Shown one piece after another: positions 1 through 64,000 of a stretch of DNA of 64,000 nucleotides; the stretch's first letter is position 1; every line of letters starts with the position of its first letter. The notes beneath the pieces are model-generated. The model saw nothing but the letters and a program-made list of their open reading frames with translations. It was not told where the DNA came from and did not search any database. Source of the stretch: Pedobacter sp. L105 (GTDB lineage: Bacteria > Bacteroidota > Bacteroidia > Sphingobacteriales > Sphingobacteriaceae). The stretch covers positions 387,700 to 451,699 of the forward strand of contig NZ_LMUP01000009.1 of the NCBI RefSeq assembly GCF_009765875.1, read 5' to 3'. Made by a program: the position numbers and the translations under genes.

Positions 1-1516
1 GCTGTGTTCTGGAAAGCAATTTCTCTGTTACGTCTACCGCTACAACCATAATGGTAGTTGTTATATCCTGCTCATCCTGTATAGGTTGAAAGATAAAATC
101 GTAGTAACCGGTTTTTAATTCGCCATTATGTTCAAACACAGTTTTAGCCTCATTGCCAAAATAGGGTTTCCCTGTAATAAAGGTTTCATCAAGGAGCTTT
201 AAATAGGGCTGGTCTTCAAATTCGGGAAGGGCTTCTGCATATGTTTTACCAATAATATCGGTTGATTTGCCAAATATGTCCAGCATCATATCATTAACAG
301 ATTCTACGATCAGTTCCCTGCCATTTAAAATGCAGATCGCTACCGGGGCTTGCTGAACCAGGAAGCGGAAGCGGGCTTCACTTTTGGCTACTTTATTGAT
401 GGTCTTCAGCAGGCTTTCCCTGGTTTGCGACAGATCTTCATTAATGGTGATCAGCTCTTCATTATTTGCTGCCATTTCCTCATTTAAGGTTGACAGTTCA
501 TCATTCATGTCGAGCAATTTAGATTCGCTTTCTTCCAGTTTTTTCCTGGATTCTACTTTGTCTGTCACATCAATAACAGTAGCTAATACCGCTGTTCTTT
601 TTCCGCTATAATCAGTTAAAGGCTGATAATAGTAGTCTACAAAAAAACGCTTTGGCCCAATATCTTCCTTATTAAATATTACAGGTGTTTCCCTGTTAGC
701 GATGGCATTTCCCGTTTCAAGAACCTGTTTCCATTGTCCGGGAAAAGGCTGGCTCCTTAATTCAGGGAATACCGTTAACATTGGTTTCCCAATTACTTCC
801 TCTTTTGTTTTATTCCAGAAGGAGAGGATGGACTGGTTGGTGAGTTCTATCACCTGATTTGAACCACGTAGTACCACAACAGGGGCAGGCATCTGGTTTA
901 AAATTTCCTCCAGCTGTTTTTCACTTTCTGCAAGATCTCTCACACGGTCGGCTACACGTTGTTCCAGTTCATTATTAAGATCCATCAGGCTTTGCTGCAT
1001 ATTGAGCATTTCTTCATTGATAGAATTTAGCTCTTCATTGGCAGCCATCAGTTCCTCGTTTAATGCCTGTTCAGTTTCTAAAGCATCAAAAGTATTTCTT
1101 GCCTGTGCCAGGGTTTGATGATTAAGATTGCGCTCAGTTACATCTGTAGCGGTATGCAAAATGCATTTTACCTTTCCACTGTCGTTTTTAACCGCGCGAT
1201 AGATAAAATCATAATAAAAGGTTTTCAGGTTTCCATCGATCATAAGGTTTGCCGGGGTATTTACATTTTGATAAGTAATACCTGTATTCCATACATTTTT
1301 GAGAATATCTATAAAAGGCTGTCCTTCTAATTCGGGAAGGGCTTCTATCAGTGGGATGCCAATCACATTTTTATCCCTTCCCCATATGTTAAGCATGGCA
1401 TGATTTGCCAGTTGGATAATCAGCTGTTCAGATGTGTAAACAGCTGTAGCATTAGGGGATAAGGTTAAGATTTCCAGCAACTCCTGGTCGGTGAAAATCT
1501 GATATTGATTGTTCAT
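1..1516 (-). CDS. Multi-PAS sensor protein, C-terminus beyond window
   Basis: The frame is open from an ATG at 1516 (MNNQYQIFTDQELLEIL) to the left edge, giving 505 residues with no stop, so the C-terminal part is missing. Three PAS units are visible at about residues 10-125, 195-310 and 370-490. Each ends in a PAC-like segment (TDVTERN, IDVTDKVE, VDVTEK), and two contain the repeated phrase 'GKPM/GIPL...FPEL/LPEL'. They are separated by glutamate-rich coiled coils (NEELMAANEELNSINEEM and a near repeat further on). No membrane segment is seen, so it is probably cytosolic. In Bacteroidota such PAS/coiled-coil chains usually end in a histidine kinase, but that domain is not in the window. The ligand is unknown. 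Confidence 0.85.
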   Translation of the reverse strand, partial: MNNQYQIFTDQELLEILTLSPNATAVYTSEQLIIQLANHAMLNIWGRDKNVIGIPLIEALPELEGQPFIDILKNVWNTGITYQNVNTPANLMIDGNLKTFYYDFIYRAVKNDSGKVKCILHTATDVTERNLNHQTLAQARNTFDALETEQALNEELMAANEELNSINEEMLNMQQSLMDLNNELEQRVADRVRDLAESEKQLEEILNQMPAPVVVLRGSNQVIELTNQSILSFWNKTKEEVIGKPMLTVFPELRSQPFPGQWKQVLETGNAIANRETPVIFNKEDIGPKRFFVDYYYQPLTDYSGKRTAVLATVIDVTDKVESRKKLEESESKLLDMNDELSTLNEEMAANNEELITINEDLSQTRESLLKTINKVAKSEARFRFLVQQAPVAICILNGRELIVESVNDMMLDIFGKSTDIIGKTYAEALPEFEDQPYLKLLDETFITGKPYFGNEAKTVFEHNGELKTGYYDFIFQPIQDEQDITTTIMVVAVDVTEKLLSRTQ

Positions 1517-1721
1517 TTAAAAATCTCAGTAATATGATCAATAACGATCTCTCATTTGCAACGTGAAAACTCATCTTGTTATTGTGACGATAAAGTTAGT
1601 AAATCTTATTTTACTCTTCTGATTTAAAGCATAACAATCAACGTTTAAGGTATATGATTAATTTAACGTGAAATATGTCTGAAAGTAAATCACAAAATGC
1701 CTTTTATTTTGTAGTATAACT

Positions 1722-1946
1722 ATAGATAAGTATCATTATAAGATTGATGGAAAAGATATCATCATTCAGGAGCCTGAAGATGACTCTGGCCAGTATAAAA
1801 TAACCTGGGACGGTACCGATATAGGACACCTGTTTGTGGATGGGGTGCATCACGATTCAAACAGTCCTATTTGGAAAGGTACCACAACAGAAGTTAATCT
1901 GTTTGCTGACGAATTGGGCGCTTTTATTCAACGATGTCGTAAGTGA
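1722..1946 (+). pseudogene. Small ORF with no standard start codon
   Basis: A coding-looking frame of 74 codons ends at TGA 1944-1946. It reads DKYHYKIDGKDIIIQEPEDD, then GQYKITWDGTDIGHLF, and ends FADELGAFIQRCRK. The frame opens after a stop at 1686-1688 and holds no ATG, GTG or TTG. The codon just before DKYHY is ATA at 1722-1724, where an ATG would be expected. From memory it resembles small Sphingobacteriaceae proteins that begin with M-x-K/R-Y and contain 'IDGKDIIIQ', but this could not be checked. Either the start was lost by an ATG-to-ATA change or it uses a rare start. The first base after the PAS gene's divergent leader is about 200 bases upstream. Confidence 0.4.
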
Positions 1947-1985
1947 AAAGATGTGGCAAAGCATCATCAATATAAACTGAACAGA

Positions 1986-2366
1986 TTATCTGATTTTGTT
2001 TAATAAACTATCAATATTGATGCAGCTATAGACAGAGACTTCAATATAATCATCCATGTACTTTAATAACTCTGCATACTGCGATTTTGTTACCAGCTTT
2101 TTTATTTCAAAAAGTGTATCCTCGTATACTACCCGATAAGCTATTTTGAGGTCGCCGGTTAACTCTTCCACACCATATCTGAGCAACAACTGTTTAATTC
2201 TTTCTGGTTTAAATTCCCAGCCAACTGTATATTTTTTCTGTTCCGGATTATTAGGATTATAAAACTCATTATCTGATTTTCCAAGAAAAGTAAATACCAG
2301 ATCGACATTATTTTGGTGCAGTACTCTCTTGATTATTTTGTATTCTGATTTATTTAACTCTTTCAT
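1986..2366 (-). CDS. Hypothetical protein, 126 aa
   Basis: An ATG-started frame (MKELNKSEYKIIKRVLHQNN) of 126 residues with no signal peptide or membrane segment; charged and probably soluble. It contains 'FTFLGKSDNEFYNPNNPEQKKYTVGWEFKPERI' and a helical C-terminal half. I do not recognise the family. It is convergent with the small broken ORF ending at 1946 and divergent from the XRE regulator at 2470, with about 100 bases of AT-rich DNA between the two starts, so the regulator could act on both. Codon use resembles its neighbours, which makes a real gene likely. Confidence 0.6.
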   Translation of the reverse strand: MKELNKSEYKIIKRVLHQNNVDLVFTFLGKSDNEFYNPNNPEQKKYTVGWEFKPERIKQLLLRYGVEELTGDLKIAYRVVYEDTLFEIKKLVTKSQYAELLKYMDDYIEVSVYSCINIDSLLNKIR

Positions 2367-2469
2367 AATATTTATTATTTGGTAATGTAAAATTACTGCA
2401 AAAATTACAAATAATATAGTATACTACATGAGTTAATCAGCAATTATTCCATTCTTTAGTAGCCATCAT

Positions 2470-2730
2470 ATGGCTAAACAAGGATATAAAAGAAAAAAAC
2501 ACCCGGGGATACTTGTTATCATTGGTGCGAATATTCGTATGTATCGTTTGAAGATGGGGCTTAGTCAGGAAAAGCTGGCTATACTTTGTGACATGGAACC
2601 TACCTCAATTTCCCGTTATGAAGCCGGGTTAGTTGACATTTCATCTTCCTCTGTGGCCATCATTGCTGAAGAGTTAAAAATTGAGCCTTATCAGCTATTA
2701 ATTCCTATAAAAAAACCAGAAGAAGCTTAA
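2470..2730 (+). CDS. XRE-family helix-turn-helix regulator
   Basis: An 86-residue DNA-binding protein. Residues about 15-75 form an HTH_3/Cro-type domain: IGANIRMYRLKMGLSQEKLA, then CDMEPTSISRYEAG and a closing helix ending LKIEPYQLL. The GLSQEKLA...TSISRYEAG pattern is the usual turn and recognition helix. The N-terminus is basic (KQGYKRKKHPG). There is no effector domain, so it probably binds as a dimer to nearby operators. It is divergent from the unknown gene at 1986-2366, the likeliest target. The downstream exonuclease gene starts 57 bases after the stop and may be co-transcribed. Confidence 0.85.
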   Translation: MAKQGYKRKKHPGILVIIGANIRMYRLKMGLSQEKLAILCDMEPTSISRYEAGLVDISSSSVAIIAEELKIEPYQLLIPIKKPEEA

Positions 2731-2787
2731 TCTTAAAGCCCTGGCCAACTTTTTTACTACCGGCTTGTTCTGGTATAAATATAAAAC

Positions 2788-3564
2788 ATGAAGATCGCCA
2801 CTTATAACGTCAATGGAATAAACGGACGTTTGCCTGTATTGCTTCGCTGGCTCGAAGAAACCGCACCAGATATTGTTTGTTTACAGGAACTCAAAGCACC
2901 GCAGGACAAATTCCCTGAAAAAGCAATACAGGATGCAGGTTATCATGCCATCTGGCATGGGCAAAAAAGCTGGAACGGTGTAGCTATTTTGTCGCGCAGC
3001 GGCGATATCAAAGAGGTGAGAAGAGGGCTGCCCATAGATCCTGACGATACGCAGAGCCGTTATATCGAAGCGATAGTCAATGGCATTGTAGTGGGCTGCT
3101 TGTATCTACCCAATGGCAATCCTGCTCCCGGGCCAAAATTTGATTATAAATTACGCTGGTTTAAACAATTTACCGTTCATGCTGCTACATTGCTGGCATC
3201 AGGAAAGCCAGTAGTATTAACAGGCGATTATAATGTAATACCTACAGAGCTTGATGCGTATAAACCAGAAAGATGGGTTACTGATGCCCTGTTCAGGCCT
3301 GAAGTCCGCTCTGCTTTCCATACACTTATCGCACAGGGATGGACAGATGCCATCCGTAAGCTCTATCGCGGAGAAACCATTTATACCTTTTTTGATTATT
3401 TCCGCAATGCCTATGGCAGAAATGCAGGACTGCGTATTGATCATTTTCTGTTAAACCCGGAGCTTGACAGCCGTTTGGTGGCCGGTGGAGTAAACCTTGA
3501 TGTGCGTGGCTGGGAAAAGACAAGTGACCACGCTCCTGTATGGATAGAATTAAAGGATCAGTAA
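2788..3564 (+). CDS. xthA: Exodeoxyribonuclease III (AP endonuclease)
   Basis: A 258-residue EEP-superfamily enzyme that removes abasic and blocked 3' ends during base-excision repair, in the cytoplasm. The full set of motifs is visible: N-terminal KIATYNVNGI, metal-binding E34 in LQELK, GDYNV at 146-150, a NAYGRNAGLRIDHFLL segment carrying the late catalytic Asp, and SDHAPVW near the C-terminus with the catalytic His. The length matches the family (about 255-270). The ATG at 2788 directly begins the conserved MKIATYNVNG. It follows the XRE gene on the same strand by 57 bases. Confidence 0.95.
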   Translation: MKIATYNVNGINGRLPVLLRWLEETAPDIVCLQELKAPQDKFPEKAIQDAGYHAIWHGQKSWNGVAILSRSGDIKEVRRGLPIDPDDTQSRYIEAIVNGIVVGCLYLPNGNPAPGPKFDYKLRWFKQFTVHAATLLASGKPVVLTGDYNVIPTELDAYKPERWVTDALFRPEVRSAFHTLIAQGWTDAIRKLYRGETIYTFFDYFRNAYGRNAGLRIDHFLLNPELDSRLVAGGVNLDVRGWEKTSDHAPVWIELKDQ

Positions 3565-3628
3565 GGGTTATCGGCAGGGTCAGTTTAAACAATCAGGCAT
3601 TATTATTGGTTATCTTAAGAAAAACAAT

Positions 3629-3922
3629 ATGATAACTATAGAAAACCTGCCGGCACTTAGCCCTGAATCATTATATGATATTTTAAAAAAAGAATTTGCC
3701 GATTATATTAATGCTGCACTGGATGCAAACTTAAGTATAGAGTATGCACATGTTGCTGATGTAATTAATATTCATTTTCCTGAAATTATTGAAGAGATTG
3801 TATTTACGCTAACTATATCTGATGATAATATTGAGATCGTTAACCTTGCAACAGAAGGGAATTACAATACAGAATTACTGGAAGAGAACCTGATTGAATT
3901 TATTACAGTAAAGGCCGGATAA
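3629..3922 (+). CDS. Hypothetical small protein, paralogue of 4219-4497
   Basis: A 97-residue acidic protein with no signal or membrane segment. It begins MITIENLPALSPESLYDILK, and its middle has alternating strands (INIHFPEIIEEIVFTLTI). It shares the 'LYDILKxxF' helix near residue 15 and the 'beta strand, then I-acid-I-x-x-L' tail with the protein at 4219-4497, so the two look like diverged duplicates. I do not recognise the family. It lies 64 bases after xthA on the same strand and is followed by a 12-bp hairpin at 3960-3992. Confidence 0.65.
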   Translation: MITIENLPALSPESLYDILKKEFADYINAALDANLSIEYAHVADVINIHFPEIIEEIVFTLTISDDNIEIVNLATEGNYNTELLEENLIEFITVKAG

Positions 3923-3959
3923 GTATCTTCCTTTATAAGGACAAAATTTTTTTCTTATA

Positions 3960-3992
3960 CAGAAGCCTTAATATCATTTGTTAAGGCTTCTG
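3960..3992. repeat. Perfect 12-bp inverted repeat (hairpin)
   Basis: CAGAAGCCTTAA at 3960-3971 and TTAAGGCTTCTG at 3981-3992 are perfect complements with a 9-base loop. It lies 38 bases after the stop of the 3629 gene. A T-run lies upstream (about 3947-3955) rather than downstream, so it is not a textbook intrinsic terminator for the plus strand, though it could still end or stabilise that transcript. Confidence 0.6.
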
Positions 3993-4165
3993 TGATGTAT
4001 AGCTTTTTACAATACTATTTTCTGCACAACTTTAGGGTGTATGAATTTAAATATTATCCGGAACAAATTTATCCGGCATACGTTCATCATCCGGTTTATA
4101 AAACATGTTTATTTAGTATCTATTCATTAATGAAGGAGCGAGAAACTTTGTTGATGAGAAACATG

Positions 4166-4195
4166 ACCCGCAACCTTAACCGGTTGTGGGTTTTT
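4166..4195 (+). terminator. Intrinsic terminator
   Basis: ACCCGCAACC at 4166-4175 pairs with GGTTGTGGGT at 4182-4191 with one G·U-type mismatch and a six-base loop, followed by a T-run to 4195. It is plus-strand oriented and sits between the two small paralogues, so they are likely separate transcripts. Confidence 0.65.
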
Positions 4196-4218
4196 AAAAG
4201 AAATTAACAGCTCCCGAG

Positions 4219-4497
4219 ATGACAACATTTAGAAATATAAAAAAGATCCCCGCAAAGTTATTGTACGATATTTTAAAAAGTACATTTCCTCAATTCCTAA
4301 AAGAAGGAATAAAGTACAAGAAGGCATTAAGTTACGGTCTTACAGAAGATTCTACTTCCATTCAGGATGTGCATGGCACCGAACTTTATCATGTAACGGT
4401 TACCCCGGAAGAGATTACTATCCATAAATTAATAGATAAAAATAAGGCAATGGATGAACAGTTAGAGAAATTTATTCATGCCTGCCTGTTACAATAA
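4219..4497 (+). CDS. Hypothetical small protein, paralogue of 3629-3922
   Basis: A 92-residue soluble protein (MTTFRNIKKIPAKLLYDILK). It shares the LYDILKxxF helix and the following Tyr/Ile-rich strands with the product at 3629-3922, but it is basic in the N-terminal half where the other is acidic. It ends with an amphipathic helix (MDEQLEKFIHACLLQ). No known domain recognised. It starts 24 bases after the terminator at 4166-4195, so its own promoter must lie in or before that hairpin region. Confidence 0.6.
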   Translation: MTTFRNIKKIPAKLLYDILKSTFPQFLKEGIKYKKALSYGLTEDSTSIQDVHGTELYHVTVTPEEITIHKLIDKNKAMDEQLEKFIHACLLQ

Positions 4498-4598
4498 GCA
4501 GGATTGCTCTCTTGCTCTTCGGGCGCTTTTTTATCCTTTTGTGCCGGTTTTTTTGAAACACTATTTAGCCGGGAGTGTTTAACTAAAAAAATAACGAT

Positions 4599-4784
4599 AT
4601 GGAAGAGCAAGATAATGCGAAGCTGCACAATCAGGATGATGTTAACCCTACTACCCAATTAGATCAGCTCGTCAGTAAAAATGAGGAAGAAAAATTGCCT
4701 GATACCAATGGTACGGGTTCAAACAGACCGGTACAAACTGAAGGTACGCTGGTCATTAAAAAAGAAGATTCATCAGCGGAATAG
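4599..4784 (+). CDS. Small hydrophilic, probably disordered protein
   Basis: 61 residues (MEEQDNAKLHNQDDVNPTTQ to IKKEDSSAE), rich in Asp, Glu, Asn, Gln and Thr and with no aromatic residues, so probably intrinsically disordered. No signal peptide. It is followed 17 bases later by a very strong hairpin terminator, which supports a real transcribed gene. The function is unknown. Small acidic proteins of this kind are common in Sphingobacteriaceae, sometimes stress-related, but that link is only a guess. Confidence 0.5.
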   Translation: MEEQDNAKLHNQDDVNPTTQLDQLVSKNEEEKLPDTNGTGSNRPVQTEGTLVIKKEDSSAE

Positions 4785-4800
4785 ATCTTCTCAAAACAGC

Positions 4801-4840
4801 TAGCCATTATTACACTGGGGTAGTGTAATAATGGCTATTT
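4801..4840. terminator. Bidirectional intrinsic terminator
   Basis: A perfect 16-bp stem: 4801-4816 (TAGCCATTATTACACT) pairs with 4822-4837, with a five-base loop and then TTTC on the plus side. It lies between the convergent genes at 4599-4784 and 4858-5964 and can serve both. Confidence 0.85.
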
Positions 4841-4857
4841 CTTTATATCTGCGTCTA

Positions 4858-5964
4858 TTATTTTTTCCTGGTTTCCAGTTTTGTGGCCAGTTTACTTGGT
4901 TTGTAATCTTCATCTCCAAGAATAATACCCCAGGGTTTTAAGCCATCTACACGGTCGAAAATAATTTTGAGCACCGCAACTACTGGAATGGAAAGAAACA
5001 TACCAGGGATGCCCCAGATCATTTCTCCAATGATTACTCCCAATACAGTTACCAGCGCATTGATCCTGACTTTAGAGCCTACTACCACTGGCAGAAGCAC
5101 ATTGCTGTCTACCAGGTGTGTAACTACTAATGTAGCGGCCACCATTATCACTTTAGAAACCGCTGTAGCCGTTGCGAAGGTAACGAGGGAACTAATCACC
5201 AGGGCAGAAAAGATGCCTATATAAGGTATAATATTAAACAGACCGGTCAGCAGCCCCAATAAAATGGCATACTTGATACCCAGTAACCAGAACACCAGGC
5301 AGACTACAGTAGAAACAATGGCCATCTCTATGAGTAAACCAATGATATACTTTCTAATCATATGCTGTACCTTCTCAATAATGTCATGCACTACATTGGA
5401 ATTTTCATCCAGGAATACAGACAATAAAAATTTCATAATCAGTTTCCTGTATAACAGAAAGAAGAATGTGTAGATAAAAGTAAAAACAAAAAACAGGAGC
5501 AAGGAAGATAAAGACAATAGTGTGGCGCCTATAACCGTAGTTCCTGAGGCCATCATTTTACTGGTTGCAGAATTTACGTAGTTCAATTGTTTATTGGCAT
5601 TTACATGGAAGGTAGCGGCTACCCAATCCCGAACGTTATCCAGCGTTTTAAGCAGTTGCTGTTGAAATTGTGGCCAATCGTTCCCCAGATCTGATAACTG
5701 CGATCCTACAATGTACAAGATCAGGGCTATGCAGCCTAATAGCGAAAGAATAGAAATCATAGATGCAGCGCTTCGCGGAAGTTTTATTTTCCGTTCCAAA
5801 AAGGAAGCAAAAGGCAACAGAAGGATAGAAAACAGACAGGAGAAAATCAAAGGAGATAAGATTTCCTTTGCTACAATGGTGATGTAACATAAAGTGACCA
5901 GGCTAAATAAAACTGTTGCCAGTTTAACATGGAACGGCTGCGTTTTGATTTGTTGTAAATCCAT
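4858..5964 (-). CDS. AI-2E family transporter (PerM/YdiK type)
   Basis: A 368-residue polytopic inner-membrane protein. The start chosen is the ATG at 5964 (MDLQQIKTQPFHVKLATVLF); the frame continues upstream only to a TTG at 6006. About eight hydrophobic segments are visible: two pairs near the N-terminus, then after a soluble stretch (about residues 85-130) the block 'AILLGLLTGLFNIIPYIGIF' and the family's 'LLPVVVGSKVRINALVTVLGVIIGEMIWGIPGMFLSIPVVAVLKIIFD' style C-terminus, seen here in pieces. The family (PF01594) includes AI-2 exporter TqsA and a sodium/proton antiporter, so the substrate cannot be named. It is monocistronic, with a terminator at 4801-4840. Confidence 0.9.
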   Translation of the reverse strand: MDLQQIKTQPFHVKLATVLFSLVTLCYITIVAKEILSPLIFSCLFSILLLPFASFLERKIKLPRSAASMISILSLLGCIALILYIVGSQLSDLGNDWPQFQQQLLKTLDNVRDWVAATFHVNANKQLNYVNSATSKMMASGTTVIGATLLSLSSLLLFFVFTFIYTFFFLLYRKLIMKFLLSVFLDENSNVVHDIIEKVQHMIRKYIIGLLIEMAIVSTVVCLVFWLLGIKYAILLGLLTGLFNIIPYIGIFSALVISSLVTFATATAVSKVIMVAATLVVTHLVDSNVLLPVVVGSKVRINALVTVLGVIIGEMIWGIPGMFLSIPVVAVLKIIFDRVDGLKPWGIILGDEDYKPSKLATKLETRKK

Positions 5965-6303
5965 AGGTGTTGTGTTAGAGCGATTAGATAAATATGTGCT
6001 GGTCAAATTTCATCCCTGATTTATTTGCAGGTTTTTTAAGTTTATAAGGGACTATGAAAAATTATTATTTGCATATAGGAAATAATCCGGCCATACACCG
6101 AAAAGTTGTAATTAATAGCCGTTATAACGTCTTTAACGGTGTAAAATAGGATTAGGTTCAATATATCAAAATGAAAAAATGTATTTTATTTACTACACCG
6201 TATTTATTAATTACATAGAATTGTATTAACAGCATATCATTTTAATTGTTCGGGATATTAAACTAAATCTGAAGAATGGTGTTGTGTGAGAAATCTAAAT
6301 TTT
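5965..6303. other. Intergenic, AT-rich, no clear gene
   Basis: 339 bases between divergent genes. A 31-codon ATG frame (6054-6149, MKNYYLHIGNNPAIHRKVVI then NSRYNVFNGVK) is present, but nothing else supports it. ACGGTGTA near 6137 and TACACCGT near 6202 form an 8-bp inverted pair about 65 bases apart. No promoter assigned. Confidence 0.4.
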
Positions 6304-6483
6304 ATGAACTCATTTTTCAAAACAATTATTGCAGGCTGGGGAGCCAAAAAATTAGGCGGCGGTTGTCTGTCAACTATAGTTATTTTTGTACTGATTTATG
6401 TTGCATTAGGGCAATGCAGCAGAACACCACAGCGTTCGGCGCAATTGTACAAATCACCTGTAAGTACGGCGATGAGGAGATAA
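6304..6483 (+). CDS. Small single-span membrane protein
   Basis: A 59-residue protein starting at the ATG 6304 (MNSFFKTIIAGWGAKKLGGG); an in-frame GTG lies 18 bases earlier. One hydrophobic span follows (CLSTIVIFVLIYVALGQC), then a short basic tail. The 'GWGAKKxGGGCxSTIxxFxxxYxxLG' pattern is one I associate with unnamed small inner-membrane proteins of Bacteroidota, from memory. The function is unknown. It stands alone between the AI-2E gene and the regulator patch that follows. Confidence 0.6.
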   Translation: MNSFFKTIIAGWGAKKLGGGCLSTIVIFVLIYVALGQCSRTPQRSAQLYKSPVSTAMRR

Positions 6484-6516
6484 ACTTGGTCAATATTTGA
6501 ATATGCAATGTTATAA

Positions 6517-7051
6517 TTACTTGCGTTTTTTCAATTTATATATATTAGCCTTTCTTCCATCAGACTTATAAATATCAACTAATTTGTTTCTTGGATTACG
6601 TTTCAAAATATCAGTTACTTTACTCGGTAAAATGTTCTCTGAAAACCTTTCTGTGTATTCAGCTGCAATCTGACAGGAAGTCTTAGGCTCAGAAAGTTTG
6701 TCGGATGCCAAATATATATCCAGGTTTCTGGCATATCCGGGAGTTGCTTCCTGATCAACATAGCTGGAGTCAAAATTAATAATATTTAGATATTCCTTTA
6801 TGTTTTTTGCGTAGTTCCCTTTTGCTTGGAATTGGGAAATCCGGATTAGCAAAATCATAAAACTTAACTCCAAAATAAGCACTGATTTCTTTCATAAAAT
6901 CAATTCCAATACTGTGATCACCATTTTCAAAAGATACCATGTAGGATTGGTTTCTCCCAATAGCTTTAGCAGGGTCATCTTGGGAAACCCCGGCAATAGC
7001 TCGAAATTTTTTCATTTGAGTGCCAAATTCTTTTCTGGCTAATCTTTTCAT
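6517..7051 (-). pseudogene. XRE regulator split by a one-base frameshift
   Basis: The N-terminal frame starts at ATG 7051 (MKRLARKEFGTQMKKFRAIA), carries an HTH (GVSQDDPAKAIGRNQSYMVS) and stops at 6776 after RELRKKHKGISKYY. A second frame continues through IKEYLNIINFDSSYVDQEAT to KANIYKLKKRK at 6517. Removing one A from the A6 run at 6803-6808 (T6 on the plus strand) joins them as ...SKRELRKNIKEYLN..., about 178 residues. That is close in size and layout to the intact neighbour at 7143-7691 (HTH first, basic winged-helix-like end). It could be a true pseudogene, polymerase slippage on A6, or a sequencing error. Upstream in-frame TTG at 7072 is an alternative start. Confidence 0.75.
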
Positions 7052-7142
7052 TACTTTGTATATCAAAGACAATAATATATGTATTGAAAATTTGTACTTG
7101 ATTTTATCTGGAAGATAAGAAGTAATATTGCTTTCTGGAATT

Positions 7143-7691
7143 CTATTTGTTTTTATGCTTGTACAAAAAACTACTTTTTTTCCCAGTCTTATCCTCTTTA
7201 TTCAGCTCTCCGGAATCGGCTAACCTACTCAATTCTCTAGAAAGTTCTTTGCTGGTAAAATCCTGATTGAACTGATCTTTGGCAAAGGCTTTTACTTGGT
7301 ACACCTCTCTATTTTCATGTAAATAGCCGCTTGGTAATAACTTCTCCGTTAAAAAATACTTTACACTGTTTTCCCCTTTCCTTCCTTCAAAAAATTTAGG
7401 GTTATGTTGATTATCATTATAGAATTCTCGAATCGTACTGATATTTTTCCAATTGGGAAGTTGGATCGGGTGTGACGAAAATAGTTCTGCGATTGGGATT
7501 TCAAAAAAATCAGCAATTTTTCCGGCTGTTTTACCAGTAATTAGAAATTTTCCTTTCTTAATGGTTCTCAAATGATTTAAAGAGATGTTGGTAGCGTAGG
7601 ATAACCCAATAATGCTAATGCCGGATTGTTTAAGCAATGATTCTATTTGCGAGCCAATTATGTTAGCCCTTTCCTGATCGTTCTCTTCCAT
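7143..7691 (-). CDS. XRE-type regulator with C-terminal basic domain
   Basis: A 182-residue protein starting at ATG 7691. Residues about 12-75 are a lambda-repressor-like HTH (IESLLKQSGISIIGLSYATN, then ISLNHLRTIKKG and IADFFEIPIAELF). Residues about 95-182 form a second domain rich in Lys/Arg, ending LSRLADSGELNKEDKTGKKS, which looks like a small winged helix. The domain order and length match the frameshifted gene at 6517-7051, so the two are tandem paralogues. It is divergent from the promoter at 7737-7768 with only about 45 bases between, so it may control that transcript. Specific targets are unknown. Confidence 0.75.
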   Translation of the reverse strand: MEENDQERANIIGSQIESLLKQSGISIIGLSYATNISLNHLRTIKKGKFLITGKTAGKIADFFEIPIAELFSSHPIQLPNWKNISTIREFYNDNQHNPKFFEGRKGENSVKYFLTEKLLPSGYLHENREVYQVKAFAKDQFNQDFTSKELSRELSRLADSGELNKEDKTGKKSSFLYKHKNK

Positions 7692-7736
7692 CAGAACAAA
7701 AAAGAATAGAAATCTGTCTTCATTTGTAACGATTTA

Positions 7737-7768
7737 TTTGTTATTTTGAATTCAGAATTATATCTTTG
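7737..7768 (+). promoter_or_regulatory. Bacteroidota-type promoter
   Basis: TTTG at 7737-7740, exactly 20 bases, then TATCTTTG at 7761-7768. This matches the known Bacteroidetes primary-sigma pattern TTTG-N19-21-TAnnTTTG. Transcription would begin near 7775 and run into the folded RNA segment at 7827-7983. Confidence 0.65.
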
Positions 7769-7826
7769 CTTTATAAGAATTGAAAGTAGTACACTTTTAT
7801 AAGGTATTTCGGCCAAAGAAACTTTG

Positions 7827-7983
7827 CAATGACAGACCTAGGAAATCTAAAAGCGCGCAAAGTATGGTAAGAGTACCCGTTTTCTTTATCTTTGTATAAT
7901 AGAAAATGGGTTACTCCCCGTATCATGTGCTTAAGAAACTTTTAGTTTCACCTATCCTAGGGGGTGTCATTGTGGTACGGGAG
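7827..7983 (+). ncRNA. Candidate structured RNA with a pseudoknot
   Basis: A non-coding segment with nested and interlocked pairing. P1 joins CAATGACA (7827-7834) to TGTCATTG (7965-7972) and CCTAGGA (7837-7843) to TCCTAGG (7955-7961), 15 bp around a 2/3-base internal loop. Inside it, P2 joins GAGTACCCGTTTTC (7871-7884) to GAAAATGGGTTACTC (7902-7916) with one bulge. P3 is the perfect hairpin GAAACT-TTT-AGTTTC (7935-7949). CCCGTA (7917-7922, inside P1) can pair with TACGGG (7976-7981, outside P1), which makes a pseudoknot; its extension to ACTC competes with P2. It lies about 50 bases after a good promoter. It does not match tmRNA, RNase P, SRP or other RNA classes I know by sequence. The exact ends are unknown; the transcript may run to the terminator at 8332-8398. 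Confidence 0.5.
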
Positions 7984-8050
7984 TAGTCCATTTTTCTATT
8001 TCCTTTAAGCTTTCAAGGTTCGATATGTATGTATATAATAATATTGAATT

Positions 8051-8143
8051 ATGAAAAATTTAAAAATCAAGTTATTCGCATTACCAGCAGGCTTAAGTCG
8101 CTTTGAAGTGCTATTTGCGAAAAAACCTAAAAATCCTAGCTGA
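8051..8143 (+). CDS. Possible 30-aa peptide
   Basis: ATG 8051 to TGA 8143 encodes MKNLKIKLFALPAGLSRFEV then LFAKKPKNPS. The peptide is basic and amphipathic with no signal cleavage site. It lies about 70 bases after the folded RNA and on the same strand, inside the stretch that ends at the terminator 8332-8398. It could be a leader or small secreted peptide, or chance. A second 17-codon frame (8273-8326, MRINPIHSFKNIIEPPD) lies just before the terminator. Confidence 0.3.
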   Translation: MKNLKIKLFALPAGLSRFEVLFAKKPKNPS

Positions 8144-8331
8144 CTTATTTCTGTCTGGAGTTAACTAATTAAAAAGTATCTTTTTTTTCTGGCTAAGTTA
8201 TTAATAAAACGATCTAAAAAGCCGTAATGGCCATGCTTTGTCCAATTTTTGGAAAACTAAATATATACTACAATGAGAATTAACCCTATCCATTCATTCA
8301 AAAACATTATCGAACCCCCTGATTGACATTG

Positions 8332-8398
8332 AATACACACGCGGTCGGGCAATTTAGGTTGGTTACTGGTAATACGTACCGGCCGCTGTGTATTTTTT
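8332..8398 (+). terminator. Strong intrinsic terminator
   Basis: The arm 8332-8348 (AATACACACGCGGTCGG) pairs with 8379-8394 (CCGGCCGCTGTGTATT) over 16 bp with one bulged C and one G·U, followed by T to 8398. The loop is 30 bases. Since no full-size gene lies upstream on this strand, it probably ends the transcript from the promoter at 7737-7768. Confidence 0.8.
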
Positions 8399-8457
8399 CC
8401 TATTTACCTGTAAAAACCTTCTGATCTTTCCAAAATAACCTTTAAAATTCTCAAAAA

Positions 8458-8664
8458 ATGAAAGCAAAAAATCGCTTAAGGGAATTACTATGTCTGAAAT
8501 TTTCGCCCAGAGAAGGAGTCATTCTGCTCCTTATTCTATTGAGTAATTCTTGTTTAAACCGTCCTGCGCTAGCGCAATCCAAAAGAAAGGCCATACCAGC
8601 TGGTTCAAGCTGTGTAATAATTTCAACAGCGAATTACAGCAAATTCATAAATACTAACGCTTAA
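8458..8664 (+). CDS. Small ORF with a signal-peptide-like segment
   Basis: 68 codons (MKAKNRLRELLCLKFSPREG...) with a hydrophobic core GVILLLILLSNSCLN and a possible cleavage after RPALA. The remainder is short and featureless (KRKAIPAGSSCVIISTANYS). The basic start, core and A-x-A-Q site are like the signal peptides of Bacteroidota outer-membrane proteins. It could therefore be the relic of a larger secreted protein or a small secreted peptide. It ends 11 bases before the next gene at 8676. Weak evidence overall. Confidence 0.35.
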   Translation: MKAKNRLRELLCLKFSPREGVILLLILLSNSCLNRPALAQSKRKAIPAGSSCVIISTANYSKFINTNA

Positions 8665-8675
8665 AATGAACACTT

Positions 8676-9704
8676 ATGAAATCCATTTTAAATTTAACCC
8701 CTGCACCGGTTTTATTGAGTGAAGTCGCCAAAGGTAGTCCTGCTAAAGGCACATTGTCTGCAAAGAATATACTATTTGAAGTGGTTTTGGAAGAGGGGAT
8801 AACCAGCAAACCATTTCTAGCGCTTTATGAGAAAGGGATAGACCAATATGACTTGTCAGATAAGGGGAAAACAATAATACACGCAAGATCTGGTATAGAT
8901 AACACTTATATCTTCGAATTGAAAGATCAATCCGGAGCTTTATATTTTTCATTGTTGTTAACGGGATATCTAATGGATGTAACGGTGGCCAGGGAATTTC
9001 ATTTTGAGCCGGGCGACCGCGTTAGAATTAAGATAAGTAAAACGGATGTACCCAATATTTATGATCTTGACTTTTCCGGCTTAGGTTCTGCAAAGTACAG
9101 ATGTCAGAATGAATTTCTATATGCTAAAGAAACGGATATGGTTAAAGTGCTGCCAGAATTTGCAAATGATAATCAGCATCAGGCAGGTAACAAACCGTTA
9201 AGATATACCAACTTATTATATGATTTAATAGAAAAGTACCAGCCAGAAATGTCAGATTATTCTTATCATTTATTGCATGCCGATGTATTGGGAAGCCTGG
9301 GCAAATATCTGTATTCTGATTTACAGGTTAAATTACATGATCAACTCTATAAAAAAGATTTGTTAGGCTTTGAACAGTTATCGAAGAACTTTTCAGATAA
9401 TTATAAATTTGACTTTACAAGAAATATTCCTGATCGTGTTTTATCCGATTCTAAGGAATATGCTCTTTTTATGCTTGAAAAGATAAAAACAGAAGTTTTA
9501 ATGGATTTTAAGACTGTCGATTATCATATTGTTTATGAAAGGGTGAAGAGGATATACAATGCCGTTTTGAAGGATAAGATGATCATTCTTTTATTTAACC
9601 ATTATTGCGCCAGGTTTAATGATAATGATGGGGAGATCTTACGTGATGCTCTGGTTGTTGTAAAGAATAAAAAATACCGGAAAATATTGGAAACATTTAA
9701 TTAA
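8676..9704 (+). CDS. TlpA-family-like protein lacking the thioredoxin domain
   Basis: A 342-residue protein not confidently assigned. The N-terminal third is beta-rich, ending in FEPGDRVRIKISKTD and then FSGLGSAKYRCQNEF. The rest is helical (YSYHLLHADVLGSLGKYLYS). 'PGDxVxI...FSGxGSAKYxCQ' followed by a helical middle is, from memory, the layout of large TlpA-type thiol-disulfide proteins of Pedobacter and relatives. Those carry a CxxC thioredoxin domain at the C-terminus. Here the chain ends before any such domain and without CxxC, so it may be truncated or a divergent non-redox member. No clear signal peptide is seen, and the 68-codon ORF just upstream may once have supplied one. Confidence 0.5.
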   Translation: MKSILNLTPAPVLLSEVAKGSPAKGTLSAKNILFEVVLEEGITSKPFLALYEKGIDQYDLSDKGKTIIHARSGIDNTYIFELKDQSGALYFSLLLTGYLMDVTVAREFHFEPGDRVRIKISKTDVPNIYDLDFSGLGSAKYRCQNEFLYAKETDMVKVLPEFANDNQHQAGNKPLRYTNLLYDLIEKYQPEMSDYSYHLLHADVLGSLGKYLYSDLQVKLHDQLYKKDLLGFEQLSKNFSDNYKFDFTRNIPDRVLSDSKEYALFMLEKIKTEVLMDFKTVDYHIVYERVKRIYNAVLKDKMIILLFNHYCARFNDNDGEILRDALVVVKNKKYRKILETFN

Positions 9705-9868
9705 CATCCATTATAATTGCAATGAAGACCAATTATGAAATGATTGGATAATCATATTATATTTTTTCCTGTAAGTACTTTTAAAGTTACAAACAGAAAT
9801 CCGGGTTCTGTGTTGTAACAGCAGTCATTAAGACTATACCGTTTATAATAAAGATTAAATTTACAATC

Positions 9869-10723
9869 ATGGAAAAAACAAATAACCCGGTTTGGTTTAT
9901 TACCGGTTGCTCTACAGGTTTTGGGAGAGAACTGGCCAAACTGATATTAAAAAGAGGATGGAATGCAGTTGTAACAGCAAGAAATGCTGATCAGGTAAAA
10001 GATATTGTAGAAGGATATGAAAATACTTCTTTGGTAATTGCCCTGGATGTTACCAAAAAAGATCAGGTTAAGGCTGCAGTAACCAAAGCACAAGAGACCT
10101 TTGGTCAGATTGATGTATTAGTTAATAACGCCGGTTATGGTTATTTCACCAGTATCGAAGAAGGTGAAGAAGATAAGATAAGGGCACAATTTGAAACTAA
10201 CTTTTTTGGGTTGGTGAATGTGATACAGGCAGTGTTACCCGCAATGCGTGAAAGTAAAAGCGGTCATATCGTTAATTTCTCTTCTATTGGCGGTTTAATG
10301 GCCTTTACTTCTACAGGTTATTACCACGCCACTAAGTTTGCGGTAGAAGGTTTATCTGAATCGCTTTCTAAAGAAGTCGCGCCATTTGGTGTTAAGGTAT
10401 TAATTGTTGAACCAGGGCCATTCCGTACCGACTGGTCAGGACGCTCAACTTCTGATACCCATTCAAAAATACCTGCTTATGATGAAACCGTAGGTGTGCG
10501 CATGAAAGCAGCCAAAGACAATAGCGGTAAACAAATAGGTGACCCGGTTAGAGGAAGTGAAGCCATCATCAAGGCTGTGGAAGCAAAAGACCATCAGCTG
10601 CGTTTATTATTAGGCAAGCCCGCTTTTGATTTGGCCTTTAAGAAGATCGATGAGTTGAAAGAAAATTTTAACGCATGGAAAGACCTTTCCCTGGGTGCAG
10701 ATTTTCCTGAAAATGAAGCCTAA
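9869..10723 (+). CDS. Short-chain dehydrogenase/reductase (SDR)
   Basis: A 284-residue classical SDR, cytosolic and NAD(P)-dependent. Visible are the Rossmann glycine motif TGCSTGFG near residue 12, the NNAGYGY motif near 85, the catalytic Ser in NFSSIGG, and the YxxxK pair in GYYHATKFAVEG near 150, followed by EPGPFRTDW. An Arg (TARNADQ) after strand 2 favours NADPH. The substrate cannot be deduced; the closest groups by motif are the 'oxidoreductase, SDR family' members often annotated as retinol-dehydrogenase-like. It is monocistronic, with a 14-bp hairpin at 10736-10782 after the stop. Confidence 0.9.
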   Translation: MEKTNNPVWFITGCSTGFGRELAKLILKRGWNAVVTARNADQVKDIVEGYENTSLVIALDVTKKDQVKAAVTKAQETFGQIDVLVNNAGYGYFTSIEEGEEDKIRAQFETNFFGLVNVIQAVLPAMRESKSGHIVNFSSIGGLMAFTSTGYYHATKFAVEGLSESLSKEVAPFGVKVLIVEPGPFRTDWSGRSTSDTHSKIPAYDETVGVRMKAAKDNSGKQIGDPVRGSEAIIKAVEAKDHQLRLLLGKPAFDLAFKKIDELKENFNAWKDLSLGADFPENEA

Positions 10724-10735
10724 TCAATTTCTTAA

Positions 10736-10782
10736 ATTCATCTGCCTGAGGCCACTATACTTAGGGTGTCAGGCAGATGAAT
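10736..10782. terminator. Hairpin after SDR gene
   Basis: ATTCATCTGCCTGA at 10736-10749 pairs perfectly with TCAGGCAGATGAAT at 10769-10782 around a 19-base loop. There is no long T-run after it, so termination may be weak or factor-assisted. Confidence 0.6.
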
Positions 10783-11163
10783 ATATGTTCTCTGTAACAC
10801 GTATTATGAAGCTAAAAGGTATTTAATATGATTTAGCAGATCATTGTTTTGTATCCTTTTTCTTTTAAGCTTCCAGGAGATCATTCCAGAATCAACAAAT
10901 GCAGATTTTATTGCCCCCTGAAAGCTCAATTGCTTAATAATCAGCTATTTTTTGTCTCGATAGATATAACTTGAAATTGCTGTCAGCATTAACAGAAGGT
11001 TTGAAAACAGATTTGGTAATGTCCAAAAATAGATGGAAATTGCTTGAAAGGGTGTATATAGAGAGAAATTTCACTGATGTTAACTGCTGTTTGTGACGTT
11101 GATTTCCAATATGATATATCGCTTTTCATCAATTTAAATATTAATTATATAACACGTCTAAAT
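10783..11163. other. Intergenic, no recognised gene
   Basis: 381 bases before the VOC gene. On the minus strand a stop-free stretch (about 10815-10955) reads KQLSFQGAIKSAFVDSGMIS and onward, but it has no start or family I recognise. It may be decayed coding DNA. Confidence 0.3.
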
Positions 11164-11562
11164 ATGAAAAAAGTAACAGGGCTTGGTGGCGTATTTTTTA
11201 AATCTGATAATCCAAAAGGTATGAATGAATGGTATGCCAAAAACCTAGGATTGGATACCAGTGAATACGGAACAACGTTTGAATGGCGGGACGCCGATGA
11301 TCCTTCAAAAAAAGGATCTACAACATGGTCTACCTTTCCACAGGATACCAAATACTTCAGCCCATCGACCAAGCCATTTATGATTAACTACAGGGTGGAA
11401 AATATCGCAGCACTGGTAGATGAATTAAAAAAGGAAAACGTGACTATTGTTGATGAAATTGCAGCATACGATTATGGCAAGTTTGTCCATATACTCGATC
11501 CTGAGGGAAATATCATCGAGCTTTGGGAACCAAAAGATGATGTTGAACAGGTAGAAGGATAA
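11164..11562 (+). CDS. VOC (glyoxalase/dioxygenase) superfamily protein
   Basis: 132 residues from the ATG at 11164 (MKKVTGLGGVFFKSDNPKGM). The frame is open further upstream to 11077, but that part is low-quality sequence and the conserved fold starts here. One vicinal-oxygen-chelate unit is visible: 'NEWYAKNLGL' after the first strand, then FMINYRVENIAALVDELKKE and the closing FVHILDPEGNIIELWEP with the typical D-P-E/D-G-N-x-I-E-L-W metal-site strand. Single-domain VOC proteins of this type act as dimers on varied substrates, including glyoxalase I-like reactions; the substrate is unknown. Cytosolic, standing alone. Confidence 0.85.
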   Translation: MKKVTGLGGVFFKSDNPKGMNEWYAKNLGLDTSEYGTTFEWRDADDPSKKGSTTWSTFPQDTKYFSPSTKPFMINYRVENIAALVDELKKENVTIVDEIAAYDYGKFVHILDPEGNIIELWEPKDDVEQVEG

Positions 11563-11739
11563 TTGCTTTTAATAGCAGACCATGTTACCCGTATTTTTTG
11601 TTCGGCCTGAACAACTTAGCATTGTATGTTAAATATAGGGTGTTTATAGCTTTTTATTCTAAGTTTAAACATTTAGTTAACGATAAATTGCTTATCGCCA
11701 TTTAATTAATTGATATTTGGAGATACTAATATCCTGAAT

Positions 11740-13254
11740 ATGGCTGATTTGCAAGTAGATTTAAGTAATTGTGATCGTGAGCTTATTCATATTCCAGGAA
11801 AAATCCAGTCACATGGTTTTTTAATTGTTATCGATAAAAACGGGATCATCAGCTTTTTAAGTGAGAATATTAGTGATTTCTTAAATTGTACTGCCACAGA
11901 TTTCCTGGGTAAGTCATTACAAAGCCTGCAGTTGGCAGTGGGAAATACAGCCGATCTGGATTCCATGATCAACCTGCTAACCAGTAAAGAAAGGAAGAAT
12001 AGTATTCCCCAAATTAATCCTCATCTTATCAATATACGAGGTATCGCTTATCATTTAATTATATCAGTTTCTGGTGAGTATTTGCTCCTTGAATTTGAAC
12101 CTGCTTCTTTAATCGTAAAGTTAAAACCACATAAGATAGGTAAGCGTGAAATTGCGGAAATTGCATCGTACAAGGATCTCTACTATATAATGAACAGGTC
12201 GGTAAAACAGGTGAAAGATATTATTCACTTTGACCGGGTAATGATCTATCGCTTTGCTGAAGACGGACACGGAGAGGTGCTGTGTGAAGCTAAAAATGAT
12301 GGGTTGGAACCATGGATCGGGCTTCATTATCCGGCTTCAGATATCCCAAAGCAGGCGAGGGAAATGTATAAGATTAACCTTGTCAGGCAAATTGTTGATG
12401 TGAACAGCATCCCTTCAAAAATCGTGACCAATATTGCAGATGCTGAACCGCTGGATTTAACCAATGCACAGCTTCGCGCCGTATCACCAATCCATATTCA
12501 GTATTTAAAAAACATGGGCGTGGCTTCCAGTTTTAGTATTTCCCTGATCTATAATAGCGAACTCTGGGGGTTAATTGCCTGTCATAATTATACACCCTGC
12601 TTTGTTGATTATACAGCAAGGGAATCTGCTAAACTTACCGGTCAGATTTTATCTGCTGTGCTGGATTTTAAGCAAAATGAACAAAGCCTGTTTGTTGATG
12701 ACAAGTTTAAAAACAGCCTTAAAGAATTAACGTTAATACTGCTGGAGAGTTCAGATATGATAAAGGCTTTGACCAATAATGACGTTACCCTGCTCGATAT
12801 TGCCGACGTAAGCGGAGTACTATTAGTTTGCGAAGGTCAAATAACGAAATTAGGAATTCTACCTCATGACAGCCAAATTAAGCAATTGCTCAAGTGGTTG
12901 TCAAAAAGCGATTTGGCTGTAAATTTTAATACGGACCATCTTTCTTTACACTATCCGGCCGCGCTTGCTTACAGTGATATTTGTAGTGGCATGATGGTAT
13001 CATTCCTGAACAGGAAAAAGAGAGAATACATTATCTGGTTTAAACCAGGGCAGTTGCAAACGATTCATTGGGCGGGTAATCCTGATAAATATATGGAAAA
13101 GGGAACAGATGGACTGTTGCATATATCGCCCCGTAACTCATTTAAAACCTGGTCACAAACAGTAAACCATAAATCTGAGCCCTGGGCTACCGGAGAGATA
13201 AACTCTATCATTCGTTTAAAGGAAGCCATCGCTATTATGCCCAATTTCTTGTAA
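11740..13254 (+). CDS. Bacteriophytochrome photosensory core without output domain
   Basis: 504 residues from ATG 11740 (MADLQVDLSNCDRELIHIPG); a TTG at 11710 is an alternative start. The order is PAS_2 (about 8-115), GAF (about 130-310) and PHY (about 320-500). Cys11 in SNCDRELIHIPG sits where bacteriophytochromes attach biliverdin. PASDIPKQAR near 198 and SPIHIQYL near 250 are the conserved chromophore-pocket Asp and His segments. 'SPRNSFKTW' near 465 is the PHY tongue. The protein stops right after PHY and has no HisKA/HATPase. It must signal through a partner or act as a free light sensor. The Na+/H+ antiporter gene begins 96 bases downstream. Confidence 0.9.
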   Translation: MADLQVDLSNCDRELIHIPGKIQSHGFLIVIDKNGIISFLSENISDFLNCTATDFLGKSLQSLQLAVGNTADLDSMINLLTSKERKNSIPQINPHLINIRGIAYHLIISVSGEYLLLEFEPASLIVKLKPHKIGKREIAEIASYKDLYYIMNRSVKQVKDIIHFDRVMIYRFAEDGHGEVLCEAKNDGLEPWIGLHYPASDIPKQAREMYKINLVRQIVDVNSIPSKIVTNIADAEPLDLTNAQLRAVSPIHIQYLKNMGVASSFSISLIYNSELWGLIACHNYTPCFVDYTARESAKLTGQILSAVLDFKQNEQSLFVDDKFKNSLKELTLILLESSDMIKALTNNDVTLLDIADVSGVLLVCEGQITKLGILPHDSQIKQLLKWLSKSDLAVNFNTDHLSLHYPAALAYSDICSGMMVSFLNRKKREYIIWFKPGQLQTIHWAGNPDKYMEKGTDGLLHISPRNSFKTWSQTVNHKSEPWATGEINSIIRLKEAIAIMPNFL

Positions 13255-13350
13255 ATATTATCAGCGATATTATTAGGTGCCATCCCGCCAATGTGATTAA
13301 TAATATTAGTTTTGTGGAAGGTGCTGCAGGTCTGATGTTATTTAAAGGGT

Positions 13351-14616
13351 ATGGAAAATTATAGTATTGTTATTTTTATTCTGGTTATTATGATTGGCCT
13401 TTCGGCAGTGGCCGATAAGATCAAACTGCCATATCCAATTTTACTGATCATTGCCGGTATAGGGATTGGCTTTATCCCTATGCTTCCGAATATTGAATTA
13501 AATTCTGAAATAGTTTTCCTGATTTTCCTGCCACCGCTTTTATATGATGCAGCTTTTCATATCTCATTTAATGAGTTTAAAGCCAATATCAATACCATTG
13601 GCACATTGTCTATCTCACTGGTTTTTTTTACTGCGCTTGGTATTGCAGCTGTGGCGCATTATATGATTGAAGGAATGGCCTGGCCGCTTTCTTTTGTTTT
13701 AGGGGCTATTCTTTCGGCTACAGATGCAGTAGCTGCCATGAGCATCACCAAAGGTTTAGGCATATCAAATAATACAAATACGATCCTGGAAGGGGAGAGC
13801 CTGGTAAATGATGCTTCGGCACTGGTAGTTTACCGTTTTGCAGTAGCTGCGGTAACGGGAACGGCTTTTGTATTCTGGAAAGCCTCCCTGGAGTTTGGCA
13901 TCCTGATGGTTGGCGGGTTTCTGGTAGGATTTGTCATGATGAGGGTTCTGGGTGCTATCTTAAGCAGGGTAAATCATAATCCACCGGTAACGATGGGCTT
14001 TTTGTTGCTGATGCCATTTGTTACTTATCTGGTGGCCGAACAACTGCATGTTTCTGGTGTGATTGCGGTGGTGACACTGGGAATTGGGATTTCTTATCTG
14101 GGTAAACAGAAAGTGGTAAAACCGGAGCTAAGGCTGCAATCTAAAGGTATATGGGACGTGATTGTATTCCTGCTCAACGGATTGATCTTTATCCTGATCG
14201 GATTACAGTTTCCTTATATTGCTAAAAATATTCCTCAAAATGATATTTATCCTTATGTGGGCTATGCCTTCGTCATCACGCTGGTCGCGTTAACTATCCG
14301 TATAGCAAGGGTGTTTTTGCAACAGCTTAATTTGCAGAAAGCTTTTCAAAAGAAGAAACATAAGATCACTGAAAATGTACTGCTTGATTTTAAAAATAGC
14401 CTGATCATAAGCTGGTCTGGCATGAGGGGGATCGTTTCCCTGGCTATCGCCATTGGTTTACCACATACGCTAGGCGATGGCAGCCCCTTTCCATTTCGCA
14501 GTGCAATTGTTTTTATTTCCATTATGGTAGTTCTGTTTACTTTAATAGGTCAGGGGCTTACATTGCCCTGGCTGGTGAAAAAACTGCATATCAACTCAGC
14601 GTCTCCTGTAAAGTAA
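13351..14616 (+). CDS. CPA1-family Na+/H+ antiporter
   Basis: A 421-residue inner-membrane antiporter of the NhaP/CPA1 group with about 12 hydrophobic segments. The hallmarks are ILSATDAVAAMSITKGLG near residue 125, with the ion-binding Asp in A-T-D-A, LEGESLVNDASALVVYRF near 150, and SWSGMRGIVSLAIAIGLP near 355. It exchanges cytoplasmic Na+ or K+ for H+ for pH and salt control. There is no long C-terminal regulatory domain. The last 21 bases overlap the end of the convergent exporter gene (14596-15771). It may be co-transcribed with the phytochrome gene 96 bases upstream. Confidence 0.92.
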   Translation: MENYSIVIFILVIMIGLSAVADKIKLPYPILLIIAGIGIGFIPMLPNIELNSEIVFLIFLPPLLYDAAFHISFNEFKANINTIGTLSISLVFFTALGIAAVAHYMIEGMAWPLSFVLGAILSATDAVAAMSITKGLGISNNTNTILEGESLVNDASALVVYRFAVAAVTGTAFVFWKASLEFGILMVGGFLVGFVMMRVLGAILSRVNHNPPVTMGFLLLMPFVTYLVAEQLHVSGVIAVVTLGIGISYLGKQKVVKPELRLQSKGIWDVIVFLLNGLIFILIGLQFPYIAKNIPQNDIYPYVGYAFVITLVALTIRIARVFLQQLNLQKAFQKKKHKITENVLLDFKNSLIISWSGMRGIVSLAIAIGLPHTLGDGSPFPFRSAIVFISIMVVLFTLIGQGLTLPWLVKKLHINSASPVK

Positions 14617-15771
14617 ACAGCCAATGGCTACCATAGCACATGCAATCATCATTAAAAGCATAGGATAGGCCGTTTTATTATACAGCAAGCTAAGCAGAGA
14701 TGTAATCAAAAAGGCAGAAAGGTAACTCATAGACCCTACCAAGGCAGAAGCGGCGCCGCCATGCGAAGAAACAGCATTCAGGTATAAGGCCGTAGAATTT
14801 GATAAAATAAAACTGAGCATAGCCAGAAATATAAAAACCGGAACGAGTAACAGCAAAAGGGAGCCATTGAAATAAACAACAAGAATAGCCGCAAGTCCTG
14901 CAAGCAGCTGTACAATAATAGCATTTCTAATAATTGTTTTGATGTCTGATTTAAGTAGTAAACGGTTATTGATAAATCCGATAAAAATGATGCCCAGTGC
15001 AAAACCAGAGAAAACAAAGCCAAACTGCCCTTTACTTAACTTGTAAATTTGAGTAAGTACAAATGGTGACGCTGTAACAAAAGAAAAAGCTGCACTGTTG
15101 CTGACAGCTCTTACCAGGGCATAATTGATAAAAGCAGGACTTTTGATACAATAACGGTAAGCCGAACCTATAGACCGAAGTTTGACCGATTTATTTAATA
15201 ACGCTAATTTCCCTTCGGGAAGAATAGTAACACAACCAATTAAGCCAACTCCCGAGACGATAGCCATAATCAAAAACAGATATTTCCAGGTATTGGTTTC
15301 AGCCAGTAAACCTCCGATAATTGGGGCTATGATAGGGGAAATACCCATCAGGATCTGTAACAGGCTAAATATTTGCGCTGCCTGTCTCCCCTTGTAGAGG
15401 TCGCTGACCAGTGCCCGGGAAATTACCTGACAGGAACTCCCGGCAAGACCCTGAATAAATCTTAAACCTAAAAAAAGAAGATAAGAGTGGGTAAGCATAC
15501 AGCAAATGCTGCAAACCACATAAATAGCCATGCCTATCCTTAAAGGGATTTTTCTTCCCCATATATCGGACAGCGGACCAATGATCAGCTGTCCGAAACA
15601 CATTCCAAAGAGGAAGAGGGTAACAGTAGTTTCTATACGTACAATAGGTACCTGAAAATAAGCCGCCATTACGGGAAACGCTGGCAGATATAGGTCTATC
15701 GATATGGAGCTGATAGCCGTTAAAATTCCAAGGGTTAAGGTAATGAGCAGGGTTTTTCGGCTATCCTTCAT
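14596..15771 (-). CDS. Bcr/CflA-type MFS drug exporter
   Basis: 391 residues with 12 predicted membrane helices. Motif A between helices 2 and 3 is GPLSDIWGRKIPLRIG, and SSISIDLYLPAFPVMAAYF in helix 1 is typical of the Bcr/CflA drug-H+ antiporters (DHA1 group). Motif C-like 'GISPIIAPIIGGLL' appears in helix 5. It probably pumps out small toxic compounds, using the proton gradient; the substrate is not deducible. The gene overlaps the convergent antiporter by 21 bases at the 3' end. It has its own upstream region (15772-15870), shared in tandem with the oxidoreductase gene. Confidence 0.92.
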   Translation of the reverse strand: MKDSRKTLLITLTLGILTAISSISIDLYLPAFPVMAAYFQVPIVRIETTVTLFLFGMCFGQLIIGPLSDIWGRKIPLRIGMAIYVVCSICCMLTHSYLLFLGLRFIQGLAGSSCQVISRALVSDLYKGRQAAQIFSLLQILMGISPIIAPIIGGLLAETNTWKYLFLIMAIVSGVGLIGCVTILPEGKLALLNKSVKLRSIGSAYRYCIKSPAFINYALVRAVSNSAAFSFVTASPFVLTQIYKLSKGQFGFVFSGFALGIIFIGFINNRLLLKSDIKTIIRNAIIVQLLAGLAAILVVYFNGSLLLLLVPVFIFLAMLSFILSNSTALYLNAVSSHGGAASALVGSMSYLSAFLITSLLSLLYNKTAYPMLLMMIACAMVAIGCLLYRRR

Positions 15772-15870
15772 TTTCGAATACTATGCCGTATTTAAGAGGC
15801 TTTTATAGATGACTTTAACCAAATATATCGATTTATCTATATAAATTAATAGGTAATTTGCTAATGAATG

Positions 15871-17217
15871 TTATTGCTGCTCTACTGGCCGCGTTCCTCT
15901 AAAAACATCAAGCCCGGTGATCTTTTCTAATTTCACTGGCCGCTGTGTTCTGGCAGATTCGTAAATTGCTTCCATGAGTTTATGATCCTGAAGGCCTTCT
16001 TCGCCGGGGGTAAAGGGTGTTTTGTTGTGTAAAACGCAGTCAGACATGTGATCTATTTCCAGTGTAAACTGATCTTTTTCCGGCCCTAAGGAAGGTTCGC
16101 TTTTTAGCTCCATTTTACCCTGTACCTGTGATAATTTAAGTTGCAGGCCATTATAAGTAAATGCATTATCTACACCAAAGTGTGCCCCTTTATTTGCATT
16201 ACACCGGTAATACCTTGATTCGTGGATGCCATAGGAACACGTATTGTTGGATATGGCCCCGCTGGGGAAGAACAGCTGAAACATTACTGTTTCTTCTACT
16301 TCTTTAAACCTGATATCACCTGGGGTAGAATAAGTAGAAGCAACAACCATTTCAGGTTCTTCGCCTAAAATAAATCTTGAGGTGTTCAAGTTATACAACC
16401 CTATATCAGGCAGTGAACCGCCGCCGGATAATGCCTTTTTTAAACGCCATTGTTCCGGATCGCCAATGTTTTGGGCATTGAATGCATCAATTACACGTAC
16501 TTTTCCAAACTGTTCACCGCGCGTCCATTTCATCACCTGGTGGCTATTGGGTTCGTATTGTATACGGTAAGCGATCATCAGCTTACGGTCGGATTTTTTA
16601 CAGGCAGCAATCATCCGCGCTGCCGAAGCAGAAGAAACTGACATTGGTTTTTCGCAGAGGATGTGTTTACCTGCTTTGGCCGCCCGTACAGTAAATTCTT
16701 CGTGCATAGCATTAGGCAGCACGATATAGACTACATCGATTTCTGGGTTGTTCTTAATCTCATCGAAGTTCTGATAGTTATAAATATTTTTTGGATTGAT
16801 ACCATATTGTAAAGCTACTTTTTGTGCTTTTGCCGCATCTCCGCTTACCAAAGCCACAGGTTTGGAAAATTTACATTTCACCATTCCCGGTAAGATCTGG
16901 TTTAAGGATAAATGGCCGAGGCCAACGATGGCATAACCTATACGTTTGGCTGGCCGGAGGGCACTGGGTATCGCTCCGGTTGGTTTTTCACTGGCATCGT
17001 TAATCTCTTTAAGTTTTACCGGGTCGGTTTCGTCAATTGCCTGGTCACCTCTATTTGTTTGGGCATGTGCCGCAGACGGCAGGGCTGTATTCAGAAGGGT
17101 GGTTGCAGCCAATCCTATCCCGGCTACTTTTATAAAATTGCGTCTGCTGTTTTCAATGGGTTTATTCGCTTCCTGATATAGTTCTTCTTGTTTTTTCATA
17201 GTAGATGATTTAGACAT
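15871..17217 (-). CDS. Tat-exported Gfo/Idh/MocA oxidoreductase
   Basis: 448 residues. The N-terminus holds a twin-arginine signal, SRRNFIKVAGIGLAATTLLN, then PSAAHA, so the enzyme is probably folded with its cofactor and sent to the periplasm. The Rossmann nucleotide site follows (GYAIVGLGHLSLNQILPGM), then the family EKPMSVS motif carrying the catalytic Lys region, and the C-terminal alpha/beta dimer domain. It resembles glucose-fructose oxidoreductase, in which bound NADP(H) shuttles between two sugars. The real substrate is unknown. It is monocistronic, and the next gene on this strand begins about 100 bases away. Confidence 0.9.
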   Translation of the reverse strand: MSKSSTMKKQEELYQEANKPIENSRRNFIKVAGIGLAATTLLNTALPSAAHAQTNRGDQAIDETDPVKLKEINDASEKPTGAIPSALRPAKRIGYAIVGLGHLSLNQILPGMVKCKFSKPVALVSGDAAKAQKVALQYGINPKNIYNYQNFDEIKNNPEIDVVYIVLPNAMHEEFTVRAAKAGKHILCEKPMSVSSASAARMIAACKKSDRKLMIAYRIQYEPNSHQVMKWTRGEQFGKVRVIDAFNAQNIGDPEQWRLKKALSGGGSLPDIGLYNLNTSRFILGEEPEMVVASTYSTPGDIRFKEVEETVMFQLFFPSGAISNNTCSYGIHESRYYRCNANKGAHFGVDNAFTYNGLQLKLSQVQGKMELKSEPSLGPEKDQFTLEIDHMSDCVLHNKTPFTPGEEGLQDHKLMEAIYESARTQRPVKLEKITGLDVFRGTRPVEQQ

Positions 17218-17309
17218 AGAAATCTCTTAACAAACCCGGATTGTATTTGTTCGTACAATAATGGGCAGGTAACAGAATTGGTAAATCGCTACTTTTGGCA
17301 GAGGCTGGC

Positions 17310-17639
17310 TTATTCCTGGAGAATATAATTGGTAATGTATTCTATGGAGCTTGTAATGGACTGTTCTAACTGAGCTTTAAAAGAAATGAAGCTTTCCTGT
17401 TTGGCATCATGATATTCTTGTTCATTTACTTCTTTAATACGGCTTTTAATTTCAGATAGGTCATATCTGTAAAAATTGCCAAAAACATTGGGCTCTTTCC
17501 AGTATAATTTCCTAATAATGACCCCATATTCTTTATATAAATTTTTAGTGATCTCCAGATTCACCTCGTCATATTTTTCAATCTGATGAGATCTGGACAG
17601 GATAGTGATCAATTTTTTTTTCTCTTTTTCAGGTATCAT
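17310..17639 (-). CDS. Hypothetical protein, 109 aa
   Basis: 109 residues (MIPEKEKKKLITILSRSHQI...), largely helical and charged, with no signal or membrane span. It contains NLYKEYGVIIRKLYWKEPNV and ends TSSIEYITNYILQE. Not recognised. It starts 11 bases after the stop of the 73-residue gene at 17651-17872 on the same strand, so the two are surely one transcript. Such a tight pair of small soluble proteins could be a two-component module of the toxin-antitoxin kind, but no catalytic or DNA-binding motif supports that. Confidence 0.55.
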   Translation of the reverse strand: MIPEKEKKKLITILSRSHQIEKYDEVNLEITKNLYKEYGVIIRKLYWKEPNVFGNFYRYDLSEIKSRIKEVNEQEYHDAKQESFISFKAQLEQSITSSIEYITNYILQE

Positions 17640-17650
17640 GGAGAGACGGA

Positions 17651-17872
17651 TTAGTCTTTTATGGTTATTTTTCCTGATGAAACCAATTCATCAAAATTAT
17701 CGGTGGTGAACCCTCTGCGTGAATCTGTAAAGTCTGAAATGAAAAATTGATGCAACTGGTTAAGCTCAAAACTTATTACCTTCTGCTCTGCCTTGTCAAC
17801 TTCCCGGGAAGATTTTAGCAGGTCTTTGATAATGTCGGCCTGTTTATAGGTAAATTCATCTCTTCCTTTCAT
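17651..17872 (-). CDS. Hypothetical protein, 73 aa
   Basis: 73 residues, starting MKGRDEFTYKQADIIKDLLK. The C-terminal half reads LHQFFISDFTDSRRGFTTDN and then FDELVSSGKITIKD. That has the look of a small alpha/beta or winged fold, but I do not recognise the family. It is the first gene of a two-gene unit with 17310-17639 (11-base gap). The upstream 230 bases, up to the DUF4932 relic, hold only AT-rich DNA. Confidence 0.55.
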   Translation of the reverse strand: MKGRDEFTYKQADIIKDLLKSSREVDKAEQKVISFELNQLHQFFISDFTDSRRGFTTDNFDELVSSGKITIKD

Positions 17873-18104
17873 TTATCATTTTTTATCCACACAATTCACC
17901 TTATAATAGAAATACTATATTCTAATACTGACTAAAGGTAGATGACACGTTTTAACCCAATGGCGTATTTATACCTGAAGCATGGGGAGATTAATACGTG
18001 TTTTTAGATCGGATAATTAATTGAAGATGATGATGAGATGTGCTTTTTGTATTAATCTGTGGCTAGTTCAGTGCATTTATGGCCAGGTAGAAGTTAATCC
18101 GGAC

Positions 18105-18529
18105 TTACTGAATCACTGCCATTAATTCACTATCAAAATTGATGGTGATTTCCCGTATTGATGAATCAATCTGTTGTGCATTATTATCTTAATATTCAAG
18201 GGTATTTTCTTTTTCTTTGATTAGATAGAATCTGTTATTGGACGAGGTTAAATGAACGGCCAGGAACATGACCTTCGAATAACCGATTCCTTTTTCTTCA
18301 GCCAGTTTTTTGGCGTATCCAACTACAGCGTAGGACTTGTACCTGCCAAAGTAATTATTGATATCATCAACATAGCTTTTTGCGAAGTTGGTATTGTATT
18401 CTGGATTTCCTGCGAGCCTGAAAACAATACTAAGTGGTTCAACTCTGTCGTCGCCAGTAACAGGAATGATTTTTCTGCAAAAGAGATGGAGCAGATGAAA
18501 AGCAAAATAGATGTGAGCGCTATTTTCAT
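18105..18529 (-). pseudogene. Decayed DUF4932-type protein gene
   Basis: A signal peptide starts at ATG 18529 (MKIALTSILLFICSISFAEK) but then runs into nonsense. In a different frame the sequence reads KIIPVTGDDRVEPLSIVFRL, then AGNPEYNTNF, YVDDINNYFGRY and AVVGYAKKLAEEKGIGYSKV, on to ENTLEY. That frame ends in TAA and is still readable beyond it (DNNAQQIDSSIREITINFDS, then a stop at 18105-18107). 'LSIVFRLAGNPEYN' is the start of the DUF4932 domain as I recall it. Intact members are about 300+ residues. At least one frameshift (near the A5 run after SFAEK), one nonsense codon and loss of the C-terminus make this a relic. Confidence 0.7.
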
Positions 18530-18595
18530 CCTGATGTTTTTATTGTGATACAATTTAATTGTAAAATTTTAAAAACAACAAAAAGAGTAATTAAT

Positions 18596-19015
18596 TTATT
18601 TCTCGACCGAAATAGATTGGCGTCTGCTGGTTACAATCCTTTCTCTGTGCTCTGTTCCCCAGTTTCTTAGTTCTTCCAATACTTTGCTTAAGGAGCCGCT
18701 ATATGGGGTTAGTTCATACGTAACAGTAACCGGAACTGTGGAAAATACTTTGCGCAGCACAAATTCATTGAGCTCCAGTTCCCTGAGTTCTTTGGATAAA
18801 ATTTTAGGCGTGATTTCCCCCAGGGCACGCTGTATTTCATTGAAGCGCTTTGGCCCATCCATTAAGGAAACAATTAACGGAAGTTTCCATTTACCGTTCA
18901 ATACATATAAAGCATCTTTAACCGCATGAATAGCCCCATTGCAGGCTGCCTGAGTAACATTGGGATCAATAAAAGGGCGTGTCAAGGCAGTGGTGTTTTC
19001 TTTTTGCGTTTCCAT
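18596..19015 (-). CDS. HxlR-family winged-helix regulator
   Basis: 139 residues. Cys24 lies in the QAACNGAIHAVKDAL segment, which is unlike the usual C-P start but in the same place. Then YVLNGKWKLPLIVSLMDGPK and FNEIQRALGEITPKILSKEL form the HxlR winged helix, followed by the wing (VLRKVFSTVPVTVTYELTPY). HxlR proteins bind as dimers to palindromes and often sense electrophiles, quinones or redox change. It is divergent from an azoreductase gene with a 36-base symmetric operator between (19036-19071), so it very probably represses that gene and itself. Confidence 0.92.
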   Translation of the reverse strand: METQKENTTALTRPFIDPNVTQAACNGAIHAVKDALYVLNGKWKLPLIVSLMDGPKRFNEIQRALGEITPKILSKELRELELNEFVLRKVFSTVPVTVTYELTPYSGSLSKVLEELRNWGTEHRERIVTSRRQSISVEK

Positions 19016-19035
19016 AATTGGTTCAAATATAGGTA

Positions 19036-19071
19036 ACTATCCCAAAGGATACCGCTATCCTTTGGGATAGT
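19036..19071. promoter_or_regulatory. HxlR operator, double palindrome
   Basis: ACTATCCCAAAGGATA at 19036-19051 and TATCCTTTGGGATAGT at 19056-19071 are perfect complements with a four-base spacer. Each half is itself a palindrome (ATCC-N4-GGAT), so two dimers could bind side by side. It lies between the hxlR-type gene and the azoreductase gene. A TAAGTTTG box (19098-19105), matching TAnnTTTG, follows toward the azoreductase. Confidence 0.75.
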
Positions 19072-19134
19072 AGTATCATATCCATAGCTAAGATAGCTAA
19101 GTTTGTCTTATAAAAAATTTAGCAATAAAATATT

Positions 19135-19734
19135 ATGAAAAAAATACTTCATATCATTTCAAGCCCACGGGGCGATAGTTCATTCAGCATTAAATTAGGT
19201 AATGCAATCGTGGATAAAATAATAGCTGCTTATCCAGGCAGTACGGTTACGGAAAGCAACCTTGTCAAAAAACAGTTTCCTCATTTGGAAGAAGCTCACC
19301 TGACTTCATTTTTTACTCCTGAAGATAGCAGGACGCCGCAAGACCTTGAAGCCATTAAACATTCTGATGCCGCGATCAAAGAAATTAAAGATGCAGATAT
19401 TATTGTGATTGATGCCCCCTTATACAATTTCGGCATTCCCTCTACACTGAAAGCCTGGATTGACCATATCAGCAGGAAAGGAGAGACCTTTACTTATGAC
19501 GAGAACGGCCCCAGGGGATTGATTAACGGTAAAAAGCTTTACATTGCTGTTGCGTCGGGAGGTGTTTATTCTGAAGGACCTATGCAGCCTTATGATTTCG
19601 TAGTGCCTTTCTTAAAAGCTTATTTTGGTTTTATTGGTATAAGCGATATTTCTGTATTTCGTGTAGAAGGTACAGCTGTTCCCGGTATAATGGAAACTGC
19701 TTTGGAAAAAGGAATTGACAGTATTGTCCTGTAA
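19135..19734 (+). CDS. azoR: FMN-dependent NADH-azoreductase
   Basis: 199 residues, flavodoxin-like fold, cytosolic homodimer. It reduces azo dyes and quinones with NADH through bound FMN. The phosphate-binding SSPRGDSSFSIKLGNAI is at residues 9-25, the isoalloxazine loop 'PLYNFGIPSTLKAWIDHI' near 97-114, and the SGG(V)Y segment near 141. The length equals that of E. coli AzoR (about 200). It is divergent from an HxlR regulator across the operator at 19036-19071, a common pairing for quinone/electrophile defence. The 3' end is 2 bases from the convergent esterase gene. Confidence 0.92.
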   Translation: MKKILHIISSPRGDSSFSIKLGNAIVDKIIAAYPGSTVTESNLVKKQFPHLEEAHLTSFFTPEDSRTPQDLEAIKHSDAAIKEIKDADIIVIDAPLYNFGIPSTLKAWIDHISRKGETFTYDENGPRGLINGKKLYIAVASGGVYSEGPMQPYDFVVPFLKAYFGFIGISDISVFRVEGTAVPGIMETALEKGIDSIVL

Positions 19735-19736
19735 TT

Positions 19737-20456
19737 CTAAAGCCATTTGACGAGATCCTGTATTTCACTGTCGCTAATGGAATGACTCATTCCTTTATAA
19801 AAATGAAGCGAGGGTAGCATACCCATTTTTTTTAAGTAAGCTGCTGCATGGGTAGCAGAAACAGGATCAACTCTATTATCGGCATCGCCATGACCAATGA
19901 AAGCTTTTAAGTGGCCAAGCGATGCCGATTTTTTAACTTCAGGTTTTAACGAATCGAAAATCCTGCCGCTTAAAGGCGCAATTCCCTTTAGCAGTCCCGG
20001 AGAGGTAAGGCCCACTTCATAACTCATCATCGCCCCCTGGCTAAACCCACAGAGATATACCTGGGAAGGATCTGCATGATATTGTTTTACAATGGCCACA
20101 ATGAAGATTTTAATTTTATTTCTGCTGCGCTTCAGATCTCCTTCGTCTCCCTCGGTAACGCCCTTGACTGTTTTATTGCCAAACCATTGATAGGCATCTG
20201 GTCCTAAACTCATTGGGGCACGGGCAGATACTACGATGAAATTTTTCGGAAAACTAGCTGCAAGATCGAACAAGTCGGTTTCGTTGCTGCCAAAACCATG
20301 CAGTAATATGATTAGAGGCGATTTAGCTGTTTTAACCGCTGGTTCTTTGATCAGGTATTTTAAGTTAAGATCAGTGTGTAAAGTTTGTTGCGCATAAATT
20401 GCCAAAGGGGAGGAGTAGAAAAAGAATAAGAGCAGGGCACGCATTATGTTTTTCAT
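19737..20456 (-). CDS. Exported alpha/beta-hydrolase (carboxylesterase type)
   Basis: 239 residues with an N-terminal signal peptide (MRALLLFFFYSSPLAIYAQ), so periplasmic. The fold is the phospholipase/carboxylesterase group: oxyanion strand ILLHGFGSNETDLF, nucleophile elbow CGFSQGAMMSYEV with the catalytic Ser, Asp in GHGDADNRVDP, and His in GMSHSIS near the C-terminus. It probably hydrolyses short acyl esters; the substrate is not known. The stop lies 2 bases from the end of azoR. Upstream is the Panacea-type gene relic. Confidence 0.88.
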   Translation of the reverse strand: MKNIMRALLLFFFYSSPLAIYAQQTLHTDLNLKYLIKEPAVKTAKSPLIILLHGFGSNETDLFDLAASFPKNFIVVSARAPMSLGPDAYQWFGNKTVKGVTEGDEGDLKRSRNKIKIFIVAIVKQYHADPSQVYLCGFSQGAMMSYEVGLTSPGLLKGIAPLSGRIFDSLKPEVKKSASLGHLKAFIGHGDADNRVDPVSATHAAAYLKKMGMLPSLHFYKGMSHSISDSEIQDLVKWL

Positions 20457-20584
20457 GAAGAATGTTTGAGCTATAACATTATTTTAAATCCTAAACGCAA
20501 GCCAGGAAGTGTTATTGCAAAATTTGGCTATATAAGATTTTAAAAAAGGTTTGCATCAACGCTTGTGGGATTTTACAGTTGACC

Positions 20585-20730
20585 TGCATTCTACTACCGG
20601 ACCGTGTTCCCATGCCATGATAATGTCTTCAACATAGGTTGTTCATAAAGTGCTGAATGAAACCCTTATGCATAATAAACCATTTTCTGTAGTTTCAGGT
20701 TGGAGATAGCATCCCCAAATTCTGGCAAGG
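20585..20730 (-). pseudogene. Relic of a Panacea (DUF4065) antitoxin-like gene
   Basis: On the minus strand the sequence reads LPEFGDAISNLKLQKMVYYA, then a TAA stop where the family has Gln, then GFHSALYEQPM. A frameshift leads to VEDIIMAWEHGPVVE. 'ISNLKLQKxxYYAQGFHxALYxxP' followed by 'D-I-x-A-W-x-H-G-P-V-V' is the core of the Panacea/SocA-like domain found in antitoxins. One nonsense codon, one frameshift and loss of both ends make this clearly dead. No toxin partner is left in the flanks (20457-20584 and 20731-20805 hold nothing recognisable). Confidence 0.75.
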
Positions 20731-20805
20731 TTCTCTTTGTTTTTATTTATTTTAATTAATAAACAAATATGCCTCTTTTAATGATATTTAAAAATTTATT
20801 TTAAA

Positions 20806-21813
20806 ATGAAGGAAATATATTCTATCGTTATTGTCATTTCTGTTAATAGAATGAGCGATGTAAAAAATGAGACCACGCAATTGCTTAAATATTTGATTTT
20901 AATAGGAAATGTACTATGTTTAACCGTGCGTAAACTAAATCAAAAATCTGCAAAAATACCGGTTCATAAGCTCAAGGAAACTACAGGCCTGGGCATCTAT
21001 ATGAAACGTTTTTTCAGTACGGATAACACTGGTTTTGAACGTATGGAGGCCCATAGAGACGATCATTATATTTTTATACTTCAGGAATGCGGGTATTCAG
21101 AATTTGTAATAGACTTTAAAAAGATAGAGGTAAATGGTTTTGCCGTGCATTATCTGATGCCCGGACAAGTGCATGAAATAAATATTGTTCATCAATCCAG
21201 CTTTTTTTTTATGGCAATTGATACTTCTCTGGTAGACCTGAAGTACCGCGACATTTTTGAAAAACTGGTTTTACACCATCAATCGCTTGAGCCCCTACCG
21301 GATCAGGCCAGACAGATTTCCCGCAGTGTTGAATTGTTATATGATGTATATCAACAGCCTTTACAGCAAGGAATAAATGATCAGATACTACATTCTTTGG
21401 CTTCCGCTTATATCGGTATGGTGGCGGCAGTTTATGAGGCCAATGAACCTATTAAAGATAAGCGAAACCCAAGACCGGAGATCATTACACGAGAGTTCAA
21501 AAGGTTGTTGAGCAGTCAATTTAAAACCCTTAAAAGCCCGGCCGAATATGCAGAGGCTTTATATCTTTCGTTATCTTATCTCACTGAAGCCGTAAAATCT
21601 ATAACCGGCTTCCCGGTAGGTTATTGGATACATCAGGAGATTATCCTTGAAGCCAAACGTTTATTGTATTATAGTGATATGAATGTGAAAGAGATTGCAT
21701 TTTCATTAGGATACGAAGATCATACTTATTTTTCCAGGTTGTTTGCTAAAGTTGCTGGCTGTTCGCCATTGCAATTCAGAAAGCAATATCGCGGGGGAAA
21801 GGACTGCCTTTGA
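20806..21813 (+). CDS. AraC-family transcriptional regulator
   Basis: 335 residues, with an in-frame ATG at 20851 as an alternative start; the first 50 residues are not part of the domain. A cupin-like sensor region covers about 70-190 (DDHYIFILQECGYSEFVIDF). The AraC DNA-binding domain is at about 225-330: SPAEYAEALYLSLSYLTEAV, then GYWIHQEIILEAKRLLYYSD and VKEIAFSLGYEDHTYFSRLF with the two HTH helices. It acts in the cytoplasm as an activator or repressor. The genes that follow, a siderophore-interacting protein and an outer-membrane protein, are plausible targets. Confidence 0.9.
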   Translation: MKEIYSIVIVISVNRMSDVKNETTQLLKYLILIGNVLCLTVRKLNQKSAKIPVHKLKETTGLGIYMKRFFSTDNTGFERMEAHRDDHYIFILQECGYSEFVIDFKKIEVNGFAVHYLMPGQVHEINIVHQSSFFFMAIDTSLVDLKYRDIFEKLVLHHQSLEPLPDQARQISRSVELLYDVYQQPLQQGINDQILHSLASAYIGMVAAVYEANEPIKDKRNPRPEIITREFKRLLSSQFKTLKSPAEYAEALYLSLSYLTEAVKSITGFPVGYWIHQEIILEAKRLLYYSDMNVKEIAFSLGYEDHTYFSRLFAKVAGCSPLQFRKQYRGGKDCL

Positions 21814-21970
21814 TAAGCTTGGTACTTGCTTTATATTCGGCTTTTATAAAACGTTATTCTTTCATTGATAAAGAATTCAGACCTTAATAATTTCATACTT
21901 AAAGTTTAAACCAGCCTATTGGATAGACTTTGTTAATATCCGTTATTTTAATTGATTATGAACCTTTTTC

Positions 21971-22011
21971 GTTCGAACAGGTTACCGCTAAAAGTCCAAC
22001 CTTAACCTGTT
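21971..22011. repeat. Inverted repeat upstream of siderophore gene
   Basis: AACAGGTTA (21976-21984) and TAACCTGTT (22003-22011) are perfect 9-bp complements, 18 bases apart, and overlap a GTTCGAAC palindrome at 21971-21978. They lie 55 bases before the start at 22066. They may be an operator for the upstream AraC regulator or a leader hairpin. Confidence 0.4.
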
Positions 22012-22065
22012 ATTATCTCTTGATAAACGCCTGTTTTTACTGTTTTTTTGTGTAAAATTTTTAGG

Positions 22066-22752
22066 ATGAATACGATTAAAAAGAAAGCATTTTCTGTTTT
22101 GGAAAGCAGAATGCTTAAAAAAGGCAAGGTTTTAGCGGTACGAAACTGGAACCTGAATACTTTTTTTGAAATAGACCTGCATTTGCCTGATGTAAATATG
22201 GAAAACTGGAACAGCGTACAGTACATCAAGGTAAAGGTGGCAGATTACACCTATCGTGATTATACACCTGCTTTATGGGAGGAAGAAACGCATACCTGTA
22301 CTTTATGTATAAGTGCTTCACAAAATAGCCGCGGAAGTAAGTGGGCTGCTTCTTTGAAAAGGGGCGACCAAATCTTTTATTTGGGCATTAAGGCTACAGC
22401 CCATCAGCCTGTGCCTGGAAAAAAAATCCTGTGTCTGGGGGATAGCAGCAGTGTAGGACATTTTCTTGCTTTGAAACAATTAACCAATGGTCATGAAACG
22501 ATTTATGGAGCTGTAAGTTTTAATAATGAAGCACATGCCAGTGAATTTACAGAATATTTTGACAGTAGTTTAGAAGCCCTAAAGGAAAAAAAATGCGATA
22601 CTGCCTTACTTTCGTGGTTAAAAGAACAATGCTTAACCGATGAAATAGTTTATATAGCCGGTCATACAGCTACGTCAGTGCAGCTGAGGAAGTATCTGAA
22701 ACGATGCAGTGATTTTAAGGGTACGATTAACGTGCAGGGATTCTGGAGCTGA
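22066..22752 (+). CDS. Siderophore-interacting protein (FAD-binding ferric reductase)
   Basis: 228 residues from ATG 22066 (MNTIKKKAFSVLESRMLKKG). The FAD_binding_9 barrel covers residues about 15-110 with the flavin motif YRDYTPALWEE (family R-x-Y-T/S). The NAD(P)H-reading SIP-like lobe follows (ILCLGDSSSVGHFLALKQLT; IVYIAGHTATSVQLRKYL). These ViuB/YqjH-type enzymes reduce iron released from ferric siderophores in the cytoplasm. An AraC regulator precedes it. The outer-membrane protein gene begins about 60 bases after its stop, suggesting one unit. Confidence 0.88.
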   Translation: MNTIKKKAFSVLESRMLKKGKVLAVRNWNLNTFFEIDLHLPDVNMENWNSVQYIKVKVADYTYRDYTPALWEEETHTCTLCISASQNSRGSKWAASLKRGDQIFYLGIKATAHQPVPGKKILCLGDSSSVGHFLALKQLTNGHETIYGAVSFNNEAHASEFTEYFDSSLEALKEKKCDTALLSWLKEQCLTDEIVYIAGHTATSVQLRKYLKRCSDFKGTINVQGFWS

Positions 22753-22814
22753 AATGACAAATGTATTTCCAAGTAAGAGGTGATACTAATCGCTTATTTA
22801 ATTATAATTGCACT

Positions 22815-23849
22815 ATGATTAGAAAATGTTACCTGCTCCTTTTTATTTTGGCTTTAACAACTACTGTTTCCTTAGCACAGGAGAGTGTAGATATGAATTT
22901 TAACGGTTTGGGCTTTATGGACAACCGTGAGTATAAAGACTTTCTTTCGCGTTCCCATACCTTTTCAGGTACGCGCCTGGCATTGGACTTCGGTTTGAAT
23001 TTAGACAGCCTCAACCATTTTATTGTTGGTGCCAATGGTATACATGAGTTTGGCGGTGCCCCTTATTTCTTAAAGGTAGATCCGGTAGCATATTATAAGT
23101 TTGAGAGTTCTAAGTGGCTGTTTGATGCAGGAGAGTTCCCGAGAGAAGGTTTGATAGATAATTATCCAAGGGCACTGCTTTCCGATACGCTGCAATATTA
23201 CCGCCCTAATATCCAGGGTTTGCTGGCCCGTTATCATAACGACCATTTTAGTGAAACCGGCTGGATTGACTGGGTAAGCCGCCAGACCGATGTAAACCGT
23301 GAACAGTTCCTGTTTGGTTTTGAAGGTAAGTACAAACCCAGCTTGTCGGGCCCATTTTATATTTCTCATTATTTTTTCATGTTGCATGATGCCCATGCTG
23401 CCATCACTTTACCTGATGATTATATCATTGATAATGGGGGCGCGCAGATCAGGTTGGGTTTAGACCTGACCAGTAAAACAGGATTGGATTCGTTATCTGT
23501 TGAGGCAGGTGGAATGACTTCTATTGAAAGAACAAGAGGATTAGACGGTATCCAGTTGAAAAAAGGGTTTGTGGCCAGTGTATATGCCGGTTACCACCGC
23601 TTTGCGGCATTTGATGAGTTTTATGCAGGGCATGGATCTAATATTACTTATGGAGACGCCTTTTACTCACAGAAACGCTATAACAGGCTCGACCTGATGT
23701 ATACACCGTTTTTATACCACCATATTAAAGGTCAGTTTATCTTGAGTATACATAGCGATACACAGAATAAGTTCAGCAACCAGGAGGCTTTCAGGTTAAC
23801 TTTTGATCTGGGAAGAAGGATACTGAAAAGATTTAAGGATAATACTTAA
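22815..23849 (+). CDS. Exported beta-barrel-like outer membrane protein
   Basis: 344 residues from ATG 22815 with a signal peptide (MIRKCYLLLFILALTTTVSL, cleavage after SLA or LAQ). The mature part is rich in alternating aromatic strands (RLALDFGLNL, PYFLKVDPVAYYKF, GFVASVYAGYHRFAAF), ending in an amphipathic strand LTFDLGRRILKRF. It looks like an outer-membrane barrel of about 14-16 strands, but I cannot name the family. It is linked with the siderophore-interacting gene upstream. A terminator at 23882-23914 follows. Confidence 0.65.
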   Translation: MIRKCYLLLFILALTTTVSLAQESVDMNFNGLGFMDNREYKDFLSRSHTFSGTRLALDFGLNLDSLNHFIVGANGIHEFGGAPYFLKVDPVAYYKFESSKWLFDAGEFPREGLIDNYPRALLSDTLQYYRPNIQGLLARYHNDHFSETGWIDWVSRQTDVNREQFLFGFEGKYKPSLSGPFYISHYFFMLHDAHAAITLPDDYIIDNGGAQIRLGLDLTSKTGLDSLSVEAGGMTSIERTRGLDGIQLKKGFVASVYAGYHRFAAFDEFYAGHGSNITYGDAFYSQKRYNRLDLMYTPFLYHHIKGQFILSIHSDTQNKFSNQEAFRLTFDLGRRILKRFKDNT

Positions 23850-23881
23850 GGCTATCTTTGCCTGCTGCTGAGCAGGTAGAT

Positions 23882-23914
23882 AAACCCGGGGTTCATGACT
23901 CCGGGTTTTTTTTT
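23882..23914 (+). terminator. Intrinsic terminator
   Basis: AAACCCGG (23882-23889) pairs with CCGGGTTT (23901-23908), with a T-run of nine or more to 23914. A second hairpin (CCTGC/GCAGG, about 23859-23876) precedes it. Convergent with the amidase gene ending at 23923. Confidence 0.85.
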
Positions 23915-23922
23915 GTTAAATT

Positions 23923-24768
23923 TTAATTAACAATCATCTCCTTGTTGTATTCCATAATGGCGCTGGTGATATTCTGAACAATTTCTTCCCTGCCAGCCGC
24001 TGAGTTGATATATTCTTCTTCACCCGGATTACTAATAAAACCAATCTCAGTTAGCACAGCAGGCATACCTGCCTTAGCCAGTACCGCAAGGCTCTGCTCT
24101 TTTACGCCACGGTCTACACGTCCGGTTTTGATATACTGCTGCTGGATCAATGTAGCCAGTTTAATACTTTGTTTGCGATAAGCATATTTCATTAATGACA
24201 TAATGATAAAACTCTCCGGATCATTCGGGTCATATCCCTCATATTTATCTTTGTAGTCCTTTTCCAATAAGATAGAAGCATTCTCCCTGATCGCTACATC
24301 CTGCTGACCCAGTCTTCCGGAACCCGAAACAATAGTTTCTACGCCGGTAACGTTTGTTCTGCCCCTCATACTTGCAGGCATAGAGTTACAATGGATAGAG
24401 ATAAACAGATCGGCATGAGCCCTGTTTGCCATATCTATCCGCTCATACAGTGGGATAAATACATCCTCGGTACGGGTATACATTACTTTGGAGTTTGGAA
24501 TTTCTTTTTCAATAGTCTGTCCTAGTTGAAGGGCTACCATTAAAGCCACGTCTTTTTCCTTAGAAAATAATCCGCGTGTAGCACCATCCTGACCGCCGTG
24601 GCCGGCATCAACAAAAATAAGCATTGGCTTACCTGGAACAGGAGCAGGGGTAGGTACTAATTGTTTAACCGTAGAATCAGTCTGCCCATATATAGAACAG
24701 GAACTGAACAGGATGAGCGCAGTAAGTATGGTTTTGAATGAAATTTGTTTTTTATCTATGTAGGACAT
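23923..24768 (-). CDS. N-acetylmuramoyl-L-alanine amidase (Amidase_3)
   Basis: 281 residues from ATG 24768 (MSYIDKKQISFKTILTALIL). It has a signal peptide with SSCSIYGQ, so periplasmic; a Cys near the cleavage site could also be a lipobox. The zinc-dependent amidase_3 domain covers about 45-275: VDAGHGGQDGATRG with the first His, KEKDVAL carrying the Glu ligand, ISIHCNSMP with the second His, and the catalytic Glu in LTEIGFISNPGEEEY. It cleaves the lactyl-amide bond of peptidoglycan during cell separation or turnover. No LysM or AMIN domain. Monocistronic. Confidence 0.92.
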   Translation of the reverse strand: MSYIDKKQISFKTILTALILFSSCSIYGQTDSTVKQLVPTPAPVPGKPMLIFVDAGHGGQDGATRGLFSKEKDVALMVALQLGQTIEKEIPNSKVMYTRTEDVFIPLYERIDMANRAHADLFISIHCNSMPASMRGRTNVTGVETIVSGSGRLGQQDVAIRENASILLEKDYKDKYEGYDPNDPESFIIMSLMKYAYRKQSIKLATLIQQQYIKTGRVDRGVKEQSLAVLAKAGMPAVLTEIGFISNPGEEEYINSAAGREEIVQNITSAIMEYNKEMIVN

Positions 24769-25154
24769 CAGAATAAGTTCTTTTGACTTCAAATTTACGA
24801 TTAAACGTTAAAATTTTAAAATTAGTTTGACCATCTATTAGTTTGGTGTTTAGCTCAATCGTTTTTTCTTTCTAGCAGCATCAGATTTTAGTAGCGGGAT
24901 TGATGGGTTTTATAACATTAATTGCTTGATTTAACGTGATATGTTGGTTATGAGGTAATTACTTGCTTTAATTTGGAAAACACCCGAATTGAAAACAATA
25001 AATACTGCTTTTGAAATTTCGCTATTTCCGTCCGATAATTTTACTGAGCTTTAATAGATCCAGGTTTTAAATAAATACGTAGGTAACCGAACCAAATATA
25101 ATTAATGTTTAATTCAACCAGTTAATTGCAATGAACTGGTGAAATAACTTGTGA
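24769..25154. other. Intergenic, no gene seen
   Basis: 386 bases of AT-rich DNA between divergent genes (amidase and glycosyltransferase). No coding-like frame, hairpin or clear promoter was found. Confidence 0.5.
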
Positions 25155-26312
25155 ATGAAAGTATTATTTATACACACCCACTATATTTTCAGGGGCGGGG
25201 AAGATAGTGTAGTAGCCAATCAGATCGAACTGCTGCGGAGCCATGGTATAACAGCAGAAGTCCTTATTTTTAACAATGAAAGTAGAAAACCCCATCTGGA
25301 TCAGCTTCAGCTTCCATTTAATTTTAGATCTTACCGGCTTACAAAAAGAAAGATCCGGGCTTTTAAGCCAGATGTTGTCCATATTCATAACCTTCATTTT
25401 GCAGGTTCTGCTTCGGTAATTTATGCCGTGAAGCATTTTAAACTTCCAATCGTATCCACTTTGCATGATTACAGGCTCCTGTGTCCTACAGGTAACCTCT
25501 TTTATAATGAGAAGTTATTTATGGATTCCATAAACCAGCGTTTTCCTGTAGAAGCAATTAAACAGGGAATGTTTATGAATTCCTATTCCAGCAGTCTATG
25601 GCTTTCATTTTCTATGCTGTTGCACCATCTGCTTGGAACATGGAACAAGGTAGACCGCTTTATTGTGTACAGTGAATTTGCGAAAAATATTTTTGAACAG
25701 TCTAAGCTAAAAAGCATAGCAGACCGTATGGTAATTAAACCTAATTTTAGTTTTACCTATCCGGATGGACAGATTGAAAAAGATGAAAGTTATTATCTAT
25801 ACGTGGGTACTCTAACTTATGATAAAGGTATTCCGGCAATGCTGGAGGCTTTTGCTGATAACGGAATTTTTTTAAAGGTAGTGGGGGAAGGCCCTTTGGT
25901 GCCTCTGATTAAAGGTTACGGACAGCATTACCCAAATATTCGTTATATGGGGCGTAAACCTAAAGAGGATGTTTTTAATATGATGGAACATGCCAGCGCC
26001 CTGATTTTTCCTACCTTGTGGTTTGAACCCTTTGGAATGGTGATCGCTGAGGCCTTTTCTAAGGGAACACCTGTAATAGCGTCCGACCTGGGGAATATTA
26101 AAAATATGGTAGATGACGGATATAATGGCCTGAGGTTTGAAACCAATAATGATAAAGACCTGCGTGCTAAGGTAGAATATTATGAGGCGTTGCCTGACGA
26201 GGAAAAGGCTATTTACCGTGAAAATGCCAGGAAAACATACCAAAAAAAATATAGTCCTGCACTTCATGCAGATAAACTGATCAGCATATATAATTCTGTA
26301 TTAAAGACTTAA
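25155..26312 (+). CDS. Glycosyltransferase family 4-type protein
   Basis: 385 residues, GT-B fold, with an N-terminal acceptor domain (HTHYIFRGGEDSVVANQIEL; a G-G-x-E loop) and a C-terminal nucleotide-sugar domain. The latter carries YVGTLTYDKGIPAMLEAF and EPFGMVIAEAFSKGTPVIAS near 290, the E-x7-E donor motif. It transfers a sugar from UDP/GDP-sugar to a glycan, polyprenyl lipid or capsule unit on the cytoplasmic face. No other polysaccharide genes are adjacent, so the product is unknown. It stands 80 bases before the helicase gene on the same strand. Confidence 0.9.
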   Translation: MKVLFIHTHYIFRGGEDSVVANQIELLRSHGITAEVLIFNNESRKPHLDQLQLPFNFRSYRLTKRKIRAFKPDVVHIHNLHFAGSASVIYAVKHFKLPIVSTLHDYRLLCPTGNLFYNEKLFMDSINQRFPVEAIKQGMFMNSYSSSLWLSFSMLLHHLLGTWNKVDRFIVYSEFAKNIFEQSKLKSIADRMVIKPNFSFTYPDGQIEKDESYYLYVGTLTYDKGIPAMLEAFADNGIFLKVVGEGPLVPLIKGYGQHYPNIRYMGRKPKEDVFNMMEHASALIFPTLWFEPFGMVIAEAFSKGTPVIASDLGNIKNMVDDGYNGLRFETNNDKDLRAKVEYYEALPDEEKAIYRENARKTYQKKYSPALHADKLISIYNSVLKT

Positions 26313-26392
26313 ATTCGGTTAAGCTTTTTTTATAAATAGAATTTTAATAATTTTACAATTGATTATGTTGTTTAAATTAAAATCTGCCATTT

Positions 26393-29260
26393 ATGAAAGT
26401 CCTTGTTTATGATGATTTGAATCCGGGTAAGCTGGGTGAGAAAATAGATAAGGTGAGTAAATTCCTGGCAGCAGGTGATTTCCCTGCCGCCGATGCGAAG
26501 AAGATGAGCAATGGTTATTACCGGGCAAAACTGGATGATACCAACCGCTTATTGTTTGAGATTGGAAGATATAAGGGTGAAACTTACATTTTCATTCTCG
26601 AAGTTATCCATAATCATACTTACGAAAAATCGAAATTTCTGAATGGCGCAAAGTTAGATGAAAATAAACTGGTTCCGTTATATGCCGAAGCGGATATACC
26701 TGAATCAGAAATGCGGGCGGTAAGTTATATCAATCCCCGAAAAAATTCCTTTCATTTACTGGACAAGATCCTTTCTTTTGATGAAATGCAGGAAGAAATA
26801 CTTTTTCTCCCGGCTCCGGGCATCATCATCGGCTCTGCCGGAAGTGGTAAAACAGCTTTAACTCTGGAGAAGCTTAAGATGTTGAAAGGTAACGTATTGT
26901 ATACCACGCTTTCTTCTTACCTGGTGGAAAATGCAGGCCATTTGTATTCTTCATTTGGTTATGAAAACGATTTGCAGGAAGTTTCCTTTCTGTCCTTTTA
27001 TGAATATTTGTCGACAATCTCTATGCCGCCCGGCAGAGAGGCCGATTTCATCAATTTTGAACGCTGGATATCCAGGTATACCCAAAGCCATAAAATTAAA
27101 GATGCCTATAGGATATTCGAAGAATTTAAAGGGGTGATCACAGGTTCAATGATAGATAAAGCCTGGCTTTCACTGGATGAGTACCTGGCACTAGGCATTA
27201 AGCAATCTATTTTTTCTATTGCCGAACGCGGGCAGGTCTATGATCTGTTTACGAAATATTTGGCATGGATAGCTAGAGGTGAGTATTTTGATAGTAATAT
27301 TGTTTCTTTTGAGCTGCTGCATCAGGTAAAGCCTATATACGATTATGTAATCGTTGATGAAGTACAGGACCTGACCAATGTACAGCTGATGCTGATCTTA
27401 AAGTCACTTCGCCATCCGGCAAATTTTGTACTCTGCGGTGATGCCAACCAGATTGTTCATCCTAATTTCTTTTCCTGGGCACAGGTGAAAACCCTTTTTT
27501 ATAAGCAGGACCTGAAAGCTAACATTATCAGGGTACTGGCAACCAATTACAGGAATACCCCAGAAGTAACAGCTTTGGCCAATCAGCTTCTGCTGATCAA
27601 AAATGCCAGGTTCGGTTCTATCGATAAGGAAAGTAACTATTTGGTGATCCCTAATTCTAACCAGACAGGTAAGGTAGAATATCTGGAAAATAATAACAAG
27701 ACCAACATAGAGCTTAATTCAAAAACCAACTTGTCTACAAAGTTTGCAGTGCTGGTACTTAGAAATGAGGATAAAGCTGCGGCAAGAAAGTTTTATGGTA
27801 CCCCCTTACTTTTTTCTATACAGGAAGCCAAGGGATTAGAGTATGAAAATATTATCCTTTACAATACGATCTCTACTTATGATAGTGAATTCAGGGAGTT
27901 AACGCGGGGAGTAACAAAAGATGACCTGCTTCCTGAAAACCTTACTTTTGCAAGGGCCAGGGATAAGGCTGATAAATCGCTCGAAGAGTATAAGTTTTAT
28001 GTGAATTCTTTATATGTGGGGATTACCAGGGCGGTGAAAAACCTGTTCATGATCGAAGCAAATAAGAATCATGCTTTACTAGGCTTATTGGGACTGATAG
28101 ATTTTAAGCAGGAATCTTCGTTAACCAATCAAACTTCAAGTAAGGATGAATGGCAGCAGGAAGCCAGGCGACTGGAAATGCAGGGCAAGCAGGAGCAGGC
28201 CGATGCCATAAGGGAACAGATACTGCAGCTTAAACCCGTAACGTGGCAGGTAACCACCCGGAAAGATTTTCCTGAGTTACTGGCACAAGCCTTAAATCCT
28301 GAAGTGTACAATAAGAAAGCTAAAGACAGGTTTTATTTTTATATCGTTTTATATAATTTTAGAAAGTATGGCGTCCCTCTGGCCAACCTAAAATATCGTC
28401 TGGCAAGGGATTGGGTAACCACCGGCGACGCAGAAATTAATTTAGGATTGATCAATTTATTTTTTCTGGATAACCTTAAAGGCCTGGAACCCCATCTAAT
28501 GAAGTATGGAATGGACTTTAGAAATGAGGTGAATTTAACTCCATTGATGTGCAGTGTGATGATGAATTCGAAGAAGATAATGCATTATCTTTTAGAAAAT
28601 GAGGCTAAAGTAGATCTGGAGGATAATTTAGGGAGAAATGCTTTTCAATTAGTTTTACGCCAGAAATACGTGTATCCGGGAAATGATCCGGGCATACTGA
28701 ATGAATTTTACCATCAGCTGAAACCAGAAAGTATAAAGGTAAAGATCAATAACCAGCTGGTGAAGATCGGCAATCACCAGGCCGAGTTTGTCATGCTCAA
28801 TATGATGCTGGTAACGATGTCTATGCACCTTGCAAATGGCTGTAACCGTTTAGGCCAGCCCCATAATATTGAACCGCACTCAATTTTCCCCGGTTTCCAG
28901 ACGGCAGATTTTATGGAGTTTTTTGACCATATAGCTGATCATATTGTTCCTGAATACAGAACCAGACAGGCTTATATTTCTTCCGTTTTGAGTAAAAATG
29001 AATTGAATAGGGAAGGGTCGGGGAATAAAAAATTATTTGTAAGACTTAAAAAAGGACTATATGCGCTACATCCGTTGATGGAGGTCTTGGTAGCCGGTAA
29101 TTGGGTAAATGTTTATGATAACATTGACCTTGATTTTGTTATAGAAAATTATGAGGAACATTTGGTGTATTATCCTAAATTGTTGCGCCTGTTCCGTGAA
29201 CAGCTTAGCCAAAACCCGGATGTTGTGCTGGATTCGGTAACGCTGCACAGTAATTTTTAA
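26393..29260 (+). CDS. SF1 (UvrD/Rep-like) helicase with RelE-like N-terminus and ankyrin-like C-terminus
   Basis: 955 residues. Residues 1-85 look like a RelE/ParE toxin fold (MSNGYYRAKLDDTNRLLFEI, then KGETYIFILEVIHNHTYEKS). Residues 130-555 are a complete SF1 helicase core: Walker A GSAGSGKT (147-154), Walker B VIVDEVQD (319-326), motif III LCGDANQI (347-354), ATNYRNTPE (383-391), QEAKGLEYENII (477-488) and YVGITRAVKNL (541-551). About 690-760 shows ankyrin-like repeats (NLTPLMCSVMMNSKKIMHYL; DNLGRNAFQLVL). The last 200 residues are unassigned. It is an ATP-driven nucleic-acid motor with extra interaction parts. Similar helicase/toxin fusions occur in defence and stress loci, but no defence partner lies beside it. 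Confidence 0.8.
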   Translation: MKVLVYDDLNPGKLGEKIDKVSKFLAAGDFPAADAKKMSNGYYRAKLDDTNRLLFEIGRYKGETYIFILEVIHNHTYEKSKFLNGAKLDENKLVPLYAEADIPESEMRAVSYINPRKNSFHLLDKILSFDEMQEEILFLPAPGIIIGSAGSGKTALTLEKLKMLKGNVLYTTLSSYLVENAGHLYSSFGYENDLQEVSFLSFYEYLSTISMPPGREADFINFERWISRYTQSHKIKDAYRIFEEFKGVITGSMIDKAWLSLDEYLALGIKQSIFSIAERGQVYDLFTKYLAWIARGEYFDSNIVSFELLHQVKPIYDYVIVDEVQDLTNVQLMLILKSLRHPANFVLCGDANQIVHPNFFSWAQVKTLFYKQDLKANIIRVLATNYRNTPEVTALANQLLLIKNARFGSIDKESNYLVIPNSNQTGKVEYLENNNKTNIELNSKTNLSTKFAVLVLRNEDKAAARKFYGTPLLFSIQEAKGLEYENIILYNTISTYDSEFRELTRGVTKDDLLPENLTFARARDKADKSLEEYKFYVNSLYVGITRAVKNLFMIEANKNHALLGLLGLIDFKQESSLTNQTSSKDEWQQEARRLEMQGKQEQADAIREQILQLKPVTWQVTTRKDFPELLAQALNPEVYNKKAKDRFYFYIVLYNFRKYGVPLANLKYRLARDWVTTGDAEINLGLINLFFLDNLKGLEPHLMKYGMDFRNEVNLTPLMCSVMMNSKKIMHYLLENEAKVDLEDNLGRNAFQLVLRQKYVYPGNDPGILNEFYHQLKPESIKVKINNQLVKIGNHQAEFVMLNMMLVTMSMHLANGCNRLGQPHNIEPHSIFPGFQTADFMEFFDHIADHIVPEYRTRQAYISSVLSKNELNREGSGNKKLFVRLKKGLYALHPLMEVLVAGNWVNVYDNIDLDFVIENYEEHLVYYPKLLRLFREQLSQNPDVVLDSVTLHSNF

Positions 29261-29277
29261 TTTTTACTTCTATTGCG

Positions 29278-29341
29278 GACATGAACTTTTGTGTAGACCT
29301 ATATTTTGTGCCGATATAGAACAGCTTGTCCGATACCGGAC
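29278..29341 (+). promoter_or_regulatory. Possible activator sites for efflux operon
   Basis: The palindrome GTCCG-ATAC-CGGAC is at 29328-29341, and a GGACA half site at 29278-29282. Between them CTATA/TATAG arms flank 29299-29319. They lie 50-115 bases upstream of the sigma-54-like promoter, where NtrC-type activators bind. The operon's own regulator (35309-36682) is the natural candidate. Confidence 0.5.
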
Positions 29342-29393
29342 GTTTTTAAAACCTGTAAAATTTGTAAATTACTGTATTGTAGCCGTTTATGCG

Positions 29394-29408
29394 TGGCATG
29401 TCCTTTGA
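29394..29408 (+). promoter_or_regulatory. Sigma-54-like promoter
   Basis: TGGCATG-TCCT-TTGA at 29394-29408, against the consensus TGGCACG-N4-TTGC. The -24 GG is kept; the -12 GC reads GA. Transcription would start near 29419, which favours the ATG at 29432 over that at 29414 as the first gene's start. Confidence 0.5.
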
Positions 29409-29431
29409 ATTGAATGGTTAAATCATTCGTT

Positions 29432-30679
29432 ATGGATAGCAATATAGAACAACACGTAGTCATTGCCAGAAAAAGGAAAAATGTAATTTATATTTTTTCT
29501 GGTATTGTACTATTGGCTGTTTCTATATGGTGTTTGCGTTCTGCTTTCGCTTCCACATTAACCAGATCCCAGATCATTACGTCAACAGTGGAATGGGGAG
29601 AGATGGAAAATACGGTTAATGCTGCAGGGGAAGTTCTTCCGGAATTTGAAGAAGTGATCAGCAGCCCTATCAGTGCTTCTATTCAAAAAGTATTAATAGA
29701 TGCCGGCGCACCTGTTAAAGCAGGGCAGTCAATTCTTACCCTGGATAAGTCTGCCACACAGATGGAATATAGTAAGCTGAAGTTCCAGCTGGAATCCAAA
29801 CAAAATGATATCCGTAAAATTAAGCTTGACCTTGATAAGAGTTTCTATGATATCAAATCCAACAATGCAATTAAGCAGTTACGTATCAATAGCTTAAAAG
29901 CTGCAGTAGAAAATGCAAAACGTCTGTTGAAGGCTGGCGGGGGCACAAGGGAAGATATTGAACAGGCAGAACTCAACCTGCAGGTAGCACAGCTGGAGAA
30001 AAAGCAGCTGGAAAATGAGATTTCCAATAAACAGCAGACGATGCGCCTGCAAATCAAAGAGGTAGAGCTGGCGGCAAGTATACAGCAGAATGAACTTACC
30101 GAGTTATCCCGAAAATTAAAACAGGCAGATGTATTAGCCGGCAGAAGCGGCGTGGTTACCTGGGTAAATAAAAATATTGGCGCTGCAATACAGCCTGGTG
30201 AGGTCATCGCGCGCATCGCCGATCTGTCCAGTTTTAAAATAAAAGGAACAATTTCCGATAGCTACATTGATCAGTTAAGGAACGGTATGACAGCGATTAT
30301 CCGCATCAATGATTTGCAGGTACGGGGAAAGGTGGTTAATATTTACCCTGCCGTACAAAATGGAGTGGTCTCTTTTGATATCCAGCCTGACGACCGCAAT
30401 AGTAAGCTGTTCAGGCCAAATTTAAAAGCAGATGTATTTTTGGTGACTGCACATCACCATCATGTTTTGCGGGTAACTAACGGTCCGGCTTTTAAAGGGG
30501 GAAGGGCAGAATATATTTATGTGGTAAAGGATGGGATGGCTGAGAAAAAGTTGGTGCAAACAGGGCTGAGTAATTTTGATTATGTAGAACTGAAGGATCA
30601 GGTTAAACCAGGTGATGTGATCATTACCTCAGATATGAGCGAATTTAAGAACAGTAGCGAAATTAAAATACAACCTTAG
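29432..30679 (+). CDS. Efflux periplasmic adaptor (HlyD/MacA type)
   Basis: 415 residues from ATG 29432 (MDSNIEQHVVIARKRKNVIY). One N-terminal membrane span (YIFSGIVLLAVSIWCL) anchors it in the inner membrane. Then come a lipoyl-like half (ISSPISASIQKVLIDAGAPV), a coiled-coil hairpin of about residues 110-230 (Lys/Glu/Gln-rich), the second lipoyl half (LAGRSGVVTWVNKNIGAAIQ) and a beta-barrel. It bridges the ABC permeases to the TolC channel in a MacAB-TolC-like pump. First gene of a seven-gene operon. The next gene starts 3 bases after its stop. Confidence 0.9.
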   Translation: MDSNIEQHVVIARKRKNVIYIFSGIVLLAVSIWCLRSAFASTLTRSQIITSTVEWGEMENTVNAAGEVLPEFEEVISSPISASIQKVLIDAGAPVKAGQSILTLDKSATQMEYSKLKFQLESKQNDIRKIKLDLDKSFYDIKSNNAIKQLRINSLKAAVENAKRLLKAGGGTREDIEQAELNLQVAQLEKKQLENEISNKQQTMRLQIKEVELAASIQQNELTELSRKLKQADVLAGRSGVVTWVNKNIGAAIQPGEVIARIADLSSFKIKGTISDSYIDQLRNGMTAIIRINDLQVRGKVVNIYPAVQNGVVSFDIQPDDRNSKLFRPNLKADVFLVTAHHHHVLRVTNGPAFKGGRAEYIYVVKDGMAEKKLVQTGLSNFDYVELKDQVKPGDVIITSDMSEFKNSSEIKIQP

Positions 30680-30681
30680 CT

Positions 30682-32151
30682 ATGAAACTCTATTTTACTT
30701 TCTGTCTTATTTTTTTAATGGTAGTTTTTAATCATTTTAGTCTGCATGCCCAGGATACACTGAACCTTAATTTACAGGAGGTTGTAGCTATGGCTAAGGA
30801 CAGGTCTATTGCCTCTAAACAGGCTGCAACATTAAAAGAAACACATTATTGGGAATGGATGACCTATAAATCAAATTATCAGCCACAGTTGTCGCTGAGC
30901 GGAACTTTACCAGGATACACCAAGTCTTCCGTTGCCGTGATCCAGCCAGATGGAACAACTGTCTTTCAATCCGTAAATAACAATAATTCTTCCCTTGCGC
31001 TCGCTTTTAGCCAGCAGGTAACACAAACCGGAGGAACAATATCCGGTACTTCCAGCCTGCAGCGCTATGATAATTTTAGTGATCACACCAGTTTATATAA
31101 TGGAGCACCTTACGGAATAGCTTACACCCAGCCGTTGTTCCAGTTTAACCAGCTGAAATGGGACAAACGTATAGAGCCGCTTAAATTAAGCGAAAGTCAG
31201 CAGGCTTATATAGAATCGATGGAACAGATTGCCATGACTGCCAGTGATTATTTTTTTGCTTTGCTGCTGGCACAGGTTGATCTGCAGATTGCAGAAACCA
31301 ATCTCAAAAACACCAGGAGCATTATGCAGATTGCCGATACAAAATTTGAGATGGGAAAAATTACCCGGAATGAGATCCTGCAATTGCAACTGGAAGAACT
31401 GAAGGCACAAAAGGCTGTAGGTATAGCCAGAAGGGATATGGAACAGTCCACTTTCGACCTGAAAGCTTATACCGGCCTGCAAACTACAGGCGGGATTAGG
31501 TTGCTGATGCCTAAATCTACTATTGATATGAAAATTGGTGCGGAAAAAGCACTGGCGGAGGCATTTCAGAATAGGTCTGACGCGATCGCTTTTGGGCGGC
31601 GGCTGGAAGAAGCCAAACGGGATGTAGCTAAAGCTAAAGGAGATAATGGCCTGAATGCCAATTTAAATACGGCACTGGGCTTTTCTAAAAGTGCGGTAAA
31701 GATTGGGCAGGTGTATCAGTCGCCGCAAGACCAGCAGTTGGTAGAGCTCACCTTAACTATTCCTATTTTAGACTGGGGGAGGCAAAAGGCAAGGACAAAA
31801 ACAGCACAGGCCAACCAAAAATTTACACAGTATTCAGTAGAGCAGGACAAGCAGATATTCACACAGAAGATCATCACAGAGGTTAATTTATTTGACATGA
31901 TGCAGGGACAATTAGTGCTCACGGCAAAAGCAGAAGAGATTGCCGCAGAAAAATACCAGATTGCTAAAGAACGCTATGTATTGGGGAATTTGAGTATCAC
32001 CGACCTGAGCATCGCTTTCCAGGAAAATGACCAGGCCAAACGTGATAACATTAACTCCTTAAAAGATTTCTGGGGAGCTTATTATCAGCTTCGCTACCTT
32101 TCCCTATACGACTTTGAAAAAGATCAAAAGATAACTTATAACGCTAATTAA
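30682..32151 (+). CDS. TolC-family outer membrane efflux channel
   Basis: 489 residues with a signal peptide (LIFLMVVFNHFSLHAQ). Two OEP repeats of long helices and strands follow: 'LNLQEVVAMAKDRSIASKQA' at the first helix, ATDYFFALLLAQ-like 'TASDYFFALLLAQVDLQIAE', and in the second half 'VELTLTIPILDWGRQKARTK', the typical strand-turn-helix of TolC proteins. It forms the outer-membrane exit duct of the pump. It starts 3 bases after the adaptor gene and ends 9 bases before the ATPase gene. Confidence 0.92.
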   Translation: MKLYFTFCLIFLMVVFNHFSLHAQDTLNLNLQEVVAMAKDRSIASKQAATLKETHYWEWMTYKSNYQPQLSLSGTLPGYTKSSVAVIQPDGTTVFQSVNNNNSSLALAFSQQVTQTGGTISGTSSLQRYDNFSDHTSLYNGAPYGIAYTQPLFQFNQLKWDKRIEPLKLSESQQAYIESMEQIAMTASDYFFALLLAQVDLQIAETNLKNTRSIMQIADTKFEMGKITRNEILQLQLEELKAQKAVGIARRDMEQSTFDLKAYTGLQTTGGIRLLMPKSTIDMKIGAEKALAEAFQNRSDAIAFGRRLEEAKRDVAKAKGDNGLNANLNTALGFSKSAVKIGQVYQSPQDQQLVELTLTIPILDWGRQKARTKTAQANQKFTQYSVEQDKQIFTQKIITEVNLFDMMQGQLVLTAKAEEIAAEKYQIAKERYVLGNLSITDLSIAFQENDQAKRDNINSLKDFWGAYYQLRYLSLYDFEKDQKITYNAN

Positions 32152-32160
32152 TTTGATGAT

Positions 32161-32826
32161 ATGATACAACTAAACAATATTGAAAAAGTTTACCGTACGG
32201 ATACGATTGAAACACTGGCTTTAAATAACATTAGCCTTCATGTGGAAAAGGGAGAGTTCCTGTCTATTATGGGGCCATCAGGTTGCGGTAAAAGTACCCT
32301 GCTCAATTTGATGGGACTGCTGGATATGCCATCCAGGGGGGATGTTTTAATCGACCGTCAAACAACACAGCAAATGCCAGATGCACAACTGGCACATTTC
32401 AGAAACAGTAAGATTGGCTTTATTTTTCAGAGTTATCACCTGATCAACGACCTGCAAGTGCTGGACAATGTAGAATTACCTCTGTTATACCGGAAATCCA
32501 CAGCTAAAGAACGTAAAGAGCGGGCCACTGAAGCATTGATCAAAGTAGGTTTAGGCAACAGGATCAAACATTTTCCTACACAATTATCTGGCGGGCAAAG
32601 ACAGCGCGTAGCGATAGCAAGGGCAATTGTTGGCCGTCCGGAGATCATTCTTGCTGATGAGCCTACGGGTAATCTGGACAGTGCAATGGGCGACGAAATT
32701 ATGAACATCCTGCTGGAATTAAACAGGGTAGACGGCACCACCATTGTGATGGTTACCCATGATGCAAATATGGCGCAGCGCACCCATCGCCTGGTACGTT
32801 TGTTTGATGGTTCACAGGTATTATAA
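32161..32826 (+). CDS. ABC transporter ATPase (MacB/LolD type)
   Basis: 221 residues, a complete ABC ATPase. Walker A GPSGCGKST is at 38-46, the Q-loop in FIFQSYHLI, signature LSGGQRQRVAIARAI near 143, Walker B IILADEPTGNLDS near 165, and the H-loop in VMVTHDANMAQR. 'FLSIMGPSGCGKSTLLNLMG' and 'NLDSAMG' are typical of the MacB/LolD branch that works with FtsX-type permeases. It powers the two permeases encoded next (11-base gap) in the cytoplasm. Part of the operon 29432-37958. Confidence 0.95.
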   Translation: MIQLNNIEKVYRTDTIETLALNNISLHVEKGEFLSIMGPSGCGKSTLLNLMGLLDMPSRGDVLIDRQTTQQMPDAQLAHFRNSKIGFIFQSYHLINDLQVLDNVELPLLYRKSTAKERKERATEALIKVGLGNRIKHFPTQLSGGQRQRVAIARAIVGRPEIILADEPTGNLDSAMGDEIMNILLELNRVDGTTIVMVTHDANMAQRTHRLVRLFDGSQVL

Positions 32827-32837
32827 TCTTTATAATT

Positions 32838-34082
32838 ATGCTCAAAAATTACTTTAAAATCGCGATTGCTGTATTAAAAAGGAGGAAGTTTTTTACTTTC
32901 ATTAGTCTGTTTGGTATCAGTTTCACACTGACCATCCTGATTGTGCTGACTTCTTTTCTAGATCATTTGCTCAGTCCTTCTTATCCTGATATAAACAGGG
33001 ATAGAGAATTGTATATCAATAAAATGATATTCAGGTCGACAAAAAATGATTATTTCAATGGAGGTTCACCTACCTTATATTTTTATCAGCATTATGTTTC
33101 TACCTTAAAAACCCCTTATAAGCTGGCAATCTATACGGAGGCTGAGAATACCAATGCTTATCAAAATAATAAGAAGATAGTTTTCGAACAGAAATATACA
33201 AATATTGCCTATTGGGAAGTTTACCAATTTCAGTTTATAGAAGGTAAACCCTATAATCAACAGGAATTGAAAAATGCAGATCATGTAGTGGTCATCTCAG
33301 AAGATGCAAGGGATAATTATTTTGGCAAAAATGTTCTGGCAACAGGGAAATATCTGGAAGCGAATGATATAAAATATAGGGTTACTGGTGTGGTAAAAAC
33401 AGCTCCCTATTTAGACTTTTACTGTTATGCAGATCTTTACCTTCCCTATACGTTATCTAAGCAGGATCTTAAAACCCGTAATTTGATGGGCGGTTTTTCT
33501 GCTACTATGCTGGCAGATTCAAAGACCGATCTTCCGAAGATCAAGGCAGAATATTTGGAGATGGTTAAAAAACTACCTATTGATAAAACAGAAGATAATA
33601 TGAATGTGATCAATAGTTATGCGGATTATTACCTGGAGGGCTACAGCCGTAGTCTTTCTTCGGAACCTGATAATGGATTGAGTACACTATATTTTTATTT
33701 CGGCCTGTTCATCTTTTTCTTTATGCTGCTGCCAACCATCAATCTGGTCAATATCAATATCAGCCGTATTATGGAAAGGTCATCTGAAATAGGGGTAAGG
33801 AAAGCCTTTGGAGCATCCAGTAAGACCCTTACGTATCAATTCATTGTAGAAAATTTAATCTTAACCTTTCTTGGTGGTGTATTGGGGATTGTCCTTTCAT
33901 CAATAGTGATTTATCTCATCAATAGTGCTGAGATTGTTCCAAATCTGAAGATGCATATTAATCTGACTGTGCTGTTCTATGGTTTGTTGGCATGCCTGAT
34001 TTTTGGTCTGTTATCTGGTGTATACCCGGCATGGAGAATGTCTAAACTAAATGTGGTTACCGCATTAAAAGCAAATAATTAA
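32838..34082 (+). CDS. FtsX/MacB-type ABC permease
   Basis: 414 residues with four membrane segments: one near the N-terminus (FFTFISLFGISFTLTILIVL) and three near the C-terminus. A large periplasmic MacB_PCD domain lies between (about 45-280). 'ERSSEIGVRKAFGASSKTLT' near residue 315 is the conserved FtsX-family coupling segment that meets the ATPase. Works with the ATPase upstream and probably dimerises with the second permease (34102-35280), which lies 19 bases downstream. The transported compound is unknown. Confidence 0.92.
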   Translation: MLKNYFKIAIAVLKRRKFFTFISLFGISFTLTILIVLTSFLDHLLSPSYPDINRDRELYINKMIFRSTKNDYFNGGSPTLYFYQHYVSTLKTPYKLAIYTEAENTNAYQNNKKIVFEQKYTNIAYWEVYQFQFIEGKPYNQQELKNADHVVVISEDARDNYFGKNVLATGKYLEANDIKYRVTGVVKTAPYLDFYCYADLYLPYTLSKQDLKTRNLMGGFSATMLADSKTDLPKIKAEYLEMVKKLPIDKTEDNMNVINSYADYYLEGYSRSLSSEPDNGLSTLYFYFGLFIFFFMLLPTINLVNINISRIMERSSEIGVRKAFGASSKTLTYQFIVENLILTFLGGVLGIVLSSIVIYLINSAEIVPNLKMHINLTVLFYGLLACLIFGLLSGVYPAWRMSKLNVVTALKANN

Positions 34083-34101
34083 TCAAATTAAAAGAACTAC
34101 T

Positions 34102-35280
34102 ATGTTAAGGCATCTATTCAAATTGATCTGGAATAAAAAGAAGGAAAACTTCTTATTGATTTCAGAAATCTTTATCTCTTTTATCGTCACTTTTGCGGTA
34201 TTTACTTTACTGGTGAATTTCTACCGGAATTATAAAAAACCTGCAGGTATGACTTATGAAAACGTATGGACTGTAAACATTGGTTCTACAGGGTTGTCAA
34301 AAAATAAAGATTCACTGTTATTGGTTCATGAAAACCTTAAAAATGCCTTGCTTTCTTTACCTCAAATAAAAGCAGTGAGTTATACCGGCAATAATACTCC
34401 ATTTTCTAATTCATCTACAATGAGTGGTCTATCTTATCTCCATCATGATGTCTCCAGAGTTGATATGTACAGAGGTGAAACATCTTATGGAAAAGTACTT
34501 GGCTTAAAGCTAGTTAGTGGAAGATGGTTTGAAAACCAAGATAGAGCAGTTAAATATTCTCCCATTGTGATCAATCAGGTGGCAGTAGAAAAATTGATGA
34601 TTAAAAATCCTGTAGGTACGGTTTTAGGTAATAAAAACGAAAATCAGTTGAAAATTATTGGAGTAGTTGAAGATATGAAAGATAAAGGTGATTTTCTGGC
34701 GCCAGGCCCAAAAATGTATACCATTAGTGATACCGGAAGTGTTGCCTACATGAGTACAATACTCCTTAAAGTTTCTCCTGATGCAGACGCCAATTTTGAA
34801 AGTAAGGTTTACAAGCTCATTGCAAATTCATCCAAGGGCAGTAATGTAGAAATAGGCCATTTAACTGAAGCCAGAAGGAAAAAAAATCTGGAAGTGTTAA
34901 TTCCGATGATTATTTTAATGATCATTTCTAGTTTCCTGATCTTCAACGTAGCATTAGGATTATTTGGTGTATTGTGGTATAACATCAGTAAACGCAGGGG
35001 GGAAATTGGTTTACGCAGGGCTATTGGCGCCAGCGCATTTAGTGTCTCTTCTCAATTGGTTGGAGAAGCATTAGTACTGGCAACTTTTTCCCTGATCATT
35101 GGATCTTTCTTTGCCATTCAGTTTCCTTTGTTACATGTTTTTGATCTTCCGGCTCCTATTTATCTGACTTCCCTGTTCCTTTCAATTGTATTTATTTATC
35201 TTTTGGTTATATTTTGCGCGCTTTATCCTGGAAAACACGCGGCTTCGATTCATCCGGCAGTTGCATTACATGAAGATTAA
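34102..35280 (+). CDS. Second FtsX/MacB-type ABC permease
   Basis: 392 residues with the same layout as the gene before: N-terminal span (FIVTFAVFTLLVNFY), a periplasmic domain of about 45-260, and three C-terminal spans. It has the coupling motif KRRGEIGLRRAIGASAFSVS near 300 and ends HAASIHPAVALHED. Two unequal half-permeases after a single ATPase gene is a frequent Bacteroidota arrangement. The pump should therefore be a heterodimer of the permeases. Start ATG at 34102; 28 bases separate its stop from the regulator gene. Confidence 0.92.
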   Translation: MLRHLFKLIWNKKKENFLLISEIFISFIVTFAVFTLLVNFYRNYKKPAGMTYENVWTVNIGSTGLSKNKDSLLLVHENLKNALLSLPQIKAVSYTGNNTPFSNSSTMSGLSYLHHDVSRVDMYRGETSYGKVLGLKLVSGRWFENQDRAVKYSPIVINQVAVEKLMIKNPVGTVLGNKNENQLKIIGVVEDMKDKGDFLAPGPKMYTISDTGSVAYMSTILLKVSPDADANFESKVYKLIANSSKGSNVEIGHLTEARRKKNLEVLIPMIILMIISSFLIFNVALGLFGVLWYNISKRRGEIGLRRAIGASAFSVSSQLVGEALVLATFSLIIGSFFAIQFPLLHVFDLPAPIYLTSLFLSIVFIYLLVIFCALYPGKHAASIHPAVALHED

Positions 35281-35308
35281 CGATATTTTTGATTTATAAT
35301 AAAAATAG

Positions 35309-36682
35309 ATGATCCTGATCATAGATGATGATATAGCTGTACGTACTTCCCTTTTACTTTTGCTGGAACAAAAGAAATATGCTGTGGTGGCTGCTGCTAC
35401 AGCAAACGAAGCCCTTTTGATCATGAGTAAAGAAAAGATCTCTCTGATTATCCTGGATCTCAATTTTTCTATTGCAACCAGTGGCAGAGAGGGAATGCAT
35501 TTACTGAAACAGATCAGGGAATTAAATGCTGCGGTTCCGGTTATCCTGATTACTGGCTGGGCTAGTATTGAACTGGCTGTAGAAGGAATGAAACTGGGGG
35601 CTAATGATTTTATCAATAAACCCTGGAATAATGATTATTTGCTGCAATCCGTAAAAACATTGCTCGATTTGCAGCATGCCGGAGGTAAACCTTCGTCGCG
35701 TAAGCAACTGGATAAACAATATGATTTTCAATCTATAATCGCAGAGGACGAGAAAATGCTAAACCTGCTGGAAATAGCAGGCAGGGTTGCTCAAACAGAT
35801 GCTTCGGTACTGATCACCGGAGAAAGTGGTACTGGAAAGGAGTTGATTGCCGAAGCCATACACCACAACAGCCTGCGCCGTAACCGGTCTTTTATAAAAG
35901 TAAATCTGGGCGGTATTTCTACTTCTTTGTTTGAAAGCGAGATGTTTGGTCATGTAAGGGGGGCTTTTACAGATGCACGTACCGACCGTATAGGAAGGTT
36001 TGAAATGGCTAATAAGGGAACGATATTTTTGGATGAAATAGGCGATCTGGATGCAGGCAGCCAGGTAAAACTGCTCAGGGTGTTACAGGACAGGACTTTT
36101 GAAGTTCTGGGAAGCAGCAGAACAAAAACAGTAGATATCAGGGTAATCTGTGCAACCAATAAAAACCTAACCGAGATGGTAGCTAAAGGCACTTTCAGAG
36201 AGGATCTTTTATACCGGATTAATCTGATTACACTAAAACTACCTCCATTAAGAGAAAGGAACAGTGATATCCCTTTACTGGTAGATTTTATGACCGCTAA
36301 CCTTAAAGAACTTTATAACCGCAAGGAGATTAGCATTACGCCAGGGGCGATGAAATGGTTAAAACAACTGCCGCTGCCGGGTAATATCAGGCAGCTGAAA
36401 AATATCGTGGAAAGATCTGTTCTGGTGAGCAGGTCGTCACAGCTGGATATTGAAGACTTTAAATCTCAATTGGAAGGCTCGGTATTTAAGTCTGTTGAGC
36501 CTCAGTTACCCGAAGTAGGCAGCCTTACGCTCGAAGAAACGGAAATTCTGATGATCAAAAGAGCTTTGCAGTTTCACCATCACCGTATCAGTAAGGCAGC
36601 AGTGGCGTTAGGCTTAACACGAAGTGCATTATACAGGCGCCTGGATAAATATAATATACCTTATGATAAAACTTCGGACTAA
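35309..36682 (+). CDS. NtrC-family sigma-54-dependent response regulator
   Basis: 457 residues. Receiver domain 1-115 with acidic pair D7-D8 (LIIDDDIAV), phospho-acceptor in IILDLNF near residue 52, and Lys in INKPW. The sigma-54 AAA+ domain covers about 140-370: Walker A GESGTGKE near 171, GAFTDA loop (family GAFTGA), Walker B IFLDEIGDL, and R-finger region VRGAFTDARTDRIG. The Fis-type HTH is at 415-457 (RISKAAVALGLTRSALYRRL). It activates sigma-54 promoters on phosphorylation, most likely that at 29394-29408 for its own operon. Overlaps the kinase gene by 20 bases. Confidence 0.95.
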   Translation: MILIIDDDIAVRTSLLLLLEQKKYAVVAAATANEALLIMSKEKISLIILDLNFSIATSGREGMHLLKQIRELNAAVPVILITGWASIELAVEGMKLGANDFINKPWNNDYLLQSVKTLLDLQHAGGKPSSRKQLDKQYDFQSIIAEDEKMLNLLEIAGRVAQTDASVLITGESGTGKELIAEAIHHNSLRRNRSFIKVNLGGISTSLFESEMFGHVRGAFTDARTDRIGRFEMANKGTIFLDEIGDLDAGSQVKLLRVLQDRTFEVLGSSRTKTVDIRVICATNKNLTEMVAKGTFREDLLYRINLITLKLPPLRERNSDIPLLVDFMTANLKELYNRKEISITPGAMKWLKQLPLPGNIRQLKNIVERSVLVSRSSQLDIEDFKSQLEGSVFKSVEPQLPEVGSLTLEETEILMIKRALQFHHHRISKAAVALGLTRSALYRRLDKYNIPYDKTSD

Positions 36683-37958
36683 ATACCTGCTTTTTGTTAT
36701 TGCCGTACATGGGATAGCACTAGGCATGAGCTTTTATATTTTTCAGGAATCTAAATTGTTTTTTATTCTGGCCGAACTTGTCATTTTTGGTTCTTTATTG
36801 ATTTCCTGGCAACTGTTTAACCAGATGATCAGGCCCTTGAAATTGTTGGTAAATGGTGCACAGGCGATAAAGGATAGGGATTTTAACGTGAAACTGGTAG
36901 AAGTTGGCATGCTGGAAATGGATCAGCTGATCAGGGTATACAACCAAATGATAGAAGAATTACGTAAAGAAAGGACTCAGCAACAACAGCAACACTTTTT
37001 TTTAGAAAAGCTGATTATTAATTCACCGGTAGGTATAGTTATTCTGGATCACGACAACAGGATACAACAAGTAAATCCTGCAGTGAAAAGGATGGCGCAT
37101 ACCATTACCATAGAAGGCTGGCTGCTGAAAGATATTGATCACCCTATTTATAATGCAATAGCTAATTTGCTGCAGGAGCATAAACAGGGTGTTACCCTTC
37201 ATGGTGCTGAAACCTATAAAATACAGGTTTCGGAATTTATCGATCAGGGTTTTCCAAGACGTTTTATCATTGTTCAGGAGCTGACTACAGAATTGCAGGA
37301 AGCAGAAAAAAAGGCTTATGGAAATGTGATCCGAATGATGGCACATGAAGTAAATAATACGATCGGTCCCGTAAATTCTATTTTACAATCTGCCTCTACC
37401 TGGTATCAGGAAACTGAAACAGCGGGCAGTTTAATTAATGCGCTGGAGGTAGCCATAGAACGGAATAATAACCTGAATAAATTTATGCGTAACCTGGCAG
37501 ATGTGGTGCGCCTGCCCGAACCTCATAAAGTATCGTTGAATGTACAGGAGATGATCTTTTCGGTCACCACTTTATTAGCTGAGAGTGCCAGAATAAAAGG
37601 AATAACCTTTGTCTATGATTTTCCTCTTATCCCCCTTGAAATCAACGCAGATCAGCTGCAAATGGAACAGGTACTGATCAATATTGTTAAAAACGCTATA
37701 GAGGCTATCGACCAGACAGCAGGTGGAAGGATTGTATTTATAACAGCAAACCTGCCCCGGCAACTAACCATCAGAGACAATGGTAAAGGAATATCAGAAG
37801 AATTGATGCCGAAGTTATTCAGTCCTTTTTTTAGTACCAAGACTGATGGACAGGGGATAGGCCTTACATTGATCAAAGATATATTGATCAATCACAGTTT
37901 CCAGTTTAACCTGGGTGTAAATACCGATGGTGAAACAGAATTTACCATTTTAGCTTAG
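36663..37958 (+). CDS. Membrane sensor histidine kinase
   Basis: 431 residues from ATG 36663 (MIKLRTKYLLFVIAVHGIAL); this start overlaps the end of the regulator gene by 20 bases, typical of translational coupling. Two close membrane helices come first with almost no periplasmic loop, so it may sense events in the membrane. A HAMP-like linker (LFNQMIRPLKLLVNGAQAIK) and PAS domain (IVILDHDNRIQQVNPAVKRM) follow. The H-box is MMAHEVNNTIGPVNSIL near 225, the N-box INIVKNAIEAI, G1 IRDNGKGIS and G2 TDGQGIGLTLIKDI. It pairs with the NtrC-type regulator to control the efflux operon. Confidence 0.93.
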   Translation: MIKLRTKYLLFVIAVHGIALGMSFYIFQESKLFFILAELVIFGSLLISWQLFNQMIRPLKLLVNGAQAIKDRDFNVKLVEVGMLEMDQLIRVYNQMIEELRKERTQQQQQHFFLEKLIINSPVGIVILDHDNRIQQVNPAVKRMAHTITIEGWLLKDIDHPIYNAIANLLQEHKQGVTLHGAETYKIQVSEFIDQGFPRRFIIVQELTTELQEAEKKAYGNVIRMMAHEVNNTIGPVNSILQSASTWYQETETAGSLINALEVAIERNNNLNKFMRNLADVVRLPEPHKVSLNVQEMIFSVTTLLAESARIKGITFVYDFPLIPLEINADQLQMEQVLINIVKNAIEAIDQTAGGRIVFITANLPRQLTIRDNGKGISEELMPKLFSPFFSTKTDGQGIGLTLIKDILINHSFQFNLGVNTDGETEFTILA

Positions 37959-37972
37959 CTGAAATAACAAAT

Positions 37973-38004
37973 GGCAGTCCCTTTTGCTGAGGGGCTGCCT
38001 TTTT
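37973..38004 (+). terminator. Intrinsic terminator of efflux operon
   Basis: GGCAGTCCC (37973-37981) pairs with GGGGCTGCC (37991-37999, one G·U), followed by a T5 run. It closes the operon 29432-37958. Confidence 0.85.
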
Positions 38005-38059
38005 CTATTGTCAATAGACTGTAGAGGTAATGAAATGGCGCCTGCAAAAGCAGGTTTAA

Positions 38060-38632
38060 TTATAGACCAAAAGAATAAGCTACCCTTAATCCCAATATAC
38101 CGCTGTGGGTACCATTGTCATAAAACTCGCCGATGTTCTGATAATTAACACCTGCATCGATACTATTTTTACCACCTACGTTAAATAACACGCCAATTTG
38201 TGGCTCATATACAAATGCAGCAGCTTTGGTATAACCTAAACTTGTTTTGTTGGTTACAAATGCGGCACCTGCTTCACCTTGTACATACACATTTTTAATA
38301 AAGAAGTATTTCAAACCAGCTTTAACAGGAATCAATTGCATATCCGGAGCTGTAGTTGTGTTACTGGCAAATACATCGGTAAAACCGGCTTTAACTGTAT
38401 AGTAGAACTGATCTCTGATAATTGGCATATCGGCCTCAACGGAAGCACCTCCACTCCAGTTGTAATTGTTTTTTAATTTACCTAGTGGTAATCCGGCATC
38501 AAGACCTATACTTAATCTGATTCCAGATCCGTCAGTCGTTGATTTAGGCGTGCCGTCTTGTGCATTTGCATTGATAGTAAAAACTGATAATAATGATAAA
38601 GCTAAAACACTAATTTTAATTGAATTTTTCAT
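38060..38632 (-). CDS. Small outer-membrane beta-barrel protein
   Basis: 190 residues with a signal peptide (MKNSIKISVLALSLLSVFTI, cleavage after NANA). The mature protein has about eight amphipathic strands (SGIRLSIGLDAGLPLGKL; YYTVKAGFTDVF; NVYVQGEAGAAFV), ending GLRVAYSFGL with the usual C-terminal aromatic region. It resembles OmpA-barrel/porin-family small proteins of Bacteroidota, with no periplasmic domain. Role unknown, perhaps structural or a receptor. Monocistronic; upstream 38633-38902 shows no gene. Confidence 0.82.
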   Translation of the reverse strand: MKNSIKISVLALSLLSVFTINANAQDGTPKSTTDGSGIRLSIGLDAGLPLGKLKNNYNWSGGASVEADMPIIRDQFYYTVKAGFTDVFASNTTTAPDMQLIPVKAGLKYFFIKNVYVQGEAGAAFVTNKTSLGYTKAAAFVYEPQIGVLFNVGGKNSIDAGVNYQNIGEFYDNGTHSGILGLRVAYSFGL

Positions 38633-38902
38633 GATTGTATTTATATAAGATCGTACTGTTGTTTTTATATTATCTGTAGATAATGGTTAAGATATTATAG
38701 ATTCCAAAATAAATTGGAAGTAATTTGCTTTTGAGGTTTTGTAAGTTTTCTGATTTCATGATCTGTTGTTTCTTATTGACAAGTCAAAGGTAAGACCGAT
38801 CTGAAGGCCTATCAATACCAATAAATCGGTTAGAAAGACCAATTTTTCCGTTTATCACTTTATGCGATCACGGCAGTGTCATGAGAAAGGAAACAGAGGG
38901 GT

Positions 38903-39790
38903 TTACCGGCTTTTAAACTCTGAAGGATTAACCCCGGCGAAGCGTTTAAAGAAGCGGCTGAAGTGGGAGCTGTTATCAAAGTTTAGCTGTTCTGCTATTT
39001 CTTTTACACTTAATCCCGAAGAGGATAATAAATATTGCGCTTCCAGGAAAAGACGGTTGTGAATTACATGCAGTGCATTCTGGCCGGTTTCACTTTTAAC
39101 GATTTCAGTGAGGTATTTTGAAGACACAAAAAGAAGGTTTGCATACTCCTGTACGGTTTTCAAATTTAAGAAACGGTCCTGTACCAGTTTTTTGAACTGG
39201 TTAACCAGTTGATATTGTCTGCTCAAATGCCGGGTTGAGTTTAACAGGCATTTTTCACATGCCCTGTTCATCTCATAAAGTAATTCCATTACCATCAGTT
39301 TGATCAGGGGCAAATGAAAAGCATTTTCTTCCACGCTCTCGTGTTTTATCTTTTCATATAAAGCTTTGATGGAGATAAAGCTTTTTTCGGATACACCATA
39401 AATTGGGGGATAGTCAGGGTTAACGTCCAACAGGTTATCTAAAATATTTTCCTTTAGAAAATTAGTGGTCAGGAATTCTTTTTTAAACTGAATGCGGTAT
39501 AACAACAGATCCTCAGATGATTGTTCACTGGAATGGATATATGCGGGGGAAACAAGGTGTATAGAATGAGGATAAACATCAAATACAAAATGACCTATTG
39601 TTCTTTTGTAACTTCCGCTCAAACAAAAAACCAATTCATAATCATCGGTTTTTGCAGGTATACCATCATAAACACTATCCCTTTCCAGGGATATGGCAAA
39701 ACCATCTATAACTGCAGCAAGTTTATGGACTGGGGATGAATGATCTTTTGATCCTGCAAGTGTATTTAAAACCGGTAAATTAATATCCAT
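38903..39790 (-). CDS. AraC-family transcriptional regulator
   Basis: 295 residues. The N-terminal cupin-like sensor covers about 1-160 (YELVFCLSGSYKRTIGHFVF). The AraC HTH domain is at about 190-295: LKTVQEYANLLFVSSKYLTE, then NALHVIHNRLFLEAQYLLSS and VKEIAEQLNFDNSSHFSRFF. It is divergent from the GH92 alpha-mannosidase gene with 236 bases between starts, so it may control it in response to a sugar or other signal. No operator was identified. Confidence 0.92.
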   Translation of the reverse strand: MDINLPVLNTLAGSKDHSSPVHKLAAVIDGFAISLERDSVYDGIPAKTDDYELVFCLSGSYKRTIGHFVFDVYPHSIHLVSPAYIHSSEQSSEDLLLYRIQFKKEFLTTNFLKENILDNLLDVNPDYPPIYGVSEKSFISIKALYEKIKHESVEENAFHLPLIKLMVMELLYEMNRACEKCLLNSTRHLSRQYQLVNQFKKLVQDRFLNLKTVQEYANLLFVSSKYLTEIVKSETGQNALHVIHNRLFLEAQYLLSSSGLSVKEIAEQLNFDNSSHFSRFFKRFAGVNPSEFKSR

Positions 39791-40026
39791 TATTCTTATG
39801 TGTTATAAAAATAATAAGAATAACAGGGATAACTAACGATTACAGGATTAAACAGTAGAAATGATTTTACCGTGGCAATCCTTTTCTAAGTATAAAACAA
39901 TTAATTAATATGTATATACATTTATATAATATTCTGTAATGTATGATTTTGAATTGTTTTACAGCTATTTGAAAGATATTTATATCAATAATGATGTTTT
40001 TAATAATAATTATTATGTTTGTACAT

Positions 40027-43000
40027 ATGAATAAGAATTTAGGAATTCTGGTGATTGCTTTGTGCCTTACTGCAGCTTCGGTTTTTGGGCAACAAAAAGT
40101 TATTTGGGAAATTGGCAAGGCAGATCATAGTAGTGCTGGCATGGCGTTGGCACCATCAGGGTATCTGCATTTTTTAGATCATGATTTTGGATGGGAAGAC
40201 CGTTATTACCTGGTTGGATTTTCCACTGCTGAAAAGGACTGGCCTTACGTATTGCCAGGTCCCAAAGATGTATGGGGCGGTACAGGGCCAACTTCAGGAA
40301 TCAGGTCACAGGTGCTAAACATTCTTTTCGGTATAACACGGCTTCCGGAAAAAGGGGATTGCAATTTTATTGTTGATATTTTAGGTTATCACGGCAATTT
40401 GCCGCCATTGCTAAAGGTGTTGATCAATGGAAAATCATTTATATTTCAGCTACCCCAGGGAAGGGTTAGCCGTGCAATTGAAAGCGATTTAAAGGATACA
40501 AAAACCTATCAGATCAATATCCCTGTTCCTCATAATTTATTACATCAGGGAGGCAATGAAATTCAGCTGACTTCACTTGATGGGGCCTGGCTGGTATTTG
40601 ACCAGGTGAAACTGACCGGGCCGGAAGGTTTAAATCTAATTGTCCCTAAAAATATCTTTTTGAGAAGTGTTAAAGTTGCAGATTACGAAATACAACAGGA
40701 TGGAAAACGTTTTCAGCCCCTGCTGGTAGCTATACAGCATTTAACAGGAAAACCAAAGTTAACTGTCAAACTGGATGGAAATATTGTTTTTACAAGCAAT
40801 CCTGATTCAGCACGTTACGATTATGAAGTGCCTATGCCCGCTGTTACCCAGCGAAAGAAAAGCAAATATGAAGTTTTCTGCAATGGAATACTTCTTGAAA
40901 GCGGACAGGTGGAGCGTGCACCTCATAAAGTTGCGTCAGCTGTCGACTATGTAGATACAAAGCTGGGCGCTGCACATTCCCGATGGATGATTGCCCCGGG
41001 GCCATGGATGCCTTTCGGCCTGGTAAAATTGAGTCCTGATAACCAAAATTCCGGATGGATGGGAGGTTATGATCCTACTTTTGAAAGTATCGGTACTTTT
41101 AGCCATATTCATGAATGGACTATGGCAGGGTTAGGTATGATGCCTACCACCGGACCTTTGCAAACCAAAATTGGCGACGAGCGTAAAAAAGGTGGTGGCT
41201 ACCGCTCACAAATTGATAAGTCAAGTGAGGAAAGCCCTTTAGGGTATTACAAAGTAATGCTCACCGATTACCATATTAAAGCAGAACTTACGGCCACCAC
41301 ACGATGCAGTTTTCAGCGTTACACCTATCCTAAGACGGAAAATGCCCGGGTGATGATCGATCTAAAAATTCCTGCAGAATATGATTATGACCTGAAGGAA
41401 GTAACGCTTAAAAAGGTAAGCGATTATCGTATCGAAGGATCCAGCAGGCAGTATACCCGCAACGCCTGGTCGGGAGGAGTAGATCAGAATTATACTGTCC
41501 ATTTCGTGATTGAATTTGATCGCCCGATTAAAAAATTTGGTACCTGGATTAATCAAAAAGTGGGTAGTAAGGATATTCTTCAGGTAAAAGATCCCGGAAA
41601 TGCGGGGGCTTATGTTGAGTTTGATACGAGGGAAAACCAGGTCATACAGGCGAGAACCGGAATATCACTGGTAAGCATAGAGAATGCAGGCCTGAATTTA
41701 GCTGAAGAAGTTACAAAACCTTATAACTGGAGTTTCAATGGGGTCCGCAATGGCCAGAAAGAAACATGGCAGAAATTGCTTGGGCGACTGGAGATCACCA
41801 GTAACGACCGCCGGGAAAAGATGAGGTTTTACAGTAATATGTTCAGGGCACTGGCCAGCCGCAATATCTGGAGTGATGTAGATGGACGATGGGTAGATGC
41901 CTCAAAAAGAATTCAGCAGCTTACAGATCCAAATTCTCTTGCTATGGGTGGTGATGCTTTCTGGAATACCTTTTGGAACCTCAACCAGTTCTGGAATCTG
42001 GCAACTCCAGAATGGTCGTCTAAATGGGTGAAATCAGAATTGGCAATGTATGATGCCAATGGGTGGCTGGCAAAAGGACCGGCAGGAATGAATTATATTC
42101 CGGTGATGGTTGCAGAGCATGAAATCCCCTTAATTGCAGGTGCATACCAAATGGGAATCCGTGATTTTGACGCAGAGAAAGCATTTACTGCTGTGGATAA
42201 AATGCAGACTACTCCGGCACAGAAAGTTGGAGAAGCAGGTTTTGCGGGAAATGAAGATCTGGAAGCTTATCTGAAATATAAATATGTTCCGTATGACAAG
42301 GGGCGGTTTTCGAATACACTGGAATATGCCTATGACGACTGGACGGTATCCCAATTTGCCAAATCACTGGGTAAAAATGATGCCTATCTGCACTACAAAG
42401 AAAGGTCTGGTTATTGGAAAAATATCATAGATAAAGAAACGGGTTATGCACGGTTAAAGAAATCTGATGGCAGTTGGTTTCCTGACTTTGATCCTTTTAA
42501 GTCTGGCGCCAACGAGCATTATGTAGAGGGAAATGCCTGGCAGCTTACTTATTATGTGCCGCAGGATATACCAGGACTTGCGGCGGCTATAGGACCGGAT
42601 CGGTTTATAGATCGGCTTACCTGGGGATTTGGAGAAAGCTTCAAACTACGTTTTAATGCTCCTGGAGATCAGTATTGGGATTATCCGGTCATTCAGGGAA
42701 ATGAACAGTCAATGCATTTTGCTTTTCTGTTCAACTGGGTTAAAAGGCCCTGGCTAACACAAAAGTGGAGCAGGGCTATTGTGGATCGTTTTTATGGTTA
42801 TGATGTCTCCAATGCTTACCTGGGCGATGAAGATCAGGGGCAGATGAGCTCCTGGTTTATCATGAATGCACTTGGACTTTTTCAAACTGATGGCGGGGCC
42901 AGTGCAAATCCTATTTATGAAATAGGCAGTCCAATATTTCCTAAGGTCATCATCCATCTTAACAGGCAATATGGAAGGGGAGACACCTTCGTCATAGAGG

Positions 43001-43176
43001 CACATTATGTTTCAAGGGAGAATAAGTATATACAGCATGCCTTATTAAATGGAAAACCATTGGAATCGTTCTGGTTTCCTGCTCAGGAATTACTTAAAGG
43101 AGGAAAACTGGAGCTGGAAATGGGGGCTGAGCCAAATGAAAAATGGGGAATTGCTCATCCTCCAAAAGCGCAATAG
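40027..43176 (+). CDS. GH92 alpha-mannosidase with N-terminal accessory domain
   Basis: 1049 residues from ATG 40027 with signal peptide (LGILVIALCLTAASVFGQ). Residues about 22-210 form a beta-sandwich with VIWEIGKADHSSAGMALAPS and VLPGPKDVWGGTGP. That matches, from memory, the polysaccharide-lyase-4-type domain seen in Bacteroidota carbohydrate enzymes. The GH92 catalytic part follows from about 310: GWMGGYDPTFESIGTFSHIH, the acid loop 'ANEHYVEGNAWQLTYYVPQD' near 830, GNEQSMHFAFLFN, and LGDEDQGQMSSWFIMNAL near 931 (the family usually reads GNED). These Ca2+-dependent exo-mannosidases trim host or fungal mannans. Secreted to the periplasm or surface. Divergent from an AraC regulator. Confidence 0.92.
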   Translation: MNKNLGILVIALCLTAASVFGQQKVIWEIGKADHSSAGMALAPSGYLHFLDHDFGWEDRYYLVGFSTAEKDWPYVLPGPKDVWGGTGPTSGIRSQVLNILFGITRLPEKGDCNFIVDILGYHGNLPPLLKVLINGKSFIFQLPQGRVSRAIESDLKDTKTYQINIPVPHNLLHQGGNEIQLTSLDGAWLVFDQVKLTGPEGLNLIVPKNIFLRSVKVADYEIQQDGKRFQPLLVAIQHLTGKPKLTVKLDGNIVFTSNPDSARYDYEVPMPAVTQRKKSKYEVFCNGILLESGQVERAPHKVASAVDYVDTKLGAAHSRWMIAPGPWMPFGLVKLSPDNQNSGWMGGYDPTFESIGTFSHIHEWTMAGLGMMPTTGPLQTKIGDERKKGGGYRSQIDKSSEESPLGYYKVMLTDYHIKAELTATTRCSFQRYTYPKTENARVMIDLKIPAEYDYDLKEVTLKKVSDYRIEGSSRQYTRNAWSGGVDQNYTVHFVIEFDRPIKKFGTWINQKVGSKDILQVKDPGNAGAYVEFDTRENQVIQARTGISLVSIENAGLNLAEEVTKPYNWSFNGVRNGQKETWQKLLGRLEITSNDRREKMRFYSNMFRALASRNIWSDVDGRWVDASKRIQQLTDPNSLAMGGDAFWNTFWNLNQFWNLATPEWSSKWVKSELAMYDANGWLAKGPAGMNYIPVMVAEHEIPLIAGAYQMGIRDFDAEKAFTAVDKMQTTPAQKVGEAGFAGNEDLEAYLKYKYVPYDKGRFSNTLEYAYDDWTVSQFAKSLGKNDAYLHYKERSGYWKNIIDKETGYARLKKSDGSWFPDFDPFKSGANEHYVEGNAWQLTYYVPQDIPGLAAAIGPDRFIDRLTWGFGESFKLRFNAPGDQYWDYPVIQGNEQSMHFAFLFNWVKRPWLTQKWSRAIVDRFYGYDVSNAYLGDEDQGQMSSWFIMNALGLFQTDGGASANPIYEIGSPIFPKVIIHLNRQYGRGDTFVIEAHYVSRENKYIQHALLNGKPLESFWFPAQELLKGGKLELEMGAEPNEKWGIAHPPKAQ

Positions 43177-43267
43177 TATCAGAAAGAATCACTAAATGAT
43201 CGCCCTGTTGTTATATTCCAATTCTTGAACATAACAGCAGGGCATGCCGGGGTAACTAACTATTGAA

Positions 43268-44770
43268 TTACCAGCTAAAGCTCTTTTTTAGATTTATATT
43301 GTCACTGATTTCCAGCACAGGCACATCATTCCGATAATTGACCTTAAATTCCCTGATCAATTTTACATTTCTAAAATCTATAAGGTTACCCTGAATTAGA
43401 TAGTTTTCTATTTCTTGTTGCAGTTGTTCATGAGGTAAATAATAAGCTGTTATGGTAATAAAATCATTGAGGCTTAAATTTGCGCAGGGATCTGCCGATC
43501 TGATCTCCCTGTTTTTTTCTAATAAGGCTAAAAGTACATCCCTAATGGATTGATGTCCTTCGGAAGCCATACGAATCTTGTTATCCAGATAAAATGCAAA
43601 GATAAAACCTCTTCTATAAGGCAGTTTTTCATAGTCGTCATTTCTCCAGTAATTTGGTGCTATAGAGTCGTTCTTTGCCTCTCTTGCAGGGCTCGTATAG
43701 TGTTTAAGAAACATATCTGTGTTAAGATAATGCAGAAAGCCTGTTTGATCAATCATATCCGATTTAATTAAGTTCAAGAGCATTACGTAATCATTAAATC
43801 CCTCACCAAACCATTGGTGTTCAAAGCTGTTCTTTCCCAATACCATAGTTTGTCCTATCCAGTTATGGGCAGTTTCGTGGGCAATTATTTTTTTATTCCA
43901 GTCATCAAATTTCCCGGTATATTTCATCATAAACCCTGGCCCGCATCCAAATCCGCCGGCCATGGATTGATTGGTTGAAAACAAAGGCAGCGTACATATA
44001 TAATAGTAAGGAGCATGGTCGTCCTGCCAGAAATCCCTGATATCCGGGAAATAAGATTTAAAGAATGGCATCAGCTCTGATGATAAATTATTCATAGTAT
44101 CTCTTTTCGACGTAATAGAATAATAGGGAATACCATGTACGCTATATTTATTAATTAAAAGATCGGGCCCCATTACAAAAAGTACTTCTTCTTTTTTGCT
44201 CATAGTTATGATTTGTTTTTTCAATGGGCTGCTCTCCGGTTCGGTAGAAATAAAGTATGGAAAATGTTCAGGAAAAGAATCCCACTGGATGCTGAATGAT
44301 GAAACTTTTTGTTCAGTGGGGTTCATCATAAAAAAGCAGCCTACCATATACATTGTTTTCTCAGTAATTACCGGTCGGAACAACTCATCGTATATCGCCC
44401 GTTTAGGATTGTTAACCAGTTGCCCGTTAATTTCATAGTTAATCCTTTTAGGTTCTACATCCGAGTGATAGATTGTTATTTGATGTTCCTGCGAATTGAT
44501 TTTTAAGCTGTCCGAAGAATTGCAATTGATGTTTTGCACTATTTTAAAAATGTCAGTTTGCCCGCCAAATTCTGGCGAACCATAAATAAATACGGTGCTA
44601 TCTTTATTTGCAGGGATGTAATCCAGGCTTACCTTTAAAGTGGATGATTGCCCATCCCAGCTGAGATGGTATTCCAGTTTATCTTTAGCCGGATAATTGG
44701 TCTTTTTTGTGCATATACTTGCAAAAGGCATACAAATCAATACACCTAAAGCTAAAAAGGCTTTGTTCAT
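43268..44770 (-). CDS. M1-like (gluzincin) metallopeptidase, probable lipoprotein
   Basis: 500 residues. Signal peptide with FASIC near residue 20, a possible lipobox. The zinc motif is HETAH (298-302) with the downstream Glu in WFGEGFNDY after 20 residues; classic M1 aminopeptidases have 18. The N-terminal 250 residues are beta-rich and lack a clear GxMEN motif. It is thus a distant gluzincin relative, probably exported and anchored. The target is unknown. The gene is convergent with GH92 (43176) and has an AT-rich 5' region. Confidence 0.82.
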   Translation of the reverse strand: MNKAFLALGVLICMPFASICTKKTNYPAKDKLEYHLSWDGQSSTLKVSLDYIPANKDSTVFIYGSPEFGGQTDIFKIVQNINCNSSDSLKINSQEHQITIYHSDVEPKRINYEINGQLVNNPKRAIYDELFRPVITEKTMYMVGCFFMMNPTEQKVSSFSIQWDSFPEHFPYFISTEPESSPLKKQIITMSKKEEVLFVMGPDLLINKYSVHGIPYYSITSKRDTMNNLSSELMPFFKSYFPDIRDFWQDDHAPYYYICTLPLFSTNQSMAGGFGCGPGFMMKYTGKFDDWNKKIIAHETAHNWIGQTMVLGKNSFEHQWFGEGFNDYVMLLNLIKSDMIDQTGFLHYLNTDMFLKHYTSPAREAKNDSIAPNYWRNDDYEKLPYRRGFIFAFYLDNKIRMASEGHQSIRDVLLALLEKNREIRSADPCANLSLNDFITITAYYLPHEQLQQEIENYLIQGNLIDFRNVKLIREFKVNYRNDVPVLEISDNINLKKSFSW

Positions 44771-45466
44771 TATTTTTTTTGTTTAAGTACTTAATAGTTA
44801 GTGTGTTTATACTTTATGCTTACGTAAATTTACAACTTATAGGAGTGTAAATACTATTTATTTTAAATTTATAATTATGCCCTTTTGAATTAGAATTTGA
44901 TGATATAATTATTGGATGTGCTGTAACTGACAGGAAATACTTAAGTAAACTCATGAAGCCTGTATAGTTACTTTAGGATTTTATACACTAGGTGTCTTCT
45001 ACTAATCTCAGTATAAGACAGATCGTGTTAAGTTGCAGGCCGACATACCTTTCACATAGGTTTAACAGGGGTTTCACATAGGGTTGACATAGGTAGGGGG
45101 TATGTCAACCCTATGTGAACCTGGTGTGGATACCCTGCTAATTTTAACTTTGACTACAACTAAAATATATTGGTACATCTAGTGCTAAAGCATCTGTAAT
45201 AAGCTAATCCTGCTTTTCTTTACAAACAATTCATCTATCACTATAATAGTTAACGATGGCAAAGCCGATTTCTATTTTACATTCGATTTATATGATAATA
45301 AATTGTAATTCAATTGATTTAATCCCGAACGGACCTTTATACCATGTTGAAATCAGGTTAATAAAATAGAACAATTATAAATTAGCTCAATCGTGTGACA
45401 TTAATGAGACAATTCTTGGTAATTAGGTGTTACAAGTTCTATATTAGGGTATTCAAATAAATTATT
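44771..45466. other. Long intergenic region with symmetric repeat
   Basis: 696 bases between divergent genes. It holds a strong inverted repeat at 45073-45119 (listed separately). A stop-free 40-codon stretch (about 45189-45308, ...IVNDGKADFYFTFDLYDNKL) lacks a start and may be decayed coding DNA. No promoter was assigned. Confidence 0.45.
45073..45119. repeat. Perfect 19-bp inverted repeat
   Basis: TTCACATAGGGTTGACATA (45073-45091) pairs with 45101-45119 with a 9-base loop of G/T. A partial direct copy, CTTTCACATAGGTTTAACAG, lies just upstream (about 45051-45070), giving three TTCACATAGG-type units in 70 bases. No T-run follows, so not a plain terminator. It may be a repeated palindromic element or multi-site operator. 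Confidence 0.7.
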
Positions 45467-45859
45467 ATGCGGTTAAGAACAAGTGTTATTCTGTCGGTTT
45501 TAGTTCTCACAGTGATTATGATGAGTGCATTTATGCCTCCGCCAGAAAAAAAAGGTGGTAATCTGAAAATTCTTCCAAAGAATATCAGTCATGAAGACCT
45601 GCATAAGGTTATGGAGGGTTTTAATGTAGCACTTGGTGTAAAATGTAACTTTTGCCATGCTGCGAAAAAAGACGATCCTACACGTTTAGATTTCGATAGT
45701 GATGAAAAACCGGAAAAAGAAATGGCTAGAAATATGATGAAGATGACCAGCCGTATTAATAAAAAATATTTTCATGTCAATGTACCCTATGATGCCAAAG
45801 CAGTCCTTGCTGTAAATTGTGTTACATGTCACAATGGTAAAGCACACCCGGATAATTAG
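45467..45859 (+). CDS. Small di-haem c-type cytochrome
   Basis: 130 residues with an N-terminal signal/anchor (SVILSVLVLTVIMMSAFM). Two haem-c sites are present, CNFCH (60-64) and CVTCH (118-122). The pattern 'LPKNISHEDLHKVMEGFNVALGVKCNFCH', seen here in full, is that of the photosynthetic-reaction-centre-cytochrome-like family found in many non-photosynthetic Bacteroidota. The protein is periplasmic and should carry electrons; the partners are unknown. It ends shortly after the second haem site with no Met-rich tail. It is alone between a 600-base leader and a terminator at 45882-45924. Confidence 0.85.
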   Translation: MRLRTSVILSVLVLTVIMMSAFMPPPEKKGGNLKILPKNISHEDLHKVMEGFNVALGVKCNFCHAAKKDDPTRLDFDSDEKPEKEMARNMMKMTSRINKKYFHVNVPYDAKAVLAVNCVTCHNGKAHPDN

Positions 45860-45881
45860 AAAATAATTGGTTATTATAAAA

Positions 45882-45924
45882 AAAGCAGGCTGTCCAAAGA
45901 CCAAAGACAGTCTGCTTTTTTTTT
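45882..45924 (+). terminator. Intrinsic terminator
   Basis: AAAGCAGGCTGTC (45882-45894) pairs with GACAGTCTGCTTT (45906-45918, one mismatch) and runs into T9. It serves the cytochrome gene; the A-rich left side also gives a T-run on the minus strand for the converging stress-protein gene. Confidence 0.85.
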
Positions 45925-45989
45925 GACATCTTATCAATTAATAAGATATTAATATCTTGTTTTTAACTGGTGTGCTTCATTGCAGCTTT

Positions 45990-46820
45990 TTATTTTAATA
46001 TCAATACCGGTAGTAGTGAATTCAATGTAATTGCCTCTGTAATGCTGCTGTGAGTGAAATTGTAAAAGAAACTGTATTTTCCTGGAAGCGCTATCATGAG
46101 CTGCACTTCATTTTTTTTGGTAAATTCAAGTATTCCATGTACGATATTTGGATCTTCAGAGTAGTGAATTTTATAATGGTAACCTTCCATAAATTCTTTT
46201 AGTATATCCACATCTTCTTCATGGGCCAGGTGATCCAGATCCGGATCAACATTTAGTATATTGAGTTCAGGTTTTATCCATTTCAGTGGATCGGCCATAT
46301 TTTTTAAACTATCAAGGCGCGAAAGAACTTTAAAATCGCAGGGAATCAGCGCCTTTTTAATCTGTTCGTACTTAAAAGTTGATGGAACGATCAGTGTGGG
46401 GATAGTGGTTGTTCTTACAATAGCTATCAGCTGCGCGCCAATATAACTTTGCGTTAATAGATTGTCACTGCCAACAATAAGAAGGTCTGGTTTCTCATCC
46501 TTGATAATTTGTCGTAAAGACCGGAGAAGTGACTGTTCGCTAATAGCTGTTTCTACCTTAATGGCTGACTTAGAATGGTCCTGAAGTTCTTTCCCAAGAG
46601 ATTTCAATTGCTCTATAACAACTCGTCTTTCTTCATTGAGCTCTTCTGTGGTTTTTTGTATATAATCAGGCGAAGGCAATAACTCTGCATAAAAGTTAGT
46701 GTTAAAGCTTTTCAGAAGTATAATCCGGTCTACCTCTATATCTAAAGTCAAATTTGCAGCGTATTCAATGGCGTTTTTAGATGTTTCAGAGAAGTCTACG
46801 GGTATCAAAATAGTTTTCAT
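45990..46820 (-). CDS. Tandem universal stress protein (UspA)
   Basis: 276 residues from ATG 46820 (MKTILIPVDFSETSKNAIEY); an ATG two codons upstream is equally open. Two UspA folds are visible at about 1-140 and 148-276. The first has IPVDFSETSKNAIEYAANL and a nucleotide-binding-like 'DLLIVGSDNL' region; the second is degenerate (LIPCDFKVLSRLDSLKNMAD) with ALPGKYSFFYNFTHSSITEA at the end. Tandem Usp proteins are cytoplasmic and rise with stress or growth arrest. Alone, between terminators. Confidence 0.9.
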   Translation of the reverse strand: MKTILIPVDFSETSKNAIEYAANLTLDIEVDRIILLKSFNTNFYAELLPSPDYIQKTTEELNEERRVVIEQLKSLGKELQDHSKSAIKVETAISEQSLLRSLRQIIKDEKPDLLIVGSDNLLTQSYIGAQLIAIVRTTTIPTLIVPSTFKYEQIKKALIPCDFKVLSRLDSLKNMADPLKWIKPELNILNVDPDLDHLAHEEDVDILKEFMEGYHYKIHYSEDPNIVHGILEFTKKNEVQLMIALPGKYSFFYNFTHSSITEAITLNSLLPVLILK

Positions 46821-47015
46821 AAGCATATGTTTATTTTAACGGTTATAGAGCTTGCTAAAGATTTCTGGCTGTTTATGAGACTAATCTTACGCAGGTTCAT
46901 AGCTGCTTTATTAGGTTATAAGTAAAGCTACATAAAGAAAAACTAAAAACCTGACAGGAAAAACTTCCTCTGAACACCTCTATGTAATCTTTAAAAAAGA
47001 AGAGGATTTTTAATT

Positions 47016-47064
47016 GATCTCAAATAAAAAATGCGGCCGTAAGCCGCATCTTTTATTTGAGATC
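47016..47064. terminator. Strong hairpin terminator
   Basis: GATCTCAAATAAAAAATGCGGC (47016-47037) pairs with 47043-47064 over 22 bp with one mismatch and a five-base loop. It lies 5 bases after the stop of the TonB receptor gene on the minus strand; its inner A/T tracts give a U-run for either strand. Confidence 0.85.
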
Positions 47065-47069
47065 CCTAT

Positions 47070-49568
47070 TTAAATTTTACTTTTTGGAGAGAGGTCAAAA
47101 GGAACAATCACTTTAAATGTGATATTCCTTCCCATATTAAAAATACCTGGCTGTACACCAGATTGTACATTGGCATTGTCAAAATACTTTAACCTGCTCA
47201 TGTTCGACTGGTAATTTACATTTGTTAAGTTAGTGCCCTCTATGAATAAACTTAACCGGGTTGTACCGTTTTTGTCAGTTAAATTTCCTCCCAAGCCGGC
47301 GCTGACCAGGTTGTATCCGGCAGTATAAGTTTCTGTACCATAAGCAGAAAAATAGCGGTCTTGTGCATCATAGTGATCAAAACCAATAAATGCGTAAAGA
47401 TTTTTCAATCTGCCAAACCCTCTGGTAAAGTTACCTCTCAATTCTGAATGCGTATGCAATGGTGGAATAAAGGGCAGGTATTTCAAGCTGTCGGGAACTG
47501 AACCACCTGTTCCCTTATTAATACCGTAAGTTAAACTAACAGAGTTTTGAAAGTGCAGCCACTTTAATGGATGTACATCTAAACTAACCTCGCCGCCGTA
47601 AATACGTGCTTTACTTTGTACATAGGTAAAAGTGTTATATCCCTGGGTAAGCAGCGGTGTTCCATTAGCATTTAGAACCTGCTCCTGGAAAATGTAATTG
47701 CTTAGATCGTTATTAAATACTTCTACGCTCGCAGAAACGCCAGGCAGTGTAAGGAACGCACCTATATCTTCCTGTAAACTAAATTCAGGCTTAAAATCTG
47801 CATTTCCTGTATGATAAATCTGAGACCCTGGATCAGCGCCATTAGCAGACAATTCTGCGATACTTGGTGCCCTAAAACCTCTTGCGATATTTCCTTTAAT
47901 CAGGAATGCATCAGATATATTATAAGTAGCACCGGCACTACCGGAGAAACCTGAGAAGGTTTTTTTCAGCGGATCAAACTGCGAAACTACATTTGCGGCA
48001 GTAGTAGGGTTGCTACCGGTATAGAGTTTAGGATAGTTTGCTACAGCCGTATCGATGTAAGCAGCCTGTCCTGTAAAGGTACGAACGTCATATCTCGCAC
48101 CTGCAGATATGTCGACCTTTCCGTAAGTTTTTTTAATGACAAAGAATGGGCCTATATCAAACTGGTGATAAGCTGGTATGGGAAAATCTGTACCTTCACC
48201 CAGCGTGTTCGACTGGTACATACCATTTACACCAAGTGAGGTTTCGTAGTTATCACCAAGGGTGAAATTGTACTTGGTATCATAAGTCCAGGTCTTTAAA
48301 TTCAGGTTCAGGCCTGGTTCACTTTCATCGGTAGGGTGTGTAAATTCTCTCCTGTGACTGTATTGATAACCCAGGTTAACGATCAGGTTGCCGTTACCTA
48401 CGATAAAATTACTGTTGCTATAGATACGGTATAACTGTACGCGCTGATACAGAGGTGTAATTTTGTAAGAATTTAATACTGATGAAGGAACAATTGGACG
48501 GCTTAGGTCGTCATCTGTAACCTGGCTGGTAAATTTACGGCTTACAGAATCGCGGCTTCCATCAGGAATCTCCTGTTTGTCATCAAATAAAGAGGCATTT
48601 AAATAAGAATATCCCCATGCTTTGTTTAGCCCGATCATTGCCTTGGCATCAGTTTCTTTATAACCTGTTCCATAAACACGGCCATCATGGTCATTCTGGT
48701 AATCTTTTGCTTCTTTAGAAGACAATACCGTTCCCCAAACCAGGCCATTCTGATTGCCCTGAAGCCTGAATGAACCGTTCATGAGGCCCTGGTTAGTACC
48801 ATAAACTCCCTGTACTGATCCCAATATTTTTCCTTCCGGAACAGGAGATGGAGATATCAGGTTAACTACACCACCAATGGCATCAGAACCATAAGCCAAA
48901 CTTGCGGGCCCTTTAATCACTTCTATGCGGTCAACTCCATTTTGGTCAACTTCAATACCGTGCTCATCTCCCCATTGCTGGCCCTCCTGACGAATTCCAT
49001 CCACCATAGTTACTACCCTGTTATATCCTAATCCATGAATAAATGGTTTAGAAACGTTAGGGCCGGTTGTAACGGCGCTTACTCCCGGTACATTGGCAAT
49101 GGCATCGATGATGTTTCCTGCGCCTGCACGTTCTTCAATAAACTTTTTATCAACTGCAACAATTGGAATAGGGCTTCTTTTTAATTCGGTAGCTTTAGTT
49201 ACACCCGTAATGATAACCTCACCAGCTTCAATTGCTGAAGATTGTAGCTGAAGATCTAATACACTGGTCTTGGAAAGATCAACCTTTTCAGTGATCGTAG
49301 CATAACCTACATAACTTATCTGTATCAGGTAAATACCTTTTGGTACGTGTTTTAAAATATATTTACCCTGATTATTGGTCAGGGCGCCATTTCTTAAATC
49401 AGGAATGGATACCGTTACTCCAGGGATAGGGCGTCCGTCAGCTTTGTCCGTAATTGTTCCGCTTAACGTACCGGCGATTACTTCTTCTGCTATGGGAGAT
49501 TTGGCTGAAGCATGAGCTGCCAGCAAAAAAAATGATAAAATATAGAGTATAAATAATTTTGATTTCAT
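47070..49568 (-). CDS. TonB-dependent receptor, metal-uptake context
   Basis: 832 residues from ATG 49568 (MKSKLFILYILSFFLLAAHA). Signal peptide, then a carboxypeptidase-D-like domain (SGTITDKADGRPIPGVTVSI), plug (about 130-235: SPIPIVAVDKKFIEERAGAG, then VTMVDGIRQEGQQWGDEHG) and a 22-strand barrel ending in a GRNITFKVIVPF region. It imports a bulky or scarce ligand through the outer membrane with TonB energy. Just upstream on the same strand is a His/Cys-rich small protein and, before it, a TGCAA-N5-TTGCA palindrome. That context suggests zinc or another metal rather than glycan uptake. No SusD partner. Confidence 0.9.
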   Translation of the reverse strand: MKSKLFILYILSFFLLAAHASAKSPIAEEVIAGTLSGTITDKADGRPIPGVTVSIPDLRNGALTNNQGKYILKHVPKGIYLIQISYVGYATITEKVDLSKTSVLDLQLQSSAIEAGEVIITGVTKATELKRSPIPIVAVDKKFIEERAGAGNIIDAIANVPGVSAVTTGPNVSKPFIHGLGYNRVVTMVDGIRQEGQQWGDEHGIEVDQNGVDRIEVIKGPASLAYGSDAIGGVVNLISPSPVPEGKILGSVQGVYGTNQGLMNGSFRLQGNQNGLVWGTVLSSKEAKDYQNDHDGRVYGTGYKETDAKAMIGLNKAWGYSYLNASLFDDKQEIPDGSRDSVSRKFTSQVTDDDLSRPIVPSSVLNSYKITPLYQRVQLYRIYSNSNFIVGNGNLIVNLGYQYSHRREFTHPTDESEPGLNLNLKTWTYDTKYNFTLGDNYETSLGVNGMYQSNTLGEGTDFPIPAYHQFDIGPFFVIKKTYGKVDISAGARYDVRTFTGQAAYIDTAVANYPKLYTGSNPTTAANVVSQFDPLKKTFSGFSGSAGATYNISDAFLIKGNIARGFRAPSIAELSANGADPGSQIYHTGNADFKPEFSLQEDIGAFLTLPGVSASVEVFNNDLSNYIFQEQVLNANGTPLLTQGYNTFTYVQSKARIYGGEVSLDVHPLKWLHFQNSVSLTYGINKGTGGSVPDSLKYLPFIPPLHTHSELRGNFTRGFGRLKNLYAFIGFDHYDAQDRYFSAYGTETYTAGYNLVSAGLGGNLTDKNGTTRLSLFIEGTNLTNVNYQSNMSRLKYFDNANVQSGVQPGIFNMGRNITFKVIVPFDLSPKSKI

Positions 49569-49666
49569 TGATAATTTATGAGGAATTTTTAAAAAATAAC
49601 ACAGCAATATAGACCAGTATAAGCAGCCCGAGGGTTGCAATTAGTGGTAAATAGTGTAAAAAAAAG

Positions 49667-49996
49667 TTATAGTTTAAAAAACGGGGGAGACCGGCCCGCT
49701 GAAAGTATCAGGGCTATTCCTTTATAATCGTAATGACGAATGAAATGTATAGTGCAAATAATAGGAAGAAGGATTGGTAGGGTATCTTCCAGAATCGCCA
49801 TATGTATATGGTGCTTCATATCACATAAACTGCACTTTTGGCTAACAATCTGACTGGATGAGGTATGCTTTGAAATCGTATAGACTGCTACTTTCGAAGC
49901 GGAAGGATGATGATGCGAAAGAACAATATATTGGCCCAGTAAAAAACAAAACAGTATAAACCACGACGTACGGGAACGGGCAATAGAATTCCTCAT
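49667..49996 (-). CDS. Small His/Cys-rich membrane or exported protein
   Basis: 109 residues from ATG 49996 (MRNSIARSRTSWFILFCFLL). The frame is open to 50080, but that part covers the promoter and operator. After a hydrophobic segment (FILFCFLLGQYIVLSHHHPS) come SQKCSLCDMKHHIHMA (a C-x2-C...HH cluster) and a second hydrophobic part. The His and Cys groups look like a metal site. Such proteins precede metal-responsive TonB receptors in Bacteroidota, as recalled. The receptor gene starts 98 bases downstream. Function is inferred from context only. Confidence 0.6.
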   Translation of the reverse strand: MRNSIARSRTSWFILFCFLLGQYIVLSHHHPSASKVAVYTISKHTSSSQIVSQKCSLCDMKHHIHMAILEDTLPILLPIICTIHFIRHYDYKGIALILSAGRSPPFFKL

Positions 49997-50064
49997 GTAA
50001 TAATTTACCCTTATCATTTGTTTAAATCGTCTGATTCGTTGATGCAGCAAAGATGCATTAAAAA

Positions 50065-50079
50065 TGCAATAGTGTTGCA
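50065..50079 (-). promoter_or_regulatory. Zur/Fur-like operator
   Basis: Perfect palindrome TGCAA-TAGTG-TTGCA (plus-strand reading). A CATCTTTG box at 50048-50055 (minus strand) resembles the -7 element TAnnTTTG, so the palindrome overlaps the promoter of the 49667-49996 gene and TonB receptor. The ferric/zinc-uptake-regulator type is inferred from the shape and targets. Confidence 0.5.
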
Positions 50080-50185
50080 CTAATGTTTGTAATATTATTT
50101 TTACAGAGAGAAAGTGTCCGGAAAGGGCTTAAGGGAGGTAGTTTTAACAGGTTGTTATGAATAATAACAACCTGTTATATATGTG

Positions 50186-51433
50186 TTAAGGCATAGAAAC
50201 TTCAAGCGCATGCTGAAAGTCTGCTATCAGATCCTCAATATCTTCAATTCCTACAGATAGGCGGATCATTGAATCAGGAATCCCCATTTCAGCACGTCGG
50301 GCTGCTCCAAGTTCAAAAAATATGGTATGGGCCACAGGAATAGCCAGTGTTCTGGTATCACCAAGATTACTGGATTTAATAACCAGTTTCAGTTCGTTCA
50401 AAAAGGCGAAAGTGTCAACTCTGTCATTCAGTGCAAAACTCATTAATCCGCCATAGTTGCGAAACAGTTCGGAAGCACGGTCATGTTGCGGATGATCGAT
50501 TAATCCCGGATAATATACTTTACTTACCAGAGGGTGGGCGTTCAGGAATTCTGATAGTGCTGTTGCATTATTGCAGGCACGTTCCAATCTTAAAGCTATA
50601 GTTTCCGAACCTACTGAAATACTATGCGCCGCTTCAGGGGAAAGCGTTCCTCCTCCGTCGCGAAGCCCTCTTTTCCTGATTTGTGTAATACCCAAAAGTG
50701 CAGGTTTGATCTGTTCACGTAATACAGGAGCGATATTAGGGAAAGTTACCCAGTTGAATAGTCCGGTATCAGTTACACTGCCTCCAAGAGCGTTACCGTG
50801 ACCGCCAATATATTTTGTTAATGAATTGATCACCAGGCTTGCTTTTACTTTTTTAGGGCGGAACAAGTAAGGGGAAGTCATTGTATTATCCACAACATAA
50901 ACTAAGTTGTTTTCTTCGCAGAATTTGCCAATTCCATCCAGATCAGCTATTTGTGTAGCAGGATTGGCTACCGTTTCTACAAATACCAATCTGGTATTTT
51001 CCTGCAAAAGGTCTTTGAAATTATTTACGTCGGTAGGATCTGCAAATGAAATTTCCAGGCCAAGATCAATAAAGGTCTGCATTACATTACGTGTGTTGCC
51101 AAACATGAAAGCGCTGGCAATAATATGATCACCCGCTTTCATTAGTGATGAGAGTGTAGCTGTAATCGCTGCCATACCAGTTGAAAATGCCACTGTTGCC
51201 ATTCCCTGTTCCATCTGTGTTACCTTAACTTCTAATGCGGTAACAGTTGGATTTCCTTGTCTGGAATAGGCATAACCTTTTGCTTTATTTTGAAACACGT
51301 CTACCAGCCCTCTTACGTCGTCATATCCCCATGTTACTGCGGTATGTACAGGCTGATGCAAAGCTCCGAACTCTGGTTTTAAAAGACGGTCGGAGTGTAA
51401 TATAGTGGTTGTAAATCCTTTTTGATCACTCAT
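50186..51433 (-). CDS. Cys/Met-metabolism PLP-dependent enzyme
   Basis: 415 residues from ATG 51433 (MSDQKGFTTTILHSDRLLKP); an in-frame ATG at 51493 gives 20 extra unconserved residues. It is a fold-type I PLP enzyme of the trans-sulfuration group: YSRQGNPTVTALEVKVTQME, SGMA-type 'FSTGMAAITATLSSLMKAG', Asp in VYVVDNTMTSPYLF, and the PLP Lys in NSLTKYIGGHGNALGG. The 'GYAYSRQGNPT' entry fits O-acetylhomoserine sulfhydrylase or cystathionine gamma-synthase/lyase; which reaction cannot be told. Cytosolic. No SAM riboswitch seen upstream. Confidence 0.9.
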   Translation of the reverse strand: MSDQKGFTTTILHSDRLLKPEFGALHQPVHTAVTWGYDDVRGLVDVFQNKAKGYAYSRQGNPTVTALEVKVTQMEQGMATVAFSTGMAAITATLSSLMKAGDHIIASAFMFGNTRNVMQTFIDLGLEISFADPTDVNNFKDLLQENTRLVFVETVANPATQIADLDGIGKFCEENNLVYVVDNTMTSPYLFRPKKVKASLVINSLTKYIGGHGNALGGSVTDTGLFNWVTFPNIAPVLREQIKPALLGITQIRKRGLRDGGGTLSPEAAHSISVGSETIALRLERACNNATALSEFLNAHPLVSKVYYPGLIDHPQHDRASELFRNYGGLMSFALNDRVDTFAFLNELKLVIKSSNLGDTRTLAIPVAHTIFFELGAARRAEMGIPDSMIRLSVGIEDIEDLIADFQHALEVSMP

Positions 51434-51626
51434 TCGGCTAAATTCTAAAAATTTAGGCAAACTTGCATCTTTTCTTTGAAATACAAAAGTCATTTATTGA
51501 CAGGATACAATAATAATAAAAACTTTCTGGCTATAGTATATACCTGTTATATTTTTGTAGTTAATTTTAGATTAAACTAACTAGTGAAGTATATTATGAA
51601 TTAAGTTAGAAGAATAATTTTAATTT

Positions 51627-52529
51627 ATGGAATATAACAATACCAGGTTTATCGATCCTATGACGGATTTTGGCTTTAAACATATATTTGGAAAAGAAAA
51701 AAACAAAGATATTCTGATTGATTTTTTGAATCAGTTATTTAAGGGGGAAAAGGAAATTATTGATTTGGTTTACAGCCCTACAGAACACGGGGCAGATCAA
51801 AGGCAATTGAAAAAAGTTCTTTTTGACTTGCTCTGTACAGGTAAGAACGGTGAGCAGTTCATTATAGAAATGCAACGGGCAAAACAGCCTAATTTTAGAG
51901 ATAGGGCAGTTTTTTATACTTCACGTTTAATTAATGAACAGCTGCCACGAGGAAGGGATCATTGGAATATCAAACTCAAAGAAGTTCATTTGATCGCTAT
52001 ACTCGAATTTTGTTTTGAAGATAGTGCCCATGACCAGTATCAACATAACGTCTCCTTAAATTATAAGGGGACAGGAGAAATCTTTTACGATAAATTGTTT
52101 TATAAGTTTATAGAATTATCTAAATTTGTAAGATATGAATGTGATTTAGAAACGGACTTGGATAAATGGCTATATCTTTTAAAACATATGGGTCATTTGG
52201 AAAAGATACCTGCTTCATTAAATCAGGGGATTTTTAAAAAGGTATTTAAGATAGCTGAAATAGCAAATTTAACAAAGGAGGAAAAAGAAATGTTTGATTT
52301 TGGAATAAAAGCAGAATGGGATTATCAAAATGCCATGGACTATGCAAAAGAAATCGCCACAGAAGAAGGGCTAAAACAAGGTTTGGAAAAGGGTTTGGAA
52401 AAGGGCTTTAAAAAAGGAGAGCTTAAAAAAGCCCTGGAAATTGCTGGCGAAATGAAAAAGAGCGATATGTCTATTCAGCAAATAGCAGATTATACTAAAC
52501 TTTCTATTGCTGAAATAGAAAAGCTTTAA
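51627..52529 (+). CDS. Rpn-family PD-(D/E)XK nuclease (transposase-like)
   Basis: 300 residues. N-terminal IDPMTDFGFKHIFGKEKNKD and FLNQLFKGEKEI are the Rpn/PDDEXK_2 start. The active site is D-x9-E-x-Q in VLFDLLCTGKNGEQFIIEMQ. A helical region and low-complexity linker (four 12-bp units, 52368-52415, coding GLKQ/GLEK/GLEK/GFKK) precede the C-terminal helix. Rpn proteins cut DNA and promote RecA-independent recombination in E. coli; they are mobile-like but lack terminal repeats. It is followed by a hairpin at 52555-52594. Confidence 0.88.
   Translation: MEYNNTRFIDPMTDFGFKHIFGKEKNKDILIDFLNQLFKGEKEIIDLVYSPTEHGADQRQLKKVLFDLLCTGKNGEQFIIEMQRAKQPNFRDRAVFYTSRLINEQLPRGRDHWNIKLKEVHLIAILEFCFEDSAHDQYQHNVSLNYKGTGEIFYDKLFYKFIELSKFVRYECDLETDLDKWLYLLKHMGHLEKIPASLNQGIFKKVFKIAEIANLTKEEKEMFDFGIKAEWDYQNAMDYAKEIATEEGLKQGLEKGLEKGFKKGELKKALEIAGEMKKSDMSIQQIADYTKLSIAEIEKL
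52368..52415 (+). repeat. Four 12-bp tandem repeats in Rpn gene
   Basis: GGTTTGGAAAAG occurs twice perfectly (52380-52391, 52392-52403), flanked by two diverged copies. Each unit encodes four residues (G-[LF]-x-[KQ]). Slippage could change the linker length. Confidence 0.8.
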
Positions 52530-52554
52530 TGATAATACCATTAATTAAGGTTAC

Positions 52555-52594
52555 CTTGATGAAATATTGACAATCCGTCAAATATTTCATCAAG
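52555..52594. terminator. Hairpin between Rpn and oxygenase genes
   Basis: CTTGATGAAATATT (52555-52568) pairs perfectly with 52581-52594, and GAC/GTC extends it inward with one bulged A. It ends 5 bases before the probable TTG start at 52600, so it may also limit translation. Confidence 0.65.
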
Positions 52595-52599
52595 TCTTA

Positions 52600-53193
52600 T
52601 TGGAAAAGATCTTTAATACCCTCATTGATAGTTTTATAGACAATAGAGTAGGCATAGCAGAAAATTTTCTAAGTGAAGCCCTGGCGGCCCACCTCAAAGA
52701 AAATTTAAAAGCATTATATAAAGAAAAACTGTTGCTGTCTGCGGGAACAGGAAACGACACTTTAGTTGTACATAACAAACTCGTAAGAAGCGATAAGATC
52801 TATTGGCTGGACAGAAGTCATCATAACATTTATGAAAATGATTTTTTTGACCTGATGGATCGTTTTGTAAGTTATTTAAACAAAACCTGTTACACAGGTA
52901 TTACGGGATATGAATTTCACTATGCCTTATACGAAGAGGGAAGTTTTTATAAAAAACATATAGATCAGTTTGGAAATAATCCCAGCAGGCAATATTCAAT
53001 GATTATGTATCTCAATGCCGACTGGATGGAAAATGACGGAGGAGAATTATGTATCCATCATTCGGATAATATCCAGAGCATAACACCCCTAAACGGCAAA
53101 AGTGTGTTTTTCAAAAGCAGTGAACTGGAACACGAAGTTATGCTCACCAATAAGCCGCGAATGAGTATCACAGGCTGGCTGAAAATAAATTAA
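52600..53193 (+). CDS. 2OG-Fe(II) oxygenase (SM-20/prolyl-4-hydroxylase type)
   Basis: 197 residues if started at TTG 52600 (LEKIFNTLIDSFIDNRVGIA). The only earlier start, TTG 52567, lies inside the hairpin. No ATG occurs until late in the gene. The double-stranded beta-helix has the iron ligands in FYKKHIDQF (H-x-D) and the distal His in LEHEVMLTNKPR, whose Arg (in PRMSITGW) should hold 2-oxoglutarate. The family hydroxylates proline or other residues in proteins. Cytosolic, no partner visible. An unusual non-ATG start is required. Confidence 0.85.
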   Translation: MEKIFNTLIDSFIDNRVGIAENFLSEALAAHLKENLKALYKEKLLLSAGTGNDTLVVHNKLVRSDKIYWLDRSHHNIYENDFFDLMDRFVSYLNKTCYTGITGYEFHYALYEEGSFYKKHIDQFGNNPSRQYSMIMYLNADWMENDGGELCIHHSDNIQSITPLNGKSVFFKSSELEHEVMLTNKPRMSITGWLKIN

Positions 53194-53310
53194 TCATCTG
53201 GTGAAGGGCTACTAAAAGGAAACTCCCTTTATATTCATGAACGTTTTGAAATTAGCAATTTATTGTTTAGTATTAGCTAATCAACTATTATCCTTAATTT
53301 TTTAAACCTC

Positions 53311-55845
53311 ATGAAGAAGAGTTTAGCGCTGGCGTTTCTTTTTATTTATTTTATCCATCCTGGTTTTACCCAAAAAAAAGCAGGATCTGATGGTCCTCAT
53401 TTGAGTATTTCCTGGGAACTTTCAGAAAACAATTATAAGGGTAAGGGAGAAATGCTCTCTCTACTCACCATTAGCAATAAAGGAACTAAGAAATTACCCG
53501 CTTCCGGATGGTCTATTTATTTCAATGGTGCTATCCCTCACAATGCGGATGCGGATACTTCCATGACCCTGGTGGAAATGGTAAATGGAGATTTTGTCAA
53601 ATTACATCCTTTAACATCATTTAAAGGCATACCCGCAAATTCATCTTTAACCGTTAAACTGTTGTCCAGGGAGCTTAAAAATATAACTGATTTCCCAAAA
53701 GGTTTTTATATCGTATTTGATAATGACCCTTCGCAGGGAATAGCTATTCATTCGGAAAATAAATCTTTAATTGATGATGAAAAAAGGGACAAATTGCTGG
53801 CTGAAAAACAATACCGTCAGAATGTTGGGGTAAATGATCTTCCTGAAGGGCAGCTGATTCCTGTATTTCCAAGCCCCGCAAGTTATACCAGGACCTCAGG
53901 ATTTTTCAACCTCAATGCACAGGTGAAAATAACAGGTGGCAACGACTTCGTTAAAGAAGCAGCTTACCTTTCGGAAGAGATAGCAAAAGCTACGGGGATT
54001 AAACCTCTGGTCACCAATAATAAGACAGGGAACCTGATTATGCTGCAAAAGAAGGAGCTTAAAGGCGATGAGGCTTATGAATTGAGCGTAAGCCCTGGCA
54101 AAATTGTGATCAGTGCTGCAGGAAATGCAGGGATTTTTTATGGCATACAGTCGCTCAAAGTTTTGCTTCCCGCAAACTCCTGGGGTAAAAAGCAGGCGTC
54201 AGTAAAAATTCCCGGACTGGAAATCAAAGACAACCCGCGTTATGCATACCGTGCGTTTATGATGGACCTGGCCCGTAACTTTCAACAAAAGAAGGAGATT
54301 ATAAAAGTGATCGATCTGATATCGTTTTACAAAATTAACGTGTTACACCTTCATTTAAATGATGACGAAGGATGGAGAATTGAGATACCAGGACTGCCTG
54401 AATTGACATCTGTTGGCGGACAGCGTGGACACACCCTGGATGAAAAAAATAGTTTATACCCATCTTATGGATCTGGTCCTGAAGTGGGCAAAACATCCGG
54501 CAGTGGTTTTCTAAGTAAAGCCGACTATATTGAGATATTGAAATATGCTACTGTAAGGCATGTTAAAGTTATTCCTGAATTTGAAAGTCCGGGACATGCA
54601 AGGGCCGCTATCAAATCTATGAATGCAAGATATTCCAGGCTGATGGCCAGCGGAAAAACTGAAGACGCAAAAAAATATTTGCTGGTTGACTTAAATGATC
54701 AGTCGGTATACCGTTCTGTACAGGGCTGGAGCGATAATGTGATCAACCCGGCACTGCCTTCTGTCTATCAGTTTCTTCAAAAAGTAACAGATGAAGTAAT
54801 TGCCATGTACAAAGAAGCGGGCGCTCCTTTACAAACGATACATTTTGGGGGAGATGAAGTTCCGGCAGGTGTTTGGGAAAAATCTCCTGCTGTAACGGCC
54901 TTACTTCAGCAAGACCCATCCATAAACGGGGTTGACGACCTTTGGTATTATTATTTTAATAAAGTAAATCTGATGCTTAAGCAGCGTGGCCTTTATTTGT
55001 CGGCCTGGGAAGAAACAGGACTTAAAAAGGCTACGGTAGATGGCAGAAAGAAAATGGTACTGGATACCCGTTTATCAAATGAAAATCTACATACAGAAGT
55101 ATGGAACAATATTGGCGGCAATGAAGATCTGGCTTATAAACTGGCAAATGCCGGATACAAAGTTGTACTGACCAATGTGACAAATCTATATCTCGATCTG
55201 TCTTACAATGATAGTTATGCCGAACCAGGCCAGTACTGGGGAGGTCATGTGGATGTAGATAAACCTTTCAGTTTTATTCCGCTGGATTATTACAAGAACC
55301 AGAAAGAAAATGAACGGGGCCAGCCTCTGAGCATGGATTATTTTAAAGATAAAGAACGTTTAACAGAATTTGGAAAATCCAATATCGTTGGGATACAGGC
55401 CCCTTTATGGAGCGAAATCATCACTACTCCGGCAAGATTTGAATACCTGATGCTGCCAAAACTATTTGGTTTGGCAGAACGCAGCTGGGCGGCTGATCCT
55501 GCCTGGGCCACTGAACAGGATACGGTTAAAGCAGAAGAATTTTACCAGCAGTCCTGGTCTGACTTTGTTAACATATTGGGAAAAAGGGAACTTTCCAGGT
55601 TAAACCATTATGCTGGTGGTTTTGGCTATCGTATTCCTACCGTTGGTTTTATCACACAGGATGGCAGAGTGAAAGTAAATGTCCAGTATCCGGGTTTGAT
55701 CATCCGCTATACCGAAGATGGTTCTGAGCCGACCGTAACCAGTAAGCTATATACAGCAGATCTTCCTGAGACAGCTAATCTTTCATTTAGGGTATTTAAT
55801 AGTCTCGGTCGTGGAGGCAATACAGTGAAATACATTCGTAATTAG
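53311..55845 (+). CDS. GH20 beta-N-acetylhexosaminidase
   Basis: 844 residues with a signal peptide (LALAFLFIYFIHPGFTQ). An N-terminal CHB_HEX-type carbohydrate domain comes first (about 30-165), then the GH20b beta-sandwich (about 175-300), then the TIM barrel. The barrel has HLHLNDDEGWRIEIPGLPEL and the catalytic pair D515-E516 in HFGGDEVPAG; the Asp stabilises the substrate-assisted oxazolinium and Glu is the acid. A CHB_HEX_C-like end follows (ITQDGRVKVNVQYPGLIIRY). It removes terminal GlcNAc/GalNAc from chitin fragments or glycans, in the periplasm. A strong terminator follows. Confidence 0.93.
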   Translation: MKKSLALAFLFIYFIHPGFTQKKAGSDGPHLSISWELSENNYKGKGEMLSLLTISNKGTKKLPASGWSIYFNGAIPHNADADTSMTLVEMVNGDFVKLHPLTSFKGIPANSSLTVKLLSRELKNITDFPKGFYIVFDNDPSQGIAIHSENKSLIDDEKRDKLLAEKQYRQNVGVNDLPEGQLIPVFPSPASYTRTSGFFNLNAQVKITGGNDFVKEAAYLSEEIAKATGIKPLVTNNKTGNLIMLQKKELKGDEAYELSVSPGKIVISAAGNAGIFYGIQSLKVLLPANSWGKKQASVKIPGLEIKDNPRYAYRAFMMDLARNFQQKKEIIKVIDLISFYKINVLHLHLNDDEGWRIEIPGLPELTSVGGQRGHTLDEKNSLYPSYGSGPEVGKTSGSGFLSKADYIEILKYATVRHVKVIPEFESPGHARAAIKSMNARYSRLMASGKTEDAKKYLLVDLNDQSVYRSVQGWSDNVINPALPSVYQFLQKVTDEVIAMYKEAGAPLQTIHFGGDEVPAGVWEKSPAVTALLQQDPSINGVDDLWYYYFNKVNLMLKQRGLYLSAWEETGLKKATVDGRKKMVLDTRLSNENLHTEVWNNIGGNEDLAYKLANAGYKVVLTNVTNLYLDLSYNDSYAEPGQYWGGHVDVDKPFSFIPLDYYKNQKENERGQPLSMDYFKDKERLTEFGKSNIVGIQAPLWSEIITTPARFEYLMLPKLFGLAERSWAADPAWATEQDTVKAEEFYQQSWSDFVNILGKRELSRLNHYAGGFGYRIPTVGFITQDGRVKVNVQYPGLIIRYTEDGSEPTVTSKLYTADLPETANLSFRVFNSLGRGGNTVKYIRN

Positions 55846-55858
55846 TCGATAAAATCAT

Positions 55859-55898
55859 AAAAAAGTCCCGCTGGTCAAAAGGTCAGCGGGACTTTTTT
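55859..55898. terminator. Bidirectional intrinsic terminator
   Basis: The stem at 55859-55873 (AAAAAAGTCCCGCTG) pairs perfectly with 55884-55898, 15 bp with a 10-base loop, with A and T runs on either side. It serves the converging GH20 and phosphatase genes. Confidence 0.9.
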
Positions 55899-55920
55899 AT
55901 GTTCAGGGAGAATGGCTGAA

Positions 55921-57255
55921 TTATTTTGAAGATATTTCTTTTAAGTATAAACTCATATCATCATTGAGTTTCACTCCCCAGATTTTTAATTTAGTGAGGT
56001 ATAGATTTTTTAGCTCCCTATAGTTGTAGTAAGGAAATGTTTTAGTTTCCAACCCGCTGATATGAACATCTTTTTCGTTGAGTAATACTTTCACCAAATA
56101 GTCTGTGGAATTTGCTTTTTTGTACAGGATCCATTGAATGTTTGCACTTAGTGGAGCTACTGAAGCAGCTTTCCATTTACTGCTGATCATTTTATAGTCC
56201 TGCGTAGCCTGATCTGCGGAACTAATTCCCAGTAAAGCAGCAAATGGGGATACTGTTTCTGCATGTGCAAAACGCAGTTGCAGATCATATTTGCCTGTGG
56301 TTATAAACTCATCGGTAGTCGTAATAAAATTGATGAGCAGGGGCACTGCAATACGTACCTGGATACCATTTACGTCCATACCCGGGCCTTTTTTGAAAAA
56401 GTCGCTGGCGTCGTCGATTTTACCTAATCTTTCTAATTCATCACAGCTAAACAGTGACCTGAAATTTAAATCTGAGGTTTTCAATCCTGCCTCTTCAATT
56501 TCAGCCTGTAAAGAATAGACGATCGAAGCAAAGCCATAAATTTCAGTGGTCATTTTTTTTAGCTGTTTTGCTGAAAGCTGTGCAGTAAAATCGGCGGTAA
56601 AGATCTTTCCTGCGAGTTCTTTACTGAGCTGTTCAAATCGTTCCTCTTTTTGAAGCGCATCGAATAAAGGTATCCAGGGGCCTTGCTGTTCAAATTCCAG
56701 GTAGGCAGGTGCCAGATCATAAAAACGAAGGTCAGTATCATCTATATATTTACTGATAGTTGATTTAGCTTTGAATCCGGTAAGAAAAGCGCTGGCACTT
56801 TGTTTGGTCCTTTTTTTATTGGTTATTCCAATATTTATTTTTAAAGACTGACCAAACAGATTGCTGTTAGCAAGTTGCATTCTTTCACCTATTGCCTTTA
56901 ACTCTGCTTTACCTTCCGCTGATATAGACTCAATATGATCTGTTTCTACCTTATCCAAGGCTAAAACCATTTGTTTTAACCCTTGTCCTGTTTTGGTTAG
57001 AGCGCCTGCACTGTCGGCTTTAAGCAGCAGCAGCCAGGCAGAGGTTTTTTTTACTTCTTTAGTCAGGTGCCTCGCCCCATGACGGCCTATATGGTTTATA
57101 AATACAGGTGTATAACCGCCAGGTAAAGCGGTGCTTTTTTGTTCAGGAGCAGCATAAAGCGTTTTTGTTCCTAAATAAACGCTGGCACAATCCTGTGAAA
57201 AAGCTGCATGACTAATCATGCAGCTTAAACATAATAACTTTACTATTTTGGTCAT
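55921..57255 (-). CDS. MINPP-type histidine phosphatase (probable phytase)
   Basis: 444 residues with a signal peptide (LLCLSCMISHAAFSQ), so exported. Branch-2 histidine phosphatase: RHGAR at 58-62 holds the nucleophilic His, and HAET at 331-334 is the acid motif. H-A-E, rather than H-D, marks the multiple inositol-polyphosphate phosphatase (MINPP) group, known in Bacteroides as a phytase. It would release phosphate from phytate or other inositol phosphates. It lies 22 bases after the beta-helix lipoprotein gene in a three-gene operon with a TonB receptor, which fits uptake of such a ligand. Confidence 0.85.
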   Translation of the reverse strand: MTKIVKLLCLSCMISHAAFSQDCASVYLGTKTLYAAPEQKSTALPGGYTPVFINHIGRHGARHLTKEVKKTSAWLLLLKADSAGALTKTGQGLKQMVLALDKVETDHIESISAEGKAELKAIGERMQLANSNLFGQSLKINIGITNKKRTKQSASAFLTGFKAKSTISKYIDDTDLRFYDLAPAYLEFEQQGPWIPLFDALQKEERFEQLSKELAGKIFTADFTAQLSAKQLKKMTTEIYGFASIVYSLQAEIEEAGLKTSDLNFRSLFSCDELERLGKIDDASDFFKKGPGMDVNGIQVRIAVPLLINFITTTDEFITTGKYDLQLRFAHAETVSPFAALLGISSADQATQDYKMISSKWKAASVAPLSANIQWILYKKANSTDYLVKVLLNEKDVHISGLETKTFPYYNYRELKNLYLTKLKIWGVKLNDDMSLYLKEISSK

Positions 57256-57277
57256 CCGATATGAATATACTTAGAGA

Positions 57278-58672
57278 TTAGTGCTGGTTACCGGTACCGT
57301 CATTTTGATAGGCCCCTATGTCTTTTCCGGGTAAGGTGATCGTTGTTCCATAAGTGCCTGTAGTGGTAACAGAACTTAAGGGTGTAATGTCAGTTTTTCC
57401 TTTACCTATTCCAGGAGATGCTGCAAGCAATTTAAAATTACTGCCGGATATGGCAATTACATTATAAGGTTGTATGCTGGCATTTACAGGACCAGGGTTA
57501 GTGGTAAAATTAAACAGGTTTACATCATATCCGTAAAACATTGGATTGTTATCCTGAGGGGTAGTGGATAATATATCTCCCGATTGTTTTACTCCGATAC
57601 CATCTAAAGAATAGAACTGTTGTACAAGAGCAGGGGAGTAACCATAATATAACTGGTTGTTATAAGCAACATTCTTTACATCAGCATCACTGGTGATACG
57701 TACACCGAAACGGCAGTTGACGATCAGATTATTATAGATACTTCCACGGGCACTTTTCTCAAAATCAATAGATCCGCCGCGCCCGGTTTTAGTTTGTCTG
57801 AAACCACCATTGACCATCGTATTGTTGTACATATTTACATGGCACTGAACACCTGTAGTTCCCGCATCAGAAGCCTTTAACGAGTTGGTAGCTGCACCAA
57901 TAAACATGTTGTAAGCCAGGTCGCCAACAGTTCCGCTTTTCATGTTAAAAAACTCACCGCCTACACCGCCACAAAGTTCAAAAGTATTCCTCATGATACT
58001 TACTTTTCCCCCCGCGGTACGCACATTATCATCTTTAGAACCAAAAAACCACGAATCTTCAATGATCAGGTTTTTAGTGATATTGGCATAATAGATATTG
58101 TAGCGTGGAGAGCCTGAAGTGTAAAATGACTGATCGTCGCTTGCACCTGCAGGGCCGCCGCCAAATTCAATATGTGTCCATTTAATGATTGCATCACCGC
58201 CCTGTGGGTTTGGATGCGTACTTGTTGCAGCAGCTGGGGTGCAGGTAATGCCTCCCCACCAGCCCAAAAGAACATTGTCGTATTTTTGCGCAGCTGCCTG
58301 TGTGTGCAGATCTGCTGCGTTTTTAACAGTAATGTAGTTAGGATTGTCCTTTGTACCTAAACTGATAAAAGTACCGTGCATAAATATCTCCGGACTGGTG
58401 GCAGGAGTTAACCCATCGCCTATAGCAATCAGATGGACGCCGCTTTGTAATAATAAAGTGTCACCATCATTTACGGTGAGGTCACTGCTGAAATAATAAG
58501 TTTTTCCGGTCAGTAGTGTTCCTTTAATTGTACCTTTTAGGGTGTCGGTAGTAATGGCATTTGCAGTTGACACCAACGGTTGTGAAATATGAACTACTTC
58601 TTCTTTATGACATGCATTGAGCATCAGGGTAAAGCCAGATGCAACAATTAATTTAACAAATATATTTTTCAT
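57278..58672 (-). CDS. Surface lipoprotein with right-handed beta-helix
   Basis: 464 residues. Lipobox LMLNACHKEE (Cys21) makes it a lipoprotein. The rest is a repetitive run of N-, G- and aromatic-rich turns (DLAYNMFIGAATNSLKASDA; GGSIDFEKSARGSIYNNLIV), typical of parallel beta-helices. No catalytic motif recognised. Ten bases separate it from the upstream TonB receptor gene. In this operon it takes the SusD-like place: a surface protein that binds the ligand, perhaps a phosphorylated compound. That role is inferred. Confidence 0.75.
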   Translation of the reverse strand: MKNIFVKLIVASGFTLMLNACHKEEVVHISQPLVSTANAITTDTLKGTIKGTLLTGKTYYFSSDLTVNDGDTLLLQSGVHLIAIGDGLTPATSPEIFMHGTFISLGTKDNPNYITVKNAADLHTQAAAQKYDNVLLGWWGGITCTPAAATSTHPNPQGGDAIIKWTHIEFGGGPAGASDDQSFYTSGSPRYNIYYANITKNLIIEDSWFFGSKDDNVRTAGGKVSIMRNTFELCGGVGGEFFNMKSGTVGDLAYNMFIGAATNSLKASDAGTTGVQCHVNMYNNTMVNGGFRQTKTGRGGSIDFEKSARGSIYNNLIVNCRFGVRITSDADVKNVAYNNQLYYGYSPALVQQFYSLDGIGVKQSGDILSTTPQDNNPMFYGYDVNLFNFTTNPGPVNASIQPYNVIAISGSNFKLLAASPGIGKGKTDITPLSSVTTTGTYGTTITLPGKDIGAYQNDGTGNQH

Positions 58673-58681
58673 CTCTGTGGA

Positions 58682-61480
58682 TTATAATTTATAGTGCAAA
58701 CCAAGTATATAATATTGCTGGTAGGTATCCCTACGTACAAAAGTGTCCTTTCCTGCCTGCTGATATTCAACCGCCTGTCCGCTTGCACCAGGAGCTGCTA
58801 ATGCCGGATAAGGTAATTTGATAAACAACTGATAAGGTGTGTTTAATAAATTGGTTGCTTTTCCGTAGATATAGAAGTTTTTAAATATTCTTTTCTCTGC
58901 AGAAAAATCCAGTGTCACAAACCCTTTTTGCCATACATCATTATCCAGGTAAGCCGATACGCTGTTGATTCGTTCTCCGGTATACACTGCAGATACCTGC
59001 GCATCAAAACCACTTTTGGAATCTTTATATAGAAGGGATAAATTACCTGTGTTTTTAGACTGGCCTTGGAGCGGGCGGCTCTGATCTACTGTTCTGAAGG
59101 TATTATTTCCATTTGCGTCTTTAAAATCCTGTCTTTTAGTGGTGGTGATGCTGGATTGGGTAAAGGCATAATTTGCCCTGACCCCAAAGCGACTGATGTA
59201 TTTAGTTGCATCCAGTTCAAAACCATAATTATGGGCGGTACCAAAATTGCCTGCTTCAGAAACATAACCCAGTCCATTATTAATTAAAGAATACTCAATA
59301 GGATCATTGATCTTTTTATAAAATACTCCGGCTAAAAATTGATCAAGGGCTTTTGGGAAAAACTCATAACGCAAATCATAGTTATCAGAAGTTGCATGTT
59401 TCAAATAAGGGTTACCCACTTCCTGGTAATCTGCGTCAGGATCTCCGCTGGTATGTGGTATCAATTCATAAAAGTTGGGCCTGCTGATGGCCGAATAATA
59501 AGAAGCACGCAGGTTCTGCTGGTCGCTAAGCATATATTTGAAATTCACGCTAGGCAGAAAATCATAATATTTTATAGATCCTGTTTTTCCCAATTGCGTT
59601 ACCGGCAGTGCATCTGTCCAGCTCTGATCTGTATTTTCATAACGTACACCACCTACAGTTTGCAATTTGCCAATGGTAAATTTAAATTGCGCATAGGCTG
59701 CACCGATATTTTCAGTGAAATCATAATTAAGCGGATCTGTTGCTGTTCCCTGAAGGGTAGATACAGCGAAAGTATTATTATCTACATTTCCGTTAAAAGT
59801 TTGCGTAGAATTGTTAAGGGGAAGGCCTAAGGTATAATCATCAAAGGTACTGCTTCGTGTTTTATGGCGGTACATTCCGCCGGCAGTGAACTCAACTTTG
59901 GTATTGGCAATCTCCGGTGTATAAACAAAATTCAGGTAACCGCTTTTATCCTGATCCGAATTGTAGGCAAAGGTTTGACCCTGACCTTTCAGTGCGTCAA
60001 CCGTAACAGGCTGCTGCGCTACTGAGCCATCAGCCTGTAAAGTTCTGCCTGTAATTAAGCTCAGGTCGTAGCGGTTTTCATTAGCTGTAGCTTTGGAATA
60101 AATAGCTGTCCAGTTTACACTCAGCTGATCAGTGATGTGGTGATCTCCATGAATATTGAAATTATAGATGTTTTGTACGTTGCGTATACTTCTTGGGCTT
60201 TCTGTTACACGTCCCTGACCCATTCCTGTACGCGCTAAGGTTAAACTGGTATCAGAGGTATAACGGTACTGGTTTTGTGCCAGATCGATATAAGCAGCAT
60301 CTAAGCTGATTTTATTATTCTTGTTAAATTGATAGTCAAATCTGGTAATTACACTTGTACGTTCCTGTTGCGTACTATAAACTCTTCTTTGTATATCTGT
60401 AACCAGCGGGGCATTACTAACAGGATCAACATCTGTCTGAAAGAAAACTCCATTGGTATTTTTATATATATTCTGATAACTTAAAGAAACCAGCGCACCG
60501 AATTTTTTATTCGTGGTTCTGCCGCCAATACTCAGGCCGGCAATGGTTCCGATAGGTAATTTTGAATTGGAAAAATGCAGGGGGTTATTAGAAAAATCGC
60601 CAATAGTTGCATTGTAGTTATCGCCGTTATTGATCCGTGGCGAACGATAGGTTGACGAATTGTTGCCAAACTCGGTAAAACCACGATCGGCAACACTTTG
60701 AGAAAGGCCTGCACCCAAATTAGCCCATACAGTAAATTTATCCGGTGCATCTTTCAACACCAGATTGATGGCACCTGCGATAGCATCACCTTCCATTGCC
60801 GGCGTTAATGACTTATATACTTCCAGTCTGCTGATCAGGTCGGCAGGGAAAATGTCTAGAGGAACGTAGCGGTTTTTATTATCCGGACTTGGAATTTTAA
60901 AACCGTCAATCAGCGTATAGGTATATCGCTTTTCCATTCCACGGATGATCGCATACTGGCCTTCACCATTGTTGCTTCTTTCTATAGTTACTCCGGATAC
61001 ACGCTGTGTAACATTGGCTACGGTAATATCAGGAGATAGTTCAATGGTTTTAGCGGATACCACATTAATTACCTGGTCTGACTTTTGAACCAGGCGTCGT
61101 GCGCTCTTATCGCTTCCACTGTCTGCTCTCGCATTAATAGTTACATCTGTTAAACTGTTGACCTTACTTTCCAGCTGAACTTTAAAAAAGCGTTCTTCAC
61201 CTCTTTTTAAATCAAAGTTCTCTTCAGATTGAGCATAAGAGACATATTTTACTTCAATTTCTAAATGGCCTTCAGGCACATTTTTAAAATTAAAACTTCC
61301 GTCCAGACCGGTGCTTACGGATCTGGAATATCCGTCCTTATTTTTTAAGATTACCATGGCACCGATCATCGGGTCGCCAGTAGTTTTATCTGTTACTATA
61401 CCCTTGACTGAAGAGGTGCCAGCGGCGAAACTGACAAAATAACAAAAGGTTAGCAGGAAAAGAGTAAGTGTTTTTTTCAT
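58682..61480 (-). CDS. TonB-dependent receptor of phosphatase operon
   Basis: 932 residues from ATG 61480 (MKKTLTLFLLTFCYFVSFAA); the open frame includes a TTG one codon earlier. Signal peptide, carboxypeptidase-D-like domain (VKGIVTDKTTGDPMIGAMVI), plug (VVSAKTIELSPDITVANVTQ; YTLIDGFKIPSPDNKNRYVP) and a C-terminal barrel ending YYILGLHYKL. It belongs to the TonB receptors with a long plug of the 'TonB-dependent receptor, Oar/CirA-like' kind. It would import the ligand handled by the lipoprotein and phosphatase. A set of GTTRACA-like repeats lies upstream (61514-61543). Confidence 0.9.
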   Translation of the reverse strand: MKKTLTLFLLTFCYFVSFAAGTSSVKGIVTDKTTGDPMIGAMVILKNKDGYSRSVSTGLDGSFNFKNVPEGHLEIEVKYVSYAQSEENFDLKRGEERFFKVQLESKVNSLTDVTINARADSGSDKSARRLVQKSDQVINVVSAKTIELSPDITVANVTQRVSGVTIERSNNGEGQYAIIRGMEKRYTYTLIDGFKIPSPDNKNRYVPLDIFPADLISRLEVYKSLTPAMEGDAIAGAINLVLKDAPDKFTVWANLGAGLSQSVADRGFTEFGNNSSTYRSPRINNGDNYNATIGDFSNNPLHFSNSKLPIGTIAGLSIGGRTTNKKFGALVSLSYQNIYKNTNGVFFQTDVDPVSNAPLVTDIQRRVYSTQQERTSVITRFDYQFNKNNKISLDAAYIDLAQNQYRYTSDTSLTLARTGMGQGRVTESPRSIRNVQNIYNFNIHGDHHITDQLSVNWTAIYSKATANENRYDLSLITGRTLQADGSVAQQPVTVDALKGQGQTFAYNSDQDKSGYLNFVYTPEIANTKVEFTAGGMYRHKTRSSTFDDYTLGLPLNNSTQTFNGNVDNNTFAVSTLQGTATDPLNYDFTENIGAAYAQFKFTIGKLQTVGGVRYENTDQSWTDALPVTQLGKTGSIKYYDFLPSVNFKYMLSDQQNLRASYYSAISRPNFYELIPHTSGDPDADYQEVGNPYLKHATSDNYDLRYEFFPKALDQFLAGVFYKKINDPIEYSLINNGLGYVSEAGNFGTAHNYGFELDATKYISRFGVRANYAFTQSSITTTKRQDFKDANGNNTFRTVDQSRPLQGQSKNTGNLSLLYKDSKSGFDAQVSAVYTGERINSVSAYLDNDVWQKGFVTLDFSAEKRIFKNFYIYGKATNLLNTPYQLFIKLPYPALAAPGASGQAVEYQQAGKDTFVRRDTYQQYYILGLHYKL

Positions 61481-61513
61481 CAATGCGATATTTGTCGCAA
61501 AGAAAGCTTAGTC

Positions 61514-61543
61514 ATGTAACGGCAATGTCAACTAATCATTAAC
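61514..61543 (-). promoter_or_regulatory. Pho-box-like repeats
   Basis: On the minus strand GTTAATG (61543-61537), GTTGACA (61532-61526) and GTTACAT (61520-61514) recur every 11-12 bases, one helical turn. That is the spacing of PhoB/PhoP direct repeats. They end about 34 bases before the receptor's start codon. Confidence 0.4.
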
Positions 61544-61648
61544 ATATTATGATTTCCAGCGCAAAAAAGCGCATTGGAAATACATTAAACGATATTTTGA
61601 TTTATTTTATCATTGATCGAACCAATATAATTCTAAAAGAAATAAAGT

Positions 61649-62758
61649 CTAGTTGATAGGTTTTAAAATACGGTCCCATCTAATCTTATTCAGAAAATGT
61701 CCTGAAGAATCCACGCTCATCCAGGTGAGCATAGCTTTCCCAATAACATGGTCTTCCGGTACATAACCCCAGAAACGTGAATCCAGGGAATTATGGCGGT
61801 TATCGCCCATCATCCAGTAATAATTCATTTTAAAAGTGTAGCTGCTCGCTTTTTTACCATTGATCAGGATGTCGCTCCCGTTTACAGCTACTTTATTGTT
61901 TTCGTACAACTCAATAGCCCTGCGATATAATACCAGGGTAGAGTCATTCAATTGAACTATCCATCCTTTTTTTGGTAAAACCAGCGGACCGAAATTATCT
62001 TCATTCCATTTAAACCTGTTGTTATGCGGAAAAATTTCGGCGTCATATTGACCGGCAGGTTCTATTGCCGGTATTATACTTTTTATCACAGAATAGCTTT
62101 TAAAAGTGGCTAAAGCCGCATTTGGAATGATCATTTCATAGGTGTCGGTCCCCGTTTGCTGGCGGATCTCAATACCCATATCCTGAAACACCTGGGGATT
62201 AATCTGGGTGATATCTCCCTTTACGTCATACGAAGTCTGTGCTTTTTCCGCATTGGGTGCCGCCTTTCCATTGATAAATACCTGTGAGTTAACAATGGTC
62301 AATATATCACCCGGCGTGGCCTGGCAGCGTTTAATCAGGTTGGTCCTTACATCTACAGGTTTATCATACGCGGGATCTGCCTCTTCCGGTTTATTAAATA
62401 CAACGATATCGCCTTTTTTGATATTGGTAAAACCTGGTAAGCGCAGGTAGGGAAATTTAATGCCATCCCAGTATGTTTTAAAGTGATATTTTGTAATCGT
62501 AGATTCTAAAAAGGGATTAGCTATCGGTGTAAAAGGCATTCTGGGACCATAGCTGATCTTGCTGACAAATAAATAGTCGCCGGTAAGCAGGGTGCCTTCC
62601 ATTGAACCTGAAGGAATGGCGTAAGCCGAAAAGATTAACCCGCGAATTAATGTGGCGGCAACTGCAGCAAACACTATAGCATTTAACCATTCACGTTTTT
62701 TTGATTTTTTCGGTGGGTTACCTTCAGTGTTTGGGGTAAAAAGGCTCTTCCAGTTCAT
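61649..62758 (-). CDS. lepB: Signal peptidase I
   Basis: 369 residues. N-terminal membrane span (WLNAIVFAAVAATLIRGLIF), then the catalytic Ser52 in AIPSGSMEGTLLTGD and Lys143 in NLIKRCQATPGD, and box E GDNRHNSLDSRFWGYVPEDH. It cleaves signal peptides at the outer face of the inner membrane. The insert between the Ser and Lys boxes and between Lys and box E makes it longer than E. coli LepB, common in Bacteroidota. It stands about 165 bases after the TonB receptor gene and is probably separately transcribed. Confidence 0.95.
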   Translation of the reverse strand: MNWKSLFTPNTEGNPPKKSKKREWLNAIVFAAVAATLIRGLIFSAYAIPSGSMEGTLLTGDYLFVSKISYGPRMPFTPIANPFLESTITKYHFKTYWDGIKFPYLRLPGFTNIKKGDIVVFNKPEEADPAYDKPVDVRTNLIKRCQATPGDILTIVNSQVFINGKAAPNAEKAQTSYDVKGDITQINPQVFQDMGIEIRQQTGTDTYEMIIPNAALATFKSYSVIKSIIPAIEPAGQYDAEIFPHNNRFKWNEDNFGPLVLPKKGWIVQLNDSTLVLYRRAIELYENNKVAVNGSDILINGKKASSYTFKMNYYWMMGDNRHNSLDSRFWGYVPEDHVIGKAMLTWMSVDSSGHFLNKIRWDRILKPIN

Positions 62759-62889
62759 AGCAATGATTTTATGTAAATCTTTGACTACAACATTTGGTTT
62801 TTGTTACAAATACATTTGAATTTGTTTTCTGGAAAGAAAGATCGTATGATTGGTGCAACCAATCATACGATCTTAAATAAAATGCTGAT

Positions 62890-64000
62890 TTAAGATAAAC
62901 CGGCTTTTGATATAGGAAGGATCACTTTAACTGGAAGGATCACCTCAACTGGAGTCTTACCAGCGGCAAAAGCTGCTTTTTCTTTTTTCTGCAATAAATA
63001 TGGTAAATGATAACGCTCATAAAAGTCCTTTTTAGAATCTTTATAACTTGTTACAGCGCCCAGCACATTCATCATTTTGATATAATACCAGGCCATATCT
63101 ACCTGATGGGGTTTAAACCCGCTTCTTGCACTTTTAGGGTATAAATGGTGATTGTTATGCCATTCGCCGGCAACGAAGCCCGGCCAAAGCTGGTTGATCG
63201 AATTGTCATTCATACTAAAATCTGTTCCTTCACGCTGTTTATCTTCACCTTTGGCATGTCCTTCATAATTGAAGGTACGTACACCAACTGCCCAGAATGC
63301 AGCGGCTCCAAAAAGACTGCAGGCCAATGCGTTTCCGCCTATCAGGTAAAATACGGTATACCAGAAGGCCCAGTTTAACCCCCATGAAAGTATAGCATTG
63401 AGTGGATTAACGTAAGATCCCCATTTTTGATATTGTGCGTAAGTATTTGCGGTAACACCAGTATGACACATTAACTTTTTTACCCGTCCATAGTCAGATT
63501 CGCTTAAATCTTTAGCAATAGGCTGATGATTTACATCGGCTAAAAAACAGTACAGGAAACCAGCCTGTGCATTATAAGGATCACCTGGTTCGTCAGATTT
63601 AGAATGATGAACATGGTGTGATATCACATAAATTTCTTCAGGAATAACATTTACGGTTAAGTTCTGTGTAAAAAAACGCCAGAATTTATTGCGGAAAGTA
63701 TAAGCTCCATGGGTGCAATAGCGATGATGCCATATCGTACCATGGGTACCCATAACGATCATGCTGTATACGAAAGCGGCAAGAAATGTCCACCAGCTTA
63801 AGTAGTTAAAAACAAATATAAAAAAGAAAGGTGCAAGGCACAACACTTTAAGCCAGCTAAAAAAGGGCAGCCAGTTTTTACGGTCTTTAAAAATATTTAG
63901 CCTTGAAAAAAACTCTTTAAAGATTTGTCTGTTACTAGGTCTGACTAGCTTTCCCTGTTCATCTTTCCAGCCATAAGAAGGCGGTTGTAATACGTGATCT
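62890..64000 (-). CDS. Fatty-acid (acyl-CoA) desaturase, partial
   Basis: The frame is open to the right edge (DHVLQPPSYGWKDEQGKLVR is the first visible part), so the N-terminal end lies beyond the window; about 369 residues are visible. The three histidine boxes HRYCTHGAY, HHVHHSKSD and EWHNNHH, with about four membrane spans, mark a delta-9-type desaturase. It adds a cis double bond to membrane fatty acids, using O2 and an electron donor. An internal ATG at 63846 exists but the upstream frame is clearly conserved, so it is not the true start. Confidence 0.9.
   Translation of the reverse strand, partial: DHVLQPPSYGWKDEQGKLVRPSNRQIFKEFFSRLNIFKDRKNWLPFFSWLKVLCLAPFFFIFVFNYLSWWTFLAAFVYSMIVMGTHGTIWHHRYCTHGAYTFRNKFWRFFTQNLTVNVIPEEIYVISHHVHHSKSDEPGDPYNAQAGFLYCFLADVNHQPIAKDLSESDYGRVKKLMCHTGVTANTYAQYQKWGSYVNPLNAILSWGLNWAFWYTVFYLIGGNALACSLFGAAAFWAVGVRTFNYEGHAKGEDKQREGTDFSMNDNSINQLWPGFVAGEWHNNHHLYPKSARSGFKPHQVDMAWYYIKMMNVLGAVTSYKDSKKDFYERYHLPYLLQKKEKAAFAAGKTPVEVILPVKVILPISKAGLS

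Follow-up and report, generated by a model that had tools for sequence, protein, structure and literature searches.

The window, by which we mean the whole stretch of DNA analysed (64,000 nucleotides of Pedobacter sp. L105, contig NZ_LMUP01000009.1, positions 387,700 to 451,699), carries a 209-nt structured RNA that, judged from its sequence, is a diverged homologue (a superfamily member) of RF01715 with a score below the gathering threshold, and hence no new class. Covariation among its relatives shows a compact, doubly pseudoknotted fold made of the helices P0, P1, P2a, P3 and PY. Moreover, the combination of this RNA structure with a mini-ORF whose next-to-last residue is Pro is strongly supported by comparison of the copies. 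The balance of the evidence leans slightly towards a leader that acts in cis, where a switch in folding and the arrest of a ribosome at the PPX-stop end of a mini-ORF would together decide whether transcription continues.

Identity and distribution of the RNA

The Pedo-repair RNA (Rfam RF01715) was described by Weinberg et al., 2010 (PMC2864571). A cmscan search with an E-value threshold matched positions 7815-8023 of the window (plus strand) to RF01715 over model positions 1-211, with 86.1 bits and E=2.1e-19. The gathering score of RF01715 is 150 bits, of which the window copy falls short, and the Rfam scan at the gathering threshold returned no match for the window RNA because this cut-off is strict. 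An earlier note on this DNA, made from the letters alone, had presented the RNA as a candidate new one that it could match to no known class; the full-length match does not support its being new. The pairing of RF01715 is common to close relatives of the window RNA and is kept by compensatory changes. With our own model, R1, which was built including the window sequence, the window RNA scores 127.7 bits.

The genome scans covered samples of each group under strict filters, so that all their counts are lower bounds. RF01715 was found in 8 of 99 genomes at the genus level and in 19 of 400 at the family level, and R1 was positive in 34 of 400 genomes at the order level, some of which form a more diverged group with scores of 33-46 bits. 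R1 found no match outside the window's own genome in 345 genomes of the class. The R1 E-values are rough, and weak matches were treated as real because they show the same gene order and small ORF as the strong ones. The window genome has eight RF01715 copies, all below 150 bits. The highest RF01715 scores belong to genome G047 (BAL39), whose six copies above the cut-off in the genus scan are the only ones among the genomes scanned that pass the gathering score. Searching genome contigs with a degenerate DNA pattern was abandoned, since nearly all matches were due to chance; of 20 loci re-tested with R1, only those on the two BAL39 contigs were real. The comparative set consists of 54 copies in Sphingobacteriaceae, and the structure statistics refer to 32 aligned copies.

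Fold, switch strands and promoter motifs

The RNA and its promoter region comprise the following features.

7737-7768, plus strand: probable promoter, TTTG (7737-7740), 20 nt, TATCTTTG (7761-7768), of the Bacteroidota -33/-7 type by sequence
7815-8023, plus strand: Pedo-repair-type structured RNA (RF01715), from the full-length cmscan match and the R1 match
7821-7825, plus strand: 5' strand of P0, ACTTT (extends to GC at 7826-7827), second pseudoknot, pairs with 7859-7863
7826-7842, plus strand: 5' strand of P1, including CCTAGG at 7837-7842, from covariation
7851-7857, plus strand: 5' strand of P2a, pairs with 7926-7932
7859-7863, plus strand: 3' strand of P0, AAAGT, pairs with 7821-7825
7863-7884, plus strand: X, 5' side of the P2b hairpin, rival of Y in pairing with X'
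7887-7894, plus strand: TAnnTTTG in the apical loop of P2b, at a conserved position across copies
7905-7922, plus strand: X', the switch strand, pairs with X or Y
7926-7932, plus strand: 3' strand of P2a, pairs with 7851-7857
7935-7949, plus strand: P3 hairpin, stem 7935-7940/7944-7949, from covariation
7956-7973, plus strand: 3' strand of P1, including CCTAGG at 7956-7961, from covariation
7976-7992, plus strand: Y, 3' side of PY, the long helix of the pseudoknot, pairs with X'

For the 239-nt strand the folding energy is -73.7 kcal/mol (z=-5.45), a value that none of 200 shuffles reaches. The stems P1, P2 and P3 around a three-way junction, as originally proposed, are present: P1 pairs 7826-7833 with 7966-7973 and 7837-7842 with 7956-7961, and P2 consists of 7851-7857/7926-7932 plus the hairpin 7863-7922. 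The earlier note had staked its fold on homologues with compensatory changes, and many were found. Two-sided changes occur at 3/5 pairs of P0 (97.5% of cells paired), at 4/6 pairs of the CCTAGG part of P1 (99% paired), at all 8/8 aligned pairs of P2a and at 8/13 pairs of PY. For P0, P1b, P2a, P3 and PY combined, 93.9% of the cells in the 32 aligned copies are paired and 28/37 pairs show two-sided changes; the 153 cells with such changes compare with 47 in shuffles (0/500). When the partner strands are slid against each other, pairing falls to 40-54%. P0 (AACTTTG with CAAAGTT) and PY (X':Y) each cross P1, and neither is part of the Rfam structure of RF01715.

The crossing CCCGTA/TACGGG helix noticed at the outset is real and longer than claimed, pairing 7905-7922 with 7976-7992 at -23.3 kcal/mol in the window. 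Across the 32 aligned copies, PY comprises about 17-20 bp and is almost perfectly paired. The mean energy of X':Y for a copy's own strands is -30.3 kcal/mol, as opposed to -23.3 kcal/mol with permuted partners (z=-10.6), and in L054 each of the two PY strands has lost a base compared with L053. For X:X' the corresponding values are -17.9 and -15.4 kcal/mol (z=-7.5, 0/5000); its column-wise covariation (P2b) is weaker than this permutation result, which counts against the P2b side of the switch. Since X' is unable to pair with X and Y at once, the idea of two states that share a strand between the pseudoknot and P2, already voiced in the first reading, is borne out at the level of pairing. Thus, the comparative data support two exclusive RNA states, one with X:X' (P2b) and the other with X':Y (PY).

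The sequence at 7737-7768 fits the Bacteroidota -33/-7 promoter consensus, as given in PMC7366714, and is a probable promoter, in line with the first reading. A generic sigma-70 scan did not flag it, which is expected because this consensus is not of the sigma-70 kind. The upstream TAnnTTTG is present in 33 of the 54 copies. A close match to the same Bacteroidota -7 consensus also occurs in the loop, at roughly one position, in 51 of them and is thus more conserved than the one upstream; the background for an exact TAnnTTTG is 0.04 per 90 nt. The candidates for the loop motif at 7887-7894 are an internal promoter, a pause site or an RNA motif.

The same region could also be read as a DNA element, in which 7887-7894 would be an internal promoter between inverted repeats, possibly invertible or a binding site, and the hairpins by-products. 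X/X' and X'/Y are inverted repeats, and the loop motif outranks the upstream one (51 versus 33 of 54). However, P0, P1 and P2a show the covariation of RNA pairs, both nested and crossed and with G-U among them, and a single orientation is seen in 54/54 copies, which disfavours an invertible promoter. Moreover, X and X' are about 20 bp apart, a short distance compared with known invertible promoters, and this counts against the explanation as well, which we regard as very improbable.

Small ORFs, terminators and neighbouring genes

Besides the RNA, the locus contains the following features.

6776-7072, minus strand: second XRE-type gene, matches an HTH Pfam family
7143-7691, minus strand: divergent regulator of the HTH (XRE) type, which may control the leader promoter (HTH_26, E=4.9e-6)
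8051-8143, plus strand: small ORF 1, MKNLKIKLFALPAGLSRFEVLFAKKPKNPS-stop, positional equivalent of the small ORFs with a penultimate Pro
8273-8326, plus strand: small ORF 2, MRINPIHSFKNIIEPPD-stop, conserved in six paralogues, directly before the terminator at 8332-8398
8332-8398, plus strand: terminator-like hairpin (8332-8394) plus T run, 5 nt past the stop of ORF 2
8458-9704, plus strand: led gene, split into ORFs of 68 and 342 aa, probable TlpA-like fragment, from paralogue comparison

The small ORFs at 8051-8143 and 8273-8326 were missing from the original feature list. In 47 of the 54 copies, Pro is the next-to-last residue of the first small ORF 3' of the RNA, compared with 401 of 6971 (5.8%) of other ATG ORFs in the same DNA; the nominal significance of this difference is overstated, as the copies are related and some start codons, including part of those in divergent copies, were picked by eye. 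The ORFs typically end in PP[GSTED]-stop or APE-stop, but also in NP[ESV] and similar, with E, G, S, T and D as the commonest last residues, and are otherwise widely variable in sequence. Their Pro codons vary at the third base, which indicates that the constraint acts on the peptide. In most copies, the start ATG lies within a hairpin made with the 3' end of the RNA. Against this pattern, ORF 1 of the window ends in NPS rather than PPX and its start-codon hairpin is degenerate. The penultimate Pro is absent from the first ORF in 7 of the 54 copies; in G252, G322 and G172a a later ORF ends in ICPP[EV]-stop despite such a first ORF. ORF 2 has the form M[RQ][IT]N[PQ]IHSF[KR]NII[EKR]PPD-stop in six paralogues of the window genome, where it directly precedes the hairpin. 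Among these paralogues its Pro codons differ by synonymous changes, and small ORFs across the family share its C-terminal motif.

The motif KN[LI]I..P[ED]-stop has matches in 37 of 201 family genomes, and the control with the reversed pattern gave a single match. Among 247 class genomes there were three matches outside the family, two of which end in TGG and lack a stop. Of 26 motif matches in 14 genomes, 16 lie away from any known Pedo-repair RNA, and at these 16 the divergent ORF, the leader and operon-like downstream ORFs are arranged in a similar way. Judged by a small number of shuffles, most of the leaders that lack an R1 match have a long pairing resembling X'/Y, and a TAnnTTTG immediately precedes the 5' arm of this pairing. 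This suggests that R1-less leaders with the same mini-ORF are sister RNA families. Leaders with KN[LI]I..P[ED]-stop and no clear R1 match are L252, L254-L260, L263, L264, L266, L267, L271, L272, L274 and L275.

These findings bear on the possibility of an ordinary ligand-sensing riboswitch, whose pseudoknotted core would bind a metabolite and whose X/X'/Y exchange would control the gene, the small ORFs being incidental. A complex covarying fold with two exclusive states, located in cis before receptor operons, would suit it. However, the C-terminus of the small ORF is conserved as a peptide, and the same small ORF and gene order occur at loci without an R1 match, which suggests that what these loci have in common is the peptide and not one aptamer. 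Moreover, the 2010 authors scored 'switch' as 'n' for Pedo-repair (PMC2864571). We consider such a riboswitch unlikely.

The 54 loci fall into two populations, 35 canonical and 19 dispersed Pedobacter loci. At canonical loci a divergent ORF with a length of 70 aa or more and a start 70-260 nt upstream is present in 34/35, and SusC and TlpA are found downstream in 31/35 and 29/35, respectively. Pfam searches on representatives confirmed the TonB receptor, thioredoxin/AhpC-TSA and HTH domains, and gave no match for some of the divergent ORFs. The two XRE-type genes on the minus strand of the window (7143-7691 and 6776-7072) likewise match HTH Pfam families. The dispersed set includes all eight copies of the window genome and six of BAL39, none of its loci has SusC, and the divergent ORF is kept at 2/19, the window and G24. 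A palindrome, TGTCAATATTGACA or close to it, near the leader promoter upstream of G10, G82, G252 and G322 (L049, L050, L182 and L183) may serve the divergent XRE gene as its operator.

In the window, the RNA probably leads a shortened, decaying fragment of a TlpA-like gene. Three paralogues of this gene are a single ORF of 409-426 aa; compared with them, the window copy is interrupted by two in-frame stops. Part of a 493-aa protein encoded downstream of SusD in G018 shares 35% identity with the family, and the family's distant homologues are proteins of about 500 aa encoded directly downstream of SusD, with a thioredoxin-like end as judged by eye. Direct comparison of the 342-aa ORF with the neighbours' TlpA failed to identify it as TlpA, and the link runs via the intermediate homologues. 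An RNA copy in BAL39 adjoins RadC, which probably explains the "repair" of the name. Five copies in the window genome (G000) are followed 3' by members of a 79-aa ORF family without a Pfam match (L018, 3983-4219, and equivalents). In copy d (C19; L021, about 1368-2904) the RNA and the 79-aa ORF are separated by an ORF that by eye resembles a transposase.

The region directly 3' of the small ORF forms a strong hairpin in the window and in several other copies. The strong terminator seen at 8332-8398 holds up as a hairpin with a T run: at -25.0 kcal/mol, 8332-8394 is matched by 0/10 shuffles, and changes in its stem are compensated among paralogues. Its loop, ATTTAGGTTGGTTACTGGTAATAC (about 8349-8372), is nearly invariant among paralogues, six of which have it unchanged. 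At 8 of 43 loci the stop is followed by a terminator of -15 kcal/mol or better, compared with 3.1 expected by shuffling, and at least one such match, in G142, includes coding sequence. The idea that each small ORF has an intrinsic terminator behind it was dropped, as a clear one is present in a minority of copies. The tract after the stop has 22% C and 9% G in the dispersed set and is clear there only.

This layout also speaks to whether the RNA might be a free-standing, trans-acting small RNA or the passenger of a mobile repeat whose copies are scattered in Pedobacter genomes. The eight copies in G000 and six in BAL39/G047 are dispersed among varied neighbours, and a transcript of about 620 nt ending at the terminator had been proposed. 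That transcript is weakened by the position of the terminator right after a conserved small ORF: 5 nt past the ORF 2 stop, it looks like an attenuator within a leader, not the end of a free-standing 620-nt RNA. Almost every copy is followed by a small ORF, the canonical copies share regulator and operon, and neither a mobility gene nor a target-site repeat has been demonstrated. We consider these two variants distinctly unlikely. A cis-acting leader fits better, since the RNA, the small ORF ending on Pro and the downstream gene occur in the same order in relatives.

Proposed mechanism and comparison with known systems

For this leader, we infer arrest, attenuation and a signal from the arrangement described above. 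The divergent regulator would set when the leader promoter is transcribed. The choice between X and Y by X' would then set translation of the small ORF, whose start codon lies in the hairpin with the 3' end of the RNA, and the ribosome would arrest at the PPX-stop end. The arrested ribosome would prevent the following terminator from acting, so that transcription passes, as in TnaC and CruR. In the window, this terminator would be the hairpin at 8332-8398, and in other copies a C-rich, G-poor and possibly Rho-dependent tract.

The TnaC leader peptide of E. coli is encoded by a short ORF with Pro at the stop or close to it, and a termination region comes next. The small ORFs described here have no sequence similarity to TnaC, and their Pro is next to last. 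What is found, as in TnaC and CruR, is a short ORF with a conserved C-terminal Pro motif before a regulated gene (47/54 copies, together with the gene order). Ribosomes are slowed by consecutive prolines, an effect that EF-P relieves (PMC4176338). In CruR of Bordetella, arrest at a C-terminal RAPP blocks Rho, so that the TonB-dependent transporter gene bfrG is expressed (PMC9426467). The likeness lies in a uORF with a proline-rich C-terminus before a TonB-dependent receptor and in the tract with more C than G after some copies. In contrast to CruR, neither DUF2946 nor CXXC was found in the small ORFs, the motif forms the extreme C-terminus (PPX-stop) and differs from RAPP, a structured RNA precedes it and arrest is a prediction. 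uORFs for RAPP/RGPP arrest peptides, mostly secreted proteins, are enriched before TonB receptor genes (PMC12992588). They share with our loci a C-terminal Pro motif upstream of TonB receptors, and a few of the sister loci end in RAP[ED]-stop. However, most endings here are xPP[ED]-stop or PP[GST]-stop, and many of the peptides have 14-50 residues; by their endings, the small ORFs of the 54 copies do not belong to the RAPP or RGPP type. With regard to Pedo-repair itself, the window RNA has the full-length model match and the same P1-P2-P3 plan. It differs in its score below the gathering threshold, its two extra covarying pseudoknots, a much wider host range and a canonical neighbour that is SusC/TlpA, not DNA repair.

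In the papers searched, no described case of a leader peptide before SusC was found. We give an even chance to the reading that Sphingobacteriaceae possess an undescribed cassette, in which a divergent XRE-type regulator, a doubly pseudoknotted two-state leader RNA and a PPX-stop arrest mini-ORF would control SusC/SusD/TlpA operons for outer-membrane receptors. In this reading, several RNA families would share the X/X'/Y logic, Pedo-repair being one of them and named after atypical, dispersed copies. RF01715 could be rebuilt with P0 and PY, and its 150-bit gathering score drops every homologue found outside BAL39. An orphan Rfam class gains a likely job and a corrected structure, and the proposed leader points to a possible control of nutrient-receptor operons by ribosome arrest in this group of Bacteroidota.
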